NCBI RefSeq assembly: GCF_001050195.2
Contig: NZ_DF967965.1
Coordinates: forward strand, 428,597-481,883
Reading direction: 5' to 3'
DNA from: Anaerolinea thermolimosa
GTDB lineage: Bacteria; Chloroflexota; Anaerolineae; Anaerolineales; Anaerolineaceae
DNA length: 53,287 bases
Positions 1 through 53,287 of the stretch are shown one piece after another (the first letter of the stretch is position 1; each line of letters opens with the position of its first letter). A program made the position numbers and the translations under genes. The notes beneath the pieces were generated by a model that worked only from the letters and a program-made list of their open reading frames with translations, ran no database searches and was not told the origin of the DNA.

Positions 1-84
1 CAGCGTCGTCTTCCCGTGGTCGATGTGCCCCATCGTCCCTACGTTCAGGTGCGGCTTCGTTCGCTCATACTTCTGCTTGGCCAT
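1..84 (-). CDS. tuf: Elongation factor Tu, N-terminal fragment (cut by window edge)
   Basis: The 28 codons present read as the N-terminus of EF-Tu, the GTPase that delivers aminoacyl-tRNA to the ribosome. They include the P-loop region [13 protein letters not shown], which is diagnostic for the family. The ATG at 84 is preceded by a good Shine-Dalgarno (AAGGAGAAT). The gene runs off the left edge. It is the last gene of a minus-strand unit that starts with three tRNA genes, the arrangement also known around tufB of enterobacteria. Identification is secure even from this short piece. Confidence 0.95.
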
Positions 85-145
85 GCGTTCATTCTCCTTC
101 GATAGTTGATAACCAAGACGATGTTCTCGTATAAACGGCTCAAAG

Positions 146-218
146 AGCCCCCAATGGGATTCGAACCCATGACCTTGCCCTTACCAAGGGCACGCTCTAC
201 CTACTGAGCTATGAGGGC
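146..218 (-). tRNA. tRNA-Thr (anticodon GGT)
   Basis: A complete cloverleaf on the minus strand. The acceptor arms GCCCTCA and TGGGGGC pair, the anticodon stem TGCCC/GGGCA encloses loop TTGGTAA, and the T-arm contains GGTTCGAATCC. The anticodon GGT reads Thr codons ACC/ACT. No CCA is encoded. It lies directly upstream of tuf. Confidence 0.95.
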
Positions 219-270
219 TTGCCGTCTTTGACCCTTGCGGGTCATTCATTTTTAAGGCTTTACAGCCCTG

Positions 271-353
271 TGGGCAGTGAAGGATTCGAACCTCCGAAGG
301 CGTCTGCCAGCTGATTTACAGTCAGCCCCCTTTGGCCACTTGGGTAACTGCCC
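271..353 (-). tRNA. tRNA-Tyr (anticodon GTA)
   Basis: An 83-nt class II tRNA on the minus strand with acceptor GGGCAGT/ACTGCCC, anticodon loop containing GTA, and the long variable arm typical of bacterial tRNA-Tyr. The discriminator is A and CCA is not encoded. It is the middle tRNA of the Thr-Tyr-Thr-tuf unit. Confidence 0.95.
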
Positions 354-424
354 ATTTGAGAACCGTTGCCGGTTCGAAAGCGAGGTCATTCTTCGAACCA
401 CCCCGCTTGCCAACCTGCAACTGG

Positions 425-497
425 AGCCGACGACGGGAATCGAACCCGTAACCTACCACTTACAAGGCGGTTGCTCTGCCGATTGAGCTACGTCGGC
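425..497 (-). tRNA. tRNA-Thr (anticodon TGT)
   Basis: A 73-nt cloverleaf on the minus strand with acceptor GCCGACG/CGTCGGC, D-arm GCTC/GAGC, anticodon TGT (reads ACA and, by wobble, other Thr codons) and T-arm GGTTCGATTCC. It is the first gene after the promoter at 530-558, so it heads the tRNA-tuf transcript. Confidence 0.95.
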
Positions 498-529
498 GTA
501 GAGATTGTTAAGGCTCATAAAGCGGTCAG

Positions 530-558
530 ATTATACCAAAGGTCATTCACTACGGCAA
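530..558 (-). promoter_or_regulatory. Promoter of the tRNA-Thr/Tyr/Thr-tuf unit
   Basis: On the minus strand TTGCCG (553-558), a 17-bp spacer, then TATAAT (530-535). The base triplet before the -10 is TGG, so it is also an extended -10. The predicted start lies about 25 bp before the first tRNA. Confidence 0.8.
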
Positions 559-701
559 GGATTTTTGACCATACTCTCTTGATCTGATTATAACCGGGTT
601 CTGCGCTGGCAGGCAACCTGGTTTCTGCGTGGGAATATGGGGAAAGATTCCCCGTCAGGTATGCCTCCGGTTGAGGCGTCAATGCCGGAATCATTCTGCG
701 A

Positions 702-723
702 TATAATTACCTCACACTGGAGG
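702..723 (+). promoter_or_regulatory. -10 element and ribosome binding site of the MBL hydrolase operon
   Basis: TATAAT at 702-707 and GGAGG at 719-723 just before the ATG at 728 imply a leader of about 14 nt. No good -35 is visible at the usual distance. Confidence 0.5.
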
Positions 724-727
724 TTTC

Positions 728-1375
728 ATGGAAATTAACTGGTATGGGCATTCCTGCTTCCGATTAACCGAACGCGGAATGGCAACGGTGGTAACTGACC
801 CTTACGATCACCGGGAAACCGGTTATGAGCCGCTCAAGCTGCGGGCTGATGTCGTGACGATCAGCCACGATCATCCATCCCATAACTTTGTGGATGGGGT
901 CAAGGGCATGGAGCATGTGATCACCGGCCCGGGCGAATTTGAGATTGGCAATGTTTTCATAACCGGGATTCAGACCAATCATCGCAGTGGTAAAGAGGCT
1001 GAACCGCGCAATACGTTATATGTATTTGATTACAATGGCATTACTGTGGCTCATTTAGGAGATATTAACCACGTGCCTTCACAGTCTGAGGTGGAGGCTC
1101 TGGGGAGTGTGCATGTGGCGCTGGTGCCGGTGGGAGACGGAAAGAGCCTGAATGCTGCCAAGGCGGCAGAGGTGATCAGCCTGATCGAGCCGAGTTATGT
1201 GATCCCTATGCATTTTGGAACTCCGGCCTGTAAGGTGAAGCTGGACCCGGTATCCAAGTTTCTGAAGGAAATGGGGTTGAGCGACGTGGAGACACTCCCC
1301 TCCCTGAAAATAACGAGCACGGCAGGGTTGCCAGAGGAGACTCGGGTGGTGATTCTCGATTACCAGCACGGGTAA
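728..1375 (+). CDS. Metallo-beta-lactamase-fold hydrolase (UlaG-like)
   Basis: A 215-residue protein of the small metal-dependent hydrolase group related to UlaG. It has the opening MEINWYGHSCF, a metal motif TISHDHPSHN around residue 46, HLGDINH near 104 and a late PMHFGT histidine. The metal-binding order HxHxxH is kept, although the Asp usual in HxHxDH is replaced by Ser. Such proteins bind two divalent metals; the substrate cannot be told from sequence. It is the first gene of a four-gene plus-strand operon with the next ORF, mutY and pcm. The start is supported by a strong GGAGG. Confidence 0.8.
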   Translation: MEINWYGHSCFRLTERGMATVVTDPYDHRETGYEPLKLRADVVTISHDHPSHNFVDGVKGMEHVITGPGEFEIGNVFITGIQTNHRSGKEAEPRNTLYVFDYNGITVAHLGDINHVPSQSEVEALGSVHVALVPVGDGKSLNAAKAAEVISLIEPSYVIPMHFGTPACKVKLDPVSKFLKEMGLSDVETLPSLKITSTAGLPEETRVVILDYQHG

Positions 1376-1386
1376 AGGAGCGCAGG

Positions 1387-1689
1387 ATGGCTTATAAACT
1401 GATCATGACCTGGGATATTCTCCCGGAGCGGGAACAGGAGTATTTTGAATTCGTAGTGCGCGAGTTCATCCCCGGGGTTCAACGGCTTGGTTTTGAGTTG
1501 ACCGATGCGTGGGCAACGATTTATGGAAGCCGCCCGCAGATCATGGTCGGAGCAACCCTGCCTTCCCTTTCACGTATTCAGCATGTGCTGGCGTCGGATG
1601 AATGGAAGCGGTTGAACAGCCAGCTGCAAGATTTTGTCCTCAATTACAGTCAGAAAGTGGTGGAAGCACAGGGGGGCTTCCAGTTTTAA
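1387..1689 (+). CDS. Small conserved protein of unknown function, possibly ferredoxin-like alpha/beta fold
   Basis: A 100-residue ORF starting 11 bp after the MBL hydrolase and preceded by an AAAGGAG ribosome site. It opens with MAYKLIMTWDILPE, has two amphipathic helices and ends with VVEAQGGFQF. The pattern of a beta strand, long helix, then a strand describing 'terrible-looking' residues around WATIYG resembles dimeric alpha-beta barrel (NIPSNAP/antibiotic-monooxygenase-like) proteins, but this is a weak resemblance. No catalytic motif is evident. Its place between a hydrolase and mutY suggests co-transcription only. Function unknown. Confidence 0.6.
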   Translation: MAYKLIMTWDILPEREQEYFEFVVREFIPGVQRLGFELTDAWATIYGSRPQIMVGATLPSLSRIQHVLASDEWKRLNSQLQDFVLNYSQKVVEAQGGFQF

Positions 1690-1698
1690 CAGACGACG

Positions 1699-2763
1699 AT
1701 GATGAGCGAGGTCTCGCGGCGCCTGCTGGAGTGGTATGAGCGATCGGCACGCAGGTTGCCCTGGCGAGGGGAGCATGACCCTTACAGGGTGTGGGTATCA
1801 GAGGTCATGCTTCAGCAGACCCGTGTTGAAACGGTGATCCCTTATTATTTGCGCTGGATGGAGCGCTTCCCAACTTTACATTCTCTGGCTGAAGCTTCTC
1901 TGGAAGAGGTACTTAAAACCTGGGAGGGGCTGGGGTATTACCGCCGCGCGGTGAATATTCATCGGGCGGCGCGCCTTGTGGTTGACAAGTACGGCGGTCA
2001 GCTTCCCAGAGATTGCTCCACACTTCAAAAGTTACCAGGAATTGGTACATATTCCGCCGCCGCCATTGCTTCGATTGCTTTTGGACAGGACGAACTCGCG
2101 CTCGATGGAAACGTCCGGCGGGTGGTTTCGCGGGTGTTCAATGTGCGTGAAGCACTGGATACAACCATTGGTGAGCGCACGGTTGGGGAACTGGCCCGGG
2201 CTCATCTTCCCCCGGGGCGGGCGGGAGAGTACAACCAGGCCTGGATGGACCTGGGTACAGCGATTTGTACTCCCAAAAAACCCGACTGCCCGCTCTGCCC
2301 GTTAGGGGAAATATGTGAGGCCAGAGCTCTGGGGGTACAGGAGCAACGACCGGTAACCCGCGGGAGGCGGCCTATTCCGCAGGTTACAGTTGCCGCCGGG
2401 GTGCTTCACCGTGATGGGCTGGTGCTGATCGCCCGCCGCCCTGAAGGAGGGTTACTGGGCGGGCTGTGGGAGTTCCCTGGCGGAAAGCAGGAGGGCGAAG
2501 AAAGTCTGAGTGAGTGTTTACAACGCGAGCTTTTTGAAGAGCTGGGGGTTAAAATAGAGGTAGGCGAAAAGCTGGGCGTTTTTAAACATGCCTACACTCA
2601 CTTTCGGGTCACCCTGCACGCCTTTGCCTGCCGGATTTTAGAAGGAGAACCTTGCCCACTGCAACCCAGTGAACTACGCTGGGTAAGGTTATCTCAACTG
2701 GGGGAGTACCCCATGGGGAAGATTGACCGTCAGCTGGCCCGGTTACTTCAAGGGGGTGGGTGA
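1699..2763 (+). CDS. mutY: Adenine DNA glycosylase MutY with C-terminal Nudix domain
   Basis: MutY removes adenine mispaired with 8-oxoguanine. Visible parts are the catalytic Glu35 in SEVMLQQT, the helix-hairpin-helix LPGIGTYSAAAI (about 112-123), catalytic Asp136 in LDGNVRRV, and the iron-sulfur cysteines C190-x6-C197-x2-C200-x5-C206. Residues 228-350 form the MutT-like domain. Unlike the degenerate box of well-studied MutY proteins, residues 262-284 match the full Nudix consensus GX5EX7REUXEEXGU. The length (354) is normal. Start choice is between two adjacent ATGs (1699, 1702); no strong ribosome site is seen. Stop overlaps the pcm start. Confidence 0.95.
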   Translation: MMSEVSRRLLEWYERSARRLPWRGEHDPYRVWVSEVMLQQTRVETVIPYYLRWMERFPTLHSLAEASLEEVLKTWEGLGYYRRAVNIHRAARLVVDKYGGQLPRDCSTLQKLPGIGTYSAAAIASIAFGQDELALDGNVRRVVSRVFNVREALDTTIGERTVGELARAHLPPGRAGEYNQAWMDLGTAICTPKKPDCPLCPLGEICEARALGVQEQRPVTRGRRPIPQVTVAAGVLHRDGLVLIARRPEGGLLGGLWEFPGGKQEGEESLSECLQRELFEELGVKIEVGEKLGVFKHAYTHFRVTLHAFACRILEGEPCPLQPSELRWVRLSQLGEYPMGKIDRQLARLLQGGG

Positions 2764-3440
2764 TGGAGGAGGATGAATTCAGGCTTGAGCGAGAGGCGAT
2801 GGTACGTGAGCAGATCGAAAGGCGCGGCATCCGTGATAAGCGGGTGCTGGAAGCGCTGCGAAACGTGCCCCGCCATCTTTTTGTTCCACCGGAAGAACGC
2901 CGTTATGCATATCATGATGGACCGCTTCCGATTGGAGAGGGGCAGACGATCTCACAGCCGTATATTGTGGCGGTGATGACCGAATTACTCGAATTGCAAG
3001 GTGATGAGAATGTGCTGGAAATTGGCACCGGTTCGGGGTATCAGGCGGCGGTGCTGGGGCGGCTGGTGCGCACGGTGCACACAGTAGAGCGGTACGCGCG
3101 CCTGGCACAGCGGGCTGAGGAAATCTTACGCAGCCAGGGGATTAATAATGTGTTTGTGCACGTCGGAGATGGGTCACTGGGGTGGCCGGCTCATGCTCCG
3201 TATCATGCCATTGTAGTTACTGCGGCCGCCCCGGTTGTTCCTCCGGCACTGCTCGATCAACTGCTGCCGGGGGGACGGCTGGTGATCCCCATTGGAGGAC
3301 CTGAAGGGCAGATGCTGGAACGCTGGGTGCGCAAGGCGGATCATCTTGAACGAGAAGTGCTTTTTGCAGTTGCTTTTGTGCCTCTGCGCGGGGCTGCTGG
3401 CTGGAGCGAAGGCGAGTGGTCACGCATGGGAGATTTTTAA
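2763..3440 (+). CDS. pcm: Protein-L-isoaspartate O-methyltransferase
   Basis: A SAM-dependent enzyme that methylates isoaspartyl residues in damaged proteins and so starts their repair. It shows the family N-terminal region (VPRHLFVPPE, then GQTISQPYIVAVM near residue 63) and SAM motif I VLEIGTGSGYQAA. The length of 225 is typical. The TGA of mutY shares its A with this ATG (TGATG), and a GTG one codon earlier (2760) is an alternative start. AAGGGGGTG just upstream may serve as the ribosome site. It ends the operon that begins at 728; both last genes concern damage repair. Confidence 0.93.
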   Translation: MEEDEFRLEREAMVREQIERRGIRDKRVLEALRNVPRHLFVPPEERRYAYHDGPLPIGEGQTISQPYIVAVMTELLELQGDENVLEIGTGSGYQAAVLGRLVRTVHTVERYARLAQRAEEILRSQGINNVFVHVGDGSLGWPAHAPYHAIVVTAAAPVVPPALLDQLLPGGRLVIPIGGPEGQMLERWVRKADHLEREVLFAVAFVPLRGAAGWSEGEWSRMGDF

Positions 3441-3475
3441 ATACAAAAACCCTCACCGGATTCAGGGTGAGGGTT
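3441..3475 (-). terminator. Intrinsic terminator after rnj
   Basis: A 10-bp perfect stem (3448-3457 with 3466-3475, loop of 8) is followed on the minus strand by TTTTTGTAT. The plus-strand side has no T run, so it serves the RNase J gene, although it also lies just past pcm. Confidence 0.8.
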
Positions 3476-3490
3476 GTGGTAACCGTTCTC

Positions 3491-5137
3491 TCAGATCGAT
3501 CGCGAAATATTGACAAAGACCATGGGGCGGCGGCGGGTTTCTTTGTATAAAAACTCCCGCAGTGTGTCTTCCACCACCCGGCGTACGTTTCCGTTCGCGC
3601 GGCTGGCCGCCTGAATGATCTCGCGGCGGGCACTGGCCAGAAGCTCATCACTCTCTCGCGAGAGGATAAAGCCCTTGGTGATGATCTCAGGTTCGTAAAC
3701 CACTGCATTAAAATCACGGGTGAGCGTCAGGTTCACCAGCACAATGCCGTCGCGTGAGAGCGCTTCACGCTCACGCATAACATCTGGATCGACATCGCCC
3801 ACGCCGGAGCCGTCTACGAAGACGTACTGGGCAGGAACCTGTTCGCCAGTGAGGCGCATCTTCCCATCGAGGAATTCGATGACCTGGCCATTCTGGATGA
3901 TCTGGATATTTTCTTCAGGAATGCCCACCTGCCGGGCAAGGCGTGCATGTTGATAAAGCTGGCGAAGTTCGCCGTGAATGGGGAGGACATAGCGAGGACG
4001 GGTAAGGTGGATGAGCAGTTTCATCTCTTCCTGGCTGGCATGCCCTGATACGTGCACCGGTGCAATGGTTTCGTAGATCACATTGGCTCCGAGCTGGAAG
4101 AGCCGGTTAATCACCCGGTAAACGCTTTCTTCGTTTCCAGGGATGGGATGGGACGAAAGCACCACGGTATCACCGGGGATGATATCGAACAGACGATTTG
4201 TACCCATCGAAAGCCGCCCCAGGATGGAGGTGGGTTCACCCTGCGAACCCGTGCACATGATGACGACCTGCTCCCTGGGCATGTTCAGTGCCTGTTCGAT
4301 AGGAACCACCAGGTTTTCGGGAAAGTCGAGATAGCCAAGTTTAACGGCCATCTTCATGTTATCGATCATGCTGGTGCCCACGAAAGCCAGCTTGCGCTTG
4401 TGTTTGCTGGCCGCGTTGGCCACCTGTTGCATGCGTGAGATCAAAGAAGCAAAGCTGGCCAGGATAATGCGCCCCGACGCGTTGGTAAAGACGTCTTCAA
4501 AAGCGGCGTCGATCGTCTTTTCAGAGGGTGTCCATCCCGGGCGTTCGGCATTGGTGGAGTCGGCCAGCAAGGCGAGGACTCCCTTCTGCGAGAAACTGGC
4601 CAGGCGGGCGTAATCGGAGGGCTTTCCGTCAACGGGGGTGTGATCAAATTTGTAATCACCCGAATGCACGATTAACCCTGCCGGGGTATGGATGCCCAGC
4701 CCCACACCATCGGGAATGGAATGGCAGACGTGGAAAAATTCCACCTCGAACGGGCCGATGGACACAGTATCTCCGGCCTGCACGGTATGTAAATTGGCCT
4801 TACTGCCCAGTCCATTACGCCCCAGCTTTACTTCCAGAAGGCCCCGGGTGAGGGGGGTAGCGTAAATGGGGGCGTTTACCTCATTCAGCAGGTGATGAAT
4901 GGCTCCGATGTGGTCTTCATGACCGTGGGTAATGACAATACCGCGTACTTTGCTGCGGTTCTGGCTCAGGTAGGTCAGATCGGGGATGATGTAGTCAATC
5001 CCCAGCATGTCATTTTCGGGGAACATTAAACCCGCATCAACGACGAGGATCTCGTCGTTGTATTCATAGACCATCATATTTCTACCTACTTCCCCTAATC
5101 CCCCCAGGGGAATGATCCGTAATGGCTTCGAACTCAT
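3491..5137 (-). CDS. rnj: Ribonuclease J
   Basis: A metallo-beta-lactamase/beta-CASP nuclease with endo- and 5' exonucleolytic activity in RNA decay and maturation. The 548-residue product starts MSSKPLRIIPLGGLGEVGRN and carries the metal motif THGHEDHIG at 70-78, a later GDYKFDHTPV region, the beta-CASP signature around CTGSQGEP, and VSGHASQEE. The frame stays open upstream to a GTG at 5215, but that stretch encodes the terminator hairpin at 5182-5213, so I take ATG 5137, preceded by AGAGG. The strong promoter at 5282-5310 lies upstream of that terminator, so expression probably depends on readthrough. Confidence 0.95.
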   Translation of the reverse strand: MSSKPLRIIPLGGLGEVGRNMMVYEYNDEILVVDAGLMFPENDMLGIDYIIPDLTYLSQNRSKVRGIVITHGHEDHIGAIHHLLNEVNAPIYATPLTRGLLEVKLGRNGLGSKANLHTVQAGDTVSIGPFEVEFFHVCHSIPDGVGLGIHTPAGLIVHSGDYKFDHTPVDGKPSDYARLASFSQKGVLALLADSTNAERPGWTPSEKTIDAAFEDVFTNASGRIILASFASLISRMQQVANAASKHKRKLAFVGTSMIDNMKMAVKLGYLDFPENLVVPIEQALNMPREQVVIMCTGSQGEPTSILGRLSMGTNRLFDIIPGDTVVLSSHPIPGNEESVYRVINRLFQLGANVIYETIAPVHVSGHASQEEMKLLIHLTRPRYVLPIHGELRQLYQHARLARQVGIPEENIQIIQNGQVIEFLDGKMRLTGEQVPAQYVFVDGSGVGDVDPDVMREREALSRDGIVLVNLTLTRDFNAVVYEPEIITKGFILSRESDELLASARREIIQAASRANGNVRRVVEDTLREFLYKETRRRPMVFVNISRSI

Positions 5138-5181
5138 ATTAACAATAACCTCTTCTATTGTTCGGGGCAGTGCCCCGGCAT

Positions 5182-5213
5182 AAAAAAAGCCCTGGCCTGA
5201 ATTCAGCCAGGGC
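5182..5213 (-). terminator. Terminator within the rnj leader (dnaA terminator or rnj attenuator)
   Basis: An 8-bp GC-rich stem GCCCTGGC/GCCAGGGC (5189-5196 with 5206-5213) is followed on the minus strand by seven T (5182-5188). It lies between the promoter at 5282-5310 and the rnj start at 5137. A second short hairpin CGGGGC/GCCCCG follows at about 5163-5177. I find no promoter between the terminator and rnj. Confidence 0.8.
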
Positions 5214-5281
5214 ACGAATGACCCAAGAAATGCTCCAAAACAAAAGTTTCAGATCACCGGTTGCCCGGCCTTACGGAGATG

Positions 5282-5310
5282 ATTGTAACACAGAGAAAAG
5301 GAAAAGTCAA
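5282..5310 (-). promoter_or_regulatory. Promoter upstream of rnj leader
   Basis: On the minus strand TTGACT (5305-5310), a 17-bp spacer and TACAAT (5282-5287) with TGT before the -10. Predicted start near 5275, giving a leader of about 138 nt that contains a CCGG-GCAA-CCGG stem-loop followed by the terminator at 5182-5213. Confidence 0.8.
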
Positions 5311-5339
5311 AGTTTCGCATCCCGGGGTGATTGGCAGGG

Positions 5340-6677
5340 CTAGACCATGCTGACACTGCGCCCGTAAAGCCGCTCACGGATCTGGATTACCTGACGGCGC
5401 AGACGGTCATCGCGTTCGATCATATCGGCGATTTTTTCGCAGGCATACATGACGGTGGTGTGATCCCGTCCGCCGAGGGCCTCGCCAATCTGTGGAAGCG
5501 AGGCGTTGGCCTCTTCGCGCATCAGATACATGGCCACCTGGCGTGGGAGGGCGACGTCGCGTGAACGGCCCCGCCCGCACATATCATCGATGGAAATGCC
5601 AAACTCACTGGCAACCGCGCGGATGACCTGGTCGGTATCCAGGTTGTTGCGCTGGGGGAGGAGATCGGCCAGTGCCGTTTGTACGAGCTGGGTGGAGAGG
5701 GGCATACCTGATAGCTCCGAAAAGGCCAGCACCCGGGTCAATGCGCCTTCCAGTTCGCGGATATTGGATTGAACAAGGCGGGCAATCGTTTCCAGGATAG
5801 GGGCGGGCACGTCTTTGCCCGTGCGTTCGGCCTTTGAACGCAGGATGGCCAGGCGGGTTTCCAGGTCTGGTGGCTGGATATCGGCTGTCAGGCCCCACTC
5901 AAAACGCGAGCGCAGCCGTTCTTCAAGGGTGACGAGCGCTTTGGGAGGACGGTCTGAGGTGATGACGATTTGTTTTTCCTGGCCATGCAGGGTGTTGAAG
6001 GTATGGAAGAACTCTTCCTGGGTGGACTCCTTCCCGGCGATGAACTGGATGTCATCAATCAGCAGAACATCGATGCGGCGATACCGATCGCGGAAGGCGG
6101 GGGTGTTGTGAGTGCGGATGGAATTAATGAGATCGTTGGTGAATTCTTCCGAGGAGACGTAGAGAATCTGCAATCCACGTTGATGGGCGGCATTGCCGAT
6201 GGCATGAAGGAGGTGAGTCTTTCCGAGCCCGACGCCTCCGTAAAGGAAAAGCGGGTTGTAGGCTTTGGCGGGGTTATCGGCAACGGCCATACAGGCGGCG
6301 TGGGCCAGCCGGTTGCTGGCGCCCACCACGAAATTGTCGAAGGTGTAACGCGGGTTAATGGTGAAGTTATGGGCTGGCGAAGAGGGGTTTTCCGCTTCAA
6401 CCATGGAAGGTTCGGCCTCGGTTTCTTCTTCATGGTGGTGCACTACGAAACGAACCGATTGAGGAGATCCCATCAACCCGGTAAGCAGCCGGGACACGGT
6501 GCTGGAGAGGCGGCTTTCTAACCAGTCTCTGGCATAGGCATTCTGGACGCCAATGGTGAAGGTGCCTTCCCCGTACTGGAGGATTTGCGTATCGCGCACC
6601 CAGGTATCAAAAGATGCTTTGGGCATTTCCATTTGAAGCTGTCCAAGTGTTGCCTGCCATGCCTGGTGAGGGTTCAT
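5340..6677 (-). CDS. dnaA: Chromosomal replication initiator protein DnaA
   Basis: The AAA+ initiator that binds oriC and opens it. In the 445 residues are domain I (to about 80), an acidic linker (82-100), Walker A GGVGLGKTH at 147-155, Walker B LLIDDIQF at 205-212, and the domain IV DNA-binding signature GRDHTTVMYACEKI near the C-terminus. The ATG at 6677 follows a near-perfect AAGGAGG. It is transcribed from the promoter at 6846-6874 through a leader containing a hairpin. dnaN does not follow; rnj does, so the usual dnaA-dnaN linkage is absent here. Confidence 0.97.
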   Translation of the reverse strand: MNPHQAWQATLGQLQMEMPKASFDTWVRDTQILQYGEGTFTIGVQNAYARDWLESRLSSTVSRLLTGLMGSPQSVRFVVHHHEEETEAEPSMVEAENPSSPAHNFTINPRYTFDNFVVGASNRLAHAACMAVADNPAKAYNPLFLYGGVGLGKTHLLHAIGNAAHQRGLQILYVSSEEFTNDLINSIRTHNTPAFRDRYRRIDVLLIDDIQFIAGKESTQEEFFHTFNTLHGQEKQIVITSDRPPKALVTLEERLRSRFEWGLTADIQPPDLETRLAILRSKAERTGKDVPAPILETIARLVQSNIRELEGALTRVLAFSELSGMPLSTQLVQTALADLLPQRNNLDTDQVIRAVASEFGISIDDMCGRGRSRDVALPRQVAMYLMREEANASLPQIGEALGGRDHTTVMYACEKIADMIERDDRLRRQVIQIRERLYGRSVSMV

Positions 6678-6738
6678 AGCGGTCCTCCTTGATGGATGAA
6701 AGTGGTCTTAATCGATCGCAGACAACAGGGCACAGAAA

Positions 6739-6763
6739 CCCGCTGCCTCTGGTTCGCAGCGGG
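6739..6763 (-). other. Hairpin in the dnaA leader
   Basis: An 8-bp stem CCCGCTGC/GCAGCGGG (6739-6746 with 6756-6763), followed on the minus strand by TTTCTGT. It looks like a weak terminator or a stabilising leader structure between the dnaA promoter and its start codon. Confidence 0.45.
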
Positions 6764-6845
6764 AGGTTCCCCCAAATGTGTACACCTGTTTATCTTGCTG
6801 GTGAAGGAAGGCGGTGGTTGGCCTTCGTGGATCGATCTAAAGAGT

Positions 6846-6874
6846 ATTCTAACAAAAACCTCAGGATGAAACAA
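6846..6874 (-). promoter_or_regulatory. dnaA promoter
   Basis: On the minus strand TTGTTT (6869-6874), 17 bp, TAGAAT (6846-6851), with TGT before the -10. Leader about 160 nt. Confidence 0.65.
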
Positions 6875-7078
6875 GTCGAGAACCCTACGCCAGTTTAAAA
6901 AGTTCACGGTTTTTAAGATGAGTAACCTTAAAAAATGATAACCCATTTACAACACTGTCCCTTCCCCATCAACCGTGCAGGGTATCCATATCTGTGGTTG
7001 GCAGCTCAGCAGAGTCCCTATATATGGGGGGTTGGCGAGAAATCCCGGGGTGGCATCATAGATATAGCCAGCTATGTG
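6875..7078. other. Intergenic region upstream of dnaA, no gene seen
   Basis: No convincing ORF. The stretch around 6890-6955 is AT-rich and would fit a DNA-unwinding element, but I see no cluster matching TTATNCACA DnaA boxes; TATCCATA near 6990 and TGTGGTTGG near 7000 are poor matches. A structured stretch 6990-7075 with a repeated GGTTGGC is unexplained. Confidence 0.3.
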
Positions 7079-7110
7079 AAAAAAAGCCAAAATAAGCTTT
7101 GGCTTTTTTT
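7079..7110. terminator. Bidirectional intrinsic terminator
   Basis: A 13-bp stem AAAAAAAGCCAAA/TTTGGCTTTTTTT (7079-7091 with 7098-7110). T runs exist in both directions. On the minus strand it ends the long unit that finishes with the FAD oxidoreductase. Confidence 0.85.
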
Positions 7111-7142
7111 CGTAGAGTCAGGCTCGGAAAATTGCATCACAG

Positions 7143-8438
7143 CTACACGCCCTTTAACATGAGGGCTGCAGCTTTCCGTCCGATTTCAATGGCAAAATTC
7201 GTTCCCCGGTCCCAGGGGTAGACCTGACTCATGCTGGCGAAAAAGAGGCCATGAATGGGGGTCTGGATGGGAGGGATGTTTCTGGAATGGTTGACCAGCG
7301 GGATCGGCTGGGCATAGGAAGTGCGCCAGAGCCAGCTTTTGATGAGCCAATCGGGCCGGAAGCCAGGATTAAAACGCTGCAACGCCGGCAGAAAACGCTG
7401 AAGGAGTTCTTCCTGAGAAAGGCGGAAATATTCGTGGTCGGGGTCGAGGTAATCTCCGATGTACACGATGTGCTCACCGCCAAAGTTCTCCGGGCTGACG
7501 AAATTGGTGTGCTCCACCAGCGCCAGGAACGGGAACCCGGCGGATTTGGGCAGGTTGAACCAGTAATACCCCTCGGTGGAGAGCTGGTGGCGTAAGGATA
7601 ACACCATCACCACTGCTCCCATACTTTTCAGGTTCAACAGACCCTTCAGGTATTCATCGGGCAGGGAAGGGGTCAGCCGGGCCATGAGAGCAGGAGAGGT
7701 GGTTGAAAGACAGGCATCGAAGGTCTGTTCTCCATGCTCGAAGGTGAGGGTGATCTTTCCTTCAGGGGTGGGTGAAGTTTGCCTCACAGGGGTGTTCAGG
7801 TGAATTTCGATCCCTCTGGTGCGAAGGTACTGGGCAAAAAGGTCACAGAAGGCCTGGAATCCGCCTTCGAAGGTGGCCAGGCGGGTTGTCCTTGCTTTAA
7901 GCCGCGCCCACATCCAGGCCATGTTGACCTCTTCGTAGTGAGGGCCAAACTTGCCTACGAGGAGCGGTTCAAAGAGGGTGTTATAAATGCTTTCGCCGTA
8001 CCAGGTACGCATCCAGTCGTGAGCGCGGGCCTTTTCCAGGGTTTGCCAGCGGGAGAGGAAACGCAGGTAAGCCGTTACCAGCCCGAAGCGAATCATCCCC
8101 AGTGGAAAACGAAACCCGGGAAAGGTGATAGCTGCTAACGGGCTATCCAGCGGGTAGAAACGCCCGTTGAAGTAGGCGACGGTTCGGGGTCGGGGCACCA
8201 CCACGCGATCTCTGAGGCCCAGCTCATCCAGCAGAGAAAATACCCAGCGGTCGGTCAAAAACCAGTGGTGATAAAACCGTTCCACCGACCAATTCCAGTG
8301 AGGCTCTTTAAATCCGGCGGCCAGCCCGCCTACATAATCGGCGGATTCGAAAACCGATACCCGGTGTCCGGCTTTGTTCAGGTCGAGCGCGGCAGAAAGC
8401 CCGGCCAGGCCTGCTCCAATGATGGCGTAGTGTTTCAT
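7143..8438 (-). CDS. FAD-dependent oxidoreductase of the protoporphyrinogen oxidase/amine oxidase superfamily
   Basis: A 431-residue flavoprotein. The N-terminus has the dinucleotide-binding fingerprint IIGAGLAGLSAALDL followed by a Glu-ending strand VFESADYVGG, typical of the NAD(P)/FAD superfamily that includes HemY-like, phytoene desaturase-like and amine oxidase proteins. The C-terminal GLFFASMSQVYPWDRGTNFA region fits the second FAD contact. The substrate is not clear. ATG 8438 is chosen because it has AAAGGGG upstream and starts after the preceding gene's stop at 8473; a longer frame to 8513 would overlap that gene. Its neighbour is a polytopic UPF0104 protein, so a role in lipid or envelope chemistry is possible. 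Confidence 0.75.
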   Translation of the reverse strand: MKHYAIIGAGLAGLSAALDLNKAGHRVSVFESADYVGGLAAGFKEPHWNWSVERFYHHWFLTDRWVFSLLDELGLRDRVVVPRPRTVAYFNGRFYPLDSPLAAITFPGFRFPLGMIRFGLVTAYLRFLSRWQTLEKARAHDWMRTWYGESIYNTLFEPLLVGKFGPHYEEVNMAWMWARLKARTTRLATFEGGFQAFCDLFAQYLRTRGIEIHLNTPVRQTSPTPEGKITLTFEHGEQTFDACLSTTSPALMARLTPSLPDEYLKGLLNLKSMGAVVMVLSLRHQLSTEGYYWFNLPKSAGFPFLALVEHTNFVSPENFGGEHIVYIGDYLDPDHEYFRLSQEELLQRFLPALQRFNPGFRPDWLIKSWLWRTSYAQPIPLVNHSRNIPPIQTPIHGLFFASMSQVYPWDRGTNFAIEIGRKAAALMLKGV

Positions 8439-8472
8439 GAAGAGAAAGCCCCTTTCATGGTGGATGTGGTTT

Positions 8473-9501
8473 TCATGGGTTTGCCGATGTTGCACCCCGG
8501 GTAGATATTTCAAGTTGTTTCCCCCATCTCAGCGGTTGGCGCAGGTAGTAATAAGCGCCGAGTAAAGTGATGGGGAACCACAAAGCCGCATGAAGGACAA
8601 GGGTATAACCGGCGGCGATCTCCGGCGGGACAGCGTAAGCTACCAGAACAGCGATGCCCGGTGCGTCGAAGGTGCCCACGTAGCCCGGAGCGGATGGCAG
8701 AGTGGTGGCGAGGTTAACAATGCCATTCATGAGCATCAGACCGAAGAAGCTCACCTCGAAGGAAAAGGCATGCATGACGAACCAGTATTTGGCAGTTTCT
8801 AACAGCCAGATGATCACGGTGGTGATAAAAATCATCAGGGCTTCCAGAGGCGAGCGGAGTGACTCGAGGCCGGAGAGAAACCGCAAAGTGAGGTCGCGGG
8901 TTTTTTCTCGTAATCGAGCCGGGAGGATGGGGAGAATACGGTCGAGCAGGCGCTCGGTGACGTGCGGAAACATAGCCGCCAGCAGGAAAACAAGCAGCGC
9001 CCCGAAGAATGCCAGTGAACCGACCAGTGCCAGGGTGCGGATATCCATCCTGCCGATGACCCCCGAATTATGGGTCAGGCGGGCCAGCTCAGGAAGGTTG
9101 ATAAATACGAATCCCAGCATCACCACGCCATCGAAGATGCGTTCCACGATGACCGTGGCCAGAGATGCCGAGACCGGCACCCCTTCCCGCTGTTTGAGGA
9201 TAACCGCCCGCAGAATCTCTCCGGCACGTGCCGGATAGATGTTGTTGCCCATGTACCCGATGGTAACGATGGGAAACATGGTGGCGGTGGGGATTTTCTT
9301 CAACGGTCGCAGCATGTAGTGCCAGCGCCAGCTTCGCACCCATACCCCTACAAAATAGACCGCTACCCCCGGGATGAGCCAGAGATAGCGAGCCGATTGC
9401 ATGATCTGCCAGACCTCAGAGAGCTTGAGGCCCCGCAGTGACAGGTAAATGAAAACGGCGCTGATGATCAGCCCGGCCCAGAATTGCCAGCGCTTGAGCA
9501 T
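8473..9501 (-). CDS. UPF0104/lysylphosphatidylglycerol synthase transmembrane-domain family protein
   Basis: A 342-residue polytopic membrane protein with about eight hydrophobic segments. It carries family motifs such as VGVWVRSWRWHYMLRPL, GYMGNNIYPARAGEILRA and VERIFDGVVML, matching the membrane half of MprF-like flippases (YbhN family). There is no C-terminal lysyl-transferase domain, so it is the stand-alone membrane type whose substrate is generally unknown. Its ATG overlaps the stop of the 44-residue gene upstream (TAATG), pointing to translational coupling. Confidence 0.85.
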   Translation of the reverse strand: MLKRWQFWAGLIISAVFIYLSLRGLKLSEVWQIMQSARYLWLIPGVAVYFVGVWVRSWRWHYMLRPLKKIPTATMFPIVTIGYMGNNIYPARAGEILRAVILKQREGVPVSASLATVIVERIFDGVVMLGFVFINLPELARLTHNSGVIGRMDIRTLALVGSLAFFGALLVFLLAAMFPHVTERLLDRILPILPARLREKTRDLTLRFLSGLESLRSPLEALMIFITTVIIWLLETAKYWFVMHAFSFEVSFFGLMLMNGIVNLATTLPSAPGYVGTFDAPGIAVLVAYAVPPEIAAGYTLVLHAALWFPITLLGAYYYLRQPLRWGKQLEISTRGATSANP

Positions 9502-9635
9502 TAGAAGCGAACCAGGGAAAGCACCATCGCCAGGATCAACAAGACCGACAGGCCCATGAAAATCAACTGGTTTCGGCGCATAATACGCTGGTCACGGCTG
9601 AGCTTGGTCTTCCCGCTTTTCGATTGCTGTGCCAT
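9501..9635 (-). CDS. 44-residue single-span membrane protein
   Basis: A short ORF with an AAGGAG ribosome site seven bases before its ATG. The first half is basic and polar (KSGKTKLSRDQRIMRRN); residues 24-42 form one hydrophobic helix (LIFMGLSVLLILAMVLSLV). Its TAA shares a base with the ATG of the UPF0104 gene. The ribosome site, coupling and clean topology argue that it is real and not noise. A TACAAT -10 at 9665-9670 may drive it. No known family recognised. Confidence 0.7.
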   Translation of the reverse strand: MAQQSKSGKTKLSRDQRIMRRNQLIFMGLSVLLILAMVLSLVRF

Positions 9636-9664
9636 TTTCTTACTCCTTGACAGATTTCGCGCTT

Positions 9665-9670
9665 ATTGTA
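9665..9670 (-). promoter_or_regulatory. Possible -10 for the small membrane protein operon
   Basis: TACAAT on the minus strand, about 30 bp before the ATG at 9635; the -35 (CCTGTG at 17 bp) is poor. Confidence 0.35.
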
Positions 9671-9702
9671 CTCGAATTTCGCAACAGCACAGGGGTGAAC
9701 CA

Positions 9703-10023
9703 TTATTCTTGAAATGCCGTCAGGGTGAGGATTTCTTCATCGGTGAAATTCTGCCCTTCCTTTGCCAGCACCAGTTTGTCGTCCTTGTCATCCAGGCGGT
9801 GGATGACGGCAATGCAAACCCCGAGGAATTCATGGAGAGGGTAATCAATCCCCAGCACATAGGCGTCAAGGTCTTCGCCATCAGGGGCGGGCACACCGGG
9901 TACGTACCCGTAATTCACCGGGTAGGTGAACCCGTGCTGCGGGTGTTGTGAACCAAGCGGACGATCGATTACAACCTTTACCGATTGACCGATCCAGGTG
10001 CGCAGTATGCTGGTCTCTGGCAC
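9703..10023 (-). CDS. Inorganic pyrophosphatase, short form
   Basis: A 106-residue protein with the family I pyrophosphatase core: RPLGSQHP, FTYPVNYGYVPG and the metal site DGEDLDAYVLG, whose spaced Asp residues bind the magnesium ions that hydrolyse PPi. Full-length family I enzymes are near 175 residues; this belongs to a recognisable short group. It starts at GTG 10023, three bases after the ppk2 stop, so the two are co-transcribed. PPi removal next to polyphosphate use makes functional sense. Confidence 0.8.
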   Translation of the reverse strand: MPETSILRTWIGQSVKVVIDRPLGSQHPQHGFTYPVNYGYVPGVPAPDGEDLDAYVLGIDYPLHEFLGVCIAVIHRLDDKDDKLVLAKEGQNFTDEEILTLTAFQE

Positions 10024-10026
10024 GGC

Positions 10027-10860
10027 TTAGCCTGACCGATCTTCTTGAGATAACTGCCGCCGAAATTCGGCTATCTCCTGGGCTGAGAAGGGGGCCGGCA
10101 GGCGGATTTCAAGGTTTTGGAGGGTTTCAACCAGCAGGGTGCTGATCACCAGGTCACGATACCACTTTTTGTTTGCCGGAACGACATACCAGGGTGCCCA
10201 TGGAGTGCTGGTTTTCTCAAGCACATCTTCGTAGGCTTTCATGTACTCTTTCCACAGAGCGCGTTCCTTGAGGTCTCCGGCATTAAACTTCCAGTTTTTT
10301 TCGGGCTTTTCCAGGCGCTCAAGCAGGCGTTCTTTCTGTTCCTGAGGATCAATGTGGAGGAAAAATTTGAGGATGGTCGTCCCTTCGTCAGTGAGGAGGC
10401 GTTCGAAGGCGTTGATTTGCTCATAGCGCTTCTTCCACACAGCCTCAGGGACAAGGCTGTGCACCCGGACTACCAGTACATCCTCGTAGTGACTGCGGTT
10501 AAAGATGACAATCTCTCCACGAGCCGGGGTTTGCTGATGCACCCGCCAGAGATAATCGTGGTCAAGCTCTACGGGTGTGGGCACCTTAAAGCTGGCCACG
10601 CGCACTCCCTGTGGATTGACACCCTCGAAGACACGTCGGATCACACCGTCCTTTCCGCTGGTGTCCATACCCTGCAATACCACAAGCACCCTGTGCTTAT
10701 GCTCGGCATAAAGGCTTTCTTGCAGGGCTTCCAGCTGACGATTCAACTGAAGCAGGCTTTGCTCGGCGTTCTCCTTGCCGCCGGGGGCATAGCGGGTTTC
10801 GGCGGGATCAAAATCATCCAGGTTGACCTTTTTGTCAAGGTCGATACGATAGGTGTGCAT
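10027..10860 (-). CDS. ppk2: Polyphosphate kinase 2 family nucleotide phosphotransferase
   Basis: A 277-residue PPK2 protein, which transfers phosphate between polyphosphate and nucleotides. It has the Walker A GMDTSGKDGVIRRVFEG, the lid/substrate motif FNRSHYEDVLVVRVH and LKFFLHIDPQEQKERL. A single domain of this size is typical of the class that phosphorylates AMP and/or ADP, but direction and nucleotide preference cannot be read here. ATG 10860 opens the conserved N-terminus MHTYRIDLDKKV; the frame continues upstream to 10986 without family similarity. A promoter lies at 10895-10922, back to back with that of the xylan cassette. Confidence 0.9.
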   Translation of the reverse strand: MHTYRIDLDKKVNLDDFDPAETRYAPGGKENAEQSLLQLNRQLEALQESLYAEHKHRVLVVLQGMDTSGKDGVIRRVFEGVNPQGVRVASFKVPTPVELDHDYLWRVHQQTPARGEIVIFNRSHYEDVLVVRVHSLVPEAVWKKRYEQINAFERLLTDEGTTILKFFLHIDPQEQKERLLERLEKPEKNWKFNAGDLKERALWKEYMKAYEDVLEKTSTPWAPWYVVPANKKWYRDLVISTLLVETLQNLEIRLPAPFSAQEIAEFRRQLSQEDRSG

Positions 10861-10894
10861 GGGGTAATGCCTTTCTGTGGGAAGAGCTAAACCC

Positions 10895-10922
10895 ATTATA
10901 CTCCTCGTGAAAGGGGGCGGAA
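10895..10922 (-). promoter_or_regulatory. ppk2 promoter
   Basis: Minus-strand TTCCGC (10917-10922), 16 bp, TATAAT (10895-10900). The -10 is perfect, the -35 weak. Confidence 0.55.
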
Positions 10923-10945
10923 CGCAGTGGGATAGCGAGAGGACG

Positions 10946-10975
10946 TTACCCTTTGTGAGGCTTTCTGGATATAAT
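10946..10975 (+). promoter_or_regulatory. Promoter of the esterase-xylB operon
   Basis: TATAAT at 10970-10975 with a weak TTACCC (10946-10951) 18 bp upstream; the ribosome site AGGAG sits before ATG 11005. Confidence 0.5.
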
Positions 10976-11004
10976 GATTTCATCAATCACCTCAGGAGTG
11001 TTCT

Positions 11005-11979
11005 ATGGCTTTCTTTGATTTTCCTTTTGACCAGCTGGTTACCTACAAGCCGCCGCGCGGTGAGCCGGCGGATTTCGATGCCTTCTGGCAGTCCACGCTT
11101 GCTGAAGCCCGTCAGAAGCCGCTGAATCCGCGCTTCACCCTGTACCCGATGGGTTTAAAAGTTTTGGAGGTGTTCGATGTCACTTATGCCGGATACGGCG
11201 GACAGGATATCAAAGGCTGGTTGATTGTACCGGCCCGGCGGGAGAAGCCATTGCCCTGTGTGGTCGAGTATATTGGCTACGGCGGGGGAAGGGGTTCTCC
11301 GCTGAACTGGCTCACCTGGCCGTCAGCCGGTTATGCCACTCTGGTGATGGATACCCGCGGACAGGGGAGCTCCTGGCAACCCGGCGATACCCCTGATCCT
11401 GAACCTGATGGGAGCAATCCGCAACATCCTGGCTTTATGACACGCGGTGTGCTCCATCCGAAAACTTATTATTACCGGCGGGTCTTTGTAGATGCCGTGC
11501 GTGCGATTGAGGCGGCGCAAAGCTTCGAAGGGGTTGATCCTGAGCGTATTGCGGTCACTGGTGGAAGCCAGGGAGGCGGGATTACGCTGGCGGCGGCGGG
11601 GCTTTCGGCAGCGGTTAAGGCCGCGATGCCCGATGTGCCTTTCCTCTGTCATTACCGGCGCGCCACGCAAATTGTGGATACACACCCCTATGCGGAAATT
11701 GCCAATTTCTGCAAGGTGCATCGGGATAAGGTGGAGCAAGTCTTCCAGACTCTGGCGTATTTCGACGGTATGAGCTTCGCGGCCAGAGCCACAGCCCCGG
11801 CGTTGTTCTCCGTTGGATTAATGGATACCATTTGCCCGCCCTCTACAGTTTATGCGGCGTACAACCATTACGCCGGCCCAAAGGAAATTCGGGTGTATGA
11901 ATACAATAACCATGAAGGCGGCGGTGTGTATCAGACGGAGGCAAAATTGAAGTTCCTCCAGAATCTCTGGCCGGTGTAG
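11005..11979 (+). CDS. Acetyl-xylan esterase / cephalosporin-C deacetylase (CE7 family)
   Basis: An alpha/beta hydrolase that removes acetyl groups from xylan fragments or short acylated sugars. The catalytic triad reads Ser188 in GGSQGG, Asp274 in LMDTICPPS and His303 in NNHEGG, the same numbering as I recall for the Thermotoga maritima CE7 enzyme. RGQGSSW near 118 is also typical. The 324-residue length matches the family, and no signal peptide is present, so it acts in the cytoplasm on imported acetylated oligosaccharides. It precedes xylulokinase, which fits a small xylan-sugar cassette. Confidence 0.93.
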
Positions 11980-11998
11980 GATTAGGAGGAGGTGTTGC

Positions 11999-13495
11999 AT
12001 GGAAGTTTTCCTTGGAATTGATGTCTCCACCACAGGAGTCAAGGCATTGCTGGTTGGACGAGATGGCAGTGTAGTGGGCAGTGCCACTACCGAGCAACCG
12101 CTCTTCACGCCGCATCCTTTATGGAGTGAGCAAAATCCTGAAGACTGGTGGAAGGGGGCTGTCCAGAGCATCCGTGAGGTGTTACGCAGTACGGGGGTTT
12201 CGGGGGCCGATGTGGTGGGGATTGGCCTTACCGGCCAGATGCACGGCCTCACTCTGCTGGATGAGGCGGGTCAGGTATTAAGACCGGCCATTCTCTGGAA
12301 TGATCAGCGCACCGGACCTCAGTGTGATGAAATCCGCGCCAGGCTGGGACGGGAGCGGCTCATCCAAATCACCGGCAACGATGCGCTCACTGGCTTTACA
12401 GCACCGAAGATCCTCTGGGTGCAGGAAAATGAACCTGAGGTCTATCGAAAAATCAGGCACATTTTACTGCCTAAAGATTATGTGCGCTATCGGTTGATCG
12501 GAGAATTTGCGGTAGACCGCGCTGATGGGTCGGGAACGATTCTTTTTGACCTGCACCATCGGGACTGGTCGCCCGAGATGCTGGCCGCCTTAGGCATCTC
12601 ACTGGACTGGTTGCCCAAAACGTATGAAGGCCCCGAGGTGACTGGCAGAATTACGGCTGAAGCCGCACAGCTGACCGGTCTCCGAGAGGGAACCCCTGTT
12701 TGCGCAGGTGGAGGCGATCAGGCGGCTCAGGCGGTGGGTGTGGGGGCAGTACGGCCCGGGATCGTGGCCCTCACCCTGGGAACTTCAGGGGTGGTGTTTG
12801 CCACTACAGACCAGGCCTATATTGAGAAGGAAGGGCGCCTTCACGCATTCTGCCATGCGGTGCCCGGGCGCTGGCATCTGATGGGGGTGATGCTTTCGGC
12901 GGCAGGGAGTCTGCGCTGGTACCATGATACCTTTACCCCCGATCTTTCGTATGATGCGCTTATTGCTCCGGCAGGAGATGTGCCTGCCGGTGCAGAAGGA
13001 TTGCTCTTCTTGCCTTATCTCACCGGAGAGCGCACCCCGCACCCCGATCCGCTGGCGCGCGGGGCGTTTGCCGGGTTGACCATCCGGCATGGAATGGCTC
13101 ACATGACTCGTGCGGTTCTGGAAGGGGTGGCGTTTGGCCTGCGGGATAGTTTTGAGTTAATGCGCTCAGCCGGGCTGACCCAGATTGAACAGGTGAGAGT
13201 CTCTGGAGGAGGGGCCCGAAGCCCCATCTGGCGGCAAATTTTAGCGGATGTGTTCAATGTTGAGCTTGTAACGGTCAATACCACCGAAGGGGCTGCGTAT
13301 GGCGCGGCCCTGCTGGCGGGGGTGGGGGTTGGCGTCTGGCCGAGTGTGGATGCGGCATGTGCCGCCACTGTGCGCTCGACCGGTGCAACTCACCCACGGG
13401 CCGAACAGGTAAAACGGTATGAGAAAATTTACCCGCTTTACCGCCAGCTTTACCCGACATTGAAGGAGCTTACGCATCAATTGAGCAGCGTTTAG
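11999..13495 (+). CDS. xylB: Xylulokinase
   Basis: An FGGY-family kinase converting D-xylulose to xylulose 5-phosphate. It starts MEVFLGIDVSTTGVKALL (phosphate-binding Asp8), has GLTGQMHGL near 77-85 and WNDQRT at 100-105, both characteristic of xylulokinases, and the catalytic GGGDQAAQAVG with Asp240. VSGGGARSPIWRQI near 400 is the ATP-site signature. The length (498) is normal. AGGAGGAGG precedes the ATG, 19 bp after the esterase stop. Xylose isomerase is not in the window. Confidence 0.93.
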   Translation: MEVFLGIDVSTTGVKALLVGRDGSVVGSATTEQPLFTPHPLWSEQNPEDWWKGAVQSIREVLRSTGVSGADVVGIGLTGQMHGLTLLDEAGQVLRPAILWNDQRTGPQCDEIRARLGRERLIQITGNDALTGFTAPKILWVQENEPEVYRKIRHILLPKDYVRYRLIGEFAVDRADGSGTILFDLHHRDWSPEMLAALGISLDWLPKTYEGPEVTGRITAEAAQLTGLREGTPVCAGGGDQAAQAVGVGAVRPGIVALTLGTSGVVFATTDQAYIEKEGRLHAFCHAVPGRWHLMGVMLSAAGSLRWYHDTFTPDLSYDALIAPAGDVPAGAEGLLFLPYLTGERTPHPDPLARGAFAGLTIRHGMAHMTRAVLEGVAFGLRDSFELMRSAGLTQIEQVRVSGGGARSPIWRQILADVFNVELVTVNTTEGAAYGAALLAGVGVGVWPSVDAACAATVRSTGATHPRAEQVKRYEKIYPLYRQLYPTLKELTHQLSSV

Positions 13496-13529
13496 GTGGC
13501 TCGTTGGTTGTTCTGGTCTCCATCGCGGT

Positions 13530-13553
13530 ACAGCCCGGGATATCCCGGGCTGT
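13530..13553 (+). terminator. Hairpin after xylB
   Basis: A 10-bp stem ACAGCCCGGG/CCCGGGCTGT with a 4-nt loop, then only TTTG. A moderate terminator by sequence. Confidence 0.55.
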
Positions 13554-13595
13554 TTGACTGGAAAAGGCTGGCTTGAGAGGACGTAAAAACGGAGC

Positions 13596-13623
13596 TTCGC
13601 AAATCGTTCAAATCTACTACAAT
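13596..13623 (+). promoter_or_regulatory. pncC promoter (predicted leaderless)
   Basis: TTCGCA (13596-13601), 16 bp, TACAAT (13618-13623). Seven bases beyond the -10 is 13630, the A of the chosen ATG. Confidence 0.5.
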
Positions 13624-13629
13624 AAGGAT

Positions 13630-14148
13630 ATGGAAGATCATTATGCTCTTGCTACACAGGTTGGAGAGGCGTTGCGCCGACGCCGCCTGAAACTGATAAC
13701 GGCAGAATCATGCACAGGTGGGTTGATCGGAGACTGGATTACCGATGTGCCGGGCTCATCCGATTACTACCTGGGGGGTGTGGTGGCATATTCTTATGCG
13801 GCGAAAATCAGCCTGCTTGGGGTGCCGCCAGGGTTACTGGCCCAGTTTGGTGCGGTGAGCGAAGAGGCTGTACGTGAAATGGCGCGCGGGGCTCAGCGGC
13901 TATTGACAGGCGAGTATCCAATCTCTGAGGTGGTAGCGCTGGCAGTAAGCGGGATTGCCGGGCCGGGTGGGGGCATGCCCGATAAACCGGTGGGGCTGGT
14001 GTGGATTGCCCTGTGTGCTCCGGATTTTGAGCAGGCTTACCGGTTCATCTGGAGCGGAAACCGGTTGGAGAACAAGGCGCAATCGGCGCATGAAGCCCTG
14101 CGGTTATTGCTGGAATATTTAGAAGGAACACCCCGGGAGAAGGCATGA
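13630..14148 (+). CDS. pncC: Nicotinamide-nucleotide amidase (CinA C-terminal domain protein)
   Basis: A 172-residue stand-alone CinA C-terminal domain, which deamidates nicotinamide mononucleotide to nicotinate mononucleotide in NAD recycling. Family motifs are ITAESCTGGLIGDWITDVPGSS, VVAYSYAAKISLLGV and LAVSGIAGPGGG. ATG 13630 begins the conserved domain (MEDHYALATQVGEAL); a frame extending to 13573 adds 19 residues without family likeness. The predicted transcription start coincides with the ATG. It overlaps the next ORF by ATGA. Confidence 0.9.
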   Translation: MEDHYALATQVGEALRRRRLKLITAESCTGGLIGDWITDVPGSSDYYLGGVVAYSYAAKISLLGVPPGLLAQFGAVSEEAVREMARGAQRLLTGEYPISEVVALAVSGIAGPGGGMPDKPVGLVWIALCAPDFEQAYRFIWSGNRLENKAQSAHEALRLLLEYLEGTPREKA

Positions 14149-14381
14149 AATGGCCCGTGGAGGAAATCCTGGTGCATTGGGAAGGGGATGGCTCCATTAC
14201 TCCCCGGTGGTTTACTGTTCGCGGAGATAAGATTCAGGTCGATTCTACCGGCCGCTCCTGGCGCGATGCGGAAGGGTATCACGTCCTTTGCATGACACAC
14301 ACCGGAGCGGTTTACGAACTGGTGTTAACTCCCGTAGCCGCATGGGAAGCACGTTTTCCAAGAGAAATGAAGAAAGGGTAG
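14145..14381 (+). CDS. Small protein of unknown function
   Basis: A 78-residue ORF coupled to pncC through an ATGA overlap and ending 3 bp before the GT28 gene. It is rich in Trp and beta-strand-like pattern (WEGDGSITPRWFTVRGDKI, GRSWRDAEGYHVLCMTHTG). No membrane segment or catalytic motif. The tight packing on both sides is the main evidence that it is expressed. No family recognised. Confidence 0.6.
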   Translation: MKWPVEEILVHWEGDGSITPRWFTVRGDKIQVDSTGRSWRDAEGYHVLCMTHTGAVYELVLTPVAAWEARFPREMKKG

Positions 14382-14384
14382 TCG

Positions 14385-15617
14385 ATGGATCAAGAAAAGA
14401 AGCGGATATTAATCCTGACCGCCGATGCCGGTTTTGGGCATCGCAGTGCCGCCAATGCCATTGCGGCAGCGCTTTCTGATCATTATCGAGACCAGGTGGA
14501 CGTGGATGTGGTCAACCCGCTGGAGGATCGGCGGACGCCTTTCTTTCTGAGAGAAGCACAGTCCGATTACGATAAACTGGTGCGCAGCGTTCCAGAGCTG
14601 TATCGCTTCGGGTATGATGCCAGTGATACCACCGTTACCAGTGCGATTGTTGAAAGCGCCCTGACCGTGTTGCTTTATGAAGTGATGCGCGATGTGGTGC
14701 GTTATTACCGGCCGGATGTGATCGTCACCACTTACCCTCTCTACCAGGCGCCGCTGGGGGCGGTGTTCACAATGTTAAACCGTGATATACCCCTTCTCAC
14801 CGTGGTCACCGATCTGGCTACGGTGCATCGCATTTGGTTCAACCGGAATGTGGACTACTGCCTGGTGCCTACCGAAATCGTCCGTGATCTGGCCATCCAT
14901 TATGGCCTTTCGGAAGAGCAGGTGAAGGTGACGGGAATACCGGTCAACCCGGAACTTGCGCGCGAACAGCGTTCTGTCTCGGAGATTCGTCGTGAACTGG
15001 GCTGGCGTGAGGATTTAATCACGGTTCTGGCTGTAGGGAGCAAACGGGTAGACCGGTTGATGGATACTTTGAATGTACTCAACCATTTTGGTCATCCTCT
15101 GCAACTGGCGGTGGTTACTGGAAAGGACGTGGAAACCTACCGCGAACTCCAGCAGGTTGAGTGGCATATTCCGGTTCATTTATATGAATTTGCCAGCAAT
15201 GTTCCGGTGATGATGCGTGCAGCAGATGGTCTGATTTGCAAGGCAGGGGGACTGATTATCACGGAGGCACTGGCGGCGGGTTGCCCGATGATGCTGATCG
15301 ATGTTATCCCTGGTCAGGAAACAGGGAACGCCGAATATGTGGTTGACGCGGGAGCGGGTGATCTGGCACGGAGTGATATCGAGGTGCTGGAAGTGTTTGC
15401 GCACTGGATGTTAGACGGGCAGAAACTCCTCCGGCAACGCGCCGCCAGGGCGGCAGCGTTAGGAAAACCTCTGGCAGCGTATGAAGTGGCGGGATTGGCT
15501 TATGAGTGTGCGATCCGCGGAGCCTCATTGCACCATCGTATGTTCAGCCGGCGTACATTGATCGACCTGTTCAACCGTAACCAGATCCGCTGGGGAGATA
15601 CCCGCGATCTTAAATGA
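14385..15617 (+). CDS. GT28-family glycosyltransferase, MGDG synthase / processive diacylglycerol glucosyltransferase-like
   Basis: A 410-residue two-Rossmann glycosyltransferase of the MurG/UgtP/MGDG-synthase kind. The opening ILILTADAGFGHRSAANAI is the acceptor-side signature of that group (compare the GxGH motif), and the C-terminal half has ADGLICKAGGLIITEALAAGCPMM, the UDP-sugar site. Such enzymes add glucose or galactose to diacylglycerol at the inner membrane face. The exact sugar and number of additions cannot be told. It overlaps the following nucleosidase by ATGA. Confidence 0.85.
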   Translation: MDQEKKRILILTADAGFGHRSAANAIAAALSDHYRDQVDVDVVNPLEDRRTPFFLREAQSDYDKLVRSVPELYRFGYDASDTTVTSAIVESALTVLLYEVMRDVVRYYRPDVIVTTYPLYQAPLGAVFTMLNRDIPLLTVVTDLATVHRIWFNRNVDYCLVPTEIVRDLAIHYGLSEEQVKVTGIPVNPELAREQRSVSEIRRELGWREDLITVLAVGSKRVDRLMDTLNVLNHFGHPLQLAVVTGKDVETYRELQQVEWHIPVHLYEFASNVPVMMRAADGLICKAGGLIITEALAAGCPMMLIDVIPGQETGNAEYVVDAGAGDLARSDIEVLEVFAHWMLDGQKLLRQRAARAAALGKPLAAYEVAGLAYECAIRGASLHHRMFSRRTLIDLFNRNQIRWGDTRDLK

Positions 15618-16336
15618 CGACAGATCTCGTGAAACCGGTGCTGGTATTCATTTCGGCTCATGCGGAGTGGAAGGTGGTTAAGGCCATCTACTCACCGGGG
15701 CGGCTGGAACAAACTCCCTTCGGTGAATGGTTCACGGCAAGCGTGGCCGGGAAGGATTGTCTGTTCGTGCAGGGAGGGTGGGGCAAAATTTCGGCGGCGG
15801 CTTCTACCCAGTATGCCATCGACCGCTGGCAGCCGGAATGGATGATTAATCTGGGAACGTGCGGGGGCTTTGCGGGCTGTGTGGAGCGAGGAACCATAAT
15901 CCTTGTGGAACGCACCCTGGTCTATGATATTCTTGAACAGATGAGCGACCCGGAAGAAGCGCTGAAACATTACAGCACCACTCTGGATTTACACTGGTTG
16001 CGTGAACCTTTACCTCATCCGGTGTGGCGGGGAGTGCTGGTTTCTGCCGATCGTGATCTTCTCCCGGCTGATCTTCCCTGGTTAAGAGAACGGTTTGGGG
16101 CGGTGGCCGCGGACTGGGAGAGCGGTGCGATTGCGTGGGTAGCGGCGCGGAATCACCGCCGATGTTTAATCCTTCGGGGAGTGAGTGACCTGGTCTCGGC
16201 CCAGGGCGGCGAGGCTTATGGTGCTCCGGAGGTTTTTCATACCGGTACAGAATCGGTGATGCGCGCGCTGGTAGCTGGACTGCCTGCCTGGCTTCGCTGT
16301 ATGGAGGGTGAGGCAGAAGCACACAGCCCTGTGTGA
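15614..16336 (+). CDS. Nucleoside phosphorylase/5'-methylthioadenosine-SAH nucleosidase-like protein
   Basis: A 240-residue member of the PNP/UDP phosphorylase superfamily. It has the early phosphate/ribose region GGWGKISAAASTQYAI, the core strand MINLGTCGGFAG, and AADWESGAIAWVA followed by ILRGVSD, which lines up with the MExxA...RxxSD region of MTA/SAH nucleosidases, here with Trp-Glu in place of Met-Glu. Substrate not assignable. Start overlaps the GT28 stop (ATGA). Confidence 0.75.
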   Translation: MTTDLVKPVLVFISAHAEWKVVKAIYSPGRLEQTPFGEWFTASVAGKDCLFVQGGWGKISAAASTQYAIDRWQPEWMINLGTCGGFAGCVERGTIILVERTLVYDILEQMSDPEEALKHYSTTLDLHWLREPLPHPVWRGVLVSADRDLLPADLPWLRERFGAVAADWESGAIAWVAARNHRRCLILRGVSDLVSAQGGEAYGAPEVFHTGTESVMRALVAGLPAWLRCMEGEAEAHSPV

Positions 16337-16378
16337 GAAGAAGGGGAACCGCCGGACGGCGGCGGACGTCTATTTGAA

Positions 16379-17680
16379 ATGAAAAGAATCCCTTTTATCC
16401 CTTCTTTTTGTATTCTCCTTGCCCTGCTACTGGCCGGATGCAACCTGCCGGAAACCGGCAGGGCCCTGCCGACTGAAACCCTTACGGCCATTCCGGTACA
16501 GACGGCTATTCCTCCTTCGCCAACTGCTCTGCCCGTGCTCTCTCCAGCGGTCACCCTGACCGTCAACCCTGCTGATGTTTCTGCAAAGCAACAGGTTGAG
16601 GTGAACCTAACTCGCATCGTCATGCTGGACCTCCAAACAGGTTGGGCTACCGGCGTGGTTGACCATGAAAAAGGGGAAGAGGTTTTACGTACCCGGGATG
16701 GGGGCGATACCTGGGAGGTAGTGACGCCGGCGCGGGCTTTGCGAGGGGCCGAAGTGCGGGCGGTCGCATTTTTTAAGGACGCACAGCATGCCTGGGTGGC
16801 CTTTACCCTGCCCCCGTACACTAATGACCAGCCGGTATTCATCTGGCGCACAACGGATGGGGGAGACACCTGGGAGGGGTCTGCCCTGCAGATGAGTAAC
16901 CTGATGATGGAATTCTTCGCCGTAGGGCAGATTGGTTTTCTGGATGAGCTGCACGGCTGGCTTCTGGCTCATCTGGGAGCGGGTATGAGCCATGATTATG
17001 TTGCTCTGCTGACTACCTCAGATGGTGGGGCCAGCTGGCGTTACGTGGTTGATCCGGAAAAGAACAATTTGCCCATGTCCTGTTATAAGGACAGCGCCTG
17101 GTTCCTGAACAAACAGACGGGGTTTGTAGCTGGCACCTGCGGTGGGGTCATTTATGGGCTATATTTCTACAGTACATCTGATGGCGGTGAGACCTGGAAC
17201 CCGGTGAACCTGCCTGCGCCGGCTGAAATGCCCGATGCCTTTACCAGCCAGGCGGTGATCTGTCTGGGACAGAATCTGCAGGGGAGCAGTTCCGCCTTGA
17301 AAATACTGGTACGCTGTTACAGCCCAGATGCGGGCAAAGACTTCCGCTGGCTCTATGTGACCAACGACGGTGGCCTGAGCTGGAAGCCCATGCTCCTCCC
17401 CGGCTCGTGGGGTGAGCTGGCTTTTCAGGGAGAAACCCTCGGCTGGTATTTTGCCCAGCCAGCTTCCGACCAGACTGCCGGAACGAAAGTGTACCTCACC
17501 CGCGATGGTGGGCAAACGTGGCGGCAAATCTCTACAGTAAACTGGAACGGCCAGGCCACCTTTGTCGATGAGAAGCATGGCTGGGTAGTGGCCATGACTC
17601 CGGAAGGTGAATCGGCTCTGGTGCACACCCGGGATGGCGGCGTGACCTGGGAGCTGTTGCACCCGGTGGCCTGGCGTTGA
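16379..17680 (+). CDS. Asp-box/YCF48-like beta-propeller lipoprotein
   Basis: A 433-residue secreted lipoprotein. The signal peptide ends in lipobox LLAGC (Cys21), followed by a Thr/Pro-rich linker of about 35 residues. The rest contains at least six Asp-box repeats of the form S/T-x-DGG-x-T/S-W (RTRDGGDTWE, RTTDGGDTWE, TTSDGGASWR, STSDGGETWN, VTNDGGLSWK, LTRDGGQTWR, HTRDGGVTWE), so a beta-propeller like YCF48 or sortilin. The binding partner is unknown. Its last 47 bp are inside the duplicated segment that recurs at 18855. Confidence 0.85.
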   Translation: MKRIPFIPSFCILLALLLAGCNLPETGRALPTETLTAIPVQTAIPPSPTALPVLSPAVTLTVNPADVSAKQQVEVNLTRIVMLDLQTGWATGVVDHEKGEEVLRTRDGGDTWEVVTPARALRGAEVRAVAFFKDAQHAWVAFTLPPYTNDQPVFIWRTTDGGDTWEGSALQMSNLMMEFFAVGQIGFLDELHGWLLAHLGAGMSHDYVALLTTSDGGASWRYVVDPEKNNLPMSCYKDSAWFLNKQTGFVAGTCGGVIYGLYFYSTSDGGETWNPVNLPAPAEMPDAFTSQAVICLGQNLQGSSSALKILVRCYSPDAGKDFRWLYVTNDGGLSWKPMLLPGSWGELAFQGETLGWYFAQPASDQTAGTKVYLTRDGGQTWRQISTVNWNGQATFVDEKHGWVVAMTPEGESALVHTRDGGVTWELLHPVAWR

Positions 17681-18854
17681 AAGGGTCGGAGGAATCAGGC
17701 GGGTCGGCCCAGGCGGGAACGCTCCTCTTCGACGATGGAGGGGTCGAGCTTTTTGAACAATGGCTGCGGCTGGACAAGCGTACGCCCGGCTTCCAGGGAA
17801 GAAGGCTCCCAACGTCCGCTGGCATTGGCCGGGTAGTAACGAAGGCCTTTGTGAGAGCCTAACTCGTCCTGAATTTCTTCCACTCCCTGCTGGCCAAACA
17901 AGGGTTTCTCATAACCGAAATAGGCGTGTAATTTTTCGCTGCTATGCGGCAGGAAGGGTGCCAGCAAAATGGAGAGATTATCGATGCAACGCAGGGCGGT
18001 GTACACGGAGCGGGCCGCGGCCTGGCGATCGGTTTTGATCGTCTTCCACGGCGCAGTTTGATCGAGATAACGATTCACTTCGGTGGCCAGGCGCATGGCT
18101 TCTCCCAGGGCGTTGCGCAGATGTACAGCTTCCAGTTCGGCACCGACGGTGGCAAATCCACCTTCTACTACCCGGATGATTTCTTCATCCTGCGGGGTGA
18201 GGGGGCCGGGATCGGGAACGCGGCCCTCAAAGTTGCGCACGGCAAAAGAAAGCACCCGGTTGGCCAGGTTGCCCCATGTGCCTACCAGTTCATCGTTGTT
18301 GCGGTGTAGAAAATCTTCCCAGTCCCAGTCGGTATCGCGGTATTCCGGCATGGTCACCGTGAGGTAATAGCGCAGAGGGTCAGGATCGTAACGTGAAAGA
18401 AAATCGCGTCCCCAGACGGCCCAGTTGCGGCTGCCAGAAATTTTCTGCCCTTCCAGATTCATAAATTGATTGGCCGGCACATCGTAAGGGAGGGTCAGGC
18501 GTTTTCCGCTCTCGCCGGTAAAGAGTTCCATGAACTGCTCCCCGGCTCCCATCAGCTCGGCAGGCCACATGGCGGTATGGAAGAAGATGTTGTCCTTTCC
18601 GATGAAATAGAAGGATCGGGCGGCGGGATTGGTCCACCAGTCCTGCCAGGCGTCTTTCTGGCCGGTGATGGCGGCCCACTCGATAGCCGCGCTGAGATAA
18701 CCGATGACGGCCTCGAACCATACGTAAAGCTTTTTACCATCCCACCCTTCAACGGGCACAGGAATGCCCCAGTCGAGATCACGGGTAATGGGGCGGGGTT
18801 TCAGACCTTCGCTTTCAATCTGGCCGAGAGCCTGTCCGACCACCGTTTCACGCA
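17634..18854. repeat. 1,221-bp tandem duplication, copy 1
   Basis: Identical over its length to 18855-20075, with no spacer between the copies. The unit holds the last 47 bp of the lipoprotein gene, the 14-bp gap and the last 386 codons of metG. Flanks differ immediately outside (g17633 versus a18854; a18855 versus t20076), so no microhomology is visible at the junction. Confidence 0.95.
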
Positions 18855-18855
18855 A
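17695..18855 (-). pseudogene. Truncated metG copy (C-terminal 386 codons)
   Basis: Encodes residues 213-598 of methionyl-tRNA synthetase, identical to the intact gene upstream. The codon equal to Met213 has become TTG at the duplication joint. It lacks the HIGH-containing nucleotide-binding half and the zinc knuckle, though it keeps KISGS, so it should be inactive as a synthetase. It has no promoter or ribosome site of its own and lies downstream of metG in the same orientation. The lack of any difference means a very recent event or an assembly error. Confidence 0.9.
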
Positions 18856-20075
18856 TGGCGGCGTGACCTGGGAGCTGTTGCACCCGGTGGCCTGGCGTTG
18901 AAAGGGTCGGAGGAATCAGGCGGGTCGGCCCAGGCGGGAACGCTCCTCTTCGACGATGGAGGGGTCGAGCTTTTTGAACAATGGCTGCGGCTGGACAAGC
19001 GTACGCCCGGCTTCCAGGGAAGAAGGCTCCCAACGTCCGCTGGCATTGGCCGGGTAGTAACGAAGGCCTTTGTGAGAGCCTAACTCGTCCTGAATTTCTT
19101 CCACTCCCTGCTGGCCAAACAAGGGTTTCTCATAACCGAAATAGGCGTGTAATTTTTCGCTGCTATGCGGCAGGAAGGGTGCCAGCAAAATGGAGAGATT
19201 ATCGATGCAACGCAGGGCGGTGTACACGGAGCGGGCCGCGGCCTGGCGATCGGTTTTGATCGTCTTCCACGGCGCAGTTTGATCGAGATAACGATTCACT
19301 TCGGTGGCCAGGCGCATGGCTTCTCCCAGGGCGTTGCGCAGATGTACAGCTTCCAGTTCGGCACCGACGGTGGCAAATCCACCTTCTACTACCCGGATGA
19401 TTTCTTCATCCTGCGGGGTGAGGGGGCCGGGATCGGGAACGCGGCCCTCAAAGTTGCGCACGGCAAAAGAAAGCACCCGGTTGGCCAGGTTGCCCCATGT
19501 GCCTACCAGTTCATCGTTGTTGCGGTGTAGAAAATCTTCCCAGTCCCAGTCGGTATCGCGGTATTCCGGCATGGTCACCGTGAGGTAATAGCGCAGAGGG
19601 TCAGGATCGTAACGTGAAAGAAAATCGCGTCCCCAGACGGCCCAGTTGCGGCTGCCAGAAATTTTCTGCCCTTCCAGATTCATAAATTGATTGGCCGGCA
19701 CATCGTAAGGGAGGGTCAGGCGTTTTCCGCTCTCGCCGGTAAAGAGTTCCATGAACTGCTCCCCGGCTCCCATCAGCTCGGCAGGCCACATGGCGGTATG
19801 GAAGAAGATGTTGTCCTTTCCGATGAAATAGAAGGATCGGGCGGCGGGATTGGTCCACCAGTCCTGCCAGGCGTCTTTCTGGCCGGTGATGGCGGCCCAC
19901 TCGATAGCCGCGCTGAGATAACCGATGACGGCCTCGAACCATACGTAAAGCTTTTTACCATCCCACCCTTCAACGGGCACAGGAATGCCCCAGTCGAGAT
20001 CACGGGTAATGGGGCGGGGTTTCAGACCTTCGCTTTCAATCTGGCCGAGAGCCTGTCCGACCACCGTTTCACGCA
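18855..20075. repeat. 1,221-bp tandem duplication, copy 2
   Basis: Second, directly adjacent copy of 17634-18854. It forms the 3' part of the intact metG and also contains a 47-bp remnant of the lipoprotein 3' end (18855-18901). Confidence 0.95.
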
Positions 20076-20712
20076 TATAGTGCTGCCGTTCTTTTAGAAA
20101 AGCGACCACTTCCGGCTCTAATTTGGAGAGGTCCATATAGAAATGTTCGGTCTCGCGTAATTCGGGGGTGGATCCATCCACTTTGGAACGAGGGTTGATG
20201 AGTTTCTCCGGCTCGAGGACATTCCCGCATCGGTCGCACTGATCGCTGCGTGCCCCTTCGAAGCCGCAAATGTAGCAGGTGCCTTCCACGTAACGGTCGG
20301 GGAGAAAACGCCCGGCAGAAGGAGAATACCACTGGGGGCGGGTTTCGGTATACAGAAAACCATTTTTAAGCAGTGCCAGGAAGATTGTCTGAGAGACTTT
20401 AAAATGGTTGGCGGTGTGGGTGGAGGTAAACAGGTCGTAGTGAATCCCCAGCTGTTGAAAGAGATCAAGGAACCCTTCATGAAAACGCTTATATACCTGT
20501 TCTACCGGCAGGCCTTCGCTATCGGCACGGAGGGTTACCGGTGTGCCGTGCGAGTCGGTGCCTGAAACCATGAGCACACGGTTGCCTTTCAGGCGATGAT
20601 AACGGGCAACAATATCTCCCGGCAGATGAGAGCCGGTGATGTTCCCTACATGGATTTCGGCGTTTGCATAAGGCCACGCGATGGCAATCAGGATATTTTC
20701 TGGAGCGGTCAT
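18916..20712 (-). CDS. metG: Methionyl-tRNA synthetase
   Basis: A class I synthetase charging tRNA-Met. In 598 residues: Rossmann start IAIAWPYANAEIHVGN (HIGH motif HVGN at 21-24), zinc knuckle C146-x2-C149-x9-C159-x2-C162, and the KMSKS equivalent KISGS at 350-354. There is an anticodon-binding helical domain, but no C-terminal EMAP-like tRNA-binding domain. The ATG at 20712 has GAGG seven bases upstream. Upstream lie a Met-rich leader peptide and a terminator-like hairpin, suggesting attenuation by the level of charged tRNA-Met. Its 3' two-thirds are duplicated downstream. Confidence 0.97.
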   Translation of the reverse strand: MTAPENILIAIAWPYANAEIHVGNITGSHLPGDIVARYHRLKGNRVLMVSGTDSHGTPVTLRADSEGLPVEQVYKRFHEGFLDLFQQLGIHYDLFTSTHTANHFKVSQTIFLALLKNGFLYTETRPQWYSPSAGRFLPDRYVEGTCYICGFEGARSDQCDRCGNVLEPEKLINPRSKVDGSTPELRETEHFYMDLSKLEPEVVAFLKERQHYMRETVVGQALGQIESEGLKPRPITRDLDWGIPVPVEGWDGKKLYVWFEAVIGYLSAAIEWAAITGQKDAWQDWWTNPAARSFYFIGKDNIFFHTAMWPAELMGAGEQFMELFTGESGKRLTLPYDVPANQFMNLEGQKISGSRNWAVWGRDFLSRYDPDPLRYYLTVTMPEYRDTDWDWEDFLHRNNDELVGTWGNLANRVLSFAVRNFEGRVPDPGPLTPQDEEIIRVVEGGFATVGAELEAVHLRNALGEAMRLATEVNRYLDQTAPWKTIKTDRQAAARSVYTALRCIDNLSILLAPFLPHSSEKLHAYFGYEKPLFGQQGVEEIQDELGSHKGLRYYPANASGRWEPSSLEAGRTLVQPQPLFKKLDPSIVEEERSRLGRPA

Positions 20713-20740
20713 GTCGAAACCTCGAAGGATGATAGGATTA

Positions 20741-20774
20741 ATAGAAAGCCGGCTGGCTTTCCGCCAGCCGGGCT
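20741..20774 (-). terminator. Attenuator-type hairpin between the leader peptide and metG
   Basis: A 9-bp stem CCGGCTGGC/GCCAGCCGG (20749-20757 with 20763-20771), extendable by two pairs past a bulge, then CTTTCTATT on the minus strand. The T run is interrupted, so strength is uncertain. Its 5' arm contains TGGCGG, which can instead pair with CCGCCA inside the leader ORF (20804-20809), a plausible antiterminator. Confidence 0.55.
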
Positions 20775-20788
20775 GAATGACATGGAAT

Positions 20789-20866
20789 TCAGAAACCCTG
20801 ACGTGGCGGTGAGAAGAACCTCCCGCGCATGCTCAACATCGACATGCTCATCATCAGGCGTTTCAT
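20789..20866 (-). CDS. Methionine-rich leader peptide of metG (25 residues)
   Basis: A short ORF beginning MKRLMMSMSMLSM, with Met at positions 1, 5, 6, 8, 10 and 13, followed by a basic and aromatic tail (RGRFF, then SPPRQGF) and TGA. AGGA lies about nine bases before the ATG. A strong promoter ends 15-20 bp upstream and the metG hairpin follows 15-40 nt after its stop. Clustered codons for the amino acid used by the downstream gene are the hallmark of ribosome-mediated attenuation. The peptide itself probably has no other function. Confidence 0.7.
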   Translation of the reverse strand: MKRLMMSMSMLSMRGRFFSPPRQGF

Positions 20867-20888
20867 GGTTACGGTTTTCCTGGCCTCA

Positions 20889-20917
20889 ATCATAGCATAG
20901 ACCGCCCGGAAATTCAA
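20889..20917 (-). promoter_or_regulatory. metG leader promoter
   Basis: Minus-strand TTGAAT (20912-20917), 17 bp, TATGAT (20889-20894), with TGC before the -10. Predicted start near 20882, 15 nt before the leader ATG. It overlaps the end of the TPR gene. Confidence 0.8.
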
Positions 20918-21441
20918 TCTTTGAAGAGGTTCAGGATGGATTGAAGGAAGGCCACTCCCTGCGGTGTGGTAACCAGAAGAACAATGACCACAAGGATGCC
21001 GATCACAGCCAGGATGAGTAAAAAGAAAAGGGTATCATTTTCAAACCATCCCCGTGGAGAAGCAGGGGCACTCTCGGGCTCAGATTCATCTTCGGGGAGC
21101 AGGTTGGAGATTGCATCGGCCAGCGGGGGTTCGGATGAGGGTTCTGCAGGAAGAGACTCCAGTTCGACAAGGTCTTCGCTAAAGAAAGGAGGAACCCCGG
21201 AAGTCGGCTCAGGCACTTCAACGTTCCGCAGGGCTTCGATGGCTTCGGGGTCATACGGATTGAGGCGCAAGACGTGCTCGTAACATTCCTTAACCTCGCG
21301 CGGATCATCCAGTGCGTGGGCCAGTAAACGCCAGGCGGCAATGTTATCAATATCCCGGCGGAGGATGGCTTCCAGTTCACGAACTGCCTCTTCACGCTGC
21401 CCCTGTTCGAGCAGGGTGATGGCCATGGATAAGTCGGACAT
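20914..21441 (-). CDS. TPR-containing protein with C-terminal membrane anchor
   Basis: A 175-residue protein. Residues 1-65 hold one or two TPR-like helix pairs (MAITLLEQGQREEAVRELEA, then ECYEHVLRLNPYDPEAIEAL). An acidic, Pro/Ser-rich stretch follows, then a transmembrane helix near the C-terminus (FFLLILAVIGILVVIVLLV). So a soluble TPR domain is tethered by its tail, presumably facing the cytoplasm. ATG 21441 has GGGGGGAG upstream; the longer frame to 21699 overlaps rpoD and is discarded. No partner is evident. Confidence 0.75.
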   Translation of the reverse strand: MSDLSMAITLLEQGQREEAVRELEAILRRDIDNIAAWRLLAHALDDPREVKECYEHVLRLNPYDPEAIEALRNVEVPEPTSGVPPFFSEDLVELESLPAEPSSEPPLADAISNLLPEDESEPESAPASPRGWFENDTLFFLLILAVIGILVVIVLLVTTPQGVAFLQSILNLFKD

Positions 21442-21484
21442 GCTCCCCCCTTTCTGGCTGGTAAAATGTGTGCCAGCCGTTCCT

Positions 21485-22666
21485 TTATAAGTAATCCTTG
21501 AGTTGGCGGGCGCGGCGAGGGTGACGCAATCGACGGAGGGCCTTGCTCTCAATTTGCCGAATACGTTCGCGGGTGAGGCCAAATTTCTGGCCAACCTCTT
21601 CCAGGGTATAGGCCCGGCCATTCTCCAGCCCAAAGCGTAAGCGTAAAATGCGGGCCTCGCGTGGGGGAAGGGTTTCCAACACTTCCTGTACCTTCTCACG
21701 GAGCAGGCTGGAGTAGGTACTCTGAATGGGGGAAGGGGTCACCTGATCTTCGACGAACATGCCCAGTTCAGAGTCTTCTTCATCGTCATTGATGGGGCTT
21801 TCGAGCGAGAGGGGAAGCCAGCTGACGCGCAACATCCAATCCACTTTGTTGGGTTTGATGCCAATCGCGGCGGCGAGCTCGTCGTTGGTTGGGGTGCGGC
21901 CCAGCTTTTGCTCCATCTCATGTGTGGTGCGGTATAGCTGGCGGATGCGATCTACCATGTGTACCGGCACACGGATGGTGCGTCCCTGGTCGGCAATGGA
22001 GCGGGTGATAGTCTGGCGAATCCACCAGGTAGCATAGGTGGAGAAGCGAAAACCGCGCTGGTATTCGTATTTTTCTACGGCTTTCATCAACCCGAGGTTG
22101 CCTTCTTGAATGAGATCGAGGAAGGGCACGCCCCGGCCGATGTAGCGTTTGGCAATGCTGACGACAAGGCGGGTATTGGCTTTGATCAGATGTTCCCGTG
22201 CAGCCAGCCCATCGTTAATCAGGTTTTCAAGCTCCATTCTGCGCGCCGGGGAGGTGTTCCCGTTAGAGCGGGATAATTCCTTACGTGCTGTCCGCCCTCT
22301 TTCAATGCGCTGGGCCAATTCCAGCTCTTCTTCGCTTGAGAGAAGAGGCACCCGAGACATTTCTTTGAGATAAAGCCCAACAGTATCGTCACTGGAAATG
22401 CGACTGAGATCCATTGGAGGGCTTAGCTCGCCGGTGATATTGTCATCGATCTCATCCAGAATAGGGTCGCTCTCATCGTGGTCGAGGATATCTACCCCAC
22501 GCCGGCGCAGGGCCATAAGAATAGCCTCAAAGCGTTCTCGATCATCGGTGACGTTGGGGCAGATCTCCATGAGATCTTCCGTGGTTAAATAACCCTGAAT
22601 ATCTGCTTTTTCGAGGAGCATATTCAGGATTTCGGTATTGCGTTTATGCCTTCCCGGATTCGTCAC
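21485..22666 (-). CDS. rpoD: RNA polymerase primary sigma factor (sigma-70, RpoD/SigA)
   Basis: A 393-residue sigma-70. It shows region 1.2 (DDTVGLYLKEMSRVPLLS), region 2 (LIQEGNLGLMKAVEKYEYQRG, FSTYATWWIRQTITRSIADQ), region 3 (IRVPVHMVDRIRQL) and region 4.2 (EEVGQKFGLTRERIRQIESK). It lacks a long region 1.1 and non-conserved insert, as in many non-proteobacterial primary sigmas. GTG 22666 is chosen because AGGAGG sits six bases before it; an ATG at 22723 lacks such a site. It is likely the factor that reads the TGn-TATAAT promoters here. Confidence 0.93.
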   Translation of the reverse strand: MTNPGRHKRNTEILNMLLEKADIQGYLTTEDLMEICPNVTDDRERFEAILMALRRRGVDILDHDESDPILDEIDDNITGELSPPMDLSRISSDDTVGLYLKEMSRVPLLSSEEELELAQRIERGRTARKELSRSNGNTSPARRMELENLINDGLAAREHLIKANTRLVVSIAKRYIGRGVPFLDLIQEGNLGLMKAVEKYEYQRGFRFSTYATWWIRQTITRSIADQGRTIRVPVHMVDRIRQLYRTTHEMEQKLGRTPTNDELAAAIGIKPNKVDWMLRVSWLPLSLESPINDDEEDSELGMFVEDQVTPSPIQSTYSSLLREKVQEVLETLPPREARILRLRFGLENGRAYTLEEVGQKFGLTRERIRQIESKALRRLRHPRRARQLKDYL

Positions 22667-22785
22667 GCGCACCCTCCTGATATGACAGATTCCGGTAGAT
22701 CGTAATCGTTTCCGGTCTATCAATAAGTTGATCGTTCACATAACCCATCAAGAAAAGAACCAGAGAACCAATGCGGTGCAACGGG

Positions 22786-23259
22786 CTAATCAGTCACGCG
22801 AACACTGTGTTCGCAAATTCCAAGGTTGAGATTTTGACCGCACTCCGGGCACAGGCCCAGGCAGTCGGGTCGGCAGAGTGGAGAAATAGGGATTTCGATG
22901 AGTAAATATTCCCGCGCCAGCGATTCGAGGTCAATGTTTCCGTCTTCACGTAAAACCAGGTTGGATTCGGTCGTTGAGCGCCGGTTGAAGGCATACAATT
23001 CACTGAACTCACAGTGCAATTCCTGCGCAAATTCCTCAAGACAACGCACACATTCTACAGTATGGAAAGCCAGAAAGTCACTCTGGACTAAAATTCCCTG
23101 TGGGGTACGATTGACCCGCACCATCCCCGTGAAGCGGGTAAAATATTCATCTTCCAGGCGGATTTGAGGATAATCGAAGTGGATATCTCGGCTATAACCG
23201 ATGGGAGCATTAAGGAGAAACCCAACATTGATGCGCAGTGGATGACGCGGAATGTTCAC
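22786..23259 (-). CDS. YceD family protein (DUF177)
   Basis: A 157-residue YceD/DUF177 protein, a family linked to 23S rRNA accumulation and usually encoded just before rpmF (ribosomal protein L32). It carries the paired cysteines CVRCLEEF near 70 and CRPDCLGLCPECGQNLN near 130, consistent with a metal site. Starts with GTG 23259 without an obvious ribosome site; a strong promoter is at 23301-23329. Here rpmF is missing next door and rpoD follows instead. Confidence 0.85.
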   Translation of the reverse strand: MNIPRHPLRINVGFLLNAPIGYSRDIHFDYPQIRLEDEYFTRFTGMVRVNRTPQGILVQSDFLAFHTVECVRCLEEFAQELHCEFSELYAFNRRSTTESNLVLREDGNIDLESLAREYLLIEIPISPLCRPDCLGLCPECGQNLNLGICEHSVRVTD

Positions 23260-23300
23260 AGTAATAGAATCTATCGGGTAGAATACAATGAGATGTTGTC

Positions 23301-23329
23301 ATTATAGCACGTCAGTTCGGACAAGTCAA
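23301..23329 (-). promoter_or_regulatory. Promoter of the DUF177 gene
   Basis: Minus-strand TTGACT (23324-23329), 17 bp, TATAAT (23301-23306), TGC before the -10. One of the best promoter matches in the window. Confidence 0.85.
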
Positions 23330-23382
23330 GTTTATATGAATAATGTCATAAATATTAACATTGGTGTTCAAAGGATGGGGCG

Positions 23383-23979
23383 ATGCAGGTTTTAATTGCT
23401 TCGGGTAATCCCGGAAAATTGCGTGAAATTCAAGAAATTCTTGCCGATGAATCTTTTCACTGGTTATTACCGCAAGACCTTGGTCTGGATTTGAAGGTTG
23501 TGGAAGATGGGCAAACCTATGCAGAAAACGCCGTTAAAAAGGCACTGGCCTACTGGCGCGCTTCGGGCCTGGTAACTCTGGCGGATGACTCAGGGTTAGA
23601 AGTGGATGTTTTAGGAGGAGCTCCCGGGTTGCATTCGGCACGTTATTCTCCACTGCCCGGTGCAACGGATGCTGACCGCCGGGCGTTGCTCCTCGCCAAC
23701 CTGCGCGGGTTTCCCCGGCCATGGCGGGCGCACTTCCATTGCACGGTGGCCATTGCCGGGCCAGACGGAACACTGTATCTGACGGAAGGAGACTGCCCGG
23801 GAGAGATCGTTCCTGAAGAACGAGGAACCAATGGCTTTGGTTACGACCCCATTTTTCTTTTACCAGAACGCGGCCTCACGATGGCCGAGTTAAGCAGCGC
23901 TGAGAAAAACCAGATCAGCCACCGCGCGCTGGCTGTGCGGGCGGCTTTACCGATTCTCCGGCGTCTAGGCGGTGGGTAA
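23383..23979 (+). CDS. rdgB: XTP/dITP diphosphatase (Ham1/RdgB)
   Basis: A house-cleaning enzyme hydrolysing non-canonical purine triphosphates such as dITP and XTP. It begins QVLIASGNPGKLREIQEIL (family SxNxxK phosphate site), then TYAENAVKKALAYW, LADDSGLEVDVLGGAPG with catalytic/metal Asp residues, and NGFGYDPIFLLPERG, then AELSSAEKNQISHRALA. Length 198 is typical. AAGGATGGGG precedes the ATG. It is divergent from the DUF177 promoter. Confidence 0.95.
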   Translation: MQVLIASGNPGKLREIQEILADESFHWLLPQDLGLDLKVVEDGQTYAENAVKKALAYWRASGLVTLADDSGLEVDVLGGAPGLHSARYSPLPGATDADRRALLLANLRGFPRPWRAHFHCTVAIAGPDGTLYLTEGDCPGEIVPEERGTNGFGYDPIFLLPERGLTMAELSSAEKNQISHRALAVRAALPILRRLGGG

Positions 23980-23987
23980 GGTTGTGC

Positions 23988-25763
23988 TTATTTAGGGGCT
24001 CTCTGATGCAGACGGTCGAGTGCGGCCTCGGTAAGAGGAATGTAGACACGGATGCGTGTGCCCTTACCGGGGGCCGAGTCTACTTTTAGCAATCCATTGA
24101 TGAGGTCTGCCCTTTCCTGCAGGTTGATCATTCCCAGGCTACCGCGCTGTTCATAATTACCCATGACTGCGGCCACATCAAATCCGCGCCCATTGTCGCT
24201 GATTTCCAGGCCAGCCATGGAGCGGTCGCCGGTGATGAATTTCAATAAAACCTGGATGCGGGTAGCTTCGGCGTGCTTCCGTGCGTTGTTGACCGCCTCT
24301 TCGACCAGGTAAAACACCACCGTTTGTTGATTCGGGTCCAGAGCGGCCACCACTGCGGGGTCAACATCCAGGATGACGTTTTGCTGGTATACGTCGCGCA
24401 TTTTTTCTGCCATGGTTTGCAGGGCGGCGATGAGCCCCTCGCTTTCAAGCACCAGAGGGCGAAGGGTGAAGAGCATGTGTCGAATTTCCTGCGTGGTGCG
24501 CCGGGCAAGTTCTTCGATCTTTGCCAGCTCTTCCATGGCCGAGCGCGGGCTTTGTTCAAACATGCGGCGGGCGATGCTGAGGCGCATGGCAATGGCAGAG
24601 ATCGATTGCGTTGGGCCATCATGCAGATCTCGGGCGAGTTTTTTCTGCGCTTCTTCCTGAGACTGTACAATGCGCTCTTTTTCTTCAGCGAGATCCTGGA
24701 AGAGTCTCGCATTCTGGATGGCGATGACGGCCTGGTTAGAGATGGTTAACAACCATTCGACTTTTTCTTCGTCGAAGAAGGTGGGGGAAGGATGGGCATA
24801 GAGGAGCACGCCGTAGGCATTCATTCCACGGATCAACGGGAGCACCAGCACTGACCGGCAGGAATGCAGGGCGATGAGCTTGCACAGCTCCGGATCATTG
24901 CAGGTATCGCTGACCACAAGGCGATGCTCACCGGAACGAAGTGCTTCTCCGAGGATGCCGCTCTGGGCCGGGAGCGGAACGTTCTGGTCGCGGGCAGGGA
25001 AGCCCCTGCCGACGATGTAGCGCAGGTGAGAGTGGTCGAAGAGGAAAAAGGCCGCGAGCAACGAATCGCTGTCTTCCGGAGAAAGCGCCATGGTTGAAAC
25101 GGATGAATTAAGAGCAGCCTCGAGTGCGGTTTTGTAATTCAGAGTGGCGCTGAATGTAGCGATCATATCGAAGAGAGCTTTCATGCGTTCGCGCTCTCGC
25201 ATTTGGATGCGCTGTTCGTGTTCGCGGCGGTTTTGCACCAGGTTGCGGTATGTATCGCGCAAGCGCCGAATCAAAGGCAGGCTGAGCAGCCCCATGGTCA
25301 GCCCTACCGATAGATTGATCCCGGTGAGGATAGCCAGTGGCTGAGGCGCGAATAAGGCCGGCTCCAGAAAGTACACCGTGGCACCTTCCAGCAGGGTGAT
25401 GAGTACGGCGGCAAGCGATGCCCCCCGGATTTCGTAGAAAATGGAAGCGGGAGCAATACTCAGTACCCCTGCCCATTGTGCCGGCCCGCTGAGATTCCCG
25501 CTGACCACAAAAATCATCAGAGAAAAAAGAAGATCAGCCCCAAAGTTGATGGCTCGATGGGCATTCATGCGGCGGTTAAAGGCAGCCAAAACCGTCATCA
25601 CCAGATTCCAGAGGGTGGGGAGGGCCAGGGCAACCATGGCGGGTGCATTGAGGTGGCGGGTAGAAACGAGTAAAACCGCCAGGCTGAGCACGATCAACCA
25701 GCGGTAGGTGATGGCAAACCAGTCCGCTAAAAACGGAAACTCACTTGATTTCACAGGCTCCAT
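23988..25763 (-). CDS. Membrane sensor histidine kinase with GAF domain (NarL/DegS type)
   Basis: A 591-residue kinase. About six membrane segments fill the first 190 residues, a GAF domain spans roughly 220-370, then a HisKA_3 dimerisation helix with the phospho-accepting His in ARDLHDGPTQSISAIA, and an ATPase domain with VEEAVNNARKHAEAT and LEISDNGRGF. The partner would be a NarL-type response regulator, but none is adjacent, so it is an orphan here. The frame is open to 26174; ATG 25763 is taken because upstream codons overlap the divergent gene and its promoter. Confidence 0.88.
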   Translation of the reverse strand: MEPVKSSEFPFLADWFAITYRWLIVLSLAVLLVSTRHLNAPAMVALALPTLWNLVMTVLAAFNRRMNAHRAINFGADLLFSLMIFVVSGNLSGPAQWAGVLSIAPASIFYEIRGASLAAVLITLLEGATVYFLEPALFAPQPLAILTGINLSVGLTMGLLSLPLIRRLRDTYRNLVQNRREHEQRIQMRERERMKALFDMIATFSATLNYKTALEAALNSSVSTMALSPEDSDSLLAAFFLFDHSHLRYIVGRGFPARDQNVPLPAQSGILGEALRSGEHRLVVSDTCNDPELCKLIALHSCRSVLVLPLIRGMNAYGVLLYAHPSPTFFDEEKVEWLLTISNQAVIAIQNARLFQDLAEEKERIVQSQEEAQKKLARDLHDGPTQSISAIAMRLSIARRMFEQSPRSAMEELAKIEELARRTTQEIRHMLFTLRPLVLESEGLIAALQTMAEKMRDVYQQNVILDVDPAVVAALDPNQQTVVFYLVEEAVNNARKHAEATRIQVLLKFITGDRSMAGLEISDNGRGFDVAAVMGNYEQRGSLGMINLQERADLINGLLKVDSAPGKGTRIRVYIPLTEAALDRLHQRAPK

Positions 25764-25844
25764 CTTAATAGGGGCAGGGCGCCAATACAATACCAGTAGA
25801 AAAGTTGTGGGTGAATTGTAATTTTTAACCGGGGAATCGGTGAG

Positions 25845-25873
25845 TTGTCGTAAGGAAGGCTTCCGTGTACAAT
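25845..25873 (+). promoter_or_regulatory. Promoter of the adenosine-specific kinase family gene
   Basis: TTGTCG (25845-25850), 17 bp, TACAAT (25868-25873). Confidence 0.7.
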
Positions 25874-25934
25874 ACGCGTGGGATTCATCCTGAGAGGCGG
25901 GAAGAGCGGATTTTTCTATTTGGGAGGTTAATTT

Positions 25935-26420
25935 ATGGAAATTCATCTTGTTCCCATCGAGAAACCGGAAGCCATCAACTTCATCCTCGGGCAGTCGCAC
26001 TTCATAAAAACGGTTGAAGATCTGCATGAAGCACTGGTATCCAGTGTGCCGGGGATTCAATTCGGGCTGGCCTTTTGCGAGGCTTCCGGGAAACGCTTGA
26101 TTCGCTGGAGTGGAACCAACCAAGAAATGATCGCCCTGGCCCAGAAAAATGCCCGGGCTATTGGAGCTGGACACAGCTTTATTCTTTTCCTGGGTGAGGG
26201 GTTTTACCCCCTGAACGTCTTAAAAGCTGTGCAAAATGTACCGGAGGTCTGCCGTATCTTTTGTGCCACGGCCAACCCAACCTCGGTGATTGTGGCTCAG
26301 GAAGGGGAGGGGCGTGGAATCCTGGGTGTCATCGATGGGTTCAGCCCTCTGGGGATTGAAGGTGAGGAAGATATTGCCTGGCGCAAGGGTTTCCTGAGGG
26401 CAATTGGCTATAAGGCGTGA
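25935..26420 (+). CDS. Adenosine-specific kinase family protein (DUF355/PF04008)
   Basis: A 161-residue protein that I recognise as the small 'adenosine specific kinase' family, structurally known from archaeal and bacterial homologues with weak biochemical support for the name. Conserved pieces are VEDLHEALVSSVPGIQFGLAF, CEASGKRLIRW, ARAIGAGHSFILFL and FCATANPTSVIVAQ with GRGILGVIDG. GGGAGGT lies before the ATG. Single gene with its own promoter. The family call is solid; the activity is not. Confidence 0.8.
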   Translation: MEIHLVPIEKPEAINFILGQSHFIKTVEDLHEALVSSVPGIQFGLAFCEASGKRLIRWSGTNQEMIALAQKNARAIGAGHSFILFLGEGFYPLNVLKAVQNVPEVCRIFCATANPTSVIVAQEGEGRGILGVIDGFSPLGIEGEEDIAWRKGFLRAIGYKA

Positions 26421-26604
26421 ACAGGGGACAACAGCTGTAAAACTTGCAAGAAAATAGGGGCTTCTATTGTGGTGCCGATTCGGGTATACTGATTCTATCT
26501 ACTACGGTAAAAACGGGGGTGTGCACGGGAACCGATTCACCACATTCGACGTCCAATATACTGGAGCGATCTCTGTCGCCCGGTTGCACCTTGAGGAGTA
26601 GTGG

Positions 26605-27570
26605 ATGAAGAAACTTTTCCTGATCTTTTTCGTGCCGCTCTGGCTGGCGGGATGTGTGTTGCCCTCCAGCGGGGCCAGGCCAACCGAAGCACAACCGACC
26701 CTCTCGGACGCCGAGATGCAAACTCAGCTGGCCATGATGCTCACGGCCATGCCCACCGCGACCGAGAGTCTTCCCCTGCCTCCCACCAGCACCCCGGAAC
26801 CGTTGCTGGTAACAGCCACGAGCGAGGCGTCCTTCCCGACCGAAACTCCACCCCCCTCACCAACCTCGGAGCCGGAGACGGCTCAGCCAACCCCGACCTT
26901 TACCGCGTCACCGCCGCCAGCCACGGCCACGCCGGGCCCGGTTTTCACCGTGGTTCCGGGTGATCCCCGGGGACGGCTGGGAAGCCCCACTTCAACTGAC
27001 CCGATGAATGATGCCACTGCCTGGGTTTGGCCAACCGGGGCGAATGATTTCACCTCGGTCAGTTTTTCGGGGGGATTTCTTAATCTTACAGCGCTTACCG
27101 ATAAACTGGGATGGCGGCTGGCCAACCCCGAAGGTACCGAGCTGGGCAACCTTTACCTGGAGGCAACTTTTAAAACCTCGGGATGCAGTGGGAGCGATCA
27201 GTATGGATTGATCGCCCGGGTGCCTGTGCTCAAGGATGCTGATCGTGGCTACCTCTTCGCCTTTACCTGTGATGGACGCTATTCACTGCGAAAGTGGGAT
27301 GGTACGGAGGGGGCCAAGGGCACAATGACCCGTCTTAAGGACTGGACCAAATCAGAGGCTATCCTGGCTGGCTCTAACCAGGTCAACCGCATGGGTTTGT
27401 TAATGATTGGGAGCAAGCTGGTGATGTATGCGAACGGACAACTTCTTGGCGAGGTGACCGATGGCACCTGGACGAGTGGTTACTTCGGAGTGTTTGTGGG
27501 CGCCGGGCCTACGGAAAAATTCCTGATCCAGGTCGATGAGATGTCGTATTGGAAAAATCCTGCACCATGA
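26605..27570 (+). CDS. Lipoprotein with Thr/Pro linker and LamG/DUF1080-like domain
   Basis: A 321-residue lipoprotein: signal peptide with lipobox LAGC (Cys17), a long Ser/Thr/Pro linker to about residue 125, then a beta-rich domain with YGLIARV, GYLFAFTCDGRYSLRKW and NRMGLLMIGSKLVMYANGQ. This pattern (ligand-exposed strand, a W/R core, a 'small-molecule-like' jelly roll) resembles concanavalin-like domains found in family DUF1080. The partial gene at 52637 encodes a paralogue of the same domain. Likely surface-exposed carbohydrate- or polymer-binding, inferred only. Confidence 0.75.
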   Translation: MKKLFLIFFVPLWLAGCVLPSSGARPTEAQPTLSDAEMQTQLAMMLTAMPTATESLPLPPTSTPEPLLVTATSEASFPTETPPPSPTSEPETAQPTPTFTASPPPATATPGPVFTVVPGDPRGRLGSPTSTDPMNDATAWVWPTGANDFTSVSFSGGFLNLTALTDKLGWRLANPEGTELGNLYLEATFKTSGCSGSDQYGLIARVPVLKDADRGYLFAFTCDGRYSLRKWDGTEGAKGTMTRLKDWTKSEAILAGSNQVNRMGLLMIGSKLVMYANGQLLGEVTDGTWTSGYFGVFVGAGPTEKFLIQVDEMSYWKNPAP

Positions 27571-27607
27571 TTACCGGGAGGTGGGAGCCCCTGACCCCCT
27601 CGAATCG

Positions 27608-27636
27608 ATCCCCCGCCAGAGAAAATGGCGGGGGAT
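27608..27636. terminator. Hairpin between convergent genes
   Basis: An 11-bp stem ATCCCCCGCCA/TGGCGGGGGAT, loop of 7. Neither side has a good T run, so termination may be weak, but the position between two converging genes is typical. Confidence 0.5.
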
Positions 27637-27671
27637 TCATATATCGAGTCGATTGGTGGGGATAAATGGGG

Positions 27672-28787
27672 TTACTGGAGATAATCCAGCGGGTTGACAA
27701 ATGCGCCCATGTACCGGATTTCGAAGTGCAGGTGAGGGCCGGTGCTGTTTCCGGTGCTACCGGCGTAGGCAATCACCTGTCCCTTGGAAACGTTAGCGCC
27801 GCACCGTGTCAAAATCTGGCTGTTGTGCGCATAGAGGGTATGGAAGCCATTGCCATGATCAATCATCACCATCAATCCGTAGCCACCTCCGATGGGTCCG
27901 GCGTAGACCACCACGCCGCTATCTGCCGCATAGACGGGGGCTCCGGTGGCGGCGGCGATGTCGATTCCAAGGTGCCCGGACCAGAAGGTATTGCCGGAAA
28001 TGGAATGATTATCGGTGGGCCACATGAAGTAGCCGGTACCGTAAGCCGAGGCGCCACTGGTATCGCAGGCGGCATTGATGGTTTTGTTGGCTCCGGCGTT
28101 GGCACGCCAGATGGTGGGCACCACCCAGGAGCGCATTTCGCGCTGACCGCCGGGAATCATAATTTCCTTCCCGGGCACCAGTTTTGGATCGGCGATGTCA
28201 ATATGGTTCCCTGGCCAGCTGATGATGTCTTCGGGCTGGGCCTTGAACTGCCGGGCAACGCTTTCCACTGTGTCGCCCTCTTTGACGGTGTAAAGCACGC
28301 CATCGGTGGCGGGGATTTTTAATTCCTGACCAATCGAAAGCATGTTGGGGTTGTCATTGAGCAGGTCGTAGTTGGCCCACAGCACTGTTTCTGGCTTGAG
28401 CTTGTAAGCCTGGGCGATGCTGAACACCGAATCACCGGCCTCAACGGTGTATTTCTCTGCCGAGGTGCGCGGGCGATCGGGAATGATGGTGTGCAGGGAA
28501 GTGTTGCGAGCCACGGCCTGCACGGGCAGGGCAAAAGTCAGGTCGGGGAGTGGGGCGCTGTTTCCGGCGTCAGGGGGAATGATCTCGGAAAGCCGGGAGC
28601 GTGTTTCGGAAGACTCTTGAGCGGCCTGCACCACACCGGCACGCAGGGCAATCACATACCCAAGCCAGCTTAGCATGAGGAAAGCTCCAACCCAGGCCAG
28701 AATAACCCAGGGGAGACCAGGATGAGAGGCTACGGCTTTCTTCTCTACCTGTGGGGTGGAGGATGCCGCACTGGTTTTGCGAATCAC
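27672..28787 (-). CDS. LysM and M23 metallopeptidase domain protein
   Basis: A 371-residue envelope protein. One membrane anchor at about 26-52, then two LysM peptidoglycan-binding repeats (KYTVEAGDSVFSIAQAYKL and LYTVKEGDTVESVARQFKA), then an M23 endopeptidase domain with zinc/catalytic residues in HLGIDIAA, HTLYAHN and HLHFEIR. It probably trims peptidoglycan cross-links or is an LytM regulator; all catalytic histidines are kept, so activity is likely. Starts at GTG 28787 overlapping the rho stop, with GGAGGA upstream. Confidence 0.92.
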   Translation of the reverse strand: MIRKTSAASSTPQVEKKAVASHPGLPWVILAWVGAFLMLSWLGYVIALRAGVVQAAQESSETRSRLSEIIPPDAGNSAPLPDLTFALPVQAVARNTSLHTIIPDRPRTSAEKYTVEAGDSVFSIAQAYKLKPETVLWANYDLLNDNPNMLSIGQELKIPATDGVLYTVKEGDTVESVARQFKAQPEDIISWPGNHIDIADPKLVPGKEIMIPGGQREMRSWVVPTIWRANAGANKTINAACDTSGASAYGTGYFMWPTDNHSISGNTFWSGHLGIDIAAATGAPVYAADSGVVVYAGPIGGGYGLMVMIDHGNGFHTLYAHNSQILTRCGANVSKGQVIAYAGSTGNSTGPHLHFEIRYMGAFVNPLDYLQ

Positions 28788-30061
28788 ATATCCTCCGTGA
28801 GATTTTCCAGGAATTCCAGGTTGTTGCGGGTGCGCATCATGCGCTGCAGAATGGCCTCGGTGGCCACCGCAGGATCCATCCCGGCGCCCTGGGGTGGGGT
28901 ACCGACCATCTGAAGGTACATGCGCCGCATCAACCAGACGCGCTGGAGAATATCCGGGCCGAGGAGGAGGTCTTCACGGCGGGTAGAGGAGCGCTCGATG
29001 TCGATGGCGGGGAAAATCCGCCGTTCCTGGAGCCGCCTTGAAAGGTGCAACTCCATGTTACCGGTACCTTTAAATTCTTCGTAGACCACATCGTCCAGCC
29101 GGGAACCGGTATCTACCAGGGCAGTGGCAATGATGGTGAGGGAACCGCCTTCTTCCAGGTTGCGCGCCGCGCCAAAAAAGCGTTTGGGCGGATAAAGCGC
29201 TGATGGATCCATGCCGCCTGAGAGGGTGCGCCCGGAGGGGTTGACCACCAGGTTATAAGCGCGCGCCAGCCGGGTGAGCGAGTCCATCAAAATGACCACA
29301 TCGCGGCCCACTTCCACCAGGCGTTTGGCACGTTCAAGGGTGATCTCGGCAGTGCGGACGTGGCTGGTGACCGGTTCATCGAAAGTTGAGGCCACCACCT
29401 CGCCGTCTACCGAGCGATCCATATCGGTTACTTCTTCAGGACGCTCGCCAATGAGGGCGATGATGAGATGAACATCGGGATAGTTTTGTGAGATGGCGTT
29501 TGCCACCTGCTTCAGGATGGTGGTTTTCCCGGCCTTGGGGGGAGAGACGATCATCCCGCGCTGTCCGCGCCCTATGGGGGCGATCAGGTTGATCATGCGG
29601 GTGGCGAGGATGGATCGATCGGTCTCGAGGTCAAAGCGTTTGTTGGGGAAAATGGGGGTCAGCTCATCAAAGTTAGGCCGGCGCCGGGCTTCTTCGGGGG
29701 TTAAACCGTTAATGCTTTCAACTTTGATTAAACCGTAGTGGCGCTCGGACTCGCGCGGGGGGCGAACATGACCGATGACCAGGTCGCCATTGCGCAGTTC
29801 ATAGCGGCGAAGCTGGGCCTGAGAAACGTAGACATCATCGGGCCCAATGCGATAGTCGGTGCGGAGAAAACCGACCCCTTCATTCATAATCTCCAGAATT
29901 CCGCCGCGCACTTCCAATCCTTCTCGTTCGGCCTCTGCCTGCCGGATGCGCAGGATGAGGATTTCTTTTTTCAGACGGTGGGCGTTGGGAATATTTAATT
30001 CTTCCCCCATTTGACGGAGTTTCGCCAGGGGTTCGTTTTCAAGCGTCAGAATGTTTATCAT
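28784..30061 (-). CDS. rho: Transcription termination factor Rho
   Basis: The hexameric RNA helicase of factor-dependent termination. In 425 residues: N-terminal helical region, the cold-shock RNA-binding fold with GGILEIMNEGVGFLR and DVYVSQAQLRRYEL, Walker A PPKAGKTTILKQ, Walker B VVILMDSLTRLARAYN, and the Q/R-loop region SGGMDPSALYPPKRFFGAARN. No large insertion. ATG 30061 has no nearby ribosome site and overlaps the stop of a 48-codon upstream ORF, suggesting coupling. Long leader of about 170 nt from the promoter at 30240-30268. Confidence 0.97.
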   Translation of the reverse strand: MINILTLENEPLAKLRQMGEELNIPNAHRLKKEILILRIRQAEAEREGLEVRGGILEIMNEGVGFLRTDYRIGPDDVYVSQAQLRRYELRNGDLVIGHVRPPRESERHYGLIKVESINGLTPEEARRRPNFDELTPIFPNKRFDLETDRSILATRMINLIAPIGRGQRGMIVSPPKAGKTTILKQVANAISQNYPDVHLIIALIGERPEEVTDMDRSVDGEVVASTFDEPVTSHVRTAEITLERAKRLVEVGRDVVILMDSLTRLARAYNLVVNPSGRTLSGGMDPSALYPPKRFFGAARNLEEGGSLTIIATALVDTGSRLDDVVYEEFKGTGNMELHLSRRLQERRIFPAIDIERSSTRREDLLLGPDILQRVWLMRRMYLQMVGTPPQGAGMDPAVATEAILQRMMRTRNNLEFLENLTEDM

Positions 30062-30204
30062 ATGCAGTTTTCAATGGTCTCCAGCAGAATGGAAAAGATA
30101 CGCGTTCCTGCGTGTAAAAGATAAAGTGGATTGCAAATAAATCGATTTGGGATCGAAGCAAGGCCCCCCAACTGTTCCGGAAAAGCTCCAGGATTGGCCT
30201 TCAT
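30058..30204 (-). CDS. Possible leader ORF upstream of rho (48 codons)
   Basis: The frame starts at ATG 30204, about 30 nt after the predicted rho transcription start, and ends in TGA that overlaps the rho ATG (ATGA). The product starts MKANPGAFPEQLGG and has no evident domain. No ribosome site precedes it. rho itself also lacks one, so reading through this ORF could deliver ribosomes to rho. E. coli rho also has a leader ORF and is autoregulated. Could be chance. Confidence 0.4.
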   Translation of the reverse strand: MKANPGAFPEQLGGLASIPNRFICNPLYLLHAGTRIFSILLETIENCI

Positions 30205-30239
30205 TTATAAAAAAATAGAGAATAAACGGGTGTGTTTGC

Positions 30240-30268
30240 ATTATAGCAAGAAATAAAAATTCATGCAA
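30240..30268 (-). promoter_or_regulatory. rho promoter
   Basis: Minus-strand TTGCAT (30263-30268), 17 bp, TATAAT (30240-30245), with TGC before the -10. Strong match. Confidence 0.85.
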
Positions 30269-30336
30269 GCCAAATTTTCGACAATTCCGGTTATGTAGAA
30301 CCCATTTTATAGCATTTTCTGGCCCGGGTGAGGCTA

Positions 30337-30355
30337 AAGGGGAGGGTTTCCCCTT
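30337..30355 (-). terminator. Weak hairpin after gyrA
   Basis: A 7-bp stem AAGGGGA/TCCCCTT just past the gyrA stop; no proper T run on the minus strand. Confidence 0.35.
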
Positions 30356-30361
30356 ATCCTT

Positions 30362-32803
30362 TCACTGCTCGGTTGGGAGGCGGGCGATGGAAGCCACGGA
30401 ATCGCCATCGCCGACGCCCATCAGGCGCACTCCCCGTGAGGCACGCCCGGTGACCGGTATTTGGGAGACCTTGAGGCGCACCGTCTGGCCGTTGGCACTG
30501 ATCAGGGCAATATCATCGGCAGGTTGGACTACCCGGGCCGAGGCCACTTGCCCGATTTCTTTCAATGCTTTCTGGTTGATGGTCATCACTCCGCCGCCTG
30601 CGCGGTTTCGCAGGGGATATTCTTCAAGGGGGGTTTGTTTGCCATACCCTTTTTCAGTGACCACCAGCAGGTTGCCGCCGGGCTCGACGATTTCCATCGA
30701 GGCAACCCGGTCGCCGTTCTCCAGGCTGATGCCGGTTACTCCGGCGGCCTGTCGCCCCATCACCCGCACCTGATTTTCTTCAAAGCGCAGGGCCTGTCCG
30801 TTAGCCGTTACCAGCAGTACGTGGTCGTTCCCGGAAGTGAGGCGGGCCCAGCCCAGCCGGTCGCCTTCCTCGAGGGTGATGGCGATCAGCCCGGAAGGAC
30901 GAACGCTGGCGAACTCGCTCAGAGCCACACGTTTAATCCGTCCCTGGCTGGTGGCCATGGTGCAGAAACTGGCCCGCTCGAAATCTGGAACAGCCACTGC
31001 GGCGGTGATACGTTCGTTGCCTTCCAGATTCAATACGTTGATGGCCGGGATACCCCGGTCAGAGCGGTTGGCTTCAGGGATCTGATGGGCTTTGAGGGAG
31101 TACACCTTGCCACGGTCGGAGAAGAAGAGCAGGGTATGAAGGGTGCGGGCGGCAAGGAGGAGAGAGACTTCATCTTCTTCCCGAACTTCCTGCCCTGAAA
31201 CACCCCGCCCTCCACGGTTTTGTGAGCGGTAAGCAGTTGCGTCTACACGTTTGATGTAACCACGCGCGGTCAGGGTGATGAGCACCGGTTCATCTGCGAC
31301 CAGATCTTCTTCTGAGAAATCTTCTCTGGCATCAGCGGCAATACGCGTCCGACGGGGGTCGCCGTATTTCTCGCTGAGCTTTTGCATCTCATCCTTGATG
31401 AGGGCAAGGATTTTTTGCGGGCTGGCGAGCAAATCTTCCAGATAGCTGATTCTGTTTCGTACTTCCTGGTACTCCTCGTCAATTTTCTGGCGTTCGAGGG
31501 CGGCCAGCCGGCGTAATTGCATATCGAGGATGGCCTGTGCCTGCAACTCGGTCAGCTTGAACCGTTCGACAAGCCGAGCGCGGGCGGTTTCGGCATCGGG
31601 CGATTGCCTGATGGTTTGAATGACGGCATCCAGGTTGGAAAGTGCGATGAGCAACCCTTCCAGAATGTGGGCGCGTGCGCGTGCCTTGTCCAGCTCAAAA
31701 CGGGAACGGCGTTCAATCACAACCTGCCGATGCTCGATGAACAAATGCAGTGCCCGTTTTAAGGGCAGAAGGCGTGGTTCGTTATCCACCAGGGCCAGCA
31801 TTTGTACGCTGAAAGTGGATTGCAGGGGGGTGAATTTATAGAGCTGGTTAAGCACCTTCCGGGGCTGGGCCCCCCGTTTGAGTTCGATGACGATGCTCAT
31901 CCCCCGCCGGTCTGATTCGTCTCTCAGATCGGAGATTTGATCGATTTTGCCGTCTCGTACCAGTTCGGCAATGCGTTCGATGAGGCCGGCTTTGTTAATC
32001 TGGTAGGGGATTTCGGTGATGATGATGTTGTACCGTCCCCCTTTGACCTCTTCGATGCGGGCCATACCGCGTACTGTAAGTCGGCTGCGCCCACTGCCGT
32101 AAGCCTGGATGATGCCTTCCCTGCCGACGATGATCCCACCGGTTGGAAAGTCGGGACCGGGGACAAAATTCATGAGGTCTTCAACGGTAACATCCTCGAT
32201 GGTGTCGTAATGATCGATCAGGTAGTTAATCGCACTGGCCAGTTCGGTGAGGTTATGGGGAGGAATGTTCGTGGCCATGCCGACAGCGATCCCTGAGGAC
32301 CCATTTAACAGCAGATTAGGCAGGCGTGAAGGCAGGACGACGGGTTCTTTGAGGGTACCGTCGAAGTTGTCGATGAAATCGACGGTATCCATGTCAATGT
32401 CGGCGAGCAATTCTTCTGAGAAGGCATTGAGGCGGGCCTCGGTATAGCGCATCGCGGCGGGAGCATCGCCATCAATCGAGCCAAAGTTGCCCTGCCCGTC
32501 AACCAGAGGGTAGCGCATGGAGAAATCCTGTGCCATGCGCGCCATGGCATCGTATACGGCCATATCGCCGTGAGGGTGATACTTACCGAGCACCTCACCC
32601 ACGATTCTGGCAGATTTCTTATAGGCTGAATTTGCACGAATCCCCATGTCGTGCATGGCGTACAGGATGCGCCGGTGGACGGGCTTCAGGCCGTCGCGGG
32701 CATCGGGCAAAGCACGGGCTACGATGACGCTCATGGCGTAATCAAGGTAAGCCGTGCGCATTTGTTCGTCGATATCTACGGATTGAATCGTGCCAATATC
32801 CAT
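30362..32803 (-). CDS. gyrA: DNA gyrase subunit A
   Basis: The breakage-reunion subunit that introduces negative supercoils with GyrB. Catalytic Tyr120 lies in [10 protein letters not shown]; the quinolone region reads [12 protein letters not shown], so Met81 stands where E. coli has Ser83, with Asp85 at the Asp87 position. The GyrA-box QNRGGRG in the C-terminal beta-pinwheel identifies it as gyrase and not ParC. Length 813 is normal. ATG 32803 has GAGG upstream. gyrB is not in the window; gyrA stands alone, divergent from the pst operon. Confidence 0.97.
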
Positions 32804-32831
32804 TCTTTTTTCCTCGTTAATGCGAACCTGA

Positions 32832-32860
32832 ATTATACCAGAGCCTGCCCGTGCTGCCAG
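32832..32860 (-). promoter_or_regulatory. gyrA promoter with overlapping inverted repeat
   Basis: Minus-strand CTGGCA (32855-32860), 17 bp, TATAAT (32832-32837), TGG before the -10. An inverted repeat CCTGCCCG/CGGGCAGG (32844-32851 and 32867-32874) flanks the -35, possibly a supercoiling-sensitive or operator element. Confidence 0.6.
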
Positions 32861-32963
32861 AAAACCCGGGCAGGGGACTCACTGGAATGTGAATCCATTT
32901 TCCATGCAGGCACAGGGCCCGGGATGTGAGTAAAGGGGGGGCCGGCTCTGGGGGGAGGATGAG

Positions 32964-33000
32964 GTTAAGAATCGGTTAACGCCGTTAATCGAACCTTAAT
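32964..33000 (+). promoter_or_regulatory. Tandem Pho-box-like operator upstream of pstS
   Basis: Two direct-repeat pairs of the 7-4-7 form: GGTTAAG-AATC-GGTTAAC and CGTTAAT-CGAA-CCTTAAT, so TTAA occurs at 32965, 32976, 32985 and 32996 (11-bp steps within each pair). The second pair occupies the -35 position of the pstS promoter, where PhoB-type activators bind. Confidence 0.65.
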
Positions 33001-33006
33001 CGCGGT

Positions 33007-33012
33007 TATAAT
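33007..33012 (+). promoter_or_regulatory. -10 of the pst operon
   Basis: TATAAT; predicted start at about 33019, three bases before the pstS ATG. There is no usable -35 except the Pho-box repeats. Confidence 0.65.
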
Positions 33013-33021
33013 CAAAATTGG

Positions 33022-33933
33022 ATGAAACCTTTCCTGCGCTTCATGTTTGCTGTCATCCTCATCCTGCTGGGGGGATGTGCCTCCGGATCGAGTATTTCTT
33101 CTGCCCCTGCTGCTCAACCAACCAGGGTCGCGGCTTATATCCAGAACAAAGGGTCGGATACGATTGTCAATCTCGCTCTGGCCTGGGCGGAGCGCTATCA
33201 AGAACTGCATCCCGATGTGCGTATCTCGGTGACGGGGGGCGGTTCTGGAACCGGTATCGCGGCCATGATTGATGGGACGGTAGATATTGCCAATGCCTCA
33301 AGAGCAATGAAAGCTGAAGAAATTGCTGCCGCCAAGGCCAAAGGCATAGAGCCGGTAGAGCATGTAGTGGCACGGGATGCCATAGCGGTCATTGTCAACC
33401 CCGCAAACCCGGTTGAACAGCTGACGCTGGAGCAGATTTCGTTGATTTATCAGGGGGCGATTAATAACTGGAAGGAAGTGGGAGGTGAAGACCGCCCGAT
33501 TGTACGCCTTTCACGGGAGACCAATTCAGGCACTCATGTTTACTTTTTAGAAGAGGTCCTTCGCCTGGGCCAGAAAGAGAACAAGGCCCTGTTTTCTATG
33601 GATACCTTACTTCTGCCCTCTTCCGAAGGAATTATTTCTGAGGTGATGGATAACCCGAATGCGATTGGTTATGATGGGCTGGGGTATGTCATTCCAGAGG
33701 TCAAGGTCGTGGCTGTGGCACGGCGCGCCGGGGAAGCGTACATTAAACCTTCTGTGGAGACGGTCAATAACGGGGAATACCCCATTTCGCGAGATTTATA
33801 CATGTATACCAGGAGAGATGCGGGGCAGGCTGTGCTGGATTACCTGGGGTGGATCAAATCATCTGAGGCCCAGAAGATCGTTTTAAAACTGGGCTTTGTA
33901 CCCATTGTTGGGCAATCGGTTACCCGAAAATAG
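33022..33933 (+). CDS. pstS: Phosphate-binding lipoprotein PstS
   Basis: The extracytoplasmic receptor of the high-affinity phosphate ABC importer. A 303-residue lipoprotein with lipobox LLGGC (Cys19), the first phosphate-contact region QNKGSDTIVNLALAWAE, GGGSGTGIAAMIDGTVDIANAS, and SRETNSGTHVYFLEEV, all typical of PstS. No ribosome site is present: the predicted mRNA begins within about three bases of the ATG. First gene of pstS-C-A-B. Confidence 0.95.
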   Translation: MKPFLRFMFAVILILLGGCASGSSISSAPAAQPTRVAAYIQNKGSDTIVNLALAWAERYQELHPDVRISVTGGGSGTGIAAMIDGTVDIANASRAMKAEEIAAAKAKGIEPVEHVVARDAIAVIVNPANPVEQLTLEQISLIYQGAINNWKEVGGEDRPIVRLSRETNSGTHVYFLEEVLRLGQKENKALFSMDTLLLPSSEGIISEVMDNPNAIGYDGLGYVIPEVKVVAVARRAGEAYIKPSVETVNNGEYPISRDLYMYTRRDAGQAVLDYLGWIKSSEAQKIVLKLGFVPIVGQSVTRK

Positions 33934-33977
33934 TGCACCGGGAGATTCCGTCCTGAAGCGAGGAGTGAAGGAAAATC

Positions 33978-34892
33978 ATGGCTGACGCAACTCTGGTTTC
34001 ATCCCCCCGGCGAACTCAGGAATGGGTGATCAATCTGATCATCAAGTTATCGGGATATTCGAGTATCCTCTTTGTAACCCTGATCTTCATCTTCCTGATG
34101 CGCGAAGGCCTGCCAGCCTTGCGAAATGTGCCTCTTTCGAGTATTTTGGGAGAACGCTGGTACCCCATTGAGGGGTATTTTTCGATCTTACCGCTGATCT
34201 ATGGCTCTCTGGTGGTTACTGTTGGCGCGTTGCTTCTGGCGATTCCATTCGGGGTGGGGACGAGTGTGTTCCTCTCGGAGATTGCTCCCCCCTGGATGAA
34301 TCAAATCATCAAACCGCTGATTGAGATCCTTGCCGGTTTGCCTTCGGTGGTGCTGGGTTTCCTGGGGATTCAGGTGGCGGCACCTTATTTACGCCGCCTG
34401 CTCGATTTACCCACCGGGCTTTCGGCCTTTTCTGGGGCAGTATTGCTTGCGCTCATAGCCACGCCAACTATTGTTTCGATTACCGAAGATGCACTCAACA
34501 CCGTGCCTTCCGGTTACCGCCAGGCAGCGCTGGCGCTTGGAGCTACCCGCTGGCAGGTGATCTGGGGAGTAACTGTTCCGGCGGCTCGTTCGGGAATTCT
34601 TACCGCGGTGATGCTGGGTGTGGGCCGGTCGATTGGTGAGACCATGGCGGTCATGATGGTGACGGGAAACGCACCGGTGCTGCCCTCTGGCTGGGATTTT
34701 CTGTTTACCCCGGTGAGGACGATGACGGCCACCATCGCGTCTGAAATGGGTGAAGTGGCGAATGGTAGCACGCATTATCAGGTGCTATTTTTCATCGGGA
34801 TTGTATTGTTTGTCATTTCGCTGGTGGTGAATATTGTGGCTTCGTCGGTCAGTTTACGCGGGCGTACCCGCGCAGAACGGGTGCTTTCCTAA
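33978..34892 (+). CDS. pstC: Phosphate ABC transporter permease PstC
   Basis: A 304-residue permease with six membrane segments and the ABC-coupling EAA-type loop ALALGATRWQVIWGVTVPAARSGI. The N-terminal segment after GYSSILFVTLIFIFLMREG and the conserved GLPSVVLGFLGIQVAAP fit PstC. It pairs with PstA to form the channel. Follows pstS by 44 bp with AAGGAAAATC before the ATG. Confidence 0.93.
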   Translation: MADATLVSSPRRTQEWVINLIIKLSGYSSILFVTLIFIFLMREGLPALRNVPLSSILGERWYPIEGYFSILPLIYGSLVVTVGALLLAIPFGVGTSVFLSEIAPPWMNQIIKPLIEILAGLPSVVLGFLGIQVAAPYLRRLLDLPTGLSAFSGAVLLALIATPTIVSITEDALNTVPSGYRQAALALGATRWQVIWGVTVPAARSGILTAVMLGVGRSIGETMAVMMVTGNAPVLPSGWDFLFTPVRTMTATIASEMGEVANGSTHYQVLFFIGIVLFVISLVVNIVASSVSLRGRTRAERVLS

Positions 34893-35759
34893 ATGGACAT
34901 GAAGCGTTCGCTCACTTCTGCACGAATCCAGGAGCTGATTGGCGAGAATTTACTGCGCCTGGTCAGTTTTGCTACCGTCCTGCCGGTGCTGGCGATTATT
35001 GTTTATATCGTGATCAAAGGTGCTCCGGCGATTAGCTGGGAATTTCTAACCTCGATGCCGCGTGATGGAATGCGCGAGGGCGGCATTCTGCCGGCCATTG
35101 TGGGCACCTTTTACCTCACCCTGGGGACGGCGGTGTTTTCGGTTCCTCTGGGAATTGCAGCGGCTATTTACATTGCCGAATACGCGCCGGATAACTTCTG
35201 GACGCGCCTGATTCGGATTGCGATCATTAACCTCGCGGGCATTCCTTCGGTGGTGTACGGGTTGTTCGGGCTGGGGTTGTTCGTTCTTTTCCTCAGATTT
35301 GGTACGAGTATTCTGGCGGCTTCGCTGACGCTTTCGATCATGACTCTACCGGTGATCATCTCAACGGCAGAAGAGGCGCTCCGTAGTGTGCCGCAGGCCT
35401 TTCGCACGGTGAGTATTGGGCTTGGGGCTACCCGCTGGCAGACCGTCTGGCGCATTGTGCTGCCGCAAGCCCTGCCGGGTATTGTCACCGGCGTTATCCT
35501 GGGTTTGGAACGTGCCGCCGGAGAAACTGCTCCGATTCTTTTTACCGGGGCGGCGTTCTTCCTGCCCCGGCTGCCGCAATCGCCGCTGGATGCCACCATG
35601 GCGCTTCCGTATCACATTTTTGTTATTTCAACCCAGGTGCCGGGAATGCCGGTGAAGATTCAATATGGCACGGTGCTGGTGCTGCTGGTATTTGTGCTGG
35701 GAATGAACCTGATTGCCACGCTGATCCGTCAACGGGCACGGGCGCGCCGAATGTGGTGA
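34893..35759 (+). CDS. pstA: Phosphate ABC transporter permease PstA
   Basis: A 288-residue permease with six membrane segments, the PstA-type GIPSVVYGLFGLGLFV and coupling loop SIGLGATRWQTVWRIVLPQA, and ERAAGETAPILFTG. ATG 34893 directly abuts the pstC TAA; a second ATG two codons later is possible. Partner of PstC. Confidence 0.93.
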   Translation: MDMKRSLTSARIQELIGENLLRLVSFATVLPVLAIIVYIVIKGAPAISWEFLTSMPRDGMREGGILPAIVGTFYLTLGTAVFSVPLGIAAAIYIAEYAPDNFWTRLIRIAIINLAGIPSVVYGLFGLGLFVLFLRFGTSILAASLTLSIMTLPVIISTAEEALRSVPQAFRTVSIGLGATRWQTVWRIVLPQALPGIVTGVILGLERAAGETAPILFTGAAFFLPRLPQSPLDATMALPYHIFVISTQVPGMPVKIQYGTVLVLLVFVLGMNLIATLIRQRARARRMW

Positions 35760-35762
35760 GTT

Positions 35763-36518
35763 ATGGATAAAATCGTCATTGAGAACTTCAGTATTCGCTA
35801 TTCGGATGGCGTGGAAAGCCTGCGAAATATCAGCCTTTCCATTCCGGCCAACGCAGTAACGGTGCTGTTCGGGCCAGCAGGTGGGGGGAAATCTACCCTG
35901 TTGCGGGCGATTAATCGTCTGAATGATCTGGCGGATGTGAAGGAAACCAGCGGTCGGATTTTGTTCAACGGGCAGAATATCCTTGACCCTAAAGTTGATG
36001 TGGTGGAATTACGCCGAAAAATCGGCATGGTTTTCTCACGCCCGGTGGTTTTGCCGATGAGCATTTATCAGAACGTGAGCTATCCCCTCGAATTGATGGG
36101 AGAAAAACGAAAAAGCCGCCTGGATGAGGCAGTGGAAAAGGCGCTAAAACGAGCTGTGCTGTGGGATGAGGTGTATGATCGTCTGCATGATCCGGCGACT
36201 GCCATTTCAGGAGGACAGCAACAGCGGCTTTGCCTGGCCCGGGTGTTTGCCCTGGAGCCGGAGGTGATCATGCTGGATGAGCCGACTTCGGCGCTTGATC
36301 CGGTGTCTACGGCGCGCATTGAAGGGCTGATGCATGAGATAAAAGAAGAATTCACCATTGTCTGGGTGCCGCATAACGTTCAGCAGGCGGCACGGATGGC
36401 TGATTATGCGGCGTTCTTCCTGCAAGGTGAATTAATTGAGTATGCTGAGGGGAAGAAATTATTTGTGAACCCGAAAGACCAGCGCACGTCCGATTATGTA
36501 ACCGGGCGTTTCGGGTAG
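35763..36518 (+). CDS. pstB: Phosphate ABC transporter ATPase PstB
   Basis: The 251-residue ATPase energising phosphate import. Walker A FGPAGGGKST at 36-45 (GGG instead of the more usual GCG), signature ISGGQQQRLCLARVFAL, Walker B VIMLDEPTSALD and switch VWVPHNVQQA, where the usual H is retained. Starts four bases after the pstA stop. No phoU follows; the operon ends before the tRNA-Val promoter. Confidence 0.95.
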   Translation: MDKIVIENFSIRYSDGVESLRNISLSIPANAVTVLFGPAGGGKSTLLRAINRLNDLADVKETSGRILFNGQNILDPKVDVVELRRKIGMVFSRPVVLPMSIYQNVSYPLELMGEKRKSRLDEAVEKALKRAVLWDEVYDRLHDPATAISGGQQQRLCLARVFALEPEVIMLDEPTSALDPVSTARIEGLMHEIKEEFTIVWVPHNVQQAARMADYAAFFLQGELIEYAEGKKLFVNPKDQRTSDYVTGRFG

Positions 36519-36585
36519 AGCTATGAGAATGAGAAGATGGCTCATGCTTTGAGCGCCTTGAAGGTTGAGAACGCAGAAAAATTCC

Positions 36586-36614
36586 TTGTCAAGCAGCGGG
36601 TGTTCTGCTATAAT
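36586..36614 (+). promoter_or_regulatory. tRNA-Val promoter
   Basis: TTGTCA (36586-36591), 17 bp, TATAAT (36609-36614), TGC before the -10. Start predicted near 36621, seven bases before the mature tRNA. Confidence 0.85.
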
Positions 36615-36627
36615 CCAGACACGTTAC

Positions 36628-36701
36628 GGGCGCGTGGCTCAGCTGGTTAGAGCGCGTGTATCACACACACGAGGTCGGGGGTTCGAGTCCCTCCGCGCCC
36701 A
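36628..36701 (+). tRNA. tRNA-Val (anticodon CAC)
   Basis: A 74-nt cloverleaf: acceptor GGGCGCG/CGCGCCC, D-arm GCTC/GAGC, anticodon stem CGTGT/ACACG enclosing ATCACAC, T-arm GGGGGTTCGAGTCCCTCC. The CAC anticodon reads GTG. Discriminator A, no encoded CCA. Its 3' third is reused in the tandem array that follows. Confidence 0.95.
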
Positions 36702-36709
36702 CACGATAG

Positions 36710-36730
36710 AGCCGGTGAACCGGCTTTTTT
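36710..36730 (+). terminator. tRNA-Val terminator
   Basis: AGCCGG/CCGGCT with TGAA loop followed by six T. The same hairpin recurs in every unit of the downstream array. Confidence 0.85.
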
Positions 36731-36739
36731 ATTGGGAGT

Positions 36740-37412
36740 GAGGTCGGGTGTCCCCGGAGGGGGATGTTATTCGAGTCGCTCCGCGCCCACACGATAGAGC
36801 CGGTGAACCGGCTTTTTTTATTGGGAGTGAGGTCGGGTGTCCCCGGAGGGGGATGTTATTCGAGTCGCTCTGCACCCACACGATAGAGCCGGTGAACCGG
36901 CTTTTTTTATTGGGAGTGAGGTCGGGTGTCCCCGGAGGGGGATGTTATTCGTGTTGCTCTGCACCCACACACGATAGAGCCGGTGAACCGGCTTTTTTTA
37001 TTGGGAGTGAGGTCGGGTGTCCCCGGAGGGGGATGTTATTCGAGTCGCTCCGCGCCCACACGATAGAGCCGGTGAACCGGCTTTTTTTATTGGGAGTGAG
37101 GTCGGGTGTCCCCGGAGGGGGATGTTATTCGAGTCGCTCCGCGCCCACACGATAGAGCCGGTGAACCGGCTTTTTTTATTGGGAGTGAGGTCGGGTGCCC
37201 CCGGAGGGGGATGTTATTCGAGTCGCTCCGCGCCCACACACGATAGAGCCGGTGAACCGGCTTTTTTTTTTGGGAGTGAGGTCGGGTGTCCCCGGAGGGG
37301 GATGTTATTCGAGTCGCTCCGCGCCCACACGATAGAGCCGGTGAACCGGCTTTTTTTATTGGGAGTGAGGTCGGGTGCCCCCGGAGGGGGATGTTATTCG
37401 AGTCCCTCCGCG
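36740..37412 (+). repeat. Tandem array derived from the tRNA-Val 3' end and terminator (~89-bp unit, about 7.5 copies)
   Basis: Units begin GAGGTCGGG at 36740, 36829, 36918, 37009, 37098, 37187, 37278 and 37367 (last one partial); steps are 89 or 91 bp, the 2-bp difference being an extra AC in the ACACACG stretch. Each unit has GAGGTCGGG, a 20-odd-bp insert holding TCCCC-GGA-GGGGGA, then TTCGAGTCGCTCCGCGCCCA (matching the tRNA T-arm/acceptor with one change), CACGATAG, and the AGCCGG-TGAA-CCGGCT-T7 terminator. The copies at 36860 and 36949 carry CTCTGCACCC variants. It ends in the 3' coding end of the flavodoxin gene. Confidence 0.95.
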
Positions 37413-37879
37413 ATTTGCTTTGCCCATGCTGCGGCGCGTTCCAGTTCACCTTCCAGCAGCGGGCCCTGAGTGCCCTGTACGTAAAACCCCTGAGGAGAGG
37501 TGAGGAGTTCAGCGCCTTTTTTCGTCAGCTGTTTACCGATAAACTCGGCGGCGTACCCAAAGAGTTTCACGAAGAAAGCCAGAATAACCACTCTGGCCAC
37601 TTCTTCAGGGCTGATACGGGTATCGAAAGCCGCAACCCGCACGTTCTTTAATGCATTGGGGGCAATCTTTTGTAACAATGCTGTAACTGAAGGCAATGGC
37701 CGAAACTTTTGCGTGGGTGAACCAACGATGAGAAGGTCTGCAGTGGTTAGATCTTCTGGTTGGGCGTTGCCTGCCTTTACAACGTTAACCGCTGCCCTCT
37801 CTTCCAGGGCTTTGCCAATGGCGAGCGCAATCTTTTCGGTGTTTCCGAAGGCTGTATCATAGACAACTACTGCTTTCAT
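37394..37879 (-). CDS. Flavodoxin-like protein
   Basis: A 161-residue protein with the FMN phosphate loop YDTAFGNTEKIALAIG at the N-terminus and LLIVGSPTQKFRPLPSV as the isoalloxazine loop region, so a flavodoxin or flavodoxin-domain electron carrier. Starts MKAVVVYDTAFG at ATG 37879, with GGGAGGATT upstream. Its last five codons (AEGLE and TAA) lie in sequence shared with the tRNA-Val T-arm and with the tandem array. Single gene, preceded by a structured leader. Confidence 0.85.
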   Translation of the reverse strand: MKAVVVYDTAFGNTEKIALAIGKALEERAAVNVVKAGNAQPEDLTTADLLIVGSPTQKFRPLPSVTALLQKIAPNALKNVRVAAFDTRISPEEVARVVILAFFVKLFGYAAEFIGKQLTKKGAELLTSPQGFYVQGTQGPLLEGELERAAAWAKQIAEGLE

Positions 37880-37910
37880 GGAAAGAATCCTCCCTGTGGG
37901 TGAAACCAAT

Positions 37911-37953
37911 CCATCGGGCACTCCCTCTCTCAGGGATTCCCTCCGCCTGATGG
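37911..37953 (-). promoter_or_regulatory. Structured 5' leader of the flavodoxin gene
   Basis: An outer stem CCATC-a-GGC/GCC-c-GATGG encloses GGGAATCCC and CTCCCTCTCTCAGGG sequences that can form inner hairpins. It lies right after the predicted start (near 37959). Operator or cis RNA element; nature unknown. Confidence 0.35.
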
Positions 37954-37965
37954 AACACTAGATGT

Positions 37966-37971
37966 ATCATA
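37966..37971 (-). promoter_or_regulatory. -10 of the flavodoxin gene
   Basis: TATGAT on the minus strand preceded by TGC (extended -10); no good -35. Confidence 0.5.
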
Positions 37972-37991
37972 GCACGGTTTCTTCCTGGCCT

Positions 37992-38840
37992 TCATGGAAT
38001 GCCCGACGATGTCTTATCATTCCGGGATAACCACTGGCGCTGGTCATATCTCACCAGGTTAATAGAGTAGGCTCCATCCACATAGAGGGTAGTGCCTGTG
38101 CAATACGAGGCCAGGTCAGATGCGAGGAAGGCCACTGCGTTTGCCACTTCCTGGGGTTTCCCGAACCGCCCCAGGGGAATCCACTCGTTGAACTGGTTGA
38201 GGAACTCAGCCATATCTGGAGGAGGCGGCCCGGCAGGAGTGCCGCGATCGGCGGCAATGGCTCCGGGTGAGACCCCAACCACGCGAATGCCGTACTCAGC
38301 CCATTCCAGGGCGAGCATCTTTGTGAGCATGGCGACCCCGGCTTTGGAGACGCAATAATGCACTGCCCCTTTTCGAGCGATGAGGTCGTGAATGGATTGG
38401 ATGTTAATGATCACCCCGCCGTTTCCCTGGGCTACCATCTGTCTGGCTGCGGTGCGGGACATGATGAACGTTCCACGCAGGTTCACATTCAGGATTCGAT
38501 CCCATTCTGCCAGGGGCAAATCCAGCGCCGGGAAGACACTTTCCAGAGCGGCGTTGTTGACCAGCACATCCAGCCTGCCAAAAGATTTCACTACCGTGTC
38601 TACAATTTGTCTGGCCGAATCTTCTTCGGCGATGCTTCCCTCGATGGCGATAGCCGTTCCGGGGGCGTATTTCTGGTTGAGGTCTTCAACCAGCCTCTGC
38701 GCACGTTCAGGCAGAATGACGTAATCGATGGCAACCCGGGCGCCAGCGGCGGCCAGGGTGCGGGAGATTTCGGCACCGATGCCGGTATTTCCACCGGTTA
38801 CCAGGACACATTTTCCACTCAAATCGATGGGAAGGCTCAT
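37992..38840 (-). CDS. SDR-family NAD(P)-dependent oxidoreductase
   Basis: A 282-residue classical short-chain dehydrogenase. Cofactor loop TGGNTGIG near 16-23, NNAALESVF, catalytic Ser in NIQSIHD and YxxxK as HYCVSKAG, and the C-terminal GTTLYVDGAYSIN. Closest in style to glucose-1-dehydrogenase/3-ketoacyl reductase-like enzymes, but substrate is not assignable. It overlaps the CPBP protease gene by ATGA and so is its co-transcribed partner. Confidence 0.88.
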   Translation of the reverse strand: MSLPIDLSGKCVLVTGGNTGIGAEISRTLAAAGARVAIDYVILPERAQRLVEDLNQKYAPGTAIAIEGSIAEEDSARQIVDTVVKSFGRLDVLVNNAALESVFPALDLPLAEWDRILNVNLRGTFIMSRTAARQMVAQGNGGVIINIQSIHDLIARKGAVHYCVSKAGVAMLTKMLALEWAEYGIRVVGVSPGAIAADRGTPAGPPPPDMAEFLNQFNEWIPLGRFGKPQEVANAVAFLASDLASYCTGTTLYVDGAYSINLVRYDQRQWLSRNDKTSSGIP

Positions 38841-39862
38841 TTATTCCTCTCCTGTGGATCGATTTTTCGCCACATTTTGCCTGTGATGATCAGCACCAGC
38901 ACCACCCCGGCCAGAAAAGCGATGGAGATGGGCGTGCTTTCCATCCAGGCAGAGGCGGTGTTGAAACTGGCATGGAGTAAAGTACACACCAGCAGGTTAC
39001 CTGAGGTTCGGTTATACATCCATGTGTAGAGGAAGGAAACCAGGGTGGTGGTCAGCAGGCGGATTCCCAGTTCCCACGGGAGGTTTTGTGGCCCTGCCGA
39101 AGGGTAAAACCCGTTGAGATGCATGGGAATATGCCAGATTCCCCAGATGACGCCGATGAGCAGAGACGCCCATAGGGGAGAAAACTTTTGTTGCAGTTGG
39201 GGCAACGCGAACCCTCGCCAGCCGGGTTCTTCACCGAGTGGCCCGCCAAAAAGGAAAATATAGGTAAAGGATGTTAATACCCGCCAGAGGAGTAGCGGCC
39301 ATTCCCGGGCGGGAAGGGTAACTTCCAGCGTCTGCCCGAGGGCGGCTGAGAGGAGCAACCCGCTGGCCAGTAAAAAAGGGTAAACCAGAATGGCTATTGC
39401 ATACCATACCAGAGGATGAGAGGTAGATGCCTGTTGGAAGGGTCGTCTCGCCATTCCGGAGGTGAAGAAAACCAGAATCACTCCGGCAGCTGCCAGAAAC
39501 AAAAAGAACCTGGCCAGCCAGCCGGAGAGAGAAGCTTCCAGGGGGAGGGCCGAGGCATAAGGGAGGCAGATGAAATACAACACTCCCACAGCCAGGAATG
39601 CAAGAAAGAAAGGTTCCATGGAGCGGGGCTTTTCGCGCTGTTGACTGGAAAGCATGGTCATCACTAGCCCACCAAGCGCTGGCCCAAAAGCTCCGATGGA
39701 TACCAGATGCCGGAAGGTAAGCGGGTCGTCCAGATGGATCCACAGGGGGAATAGCCACAGCCCCCATGAAAAACCGAAGGTAATCCACAGATAACCTGCC
39801 AGGGGATGATGTTGAGCCCACCGGAGGATGGCGGGCATGGCGTGGGGGCTTTTTTCAGACAA
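38837..39862 (-). CDS. CPBP family intramembrane protease
   Basis: A 341-residue membrane protein with about eight spans and the CAAX-protease/bacteriocin-processing (CPBP) motifs: the glutamate pair GEEPGWRGFALP and histidines in WGIWHIPMH and LLHASFN. These form the active site of the Rce1-like family. Target unknown. The start is taken as TTG 39862 because GGAGGAGG lies five bases before it; an ATG at 39910 is upstream of the ribosome site and inside the promoter region. Confidence 0.85.
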   Translation of the reverse strand: MSEKSPHAMPAILRWAQHHPLAGYLWITFGFSWGLWLFPLWIHLDDPLTFRHLVSIGAFGPALGGLVMTMLSSQQREKPRSMEPFFLAFLAVGVLYFICLPYASALPLEASLSGWLARFFLFLAAAGVILVFFTSGMARRPFQQASTSHPLVWYAIAILVYPFLLASGLLLSAALGQTLEVTLPAREWPLLLWRVLTSFTYIFLFGGPLGEEPGWRGFALPQLQQKFSPLWASLLIGVIWGIWHIPMHLNGFYPSAGPQNLPWELGIRLLTTTLVSFLYTWMYNRTSGNLLVCTLLHASFNTASAWMESTPISIAFLAGVVLVLIITGKMWRKIDPQERNK

Positions 39863-39896
39863 ACGCACCTCCTCCAATGCAGAAATTACGATCTTT

Positions 39897-39926
39897 AGTA
39901 TAACTATCAAGGGGTGGAATCCACAA
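39897..39926 (-). promoter_or_regulatory. Promoter of the CPBP-SDR operon
   Basis: Minus-strand TTGTGG (39921-39926), 18 bp, TATACT (39897-39902). Confidence 0.6.
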
Positions 39927-40016
39927 GCGAGGTGTGGAAGGATTTTACCCCACGGCGGTGTTTCAATCTTGCTGGAGATGAAGCCCAGACACGCCCGGTT
40001 TGGGTTCGTCTTTGAC

Positions 40017-40032
40017 TATAATAGAGCCTGTG
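40017..40032 (+). promoter_or_regulatory. -10 of kdpD with start codon at the transcription start
   Basis: TATAAT at 40017-40022, then seven bases to GTG 40030. There is no ribosome site, so a leaderless mRNA is predicted. Confidence 0.5.
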
Positions 40033-42654
40033 GAAAGCCAGTCTCAACGTGGAAAATTGAAGATTTTTCTCGGTTATGCGGATGGCGTCGGGAAAACCTA
40101 TGCCATGCTCGAGGCGGCCCGTCGCCGCAGAGCGGAAGGGGTAGATGTGGTAGCGGCATGGCTGAAGGTGGAAAAAGGTACCGAGACGGAAGCCCTTGCC
40201 GCAGACCTGGAATCTTTACCTCCCCGCCGGATTGAGGCAGATCAACCGGTTGAAGAGATGGATCTTGAGGCTGTTCTGAACCGGAAGCCTCAACTGGCCC
40301 TGGTGGATGACCTTGCGCATCACAATGCCCCGGGCTCCCGCCATGCCCGGCGGTACCAGGATGTGCTGGAACTCCTCGAAGCCGGGATCAATGTTTATAC
40401 GACGATGAACGTCCAGAATTTAGAGAGCCTGACAGACATCGTCCGGCAAATCACCGGCCAGGAAGTAGAAGAAACGGTACCCGATGGAGTGGTGGATGGG
40501 GCCGATGAGCTGGAAATGGTTGATCTTCCCCCGGAGGAACTTCTCGCGAGGCTTCAGCGAGGCGGGCTGGGTGAAGCCGCTGATCACGTATCGGCACGGA
40601 TTGGGGAGCTGGCCGCTCTGCGGCAAATGGCGCTTCGCGAAACGGCTGAGCGCGTGGATAACGACATGCGTGATTTCATGGCCACGCATTCCATTCATGG
40701 CCCATGGGGAGCGGCAGAACGGGTAATGGTGTGCATCAGCGCCCATCCCATTGGAGACCGCCTCATTCGATCGGGGCGGCGGCTGGCTGAAGCCTTACGT
40801 GCTGAATGGTTCGTGGTTTTTGTGGAGACCCCGCGGCACCTGCAAATGCCGCCCGGTGAACGTGCCATGCTTTTGCGTTATTTACGCATTGCTGAAGAGA
40901 TGGGAGCTCAACCCATCACCCTGACCGGAGAGTCGGTGGTTGAAGCGCTGGTGGAATTTGCCCGGCAGCAGAATATCACCCGCATCATCATCGGGAAGCC
41001 ACGTCGGTCACGCTGGCTGGAACTGGTGCGCGGTTCGCGGGTAGATCGCTTGCTGGAGCGTTGCGGGAGCACTGATGTTTTTGTGATCAGCGATGCACAA
41101 CCCCCGCTTCGGCCCGGGTGGTGGCAGGGAGTGCACTTTCGAGCGCCGCTCCGCCATTATTTTTATTCCCTTGGCATTGTAATTCTGGTCACTTTTATTT
41201 CTTTGTGGCTTCAACGCTGGTTTGAGCCGACGCATCTGATCATGCTTTTTCTGGGCGGGATTGTGATTTCCGGCGCCTATCTGGGGCGCGGCCCCGGGGT
41301 GGTCTCTGCCCTGGTGAGTGGAGTGGCTTTTGTATCCCTGCTGGATCATCCGGCGCCTTTGCTTACCCCGGGCGATCTCCGTCATCTGGTTACGCTGGGC
41401 GGAATGATGGCGGCAGGATTGTTTGCCGGAACGTTGACCGGATGGCTGCGGGCTCAGGTAAGGGCTGCCCGGCAACGGGAGATTCAAACCTCTGCACTGA
41501 GTGCGCTCAGCCGCGACCTGACCACGGCCATTCAACTGGATGAGATGCTTAAAGCGGTTTTACATCATGTGAGCCAGATTTTTCACTGCCAGGCGGCGGT
41601 GTTGCTGCCTGAGGTGGGACAGTTAAAGGTGCGCCTGGCGACACCCGCTATCACCCTGAATGCCCTGGATCTGGAGGCTGCCAGCTGGGCGTTTTCACAC
41701 CGGCAGTCAGCTGGTGCAGGAACGGACACGATGCGAGAAGCTCACGTACGTTGCCTGCCGCTGGAGACCAGGAATGGCGTGGTGGGGGTGCTGGCTATCT
41801 TACCTCAGGCAGTGGAGCAGTTTCAATCTCCAGATCAACGTGACTTACTGGCCGGGTTTGGTCATCTGGCTGCGCTGGCGATCGAGCGCGCCCGGCTCAA
41901 CGAACAGGCTCAACAGGCGGCGATTCTGCAGACGACCGAGAAACTCCAGGCGGCGTTGCTCAATTCTATTTCCCACGACCTGCGCACTCCGCTCTCTACG
42001 GTCAGCGGAGCAATTTCCAGCCTGCTGGAGGCAGAGCAATCGGGAGAAGAACTGGATGATTCCATCCGCCTCGACCTGCTCGAAAATGCCGATGAAGAGG
42101 CTGACCGGTTAAATCGCCTGGTGGGGAATCTGCTGGATATGACCCGCCTGGAAGCCGGAGCCATGCGCGTGCACAAACGCCCCTGCGACGTTCGCGACTT
42201 GATCGGTACTGCGCTCTCCCAGGCTCCAAGGCGGCTGGCGGGGCGAGAGGTGCATACCCACATCCCGGATGATTTACCCGATGTGATGCTGGACTTTGTT
42301 CTCATGGTACAGGTGCTTTATAATTTGCTGGATAATGCCGCAAAATACTCGCCCGAGTCATCAGAGATTGACATATCAGCAGGCGTCTATGGAAATGAGT
42401 TGTGGATATCCGTGGCTGACCGTGGGGTGGGGATTCCCTCCGATGATCTGCAACGGATTTTTGATAAATTTTATCGTGTCCAGCGACCGGATAGCGTCCC
42501 CGGAACAGGGCTGGGGCTTTCCATCTGTCGGGGGATTGTTGAGGTACACGGAGGGCGCATCTGGGCGGAGAATCGAATGGGAGGCGGGGCAGTCATCACA
42601 CTGGCTATTCCTGTGGGCGAGCCTCCAAAAAATCCAACAGGACAGGAAGGGTAA
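40030..42654 (+). CDS. kdpD: KdpD-type osmosensing/K+ sensor histidine kinase
   Basis: An 874-residue kinase. Residues 10-210 are the KdpD domain with Walker A GYADGVGKTY and LVDDLAHHNAPGSRH. A UspA-like domain follows (about 235-355, ITRIIIGKPRRSRW), then four close membrane spans (about 380-490), a GAF domain, HisKA with His649 in SISHDLRTPLS, and an ATPase domain with LLDNAAKYSPES and GTGLGLSICRGIVEVHGG. KdpD senses K+ limitation and controls kdpFABC, which is not in the window. GTG 40030 is chosen over a TTG at 40000 because the -10 lies between them. Confidence 0.93.
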   Translation: MESQSQRGKLKIFLGYADGVGKTYAMLEAARRRRAEGVDVVAAWLKVEKGTETEALAADLESLPPRRIEADQPVEEMDLEAVLNRKPQLALVDDLAHHNAPGSRHARRYQDVLELLEAGINVYTTMNVQNLESLTDIVRQITGQEVEETVPDGVVDGADELEMVDLPPEELLARLQRGGLGEAADHVSARIGELAALRQMALRETAERVDNDMRDFMATHSIHGPWGAAERVMVCISAHPIGDRLIRSGRRLAEALRAEWFVVFVETPRHLQMPPGERAMLLRYLRIAEEMGAQPITLTGESVVEALVEFARQQNITRIIIGKPRRSRWLELVRGSRVDRLLERCGSTDVFVISDAQPPLRPGWWQGVHFRAPLRHYFYSLGIVILVTFISLWLQRWFEPTHLIMLFLGGIVISGAYLGRGPGVVSALVSGVAFVSLLDHPAPLLTPGDLRHLVTLGGMMAAGLFAGTLTGWLRAQVRAARQREIQTSALSALSRDLTTAIQLDEMLKAVLHHVSQIFHCQAAVLLPEVGQLKVRLATPAITLNALDLEAASWAFSHRQSAGAGTDTMREAHVRCLPLETRNGVVGVLAILPQAVEQFQSPDQRDLLAGFGHLAALAIERARLNEQAQQAAILQTTEKLQAALLNSISHDLRTPLSTVSGAISSLLEAEQSGEELDDSIRLDLLENADEEADRLNRLVGNLLDMTRLEAGAMRVHKRPCDVRDLIGTALSQAPRRLAGREVHTHIPDDLPDVMLDFVLMVQVLYNLLDNAAKYSPESSEIDISAGVYGNELWISVADRGVGIPSDDLQRIFDKFYRVQRPDSVPGTGLGLSICRGIVEVHGGRIWAENRMGGGAVITLAIPVGEPPKNPTGQEG

Positions 42655-42660
42655 GGGAGC

Positions 42661-43359
42661 ATGGAAGAATACCCGATGCGCATCCTGGTTGTGGACGATG
42701 AGCGAGCGATCCGGCGATATTTGCGCGCTTCACTCCTGACGCGTGGTTTTGAGATTCTTGAGGCCGGTTCAGCCGGTGAAGCTCTGCAGAGCCTGACCAA
42801 TGACCGCCCTGATCTTGTGATCCTGGATCTTGGCCTGCCCGATATGGATGGGGTTGAAGTGGTGCGGCGTGTCCGTGAATGGAGCAAAATTCCGATCATC
42901 ATTCTTTCAGTAAGAGATCGAGAGGATGATAAAGTAGCTGCCCTGGATGCCGGCGCCGATGATTACCTCACCAAACCTTTTGGAATGCGGGAATTGCTGG
43001 CGCGAATTCGGGTGGCGGCTCGCCATGCACACCGGACGGCTCAGGAACCGGTTTTTGAGCTGGGCGATTTGCGCATCGATCTGGCCCGCCGCGAGGTGAC
43101 CCGCGCAGGGGAGCGCATCGCATTAACCCCCACAGAGTATGATTTGCTCCGCGTGATGGTCCAAAATGCCGGTAAGGTGCTGACCCATAACCAGATTTTA
43201 CGTCAGGTGTGGGGGGCGGCCTATGAGGAGGAAGCTCACCTGTTAAGAGTGAACATCAGTAATTTACGAAAAAAAATTGAGCCTGATCCCGACCGTCCCA
43301 GGTTTATTCTCACGGAACCGGGGGTGGGTTATCGGTTTCAGGATAGACAGGAGGTGTGA
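42661..43359 (+). CDS. kdpE: KdpE-type OmpR/PhoB response regulator
   Basis: A 232-residue regulator with receiver domain (acid pair D12/D13, phospho-acceptor D56 in LVILDLGLPD, Lys in YLTKPFG) and a winged-helix domain with LTPTEYDLLRVMVQNAGKVLTHNQIL and LRVNISNLRKKIEPDP. AGGGAGC lies before ATG 42661; ATG 42676 is possible. Six bases after kdpD, so its cognate partner. Confidence 0.93.
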   Translation: MEEYPMRILVVDDERAIRRYLRASLLTRGFEILEAGSAGEALQSLTNDRPDLVILDLGLPDMDGVEVVRRVREWSKIPIIILSVRDREDDKVAALDAGADDYLTKPFGMRELLARIRVAARHAHRTAQEPVFELGDLRIDLARREVTRAGERIALTPTEYDLLRVMVQNAGKVLTHNQILRQVWGAAYEEEAHLLRVNISNLRKKIEPDPDRPRFILTEPGVGYRFQDRQEV

Positions 43360-43360
43360 T

Positions 43361-44254
43361 TTGCTGCGGGTTGGATACATCGGCTTGGGAATCATGGGCA
43401 AGGCCATGGCACGCAATATCCTTAAAGCGGGTTTTCCGCTGGTCGTTCATAATCGCAGTCGGAGCGCGGTGGATGAGCTGGTTTCTGAGGGAGCAGAGGC
43501 GGCTTCTTCTCCGGCTGAGGTGGCTGAAAAGGTGGATGTGGTATTCACCAATCTGCCTGACTCACCCGACGTAGAGCAGGTGGCTCTGGGAGAAAACGGG
43601 ATCATTGCCGGGGCGCACCCTGGCCTGATCTTTGTGGACCATTCCACGATCAAGCCATCAACCGCGCGCCGGATTGCTGAAAAGCTGGGGGAAGTGGGTG
43701 TGCAGGCGCTGGATGCTCCGGTTTCTGGCGGTGATATTGGTGCACGCAACGGCACGCTGACCATTATGGTAGGTGGAGATCGGGAAGCGTTGGAGAAAGT
43801 ACGTCCGGTGCTGGAAGCGGAAGGGAAGACCATCACGCACATTGGCGGGCCGGGAAGCGGGCAGATTGCCAAGGCGGCCAACCAGGTGATGGTGGCGGCG
43901 CAAATGGTTGCCATGGGAGAATTGCTCATCCTTGCGCAGAAGGCCGGGGCCGATCCGCGAAAAGTGGTGGAGGCTATTCGAGGGGGAGCGGCACAGTGCT
44001 GGACGCTGGACGTCAAACCGCCGCGGCTTTTCGCAGGCAACCGTCAGCCGGGTTTCAAGGCACGCATGCAGGCCAAAGATTTACAAATTATCCTGGAGAC
44101 TGCCCGGGAATACGGCGTGCCATTGCCATCAGCCGCGGTTCACAGCCAGCTGTTTCAGTCAATGGTTGCGCAGGGTCTGGGGGAGCTGGATAACTCCGCT
44201 GTGGTGGCCATCCTTGAACAACTGGCAGATATTCACCTGATCGAAGAAGAATAA
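43361..44254 (+). CDS. Beta-hydroxyacid dehydrogenase, tartronate semialdehyde reductase/3-hydroxyisobutyrate dehydrogenase family
   Basis: A 297-residue NAD(P)-dependent enzyme: nucleotide site VGYIGLGIMGKAMARNI, substrate region DAPVSGGDIGARNGTLTIMVGG, catalytic Lys in GQIAKAANQVMVAAQMVAMGE (K of GxxxKxxNQ), and FKARMQAKDLQIIL. 2-hydroxy-3-oxopropionate reductase is the likeliest single activity, but the family overlaps. TTG 43361 has AGGAGG six bases upstream, right after the kdpE TGA, so it is read in one operon with kdpDE although unrelated in function. Confidence 0.88.
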   Translation: MLRVGYIGLGIMGKAMARNILKAGFPLVVHNRSRSAVDELVSEGAEAASSPAEVAEKVDVVFTNLPDSPDVEQVALGENGIIAGAHPGLIFVDHSTIKPSTARRIAEKLGEVGVQALDAPVSGGDIGARNGTLTIMVGGDREALEKVRPVLEAEGKTITHIGGPGSGQIAKAANQVMVAAQMVAMGELLILAQKAGADPRKVVEAIRGGAAQCWTLDVKPPRLFAGNRQPGFKARMQAKDLQIILETAREYGVPLPSAAVHSQLFQSMVAQGLGELDNSAVVAILEQLADIHLIEEE

Positions 44255-44278
44255 ACGGGCGCGACGCGCCCGTTTATT
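44250..44278. terminator. Bidirectional terminator
   Basis: A perfect 14-bp stem (44250-44263 with 44265-44278) of AATAAACGGGCGCG; T-rich on both sides. It separates the dehydrogenase and the AIM24 gene, which converge here. Confidence 0.8.
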
Positions 44279-44281
44279 CTT

Positions 44282-45088
44282 TCACCCGAGTTGAATGTTG
44301 AATCCGGGCCCTTCGGTTTTGCCCTCAGCCTTAGGCATGTACTTGCGAATCGTGCCTGCCAGCTTTGACATGGGCATGGTTTGTAACCAGATACGCCCGG
44401 GGCCGGTAAGGCTCACCAGGAACAGTCCTTCGCCGCCGAAGAGCAGGTTGCGGATGCCCTTGATCATGGTGATATCATACGTCACCGTGGGTTCAAACAT
44501 GGCCAGGTGACCGGTGTCGACTAGCATACGCTGCCCTGGTTGCAGTGTGTATTCGACGATTTCGCCATCGAAAGAAGCGAAGAAAGTGCCAGGGCCTTCA
44601 AATTTCTGCAGAATGAATCCTTCCCCTCCAAAGAGTCCCGCACCGAGGCGTTTTTGGAAAGCAATGGAAAGATTGACGCTTTTTTCAGCGACCAGGAGGG
44701 TATCTTTCTGGGCAATCATCGCCTGACCCTGAGCCAGATTAACCGGGACGATTTTCCCGGGAAAATCATTGCTGAAGGTGGCCAGCGCACCCTCCACCGT
44801 GGCGGTATAGTTGACCACAAACAGCGACTCGCCGGTAACCGCCCGTCCAAGGGCGCCAAGCAATCCACCTTTTCCCAGGTTGGTGTCCATGCTGACCCCG
44901 TCGCTCATCCAGGAAAGCGAGCCGACTTCGGTGTAGAATCCCTGTCCGGGGCGCATGCGCAGGGTGACTGCCTGCATGATGGAACCAATGATCTGAAAAT
45001 CTGTCCCCCCCAGGGTGCGCCCGGTGAGGGTGACTACCGGTTCAGGAAGGTCGAGGCGTTGCCCGGGAGCATTCGTATAGTCTGACAT
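44282..45088 (-). CDS. AIM24 / TIGR00266 family protein
   Basis: A 268-residue beta-rich protein of the AIM24 family. Typical motifs: QAVTLRMRPGQGFYTEVGSL, MDTNLGKGGLLGALGRAVTGESLF, LGAGLFGGEGFILQKFEGPG, and a repeated second half with RNLLFGGEGLFLVSLTGPGRIW, consistent with an internal duplication of a TRAP-like beta-sandwich. Bacterial function is unknown. ATG 45088 has AAGGAGATG upstream. Confidence 0.85.
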   Translation of the reverse strand: MSDYTNAPGQRLDLPEPVVTLTGRTLGGTDFQIIGSIMQAVTLRMRPGQGFYTEVGSLSWMSDGVSMDTNLGKGGLLGALGRAVTGESLFVVNYTATVEGALATFSNDFPGKIVPVNLAQGQAMIAQKDTLLVAEKSVNLSIAFQKRLGAGLFGGEGFILQKFEGPGTFFASFDGEIVEYTLQPGQRMLVDTGHLAMFEPTVTYDITMIKGIRNLLFGGEGLFLVSLTGPGRIWLQTMPMSKLAGTIRKYMPKAEGKTEGPGFNIQLG

Positions 45089-45186
45089 CGTTTCATCTCC
45101 TTACTTGAATAAAAGACCAGTGAAGATTCTATAGTACAGGTACGAATTAAAAATCCTAAAAGTTGTATACCCTTTAAGCCCGGGTA

Positions 45187-46395
45187 TTAAATTGCAGATG
45201 AGGGGGTAGCGTGGGGCATCTTGCGGCTGCCGGGTGATCCAGCTTCTCGCCAGAAGAAAAAGCCGAGAAGGATCATAAGCAGAAGGCGCAACAGAATGGT
45301 GAGCGGAAGGGTGTAAAACAGACCGCGCGAAAGCAACAGAGGCCATTCCAGGAGGTTGACCAGTACCAGTAAAGCCGTCAGGAGCAGGCCCGGAGAGTAG
45401 GGCAGGAGTAAGAACGCTACAGGAAGAAGGTGTTGCACCCATTGAGGGCTCCAGGCTGGCGACCAGAGGAAAAAGATAACCAGGGTTAACCCATAAAAGG
45501 CAACCATGCGCGCCGGTGTGTTGAGCTTTGCCTTCAAGAAAAGGAAGAGCCCCAACGCGCCGAAGGGGAGCAAAAGGAAATAAGGATGAATGACAGGAGG
45601 GTTGCGATAGGAGACCTCGGCCATGGCCGGGTCAAGCCGGTCTTTGAGCGGGCCAAATCCCCCGGTGCGATAATTTCCATCGATCAAAGCCCAGATCGTC
45701 TCGAGAGACCCGCGCGAAGATTGAATGGTAAGTGTAGCACGGGTGAACTCAGGGGATATTCGATAAAGCAGGATGGTAGGAAGGAAGGTCATCAGCAGGG
45801 CGACCCCGCCTACCATTACTGTACGTTGGAGTTTCTGGGTGCGGGCAAGGGCAGGTAGGAGCAGGACAGGAAAAAATTTGATTAAAATTCCGGCTCCAAG
45901 GGCCAGCCCTGCGGCCAGTGAACTCCGCCTGGAAAGTACCAGGTACAGGGTGAGGAGGGTGAAGAAAACGGTGAGGGAATCGAAATACCACCAGGCATAG
46001 GGGAGACCTCCCAGCAAGGCCGCATACCCCAGACTGCGCCAGGTGGGTGTGGAAACGCCGGGATAGAGAAGGCGCTCCAGGTGAGTGAACAGGATGACAC
46101 TGCCGATATCAGCGAGGAGGAGGAGAAGAACAAAGAGATAAGTGTACACATGTTCCACGCCCCCGGCCAGTGCATACAGAGCCTCGTTGAGAAAGGCAAA
46201 CCCGGGGGGAAATTCGATCCAGAAACTCAGATAAGGCAGGCCGGGAATGTCGGCCAGGTTATAGAAATGGAGTAAATCACCGTATCCTCGCAGGCCATCG
46301 AAGGGAAGAGCAAGTAAAAGAGGGATTCGTACAAGAAAGAAGAGGATGAGGGGGAGGGGCAGGGCGGGTATGGCTGGTTTTTGGGTTGCGGGCAT
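45187..46395 (-). CDS. Polytopic GT-C glycosyltransferase-like protein (GT87/DUF2029 type)
   Basis: A 402-residue membrane protein with 10 or more spans and an extracytoplasmic loop after the first span containing GDLLHFYNLADIPG and YLSFWIEFPPGFAFLNE, matching the GT-C fold loop with catalytic Asp/Glu. Such enzymes use polyprenyl-phosphate sugars. Positively charged C-terminus. Not enough to name donor or acceptor; could be a mannosyltransferase-like protein. Confidence 0.7.
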   Translation of the reverse strand: MPATQKPAIPALPLPLILFFLVRIPLLLALPFDGLRGYGDLLHFYNLADIPGLPYLSFWIEFPPGFAFLNEALYALAGGVEHVYTYLFVLLLLLADIGSVILFTHLERLLYPGVSTPTWRSLGYAALLGGLPYAWWYFDSLTVFFTLLTLYLVLSRRSSLAAGLALGAGILIKFFPVLLLPALARTQKLQRTVMVGGVALLMTFLPTILLYRISPEFTRATLTIQSSRGSLETIWALIDGNYRTGGFGPLKDRLDPAMAEVSYRNPPVIHPYFLLLPFGALGLFLFLKAKLNTPARMVAFYGLTLVIFFLWSPAWSPQWVQHLLPVAFLLLPYSPGLLLTALLVLVNLLEWPLLLSRGLFYTLPLTILLRLLLMILLGFFFWREAGSPGSRKMPHATPSSAI

Positions 46396-46491
46396 AGATA
46401 TTACCTACAGGGTGATATCGCTCAACGGGTCATGGGGTGGCAAGAGTCTTGCAAAGGTGTTTTCCATTATACGCTACCCAGCACTTTCCTG

Positions 46492-46497
46492 TACAAT
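46492..46497 (+). promoter_or_regulatory. -10 of the C39-like gene
   Basis: TACAAT; predicted start is 46504, exactly the A of the ATG. The -35 is unclear. Confidence 0.5.
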
Positions 46498-46503
46498 CGG
46501 AGC

Positions 46504-47376
46504 ATGGTTGTGAGATTACGGAAGACCCTTCAGAAAGTCCACATTCCCTGGAAGAATTGGCCGGGTTTGATCGCTCTGGGATTTTTTACCCTGATCATTG
46601 CTCTTGCAGCCGTACAGCATGAAGGGGAACTGGAACCTGTCCCGCTGAGCCGGATGGCGGCATCTACAGTAACGCGCACGCCGTTTCGCGCCCAGACTTT
46701 TACCCCCACGCCCAGTTTTACCCCATCGCCCACGTGGACTTCCACACCAACGCCCTCTCCAAGCGCGACTTTCACCCCCACCATGGAGCCCACCCTCCCG
46801 CCGCCCTCGCCCACTGAGCTCCCTGCTGAGGCAGTGATTAAGGGGGTCGTTGGGCACCCTCAGACCCTGGCGTTGAGCTGCGAGTCGCGCTCGGCGGTGG
46901 ATTGGGCTGCATTTTTTGGCACTAAAATTGGAGAGCTTGAGTTTTTGAACGCTCTTCCGCGCAGCGATAACCCGGAAAAGGGTTTTGTGGGTGATCCCAA
47001 CGGGGTTTTCGGGCAGATTCCGCCCAATCCTTACGGGGTACATGCCGCGCCGGTGGGAGCCCTTTTACGGGCGTATGGAATCCCGGCGGAGGATGAACGG
47101 GGAATGTCCTGGGATGAGTTGCGTGCGGAAATTGCCGATGGTCAGCCGGTGATTGTGTGGGTGGTTGGCAGTGTGTGGTGGGGAAAAGCCGTGCCTTACG
47201 AAGCCTCAGATGGGGAGACGGTTATGGTTGCGCCCATGGAGCATACCGTAATTGTTATTGGCTATTCTCCCTATTCGGTGGCCGTGCTGGATAACCATCT
47301 GGTCTACAGTGTGCCCATTGAGCGCTTTCTGTCGTCCTGGGGGGTGCTTGGGAACCAGGCGGTTTATTATCGTTAA
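46504..47376 (+). CDS. Membrane-anchored C39-family peptidase-like protein
   Basis: A 290-residue protein with one N-terminal membrane span (LIALGFFTLIIALAAV), a long Thr/Pro/Ser linker rich in TPTPS, and a C-terminal domain of the peptidase_C39_2 type: candidate catalytic Cys in LALSCESRSAVDWAAFFG, a GQPVIVWV strand and His in PMEHTVIVIGYSP, then LDNHLV. Extracytoplasmic. Substrate unknown; family fits papain-like proteases and transpeptidase-like proteins. ATG 46504 sits at the predicted transcription start. Its stop overlaps the miaB stop (TTAA). Confidence 0.78.
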   Translation: MVVRLRKTLQKVHIPWKNWPGLIALGFFTLIIALAAVQHEGELEPVPLSRMAASTVTRTPFRAQTFTPTPSFTPSPTWTSTPTPSPSATFTPTMEPTLPPPSPTELPAEAVIKGVVGHPQTLALSCESRSAVDWAAFFGTKIGELEFLNALPRSDNPEKGFVGDPNGVFGQIPPNPYGVHAAPVGALLRAYGIPAEDERGMSWDELRAEIADGQPVIVWVVGSVWWGKAVPYEASDGETVMVAPMEHTVIVIGYSPYSVAVLDNHLVYSVPIERFLSSWGVLGNQAVYYR

Positions 47377-48695
47377 GGGGTGACCAGATTACCGATCATG
47401 GACCATGGACCGGTCCAGGTAATTTTTACGGGCAGAATTTGTCCGCGCAGGTCGGCTTCGCTTTCCACAAAGACAAGCTTGTTGGTGGGGGTGCGTCCCT
47501 TCCAGCGCCGTTTCACTTTTTCTTCAAAGAGCACCGGGGTGGTTTGGCCGAGGTAGGCCTGATTGATTTCGGTGGCGATCTTTTCCTGTAACTCTTCGAG
47601 AAGGCGGAAGCGGCGCAGCTTCTCTTCTTCCGTGACGTTGTCTTCCATGCGTCTGGCGGCAACGGTGCCTGGTCGGGTTGAGTAACGGGCCAGATGGGCT
47701 ACATCGAGCTTGAGTTCTGCCAGTAGTTCGTAGGTGTGCATGAATTGAGCTTCGGTCTCACCGGGGAAGCCGACGATGATGTCGGTCGCGATGGATACCC
47801 CTGGAATACGTGCTCGAATGCGCGCTACCAGGCGCCGGTAATCCTCTGCGGTATATCCACGATGCATGTTGGCCAGCACTTCATCGTCGCCGGCCTGTAC
47901 GGGGACTTCAATGTGGGGCATGACCTTAGGCAGTCTGGCCACGGTATCGAGAAGTTCTTCTGTCATCCAGTTGGGATGAGAGGTGAGAAAGCGGATGCGT
48001 TCGAGCCCTTCGATCTCGCTCAGACGGATGAGCAATCCTGCAAGGCTGGGGTATTCGGGCCGGTCTTTCCCGTAACGGTCGACAATCTGGCCCAGCAGGG
48101 TGATTTCTTTGACCCCTTGCCGTACCAGTGACCTGGCTTCGTTAAGAATATCAGCCGGGGGGCGGCTCCGCTCTACCCCACGGCGGTAGGGGATGATGCA
48201 GAAGGTGCAGGCGTGGGAACAGCCGTACACTACCGGAATGTAAGCGGAAACCAGGTTGCCCCGTTCGGCCTGCGGAAGCGCCAGTTCTTCGTCCATGATG
48301 GCATAGCGGGTAGCTGTAGCGCTTTCTTCGAGCGAACGTACCTCGGACTGGGTGAGGAATGCAATAAGGGGGGTTGGATCCGAGGGCGGTGAGAAGACAT
48401 CGACAAAGGGGAAACGTTTTTTAAGCGCCTCGTGATTTCGAACTCCCACCAGACACCCCATTAAATTGATCACCAGTGCGGGATTTTTTTCCTTGAGCGG
48501 ACGTAGAGAATGGAGACGCCCGTAGGCTTTATCCTCGGCGCTTTGCCGCACAACACACGTGTTGAGCACAATAATATCGGCTTCTTCAGCCTCTGAAGTG
48601 GCAGAAAAACCGAGATGCTCCAGCGCTGAAGCCACGCGCTGGGAGTCGGCCACATTCATTTGGCAACCTTCAGTCCAGATGTGATATCTTTTCAT
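47373..48695 (-). CDS. miaB: tRNA-2-methylthio-N6-dimethylallyladenosine synthase MiaB
   Basis: A radical-SAM methylthiotransferase modifying A37 of tRNAs that read U-starting codons. Cluster ligands: auxiliary C11, C47, C81 and radical-SAM CSHACTFC at 159-166. It also has LLGQIVDRYGKDRP (usual MiaB: LLGQNVNSYG), DIIVGFPGETEAQF and a C-terminal TRAM domain (about 375-440). Length 440 is normal. The relaxed LLGQ motif makes a RimO- or MtaB-like alternative worth a check, but order and length favour MiaB. Predicted near-leaderless from the -10 at 48704. Confidence 0.9.
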   Translation of the reverse strand: MKRYHIWTEGCQMNVADSQRVASALEHLGFSATSEAEEADIIVLNTCVVRQSAEDKAYGRLHSLRPLKEKNPALVINLMGCLVGVRNHEALKKRFPFVDVFSPPSDPTPLIAFLTQSEVRSLEESATATRYAIMDEELALPQAERGNLVSAYIPVVYGCSHACTFCIIPYRRGVERSRPPADILNEARSLVRQGVKEITLLGQIVDRYGKDRPEYPSLAGLLIRLSEIEGLERIRFLTSHPNWMTEELLDTVARLPKVMPHIEVPVQAGDDEVLANMHRGYTAEDYRRLVARIRARIPGVSIATDIIVGFPGETEAQFMHTYELLAELKLDVAHLARYSTRPGTVAARRMEDNVTEEEKLRRFRLLEELQEKIATEINQAYLGQTTPVLFEEKVKRRWKGRTPTNKLVFVESEADLRGQILPVKITWTGPWSMIGNLVTP

Positions 48696-48703
48696 CGTTG
48701 CCG

Positions 48704-48709
48704 ATTATA
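48704..48709 (-). promoter_or_regulatory. -10 of miaB
   Basis: TATAAT preceded by TGA (extended -10) on the minus strand; predicted start about two bases before the ATG. Confidence 0.55.
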
Positions 48710-48760
48710 TCAAATTCCGACTATTCAGGGATGAATTAAGGAGAGCAGCTGTTTGCCTTT

Positions 48761-49273
48761 TCAGCCTGTTCTTGCGCGAATCCAGGCACTCACTGCGCGA
48801 TAAACCGGGCAACGATCGTAAACGGCGCTGAATAAGAGTGCGCCACCTGCCAGTGCCAGCAACAGGGGCTGGGAGGGGAGCGTAAAGGCAAGTGCCAGAA
48901 GAGCCACACCTGCTCCTCCACGGAGAAAGCGATCTACAGGACGGAGGGTCGTGGCGGGCCGTTCACCTGTAAGAGCAGATGTGAAAATTGCCTGCAAATC
49001 ATTCACCGATAAAGCACCGGTACGACGATAAAGCTCTTTCCCGTTGACCACCACCAGGAGAGTGGGTATACCAAAGATGCGCAGTTCGCGGAGAAGATCG
49101 GGGTGATCATCGGCATTCATGCGAAGGAGTTCAACGCGCCCGTTAAACTCGCGGGCAGTTTGTTCCAGGGCAGGGGCCATCACACGGCATGGGGCGCACC
49201 AGGGAGCCCAAAATTCGACCACTGTGGGGTGCGGCCGGGATGCGAGTTCCTCCAGGAGTTGTTGCTGGTTCAT
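48761..49273 (-). CDS. Thioredoxin-domain protein fused to a YgaP-like membrane tail
   Basis: A 170-residue protein. Residues 1-105 are a thioredoxin fold with active site FWAPWCAPCRVM (WCAPC) and IFGIPTLLVVVNGKE. The C-terminal part (about 115-165) is a DUF2892/YgaP transmembrane hairpin: RPVDRFLRGGAGVALLALA then LLLALAGGALLFSAVYDRCP. So the redox domain is attached to the membrane. Taken from ATG 49273; a longer frame adds nine residues. Next to a stand-alone DUF2892 gene. Confidence 0.8.
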   Translation of the reverse strand: MNQQQLLEELASRPHPTVVEFWAPWCAPCRVMAPALEQTAREFNGRVELLRMNADDHPDLLRELRIFGIPTLLVVVNGKELYRRTGALSVNDLQAIFTSALTGERPATTLRPVDRFLRGGAGVALLALAFTLPSQPLLLALAGGALLFSAVYDRCPVYRAVSAWIRARTG

Positions 49274-49295
49274 AAAAGATCTCAGATTTTGAATG

Positions 49296-49327
49296 CACAC
49301 GGCGAATCTGGAAAGAGCCGCCGTGTG
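49296..49327. other. Inverted repeat upstream of the thioredoxin gene
   Basis: A 9-bp stem CACACGGCG/CGCCGTGTG, loop of 14, with no clear T run. May end the DUF2892 transcript or act as an operator. Confidence 0.4.
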
Positions 49328-49365
49328 TAGTTTAATTTAGAAGGTTGTTCTTCCGGGTGGGAAGA

Positions 49366-49572
49366 TCAGGCCTTGTTGGTGCGAATTTTTAAGAGAGCAT
49401 AGGCCGGGCAAAATCCCACCAGGCCGGTGAGCAGGGGGACAAACCCGATGATTTTTAAAAATACCCCCCAGCCACCGGTTACCACACCACCCCAGCCCAG
49501 AGCCAGAAGAACAATACCGACGATGACACGGATAACGCGGTCCATCCCTGATTCATTGGTCCATTGATTCAT
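49366..49572 (-). CDS. DUF2892 (YgaP-like) membrane protein
   Basis: A 68-residue protein with two transmembrane helices (VIVGIVLLALGWGGVV and LKIIGFVPLLTGLVGFCPAY) and the family ending FCPAYALLKI. AAAGGAGG precedes ATG 49572. The family is often linked to sulfur or redox proteins; the neighbour carries the same domain fused to thioredoxin. Confidence 0.85.
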   Translation of the reverse strand: MNQWTNESGMDRVIRVIVGIVLLALGWGGVVTGGWGVFLKIIGFVPLLTGLVGFCPAYALLKIRTNKA

Positions 49573-49695
49573 AAGAGCCTCCTTTACAGTACTCTGATCG
49601 AAAATCTCTGTATCTATTCCTTTGGATTGAAATAAGCAGTAAAAGTTACAAACGGATTGGATGGGAGGAAAACTTATCAATCATTATTTTAAATC

Positions 49696-49728
49696 TTGAA
49701 ATATAATGTGATACATAGTATAATGTAT
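49696..49728 (+). promoter_or_regulatory. padR promoter with operator-like repeats
   Basis: TTGAAA (49696-49701), 17 bp, TATAAT (49719-49724). ATACAT/ATGTAT inverted repeat (49711-49716, 49723-49728) spans the -10, and TATAATGT occurs twice in direct orientation. Good site for autorepression by PadR. Confidence 0.7.
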
Positions 49729-49743
49729 TATAAGGAATAAGGT

Positions 49744-50088
49744 ATGGCACACAATCAAATTATGGAAAGTATTATTTTAGAACTTCGACGGGGGGTGATT
49801 GTACTGGCGGTAATGGCTCAACTCGAGCAGGAGCAATATGGTTATTCGCTCATCAAGCATCTTTCCGAGCGCGGGTTGGAAATCGACCAGGGGACACTTT
49901 ACCCCTTACTGCGTCGACTGGAATCGCAGGGACTGCTTGAATCGGCCTGGCGGATCGACGATCCCCGTCCCAGGCGGTATTATGTTCTCAGCAGTGAAGG
50001 CAGAAAAATGCTTCCAAAGTTAAAAGAGGAATGGAACCAGATGGTGACTCTGATGGAAAAGGTTCTGGAGAAGGAGAAAGACCAATGA
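49744..50088 (+). CDS. PadR-family transcriptional regulator
   Basis: A 114-residue winged-helix repressor: VIVLAVMAQLEQEQYGYSLI, GLEIDQGTLYPLLRRLESQGLL and RPRRYYVLSSEGRKML, all characteristic of the PadR domain, with a short C-terminal dimerisation helix (PadR-s1). AAGGAAT lies before the ATG. Overlaps the next gene by ATGA; it probably represses both through 49711-49728. Confidence 0.93.
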   Translation: MAHNQIMESIILELRRGVIVLAVMAQLEQEQYGYSLIKHLSERGLEIDQGTLYPLLRRLESQGLLESAWRIDDPRPRRYYVLSSEGRKMLPKLKEEWNQMVTLMEKVLEKEKDQ

Positions 50089-51095
50089 ATGACTTGATTG
50101 ATCGGTATGTTGCTGAGGTGGGCCGCCACCTTCCGGATAAATTACGCCCGGATATTGAAAGAGAGATACGCTCGTTGCTTGAAGACTCGCTGGAAGATCG
50201 CAGCAGAGAGGCGGGGCACCCGCCGGATGAGGCCATGGTAGTTGCGTTGCTTAAGGAATTTGGAGAGCCGCAAAAAGTAGCTCGTTCTTATGCGCCCCCT
50301 CGTTACCTCGTCGGGCCGACGCTTTTCCCTACCTTCATCAGTATTCTCAAGCCGGTCGTGGTTGCGATTGGAGCAGGGTTTCTTATCAGTTTTGGAATTT
50401 CGGTAAGCCGGCCTGGTTTGACGCTCTCAGAATCAGGTCTGATATTGCTCCAATCGCTGGCGAGTTTCTGGCAGGCGTCCCTGATGTTCTTTGGCATTCT
50501 GACGCTGGTGTTTGCTATCCTTGAGCATACAGCACCCAGGGGAGAAAGCAAAGATGCTGATTGGGATCCTCGAAAACTAAAGCCGGTGACGCCAGAGGCC
50601 AGCCGGGTTTCTTCTGCCTCGCTCTTAACCGGTATTGTGCTGAACATTATCGCTCTGTTTCTTTTCAACGTGCTGGGAAACCGCATCGGGCTATACATCT
50701 ATGATGGGGGGGTATGGCATTTTATACCCGTTCTCAGCCGGGTATTTTTCCTGTATGTGCCCTGGTTCAGCGCCATCTGGGCGCTGGAGATCGTTCTCTA
50801 CAGCTGGGTGCTCCGTGATGGGAGCTGGAAGGTGACTTCGCGGCTGGCTTCTGCTGGCTTAAATTTGCTGGGATTAATCCTCGCTCTGGTGATGCTTACC
50901 GGCCCCTCGATTGTAGAGGTCACCCCTCAAACGCTCGCCGCGTTACAGGGAGCCGGGTTGACCGAGGATGTGGTGAAAGTTCTGGAAACCGTATTTCAGA
51001 TCGCTTATCGTCTGGTGCTGGTATTTGTCGTCATCGGGAAAGCGGCAGATATGGGCAAGGACATCTACCGCGGATTATGGAAGCCCGAGGCATGA
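50085..51095 (+). CDS. PadR-linked membrane protein with HAAS domain
   Basis: A 336-residue protein. The first 70 residues form a HAAS-like (PadR-associated) helical domain, MNDLIDRYVAEVGRHLPD with REIRSLLEDSLEDR and VVALLKEFGEPQKVA, followed by about six membrane spans (LKPVVVAIGAGFLISFGI and others). The usual partner arrangement is padR then HAAS protein, as here. Possibly a sensor that passes signals to PadR; function uncertain. Confidence 0.8.
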   Translation: MNDLIDRYVAEVGRHLPDKLRPDIEREIRSLLEDSLEDRSREAGHPPDEAMVVALLKEFGEPQKVARSYAPPRYLVGPTLFPTFISILKPVVVAIGAGFLISFGISVSRPGLTLSESGLILLQSLASFWQASLMFFGILTLVFAILEHTAPRGESKDADWDPRKLKPVTPEASRVSSASLLTGIVLNIIALFLFNVLGNRIGLYIYDGGVWHFIPVLSRVFFLYVPWFSAIWALEIVLYSWVLRDGSWKVTSRLASAGLNLLGLILALVMLTGPSIVEVTPQTLAALQGAGLTEDVVKVLETVFQIAYRLVLVFVVIGKAADMGKDIYRGLWKPEA

Positions 51096-51136
51096 GACCG
51101 GGATAACGGCCAGGAATGCTGGTCAAAAACCGAAAT

Positions 51137-51177
51137 GGAGGAGGGTCTGGTGCCAGGAAACCCTCCTCCTGGTTTTT
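51137..51177 (+). terminator. Terminator after the padR operon
   Basis: A 10-bp stem GGAGGAGGGT/ACCCTCCTCC (51137-51146 with 51160-51169), then TGGTTTTTAT. Confidence 0.8.
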
Positions 51178-51757
51178 ATACGAGGGGTTTTATCAGATGA
51201 ATGGTTGTGGTTCCGTCTTCCTGGTGCCGGGGCTGGCCGATGGGAAGAAATCCTTCGCGTTGCCAGAAACGAAGAGCCAGGGGGTTATTCACCTGCACAT
51301 CGGCTTCCAGGGTGGCTACACCGGCGCTTCGCAGTGTTTTCTCCACCATGGCAAGAATATTTTTGCCCAGGCCACGTCCTCGAAATCTGGGGGCGATCAT
51401 TAACAATTCCAGATAGGCCCTGCTTGCGTCTCCCTGAAAGCCCGAAAATACCAGATCAAGCACACCTGCCAGGTTCTTTCCCTGAAATACTCCGTAAAAA
51501 GTGCCGCCATGCTGGCGAGAAAGCGCCAGATCGGCGAGAACCATTTCAGGAGAGGCGTGGGGGCTGGGGCCAAGGGCAAGGAAATCTTCACACTGCTGGT
51601 AAAGTTGCAAAAGCCGGGGTAAATGGCTTTCGTTCATCGGGAGAAAGGTGATACTCTGACCAGGGAGAAGGGAAAAGATCAACCCTGACCACGGATGGAT
51701 GATGGCACAACACCTTCCCGGCAGACCTGCCGGGTGGGAGTGATAACGCGGACTCAT
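51176..51757 (-). CDS. GNAT-family N-acetyltransferase
   Basis: A 193-residue protein ending in a GNAT fold: ITFLPMNESHLPRLLQLYQQ, AYLELLMIAPRFRGRGLGKNIL (acetyl-CoA pyrophosphate loop RGRGLGK) and NPLALRFWQREGFLPIG. Substrate not assignable. ATG 51757 overlaps the stop of the phosphatase gene (ATGA); codons before residue 40 are not obviously part of the domain, so the true start could be later, for example TTG near 51670. Confidence 0.8.
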   Translation of the reverse strand: MSPRYHSHPAGLPGRCCAIIHPWSGLIFSLLPGQSITFLPMNESHLPRLLQLYQQCEDFLALGPSPHASPEMVLADLALSRQHGGTFYGVFQGKNLAGVLDLVFSGFQGDASRAYLELLMIAPRFRGRGLGKNILAMVEKTLRSAGVATLEADVQVNNPLALRFWQREGFLPIGQPRHQEDGTTTIHLIKPLV

Positions 51758-52566
51758 GCAAGCGCTTCTCTTAACACCTGCCCCTGCCACTCAGGAGGTG
51801 TGGGCAGGCCGAGGAGGTGGGTGATGGTGGGAGCAATATCCAGAATGCTGGCTTTGCCTTCCAGGGTATGCCCTGGACGGATGCCCTTTCCATGCAGGAT
51901 GAGAGGAACGGTCATATCTTCGGGAAGGGGCGTTCCGTGGGTGCGGTCATGACCGCCGTGGTCGGCAGTAACGATTACCAGAGAGTCATCCAGCACCCGG
52001 GCTTGCTGAAGCCGATCGAAGAATCCAGAGAGAGCGGCGTCTACTCGCTTACAGCCGGAAAGGTATTCTGAAGAGAGATAACCAAACTTATGTCCAAGCT
52101 GGTCGGGGAGCTCGATATAGACGAAAGAGAACCCCGGGTGGTGGCGAACGATCCAATCCGCGGCGAACTGGCAGACCTCTGCCTCGGTTTGAGAAGTGAT
52201 GGGGTCTCCGGAACGGTGGTAATACGCGAAATCGAGCACATCGGGCTGGGAAAGGTCGCGTAATGGATCCCAACCGTGGAATGAAGCTGTGAGCAGCCCC
52301 CCGGCACGGGCCATTTCGAAAAGACCGGGAAGTGGACGGCGGTTGTGATGCCAGGTGTTGGTAATCGTTTTGTGACGGGTGGGAGGAACCGAGAGGAAAA
52401 TGGAAGCAATGCAGGGAAGGGTGATGGAGGGCATCACAGAGCGGGCTTTGAGGGTGGACGTGCCACCGGCGGCGAGGTGAGAGAGGGCGGGCATCAGCCC
52501 TTGTTCCACAGGTTCGGGGCGTAACCCGTCGACTAAAATGAGGATGGCAGGTTGAGGTGAGTCCAT
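51754..52566 (-). CDS. Alkaline phosphatase superfamily hydrolase (type I phosphodiesterase/nucleotide pyrophosphatase)
   Basis: A 270-residue single-domain enzyme: metal site ILVDGLRPE, nucleophile Ser/Thr in SVMPSITLPCIASIF, ELPDQLGHKFG and TADHGGHDRTHG with the metal histidines, then PTITHLLGLPTPPEWQG. No signal peptide after the chosen start, so cytoplasmic. ATG 52566 has TATAAT 6 bases upstream, so the mRNA is predicted leaderless; a frame open to 52752 is rejected. Confidence 0.88.
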   Translation of the reverse strand: MDSPQPAILILVDGLRPEPVEQGLMPALSHLAAGGTSTLKARSVMPSITLPCIASIFLSVPPTRHKTITNTWHHNRRPLPGLFEMARAGGLLTASFHGWDPLRDLSQPDVLDFAYYHRSGDPITSQTEAEVCQFAADWIVRHHPGFSFVYIELPDQLGHKFGYLSSEYLSGCKRVDAALSGFFDRLQQARVLDDSLVIVTADHGGHDRTHGTPLPEDMTVPLILHGKGIRPGHTLEGKASILDIAPTITHLLGLPTPPEWQGQVLREALA

Positions 52567-52572
52567 GGGATG

Positions 52573-52578
52573 ATTATA
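52573..52578 (-). promoter_or_regulatory. -10 of the phosphatase-GNAT operon
   Basis: Minus-strand TATAAT preceded by TGC (extended -10); start predicted exactly at ATG 52566. Confidence 0.6.
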
Positions 52579-52636
52579 GCAAGGGAGAGAAAAATCAGAG
52601 GAACGAAAAAACCGTCGGGGCGGCGGGATGGGTCTT

Positions 52637-53287
52637 TCAGGGGGTAACGGCAGGCATTGGTGTGGAGGTAGGAAGCTGACTCGGATCGAGGGAATGTACT
52701 CGCAGGTTGGAGAAAGCCACGGTGAGAGAGGTGTTCCCTGAAGCTCTGGCATACAGCCCTACCTGGCCGGAGGGATATAGCGGATCGCGCACACTGAATT
52801 GATACACATCATTGAGAAACACGCGTAATTCGTTCCCGGTCATCCACACCCCTACTCTGACGGGTAGCATTCCTCCCCGCGGTAGTTCACCGGAGGCAGT
52901 CCAATCTTGCAGGGGGATTGTCTCAGAAGGACGCAGGCGTTCCATACGCAAATTCCCGTTGCAGGAGCCCAGCAGACGGTAACCTTCTCGCTCACTGCGG
53001 GCTCGCAGCATTACCCCGAAAACGTCATCATTCCGACAAATGGCGGGTTCAATGGTGATCTCCAGGTAGGAATCTGCCGGGATTTCTTTCTTCCCAAACG
53101 AGAACAGGCTTCCCCGGGGAGCGGTGACCACCAGGTTTAGTGCGCGGTTTCCAAAGGTGATGCGGCCATCCTCAAAATCTCCTGTGCGCCAATCTTCCGG
53201 GTGAGTAAAATCATCTTCCAGAATGACACTCCCCACCCCGGGTTTGTATTCTTGTGTGGGGCGGGGGGTCAACGTGGGGGCGAGGGT
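52637..53287 (-). CDS. Lipoprotein-like protein with LamG/DUF1080-like domain (5' end outside window)
   Basis: The frame is open to the right edge, so the N-terminus is missing; the visible start is a Thr/Pro linker (TLAPTLTPRPTQ). The domain FSFGKKEIPADSYLEITIEP, FGVMLRARSEREGYRLLGS and VGVWMTGNELRVFLNDVYQ parallels that of the lipoprotein at 26605. It ends with a second short Thr/Pro tail. A transcript end may be the short CGGTTTTTT region near 52606. Confidence 0.7.
   Translation of the reverse strand, partial: TLAPTLTPRPTQEYKPGVGSVILEDDFTHPEDWRTGDFEDGRITFGNRALNLVVTAPRGSLFSFGKKEIPADSYLEITIEPAICRNDDVFGVMLRARSEREGYRLLGSCNGNLRMERLRPSETIPLQDWTASGELPRGGMLPVRVGVWMTGNELRVFLNDVYQFSVRDPLYPSGQVGLYARASGNTSLTVAFSNLRVHSLDPSQLPTSTPMPAVTP

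Follow-up and report, generated by a model that had tools for sequence, protein, structure and literature searches.

The DNA ahead of metG in Anaerolinea thermolimosa raises the question of whether a short Met-rich ORF and the hairpins that follow it control this gene by ribosome-mediated attenuation, as had been proposed from the letters alone. We addressed it in the window, that is, the whole stretch of 53,287 nucleotides that was analysed (Anaerolineaceae, Chloroflexota), and in the metG loci of related genomes. On the minus strand of the window, between positions 20917 and 20712, a promoter-like site, the Met-rich ORF, an antiterminator/terminator pair and metG follow one another in this order, as listed here with the evidence for each feature.

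20889..20917, minus strand: promoter-like site TTGAAT-17-TATGAT with an extended -10 (TG); 9/12 consensus matches
20789..20866, minus strand: leader peptide ORF, MKRLMMSMSMLSMRGRFFSPPRQGF and stop, 25 codons; Met-dense ORF conserved in relatives
20828..20866, minus strand: Met codon run (codons 1, 5, 6, 8, 10 and 13), the proposed sensing codons; Met enrichment in relatives
20792..20864, minus strand: predicted protector hairpin (1:2) of the untranslated leader; fold, whole leader z -2.6
20761..20809, minus strand: predicted antiterminator, CCGCCA/GUC/GGG/CUGAAU with AUUCAG/CCC/GGC/UGGCGG; fold of 20761-20822, z -3.8
20739..20771, minus strand: intrinsic terminator, 9-pair stem (20771-20749) and imperfect T tract (20748-20739); sequence
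18916..20712, minus strand: metG, methionyl-tRNA synthetase, 598 aa, ATG at 20712; identity to relatives

The observation itself, a leader ORF and hairpins before metG, is confirmed. The sequence-only reading had described a promoter ahead of the leader ORF, an ORF of 25 codons, six of the first 13 being Met (start codon included), and a stem-loop with a T-rich tail before metG; each is present, the stem-loop being GC-rich and its tail reading CTTTCTATTA. CCGCCA (20809-20804) and TGGCGG (20766-20761) also lie where that reading had placed them, and the tail is as imperfect as it had said, which counts against an attenuator here, the T tracts of the relatives' terminators being stronger. Within the promoter-like site, TATGCTAT-AT shows no variation across alignment A2, which comprises four genomes. 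The site overlaps the stop codon of the upstream gene, since that gene ends at 20914, and transcription is predicted to start near 20882. The window's metG shares up to 81% identity with named Anaerolineales loci, and its ribosome site, GAGG, was located by eye at 20723-20720.

Two further features of the surroundings were noted. Positions 17634-18854 are identical, letter for letter, to 18855-20075, an exact head-to-tail duplication of 1221 bp. The repeated part comprises the 3'-terminal two thirds of metG and the last part of the convergent gene; it is either of recent origin or an artefact of assembly. One gene away upstream of metG, positions 21485-22723 encode a putative sigma-70-like C-terminus, as does the DNA upstream of metG in several relatives (L045, L050 and L068).

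Relatives of metG were collected from named genome contigs (the best 80 of 558) and from further genomes of the family, class, phylum and genus. Assignment of start codons gave 218 upstream regions, of which 189 were kept once regions shorter than 200 nt, and those duplicating another over the final 150 nt, had been removed. A leader was scored where an intrinsic terminator, found in 95 of the 189 regions, was preceded by an ORF of 8 codons or more that stopped no more than 80 nt before it; the ORF was called Met-dense if it contained at least three non-start Met within 14 codons, with the expectation taken from 20 dinucleotide shuffles per region. Met-dense leaders were found in 71 of the 189 regions against 2.6 expected, with at least four Met in 57 (0.3 expected) and at least five in 37 (0.1 expected), and their runs hold 3 to 8 internal Met codons. 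For the other 19 amino acids enrichment was small across the same regions: the largest excesses were those of Ala, with 44 against 34.4 (11 against 4.7 at five or more), of Ser, with 8 against 3.2 at five or more, and of Phe, with 9 against 4.7 and none at four or more. Strong enrichment in leader ORFs is thus limited to Met, the other amino acids being near expectation. The leader counts may be low, because inspection by eye showed shorter Met-containing ORFs before a terminator in two or more of the regions that had been scored negative (L019 and L050). ATG repeats acting as a DNA-level signal were considered and rejected: in the last 32 codons of the 71 leaders, 389 ATG are in frame against 15 and 10 in the other frames, the in-frame count being biased because the ORFs had been chosen for Met.

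The leader ORF and its Met codons are kept beyond the species, as the sequence-only reading would require. They occur in four of four genus genomes with upstream DNA (the contig of a fifth begins inside metG), in 58 of the 92 Anaerolineales regions and in 13 of 77 regions from other orders of the class, and in none of 20 metG upstream regions from other classes of the phylum; in the distant groups the regions were hand-picked, mostly one or two per family, and frequencies there describe a non-random sample. Non-conservation therefore fails as an argument against an attenuator, since the leader is found in the genus, in the order and in other orders of the class. It is absent from the loci of the sister genera Bellilinea, Longilinea, Leptolinea, Thermanaerothrix and Ornatilinea, which we count against the attenuator reading. 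In a quick tree of metG (109 rows, all from loci with a nearly full gene, 63 of them with a leader), the presence of the leader requires 13 changes, compared with 35 in shuffles, and 53 leaders fall within one clade of 58 rows. The window clusters with L005 and L007, all three having the leader, and L014 (G066), of the same genus by genome search, also has it and lies elsewhere on the tree. One locus titled Herpetosiphon sp. (L063) has its metG and its leader grouped within the Anaerolineales clade and is probably a mislabelled or contaminated MAG.

A different origin of these elements would be a T-box, a riboswitch, or a chance ORF before the ordinary terminator of the upstream gene. T-boxes do occur in the window's genome, where eight matches (L114-L121, three over the cut-off) were obtained, two of which (L118 and L120) lie directly upstream of class-I-synthetase-like frames; none of the eight is at metG. 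Rfam models run at the gathering score over the whole window returned four tRNAs only and no T-box, while a permissive scan of 20600-20960 gave five sub-threshold, unrelated matches, which agrees with the earlier remark that metG carries no T-box signature. The Rfam search of 20 leader loci at the gathering score gave no match either, and no SAM-type riboswitch was matched in the window leader or in these loci. The excess of Met-dense leaders over the shuffles speaks against a chance ORF before a terminator. We accordingly hold this group of explanations to be highly improbable.

The next question is whether the leader and the terminator can form alternative structures. The sequence-only reading had paired CCGCCA with TGGCGG; this complementarity is present, and the extent given was too short, as the predicted antiterminator reaches about 18 pairs between 20761 and 20809 and takes in the leader stop codon. 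Among the relatives, inspection by eye showed that the 5' arm of each terminator type has its complement at the 3' end of the leader that goes with it: in the window's genus CCGCC with GGCGG, and elsewhere GGCAGCC with GGCTGCC, CGCCAG with CTGGCG, GGACAGCC or GGGCAGC with GGCTGTCC, and GCGAGGCT with AGCCTCGC. Computed duplexes between leader ends and terminators had a mean of -16.4 kcal/mol, compared with -12.9 for shuffled leader ends. Complementarity reached p<=0.05 in 25 of the 71 loci and p<=0.01 in 7, and was not significant singly in 46, among them the window (p 0.085), which we count against the reading. When leaders and terminators of five types were swapped, leaders of types A, B and C did best with their own terminator type, and those of types D and E did not; among the terminators, only types B and D did best with their own leader type. 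This result backs the matching of types, although not cleanly. In alignment A1 (33 rows), 90.5% of the cells are paired in the candidate antiterminator, UGG-x-AGC-x-CGUU(AG) with AACG-x-GCU-x-UCCA, against 28-53% when it is slid, and the terminator is 100% paired; the antiterminator shows one double change only, not above shuffles, which we count against the reading. Family-wide, these comparisons offer moderate backing for an antiterminator. As a separate observation by eye, L034, L041, L042, L047, L048, L050 and L072 have an extra hairpin of the GCAGTTCA...TGAACTGC type across the leader stop codon, with the GCCAG antiterminator segment in its loop.

Conservation of the peptide itself bears on another possibility, namely that the small ORF encodes a functional Met-rich microprotein, for instance a metal-binding one, and that the terminator belongs to that gene. 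The peptides are indeed rich in Met, with Cys in some loci, and the ORF has its own promoter. They share little except their Met content, however, and three leader peptides compared with the NCBIfam models gave no match. The conserved C-terminal ending of the A1 leaders, W-x-A-R-stop, coincides with the RNA that pairs with the terminator arm, and antiterminator pairing would explain this ending. The ORF is also tied to metG. Model R1, built from A1 alone (not the window's type, and with some source rows within the searched genomes), was run on 21 genomes of family f2 and gave 22 matches, spread over 18 of them; in 17 genomes one match lies upstream of metG. A microprotein is therefore, in our judgement, a very remote prospect. 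The occurrence of a Met leader before genes other than metG was likewise rejected for these 21 genomes, because the other five R1 matches (L267-L271, E 4e-5 to 9.5e-4) are plain terminators without a Met-rich leader. In the neighbouring family, none of 18 pheS upstream regions was Met-dense and none was Phe-dense, 17 of the 18 being sound (L239 lay at a wrong offset) and L246 and L249 having been left out because they had no upstream DNA. Separately, 15 of these 18 regions (L230-L248) carry an intrinsic terminator without a Phe-rich leader, which may represent another attenuator or the terminator of the upstream gene.

Switching between the two folds was assessed by equilibrium folding with the ribosome-covered RNA masked. 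With a ribosome in the Met run of the window, the free RNA from 20809 to 20761 is predicted to fold as the antiterminator (about 18 pairs, -25.6 kcal/mol), none of 200 shuffles of 20761-20822 being as stable, and this structure is still the minimum-energy fold (-32.6) when the 3' arm of the terminator is added. The predicted terminator probability is 0.00 with the ribosome stalled at the last Met codon and 0.90 with the ribosome at the stop codon, so the window leader folds in the model as the sequence-only reading had supposed, with the antiterminator favoured by a stalled ribosome and the terminator by one that has finished. Across the 71 loci, a difference of more than 0.2 in favour of the finished state was seen at 18 and one in favour of the stalled state at none (Wilcoxon p 3e-8); the remaining 53 showed no clear difference at equilibrium, which we count against the attenuator reading. 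Two genus members lack a clear switch at equilibrium, L005 (0.93 vs 0.92) and L014 (0.87 vs 0.90). Kinetics may matter in both, because the arm is predicted to pair with the leader, with a probability of 0.90, before the 3' arm of the terminator is made. The last Met codon lies a median of 33 nt before the leader stop in the 71 loci, a distance that would keep a stalled ribosome off the segment that pairs.

At the level of sequence, then, our analysis shows a recurrent Met-coding ORF, a terminator after it and a mutually exclusive predicted pairing; a control-codon ORF, a terminator and an excluding antiterminator are the features of a trp-type attenuator, and all were found in silico. The attenuator interpretation advanced by the sequence-only reading is supported by these features and by the predicted folds, and we consider it very probable that the locus works as a trp-type, ribosome-mediated attenuator of transcription, sensing charged Met-tRNA and thereby controlling metG. 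When Met-tRNA is sufficient, the ribosome would pass the Met run and halt at the leader stop codon, covering the 3' segment of the leader, so that the terminator would form and transcription would end before metG. When it is scarce, the ribosome would stall within the Met run, the 3' segment would pair with the 5' arm of the terminator as an antiterminator, and the polymerase would continue into metG. Translation of the leader ORF, stalling on it and a change of read-through with methionine supply are what we infer from this arrangement.

How the leaders begin gives a further element to this picture. In 53 of the 71, a gap of 6-9 nt separates the best -10-like hexamer from the start codon, and in 49 of these the gap is 6-7 nt, whereas random hexamer positions gave 6.6 (5-9 nt) and 2.7 (6-7 nt); three leaders had no -10-like hexamer. 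Examples with the ATG 6-7 nt past a near-consensus -10 box are L036, L047, L048, L058 and L063, and the -10 picks are doubtful for L007 and L014, in the latter of which 6 nt separate TATCAT from the ATG by eye. In most relatives, then, the leader ORF probably starts only a few bases, if any, from the 5' end of the RNA and would be leaderless. The window differs, as 22 nt separate its -10 box from the leader ATG, so its leader appears not to be leaderless, with a predicted 5' UTR of about 16 nt.

Since Met is the initiating amino acid, this geometry also suits a leader that mainly senses translation initiation, in which a shortage of charged initiator tRNA, and not stalling in the Met run, would select the fold. 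The low terminator probabilities predicted for several untranslated leaders (L013 0.00, L015 0.00, L026 0.06, L038 0.02, L146 0.00 and L221 0.02) point the same way. The internal Met codons, however, would be unexplained if the start codon alone counted, and the window leader, besides having a 5' UTR, is predicted to terminate when untranslated (0.94). We judge initiation sensing very unlikely as the main mode. The same value of 0.94 is counted against the attenuator reading as well, because termination of untranslated RNA would be maladaptive if Met shortage also stopped initiation. A broader version of the attenuator reading, which we offer tentatively and with somewhat less than even confidence, is that of a class that is old within the Anaerolineae, made up mostly of leaderless Met-run ORFs, in which initiation with fMet-tRNA and elongation with Met-tRNA would together report MetRS output, and which would serve metG beside T-boxes used elsewhere.

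If true, leader-peptide attenuation would gain methionine and metG as targets. Many Anaerolineae genomes are predicted to carry a small ORF that is missing from their annotation and a transcription start for metG, and the system would provide a testable case of a ribosome reporting a shortage of the very amino acid needed for starting. The new aspect is that the sensed amino acid is the initiating one and that most relatives appear to lack a 5' UTR. In the open-access literature searched, we found no methionine leader-peptide attenuator and no leader-peptide attenuator of any kind described for Chloroflexota. Older work on E. coli metG regulation exists, and Lopatovskaya et al. reportedly dealt in 2010 with attenuation of amino-acid and aminoacyl-tRNA operons. 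In passages of Naville and Gautheret (2010; PMC2965389), leader-peptide systems are given as known only in Proteobacteria and Actinobacteria, together with a then new histidine leader-peptide case in bacilli.

The closest likeness in design is to the trp, his and pheST attenuators. These ribosome-mediated systems are known from Proteobacteria, and passages of PMC4833913 treat such attenuators in general. Like them, the metG leader combines a short ORF with control codons, an intrinsic terminator and a putative antiterminator that uses the 3' end of the ORF, to which the window adds a predicted protector hairpin; unlike them, it has Met codons, metG as its target and a place in Chloroflexota, the likeness being one of design and not of sequence. 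The T-box riboswitch (RF00230) resembles it in sensing tRNA charging and is present elsewhere in the window's genome, but is not matched at metG. Leaderless poly-Cys short ORFs of mycobacteria were reportedly described by Canestrari in 2020. They are like most of the relatives' leaders in being apparently leaderless and rich in the sensed amino acid, and differ in using Cys and in that PMC13236596 describes the Cys case as translation attenuation; the metG leaders have an intrinsic terminator, and the window's leader moreover appears not to be leaderless. Among aminoacyl-tRNA synthetase genes, Streptomyces trpS and leuS have classical attenuators according to passages of a 2005 survey of Actinobacteria, which lists such attenuators for trp, trpS and leuS and describes methionine operons as without conserved RNA structures (PMC1262725). 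As those passages present them, the Streptomyces genes resemble the metG locus in that a leader peptide, an antiterminator and a terminator precede the gene of a synthetase, and they use Trp and Leu codons where the metG leader uses Met codons.
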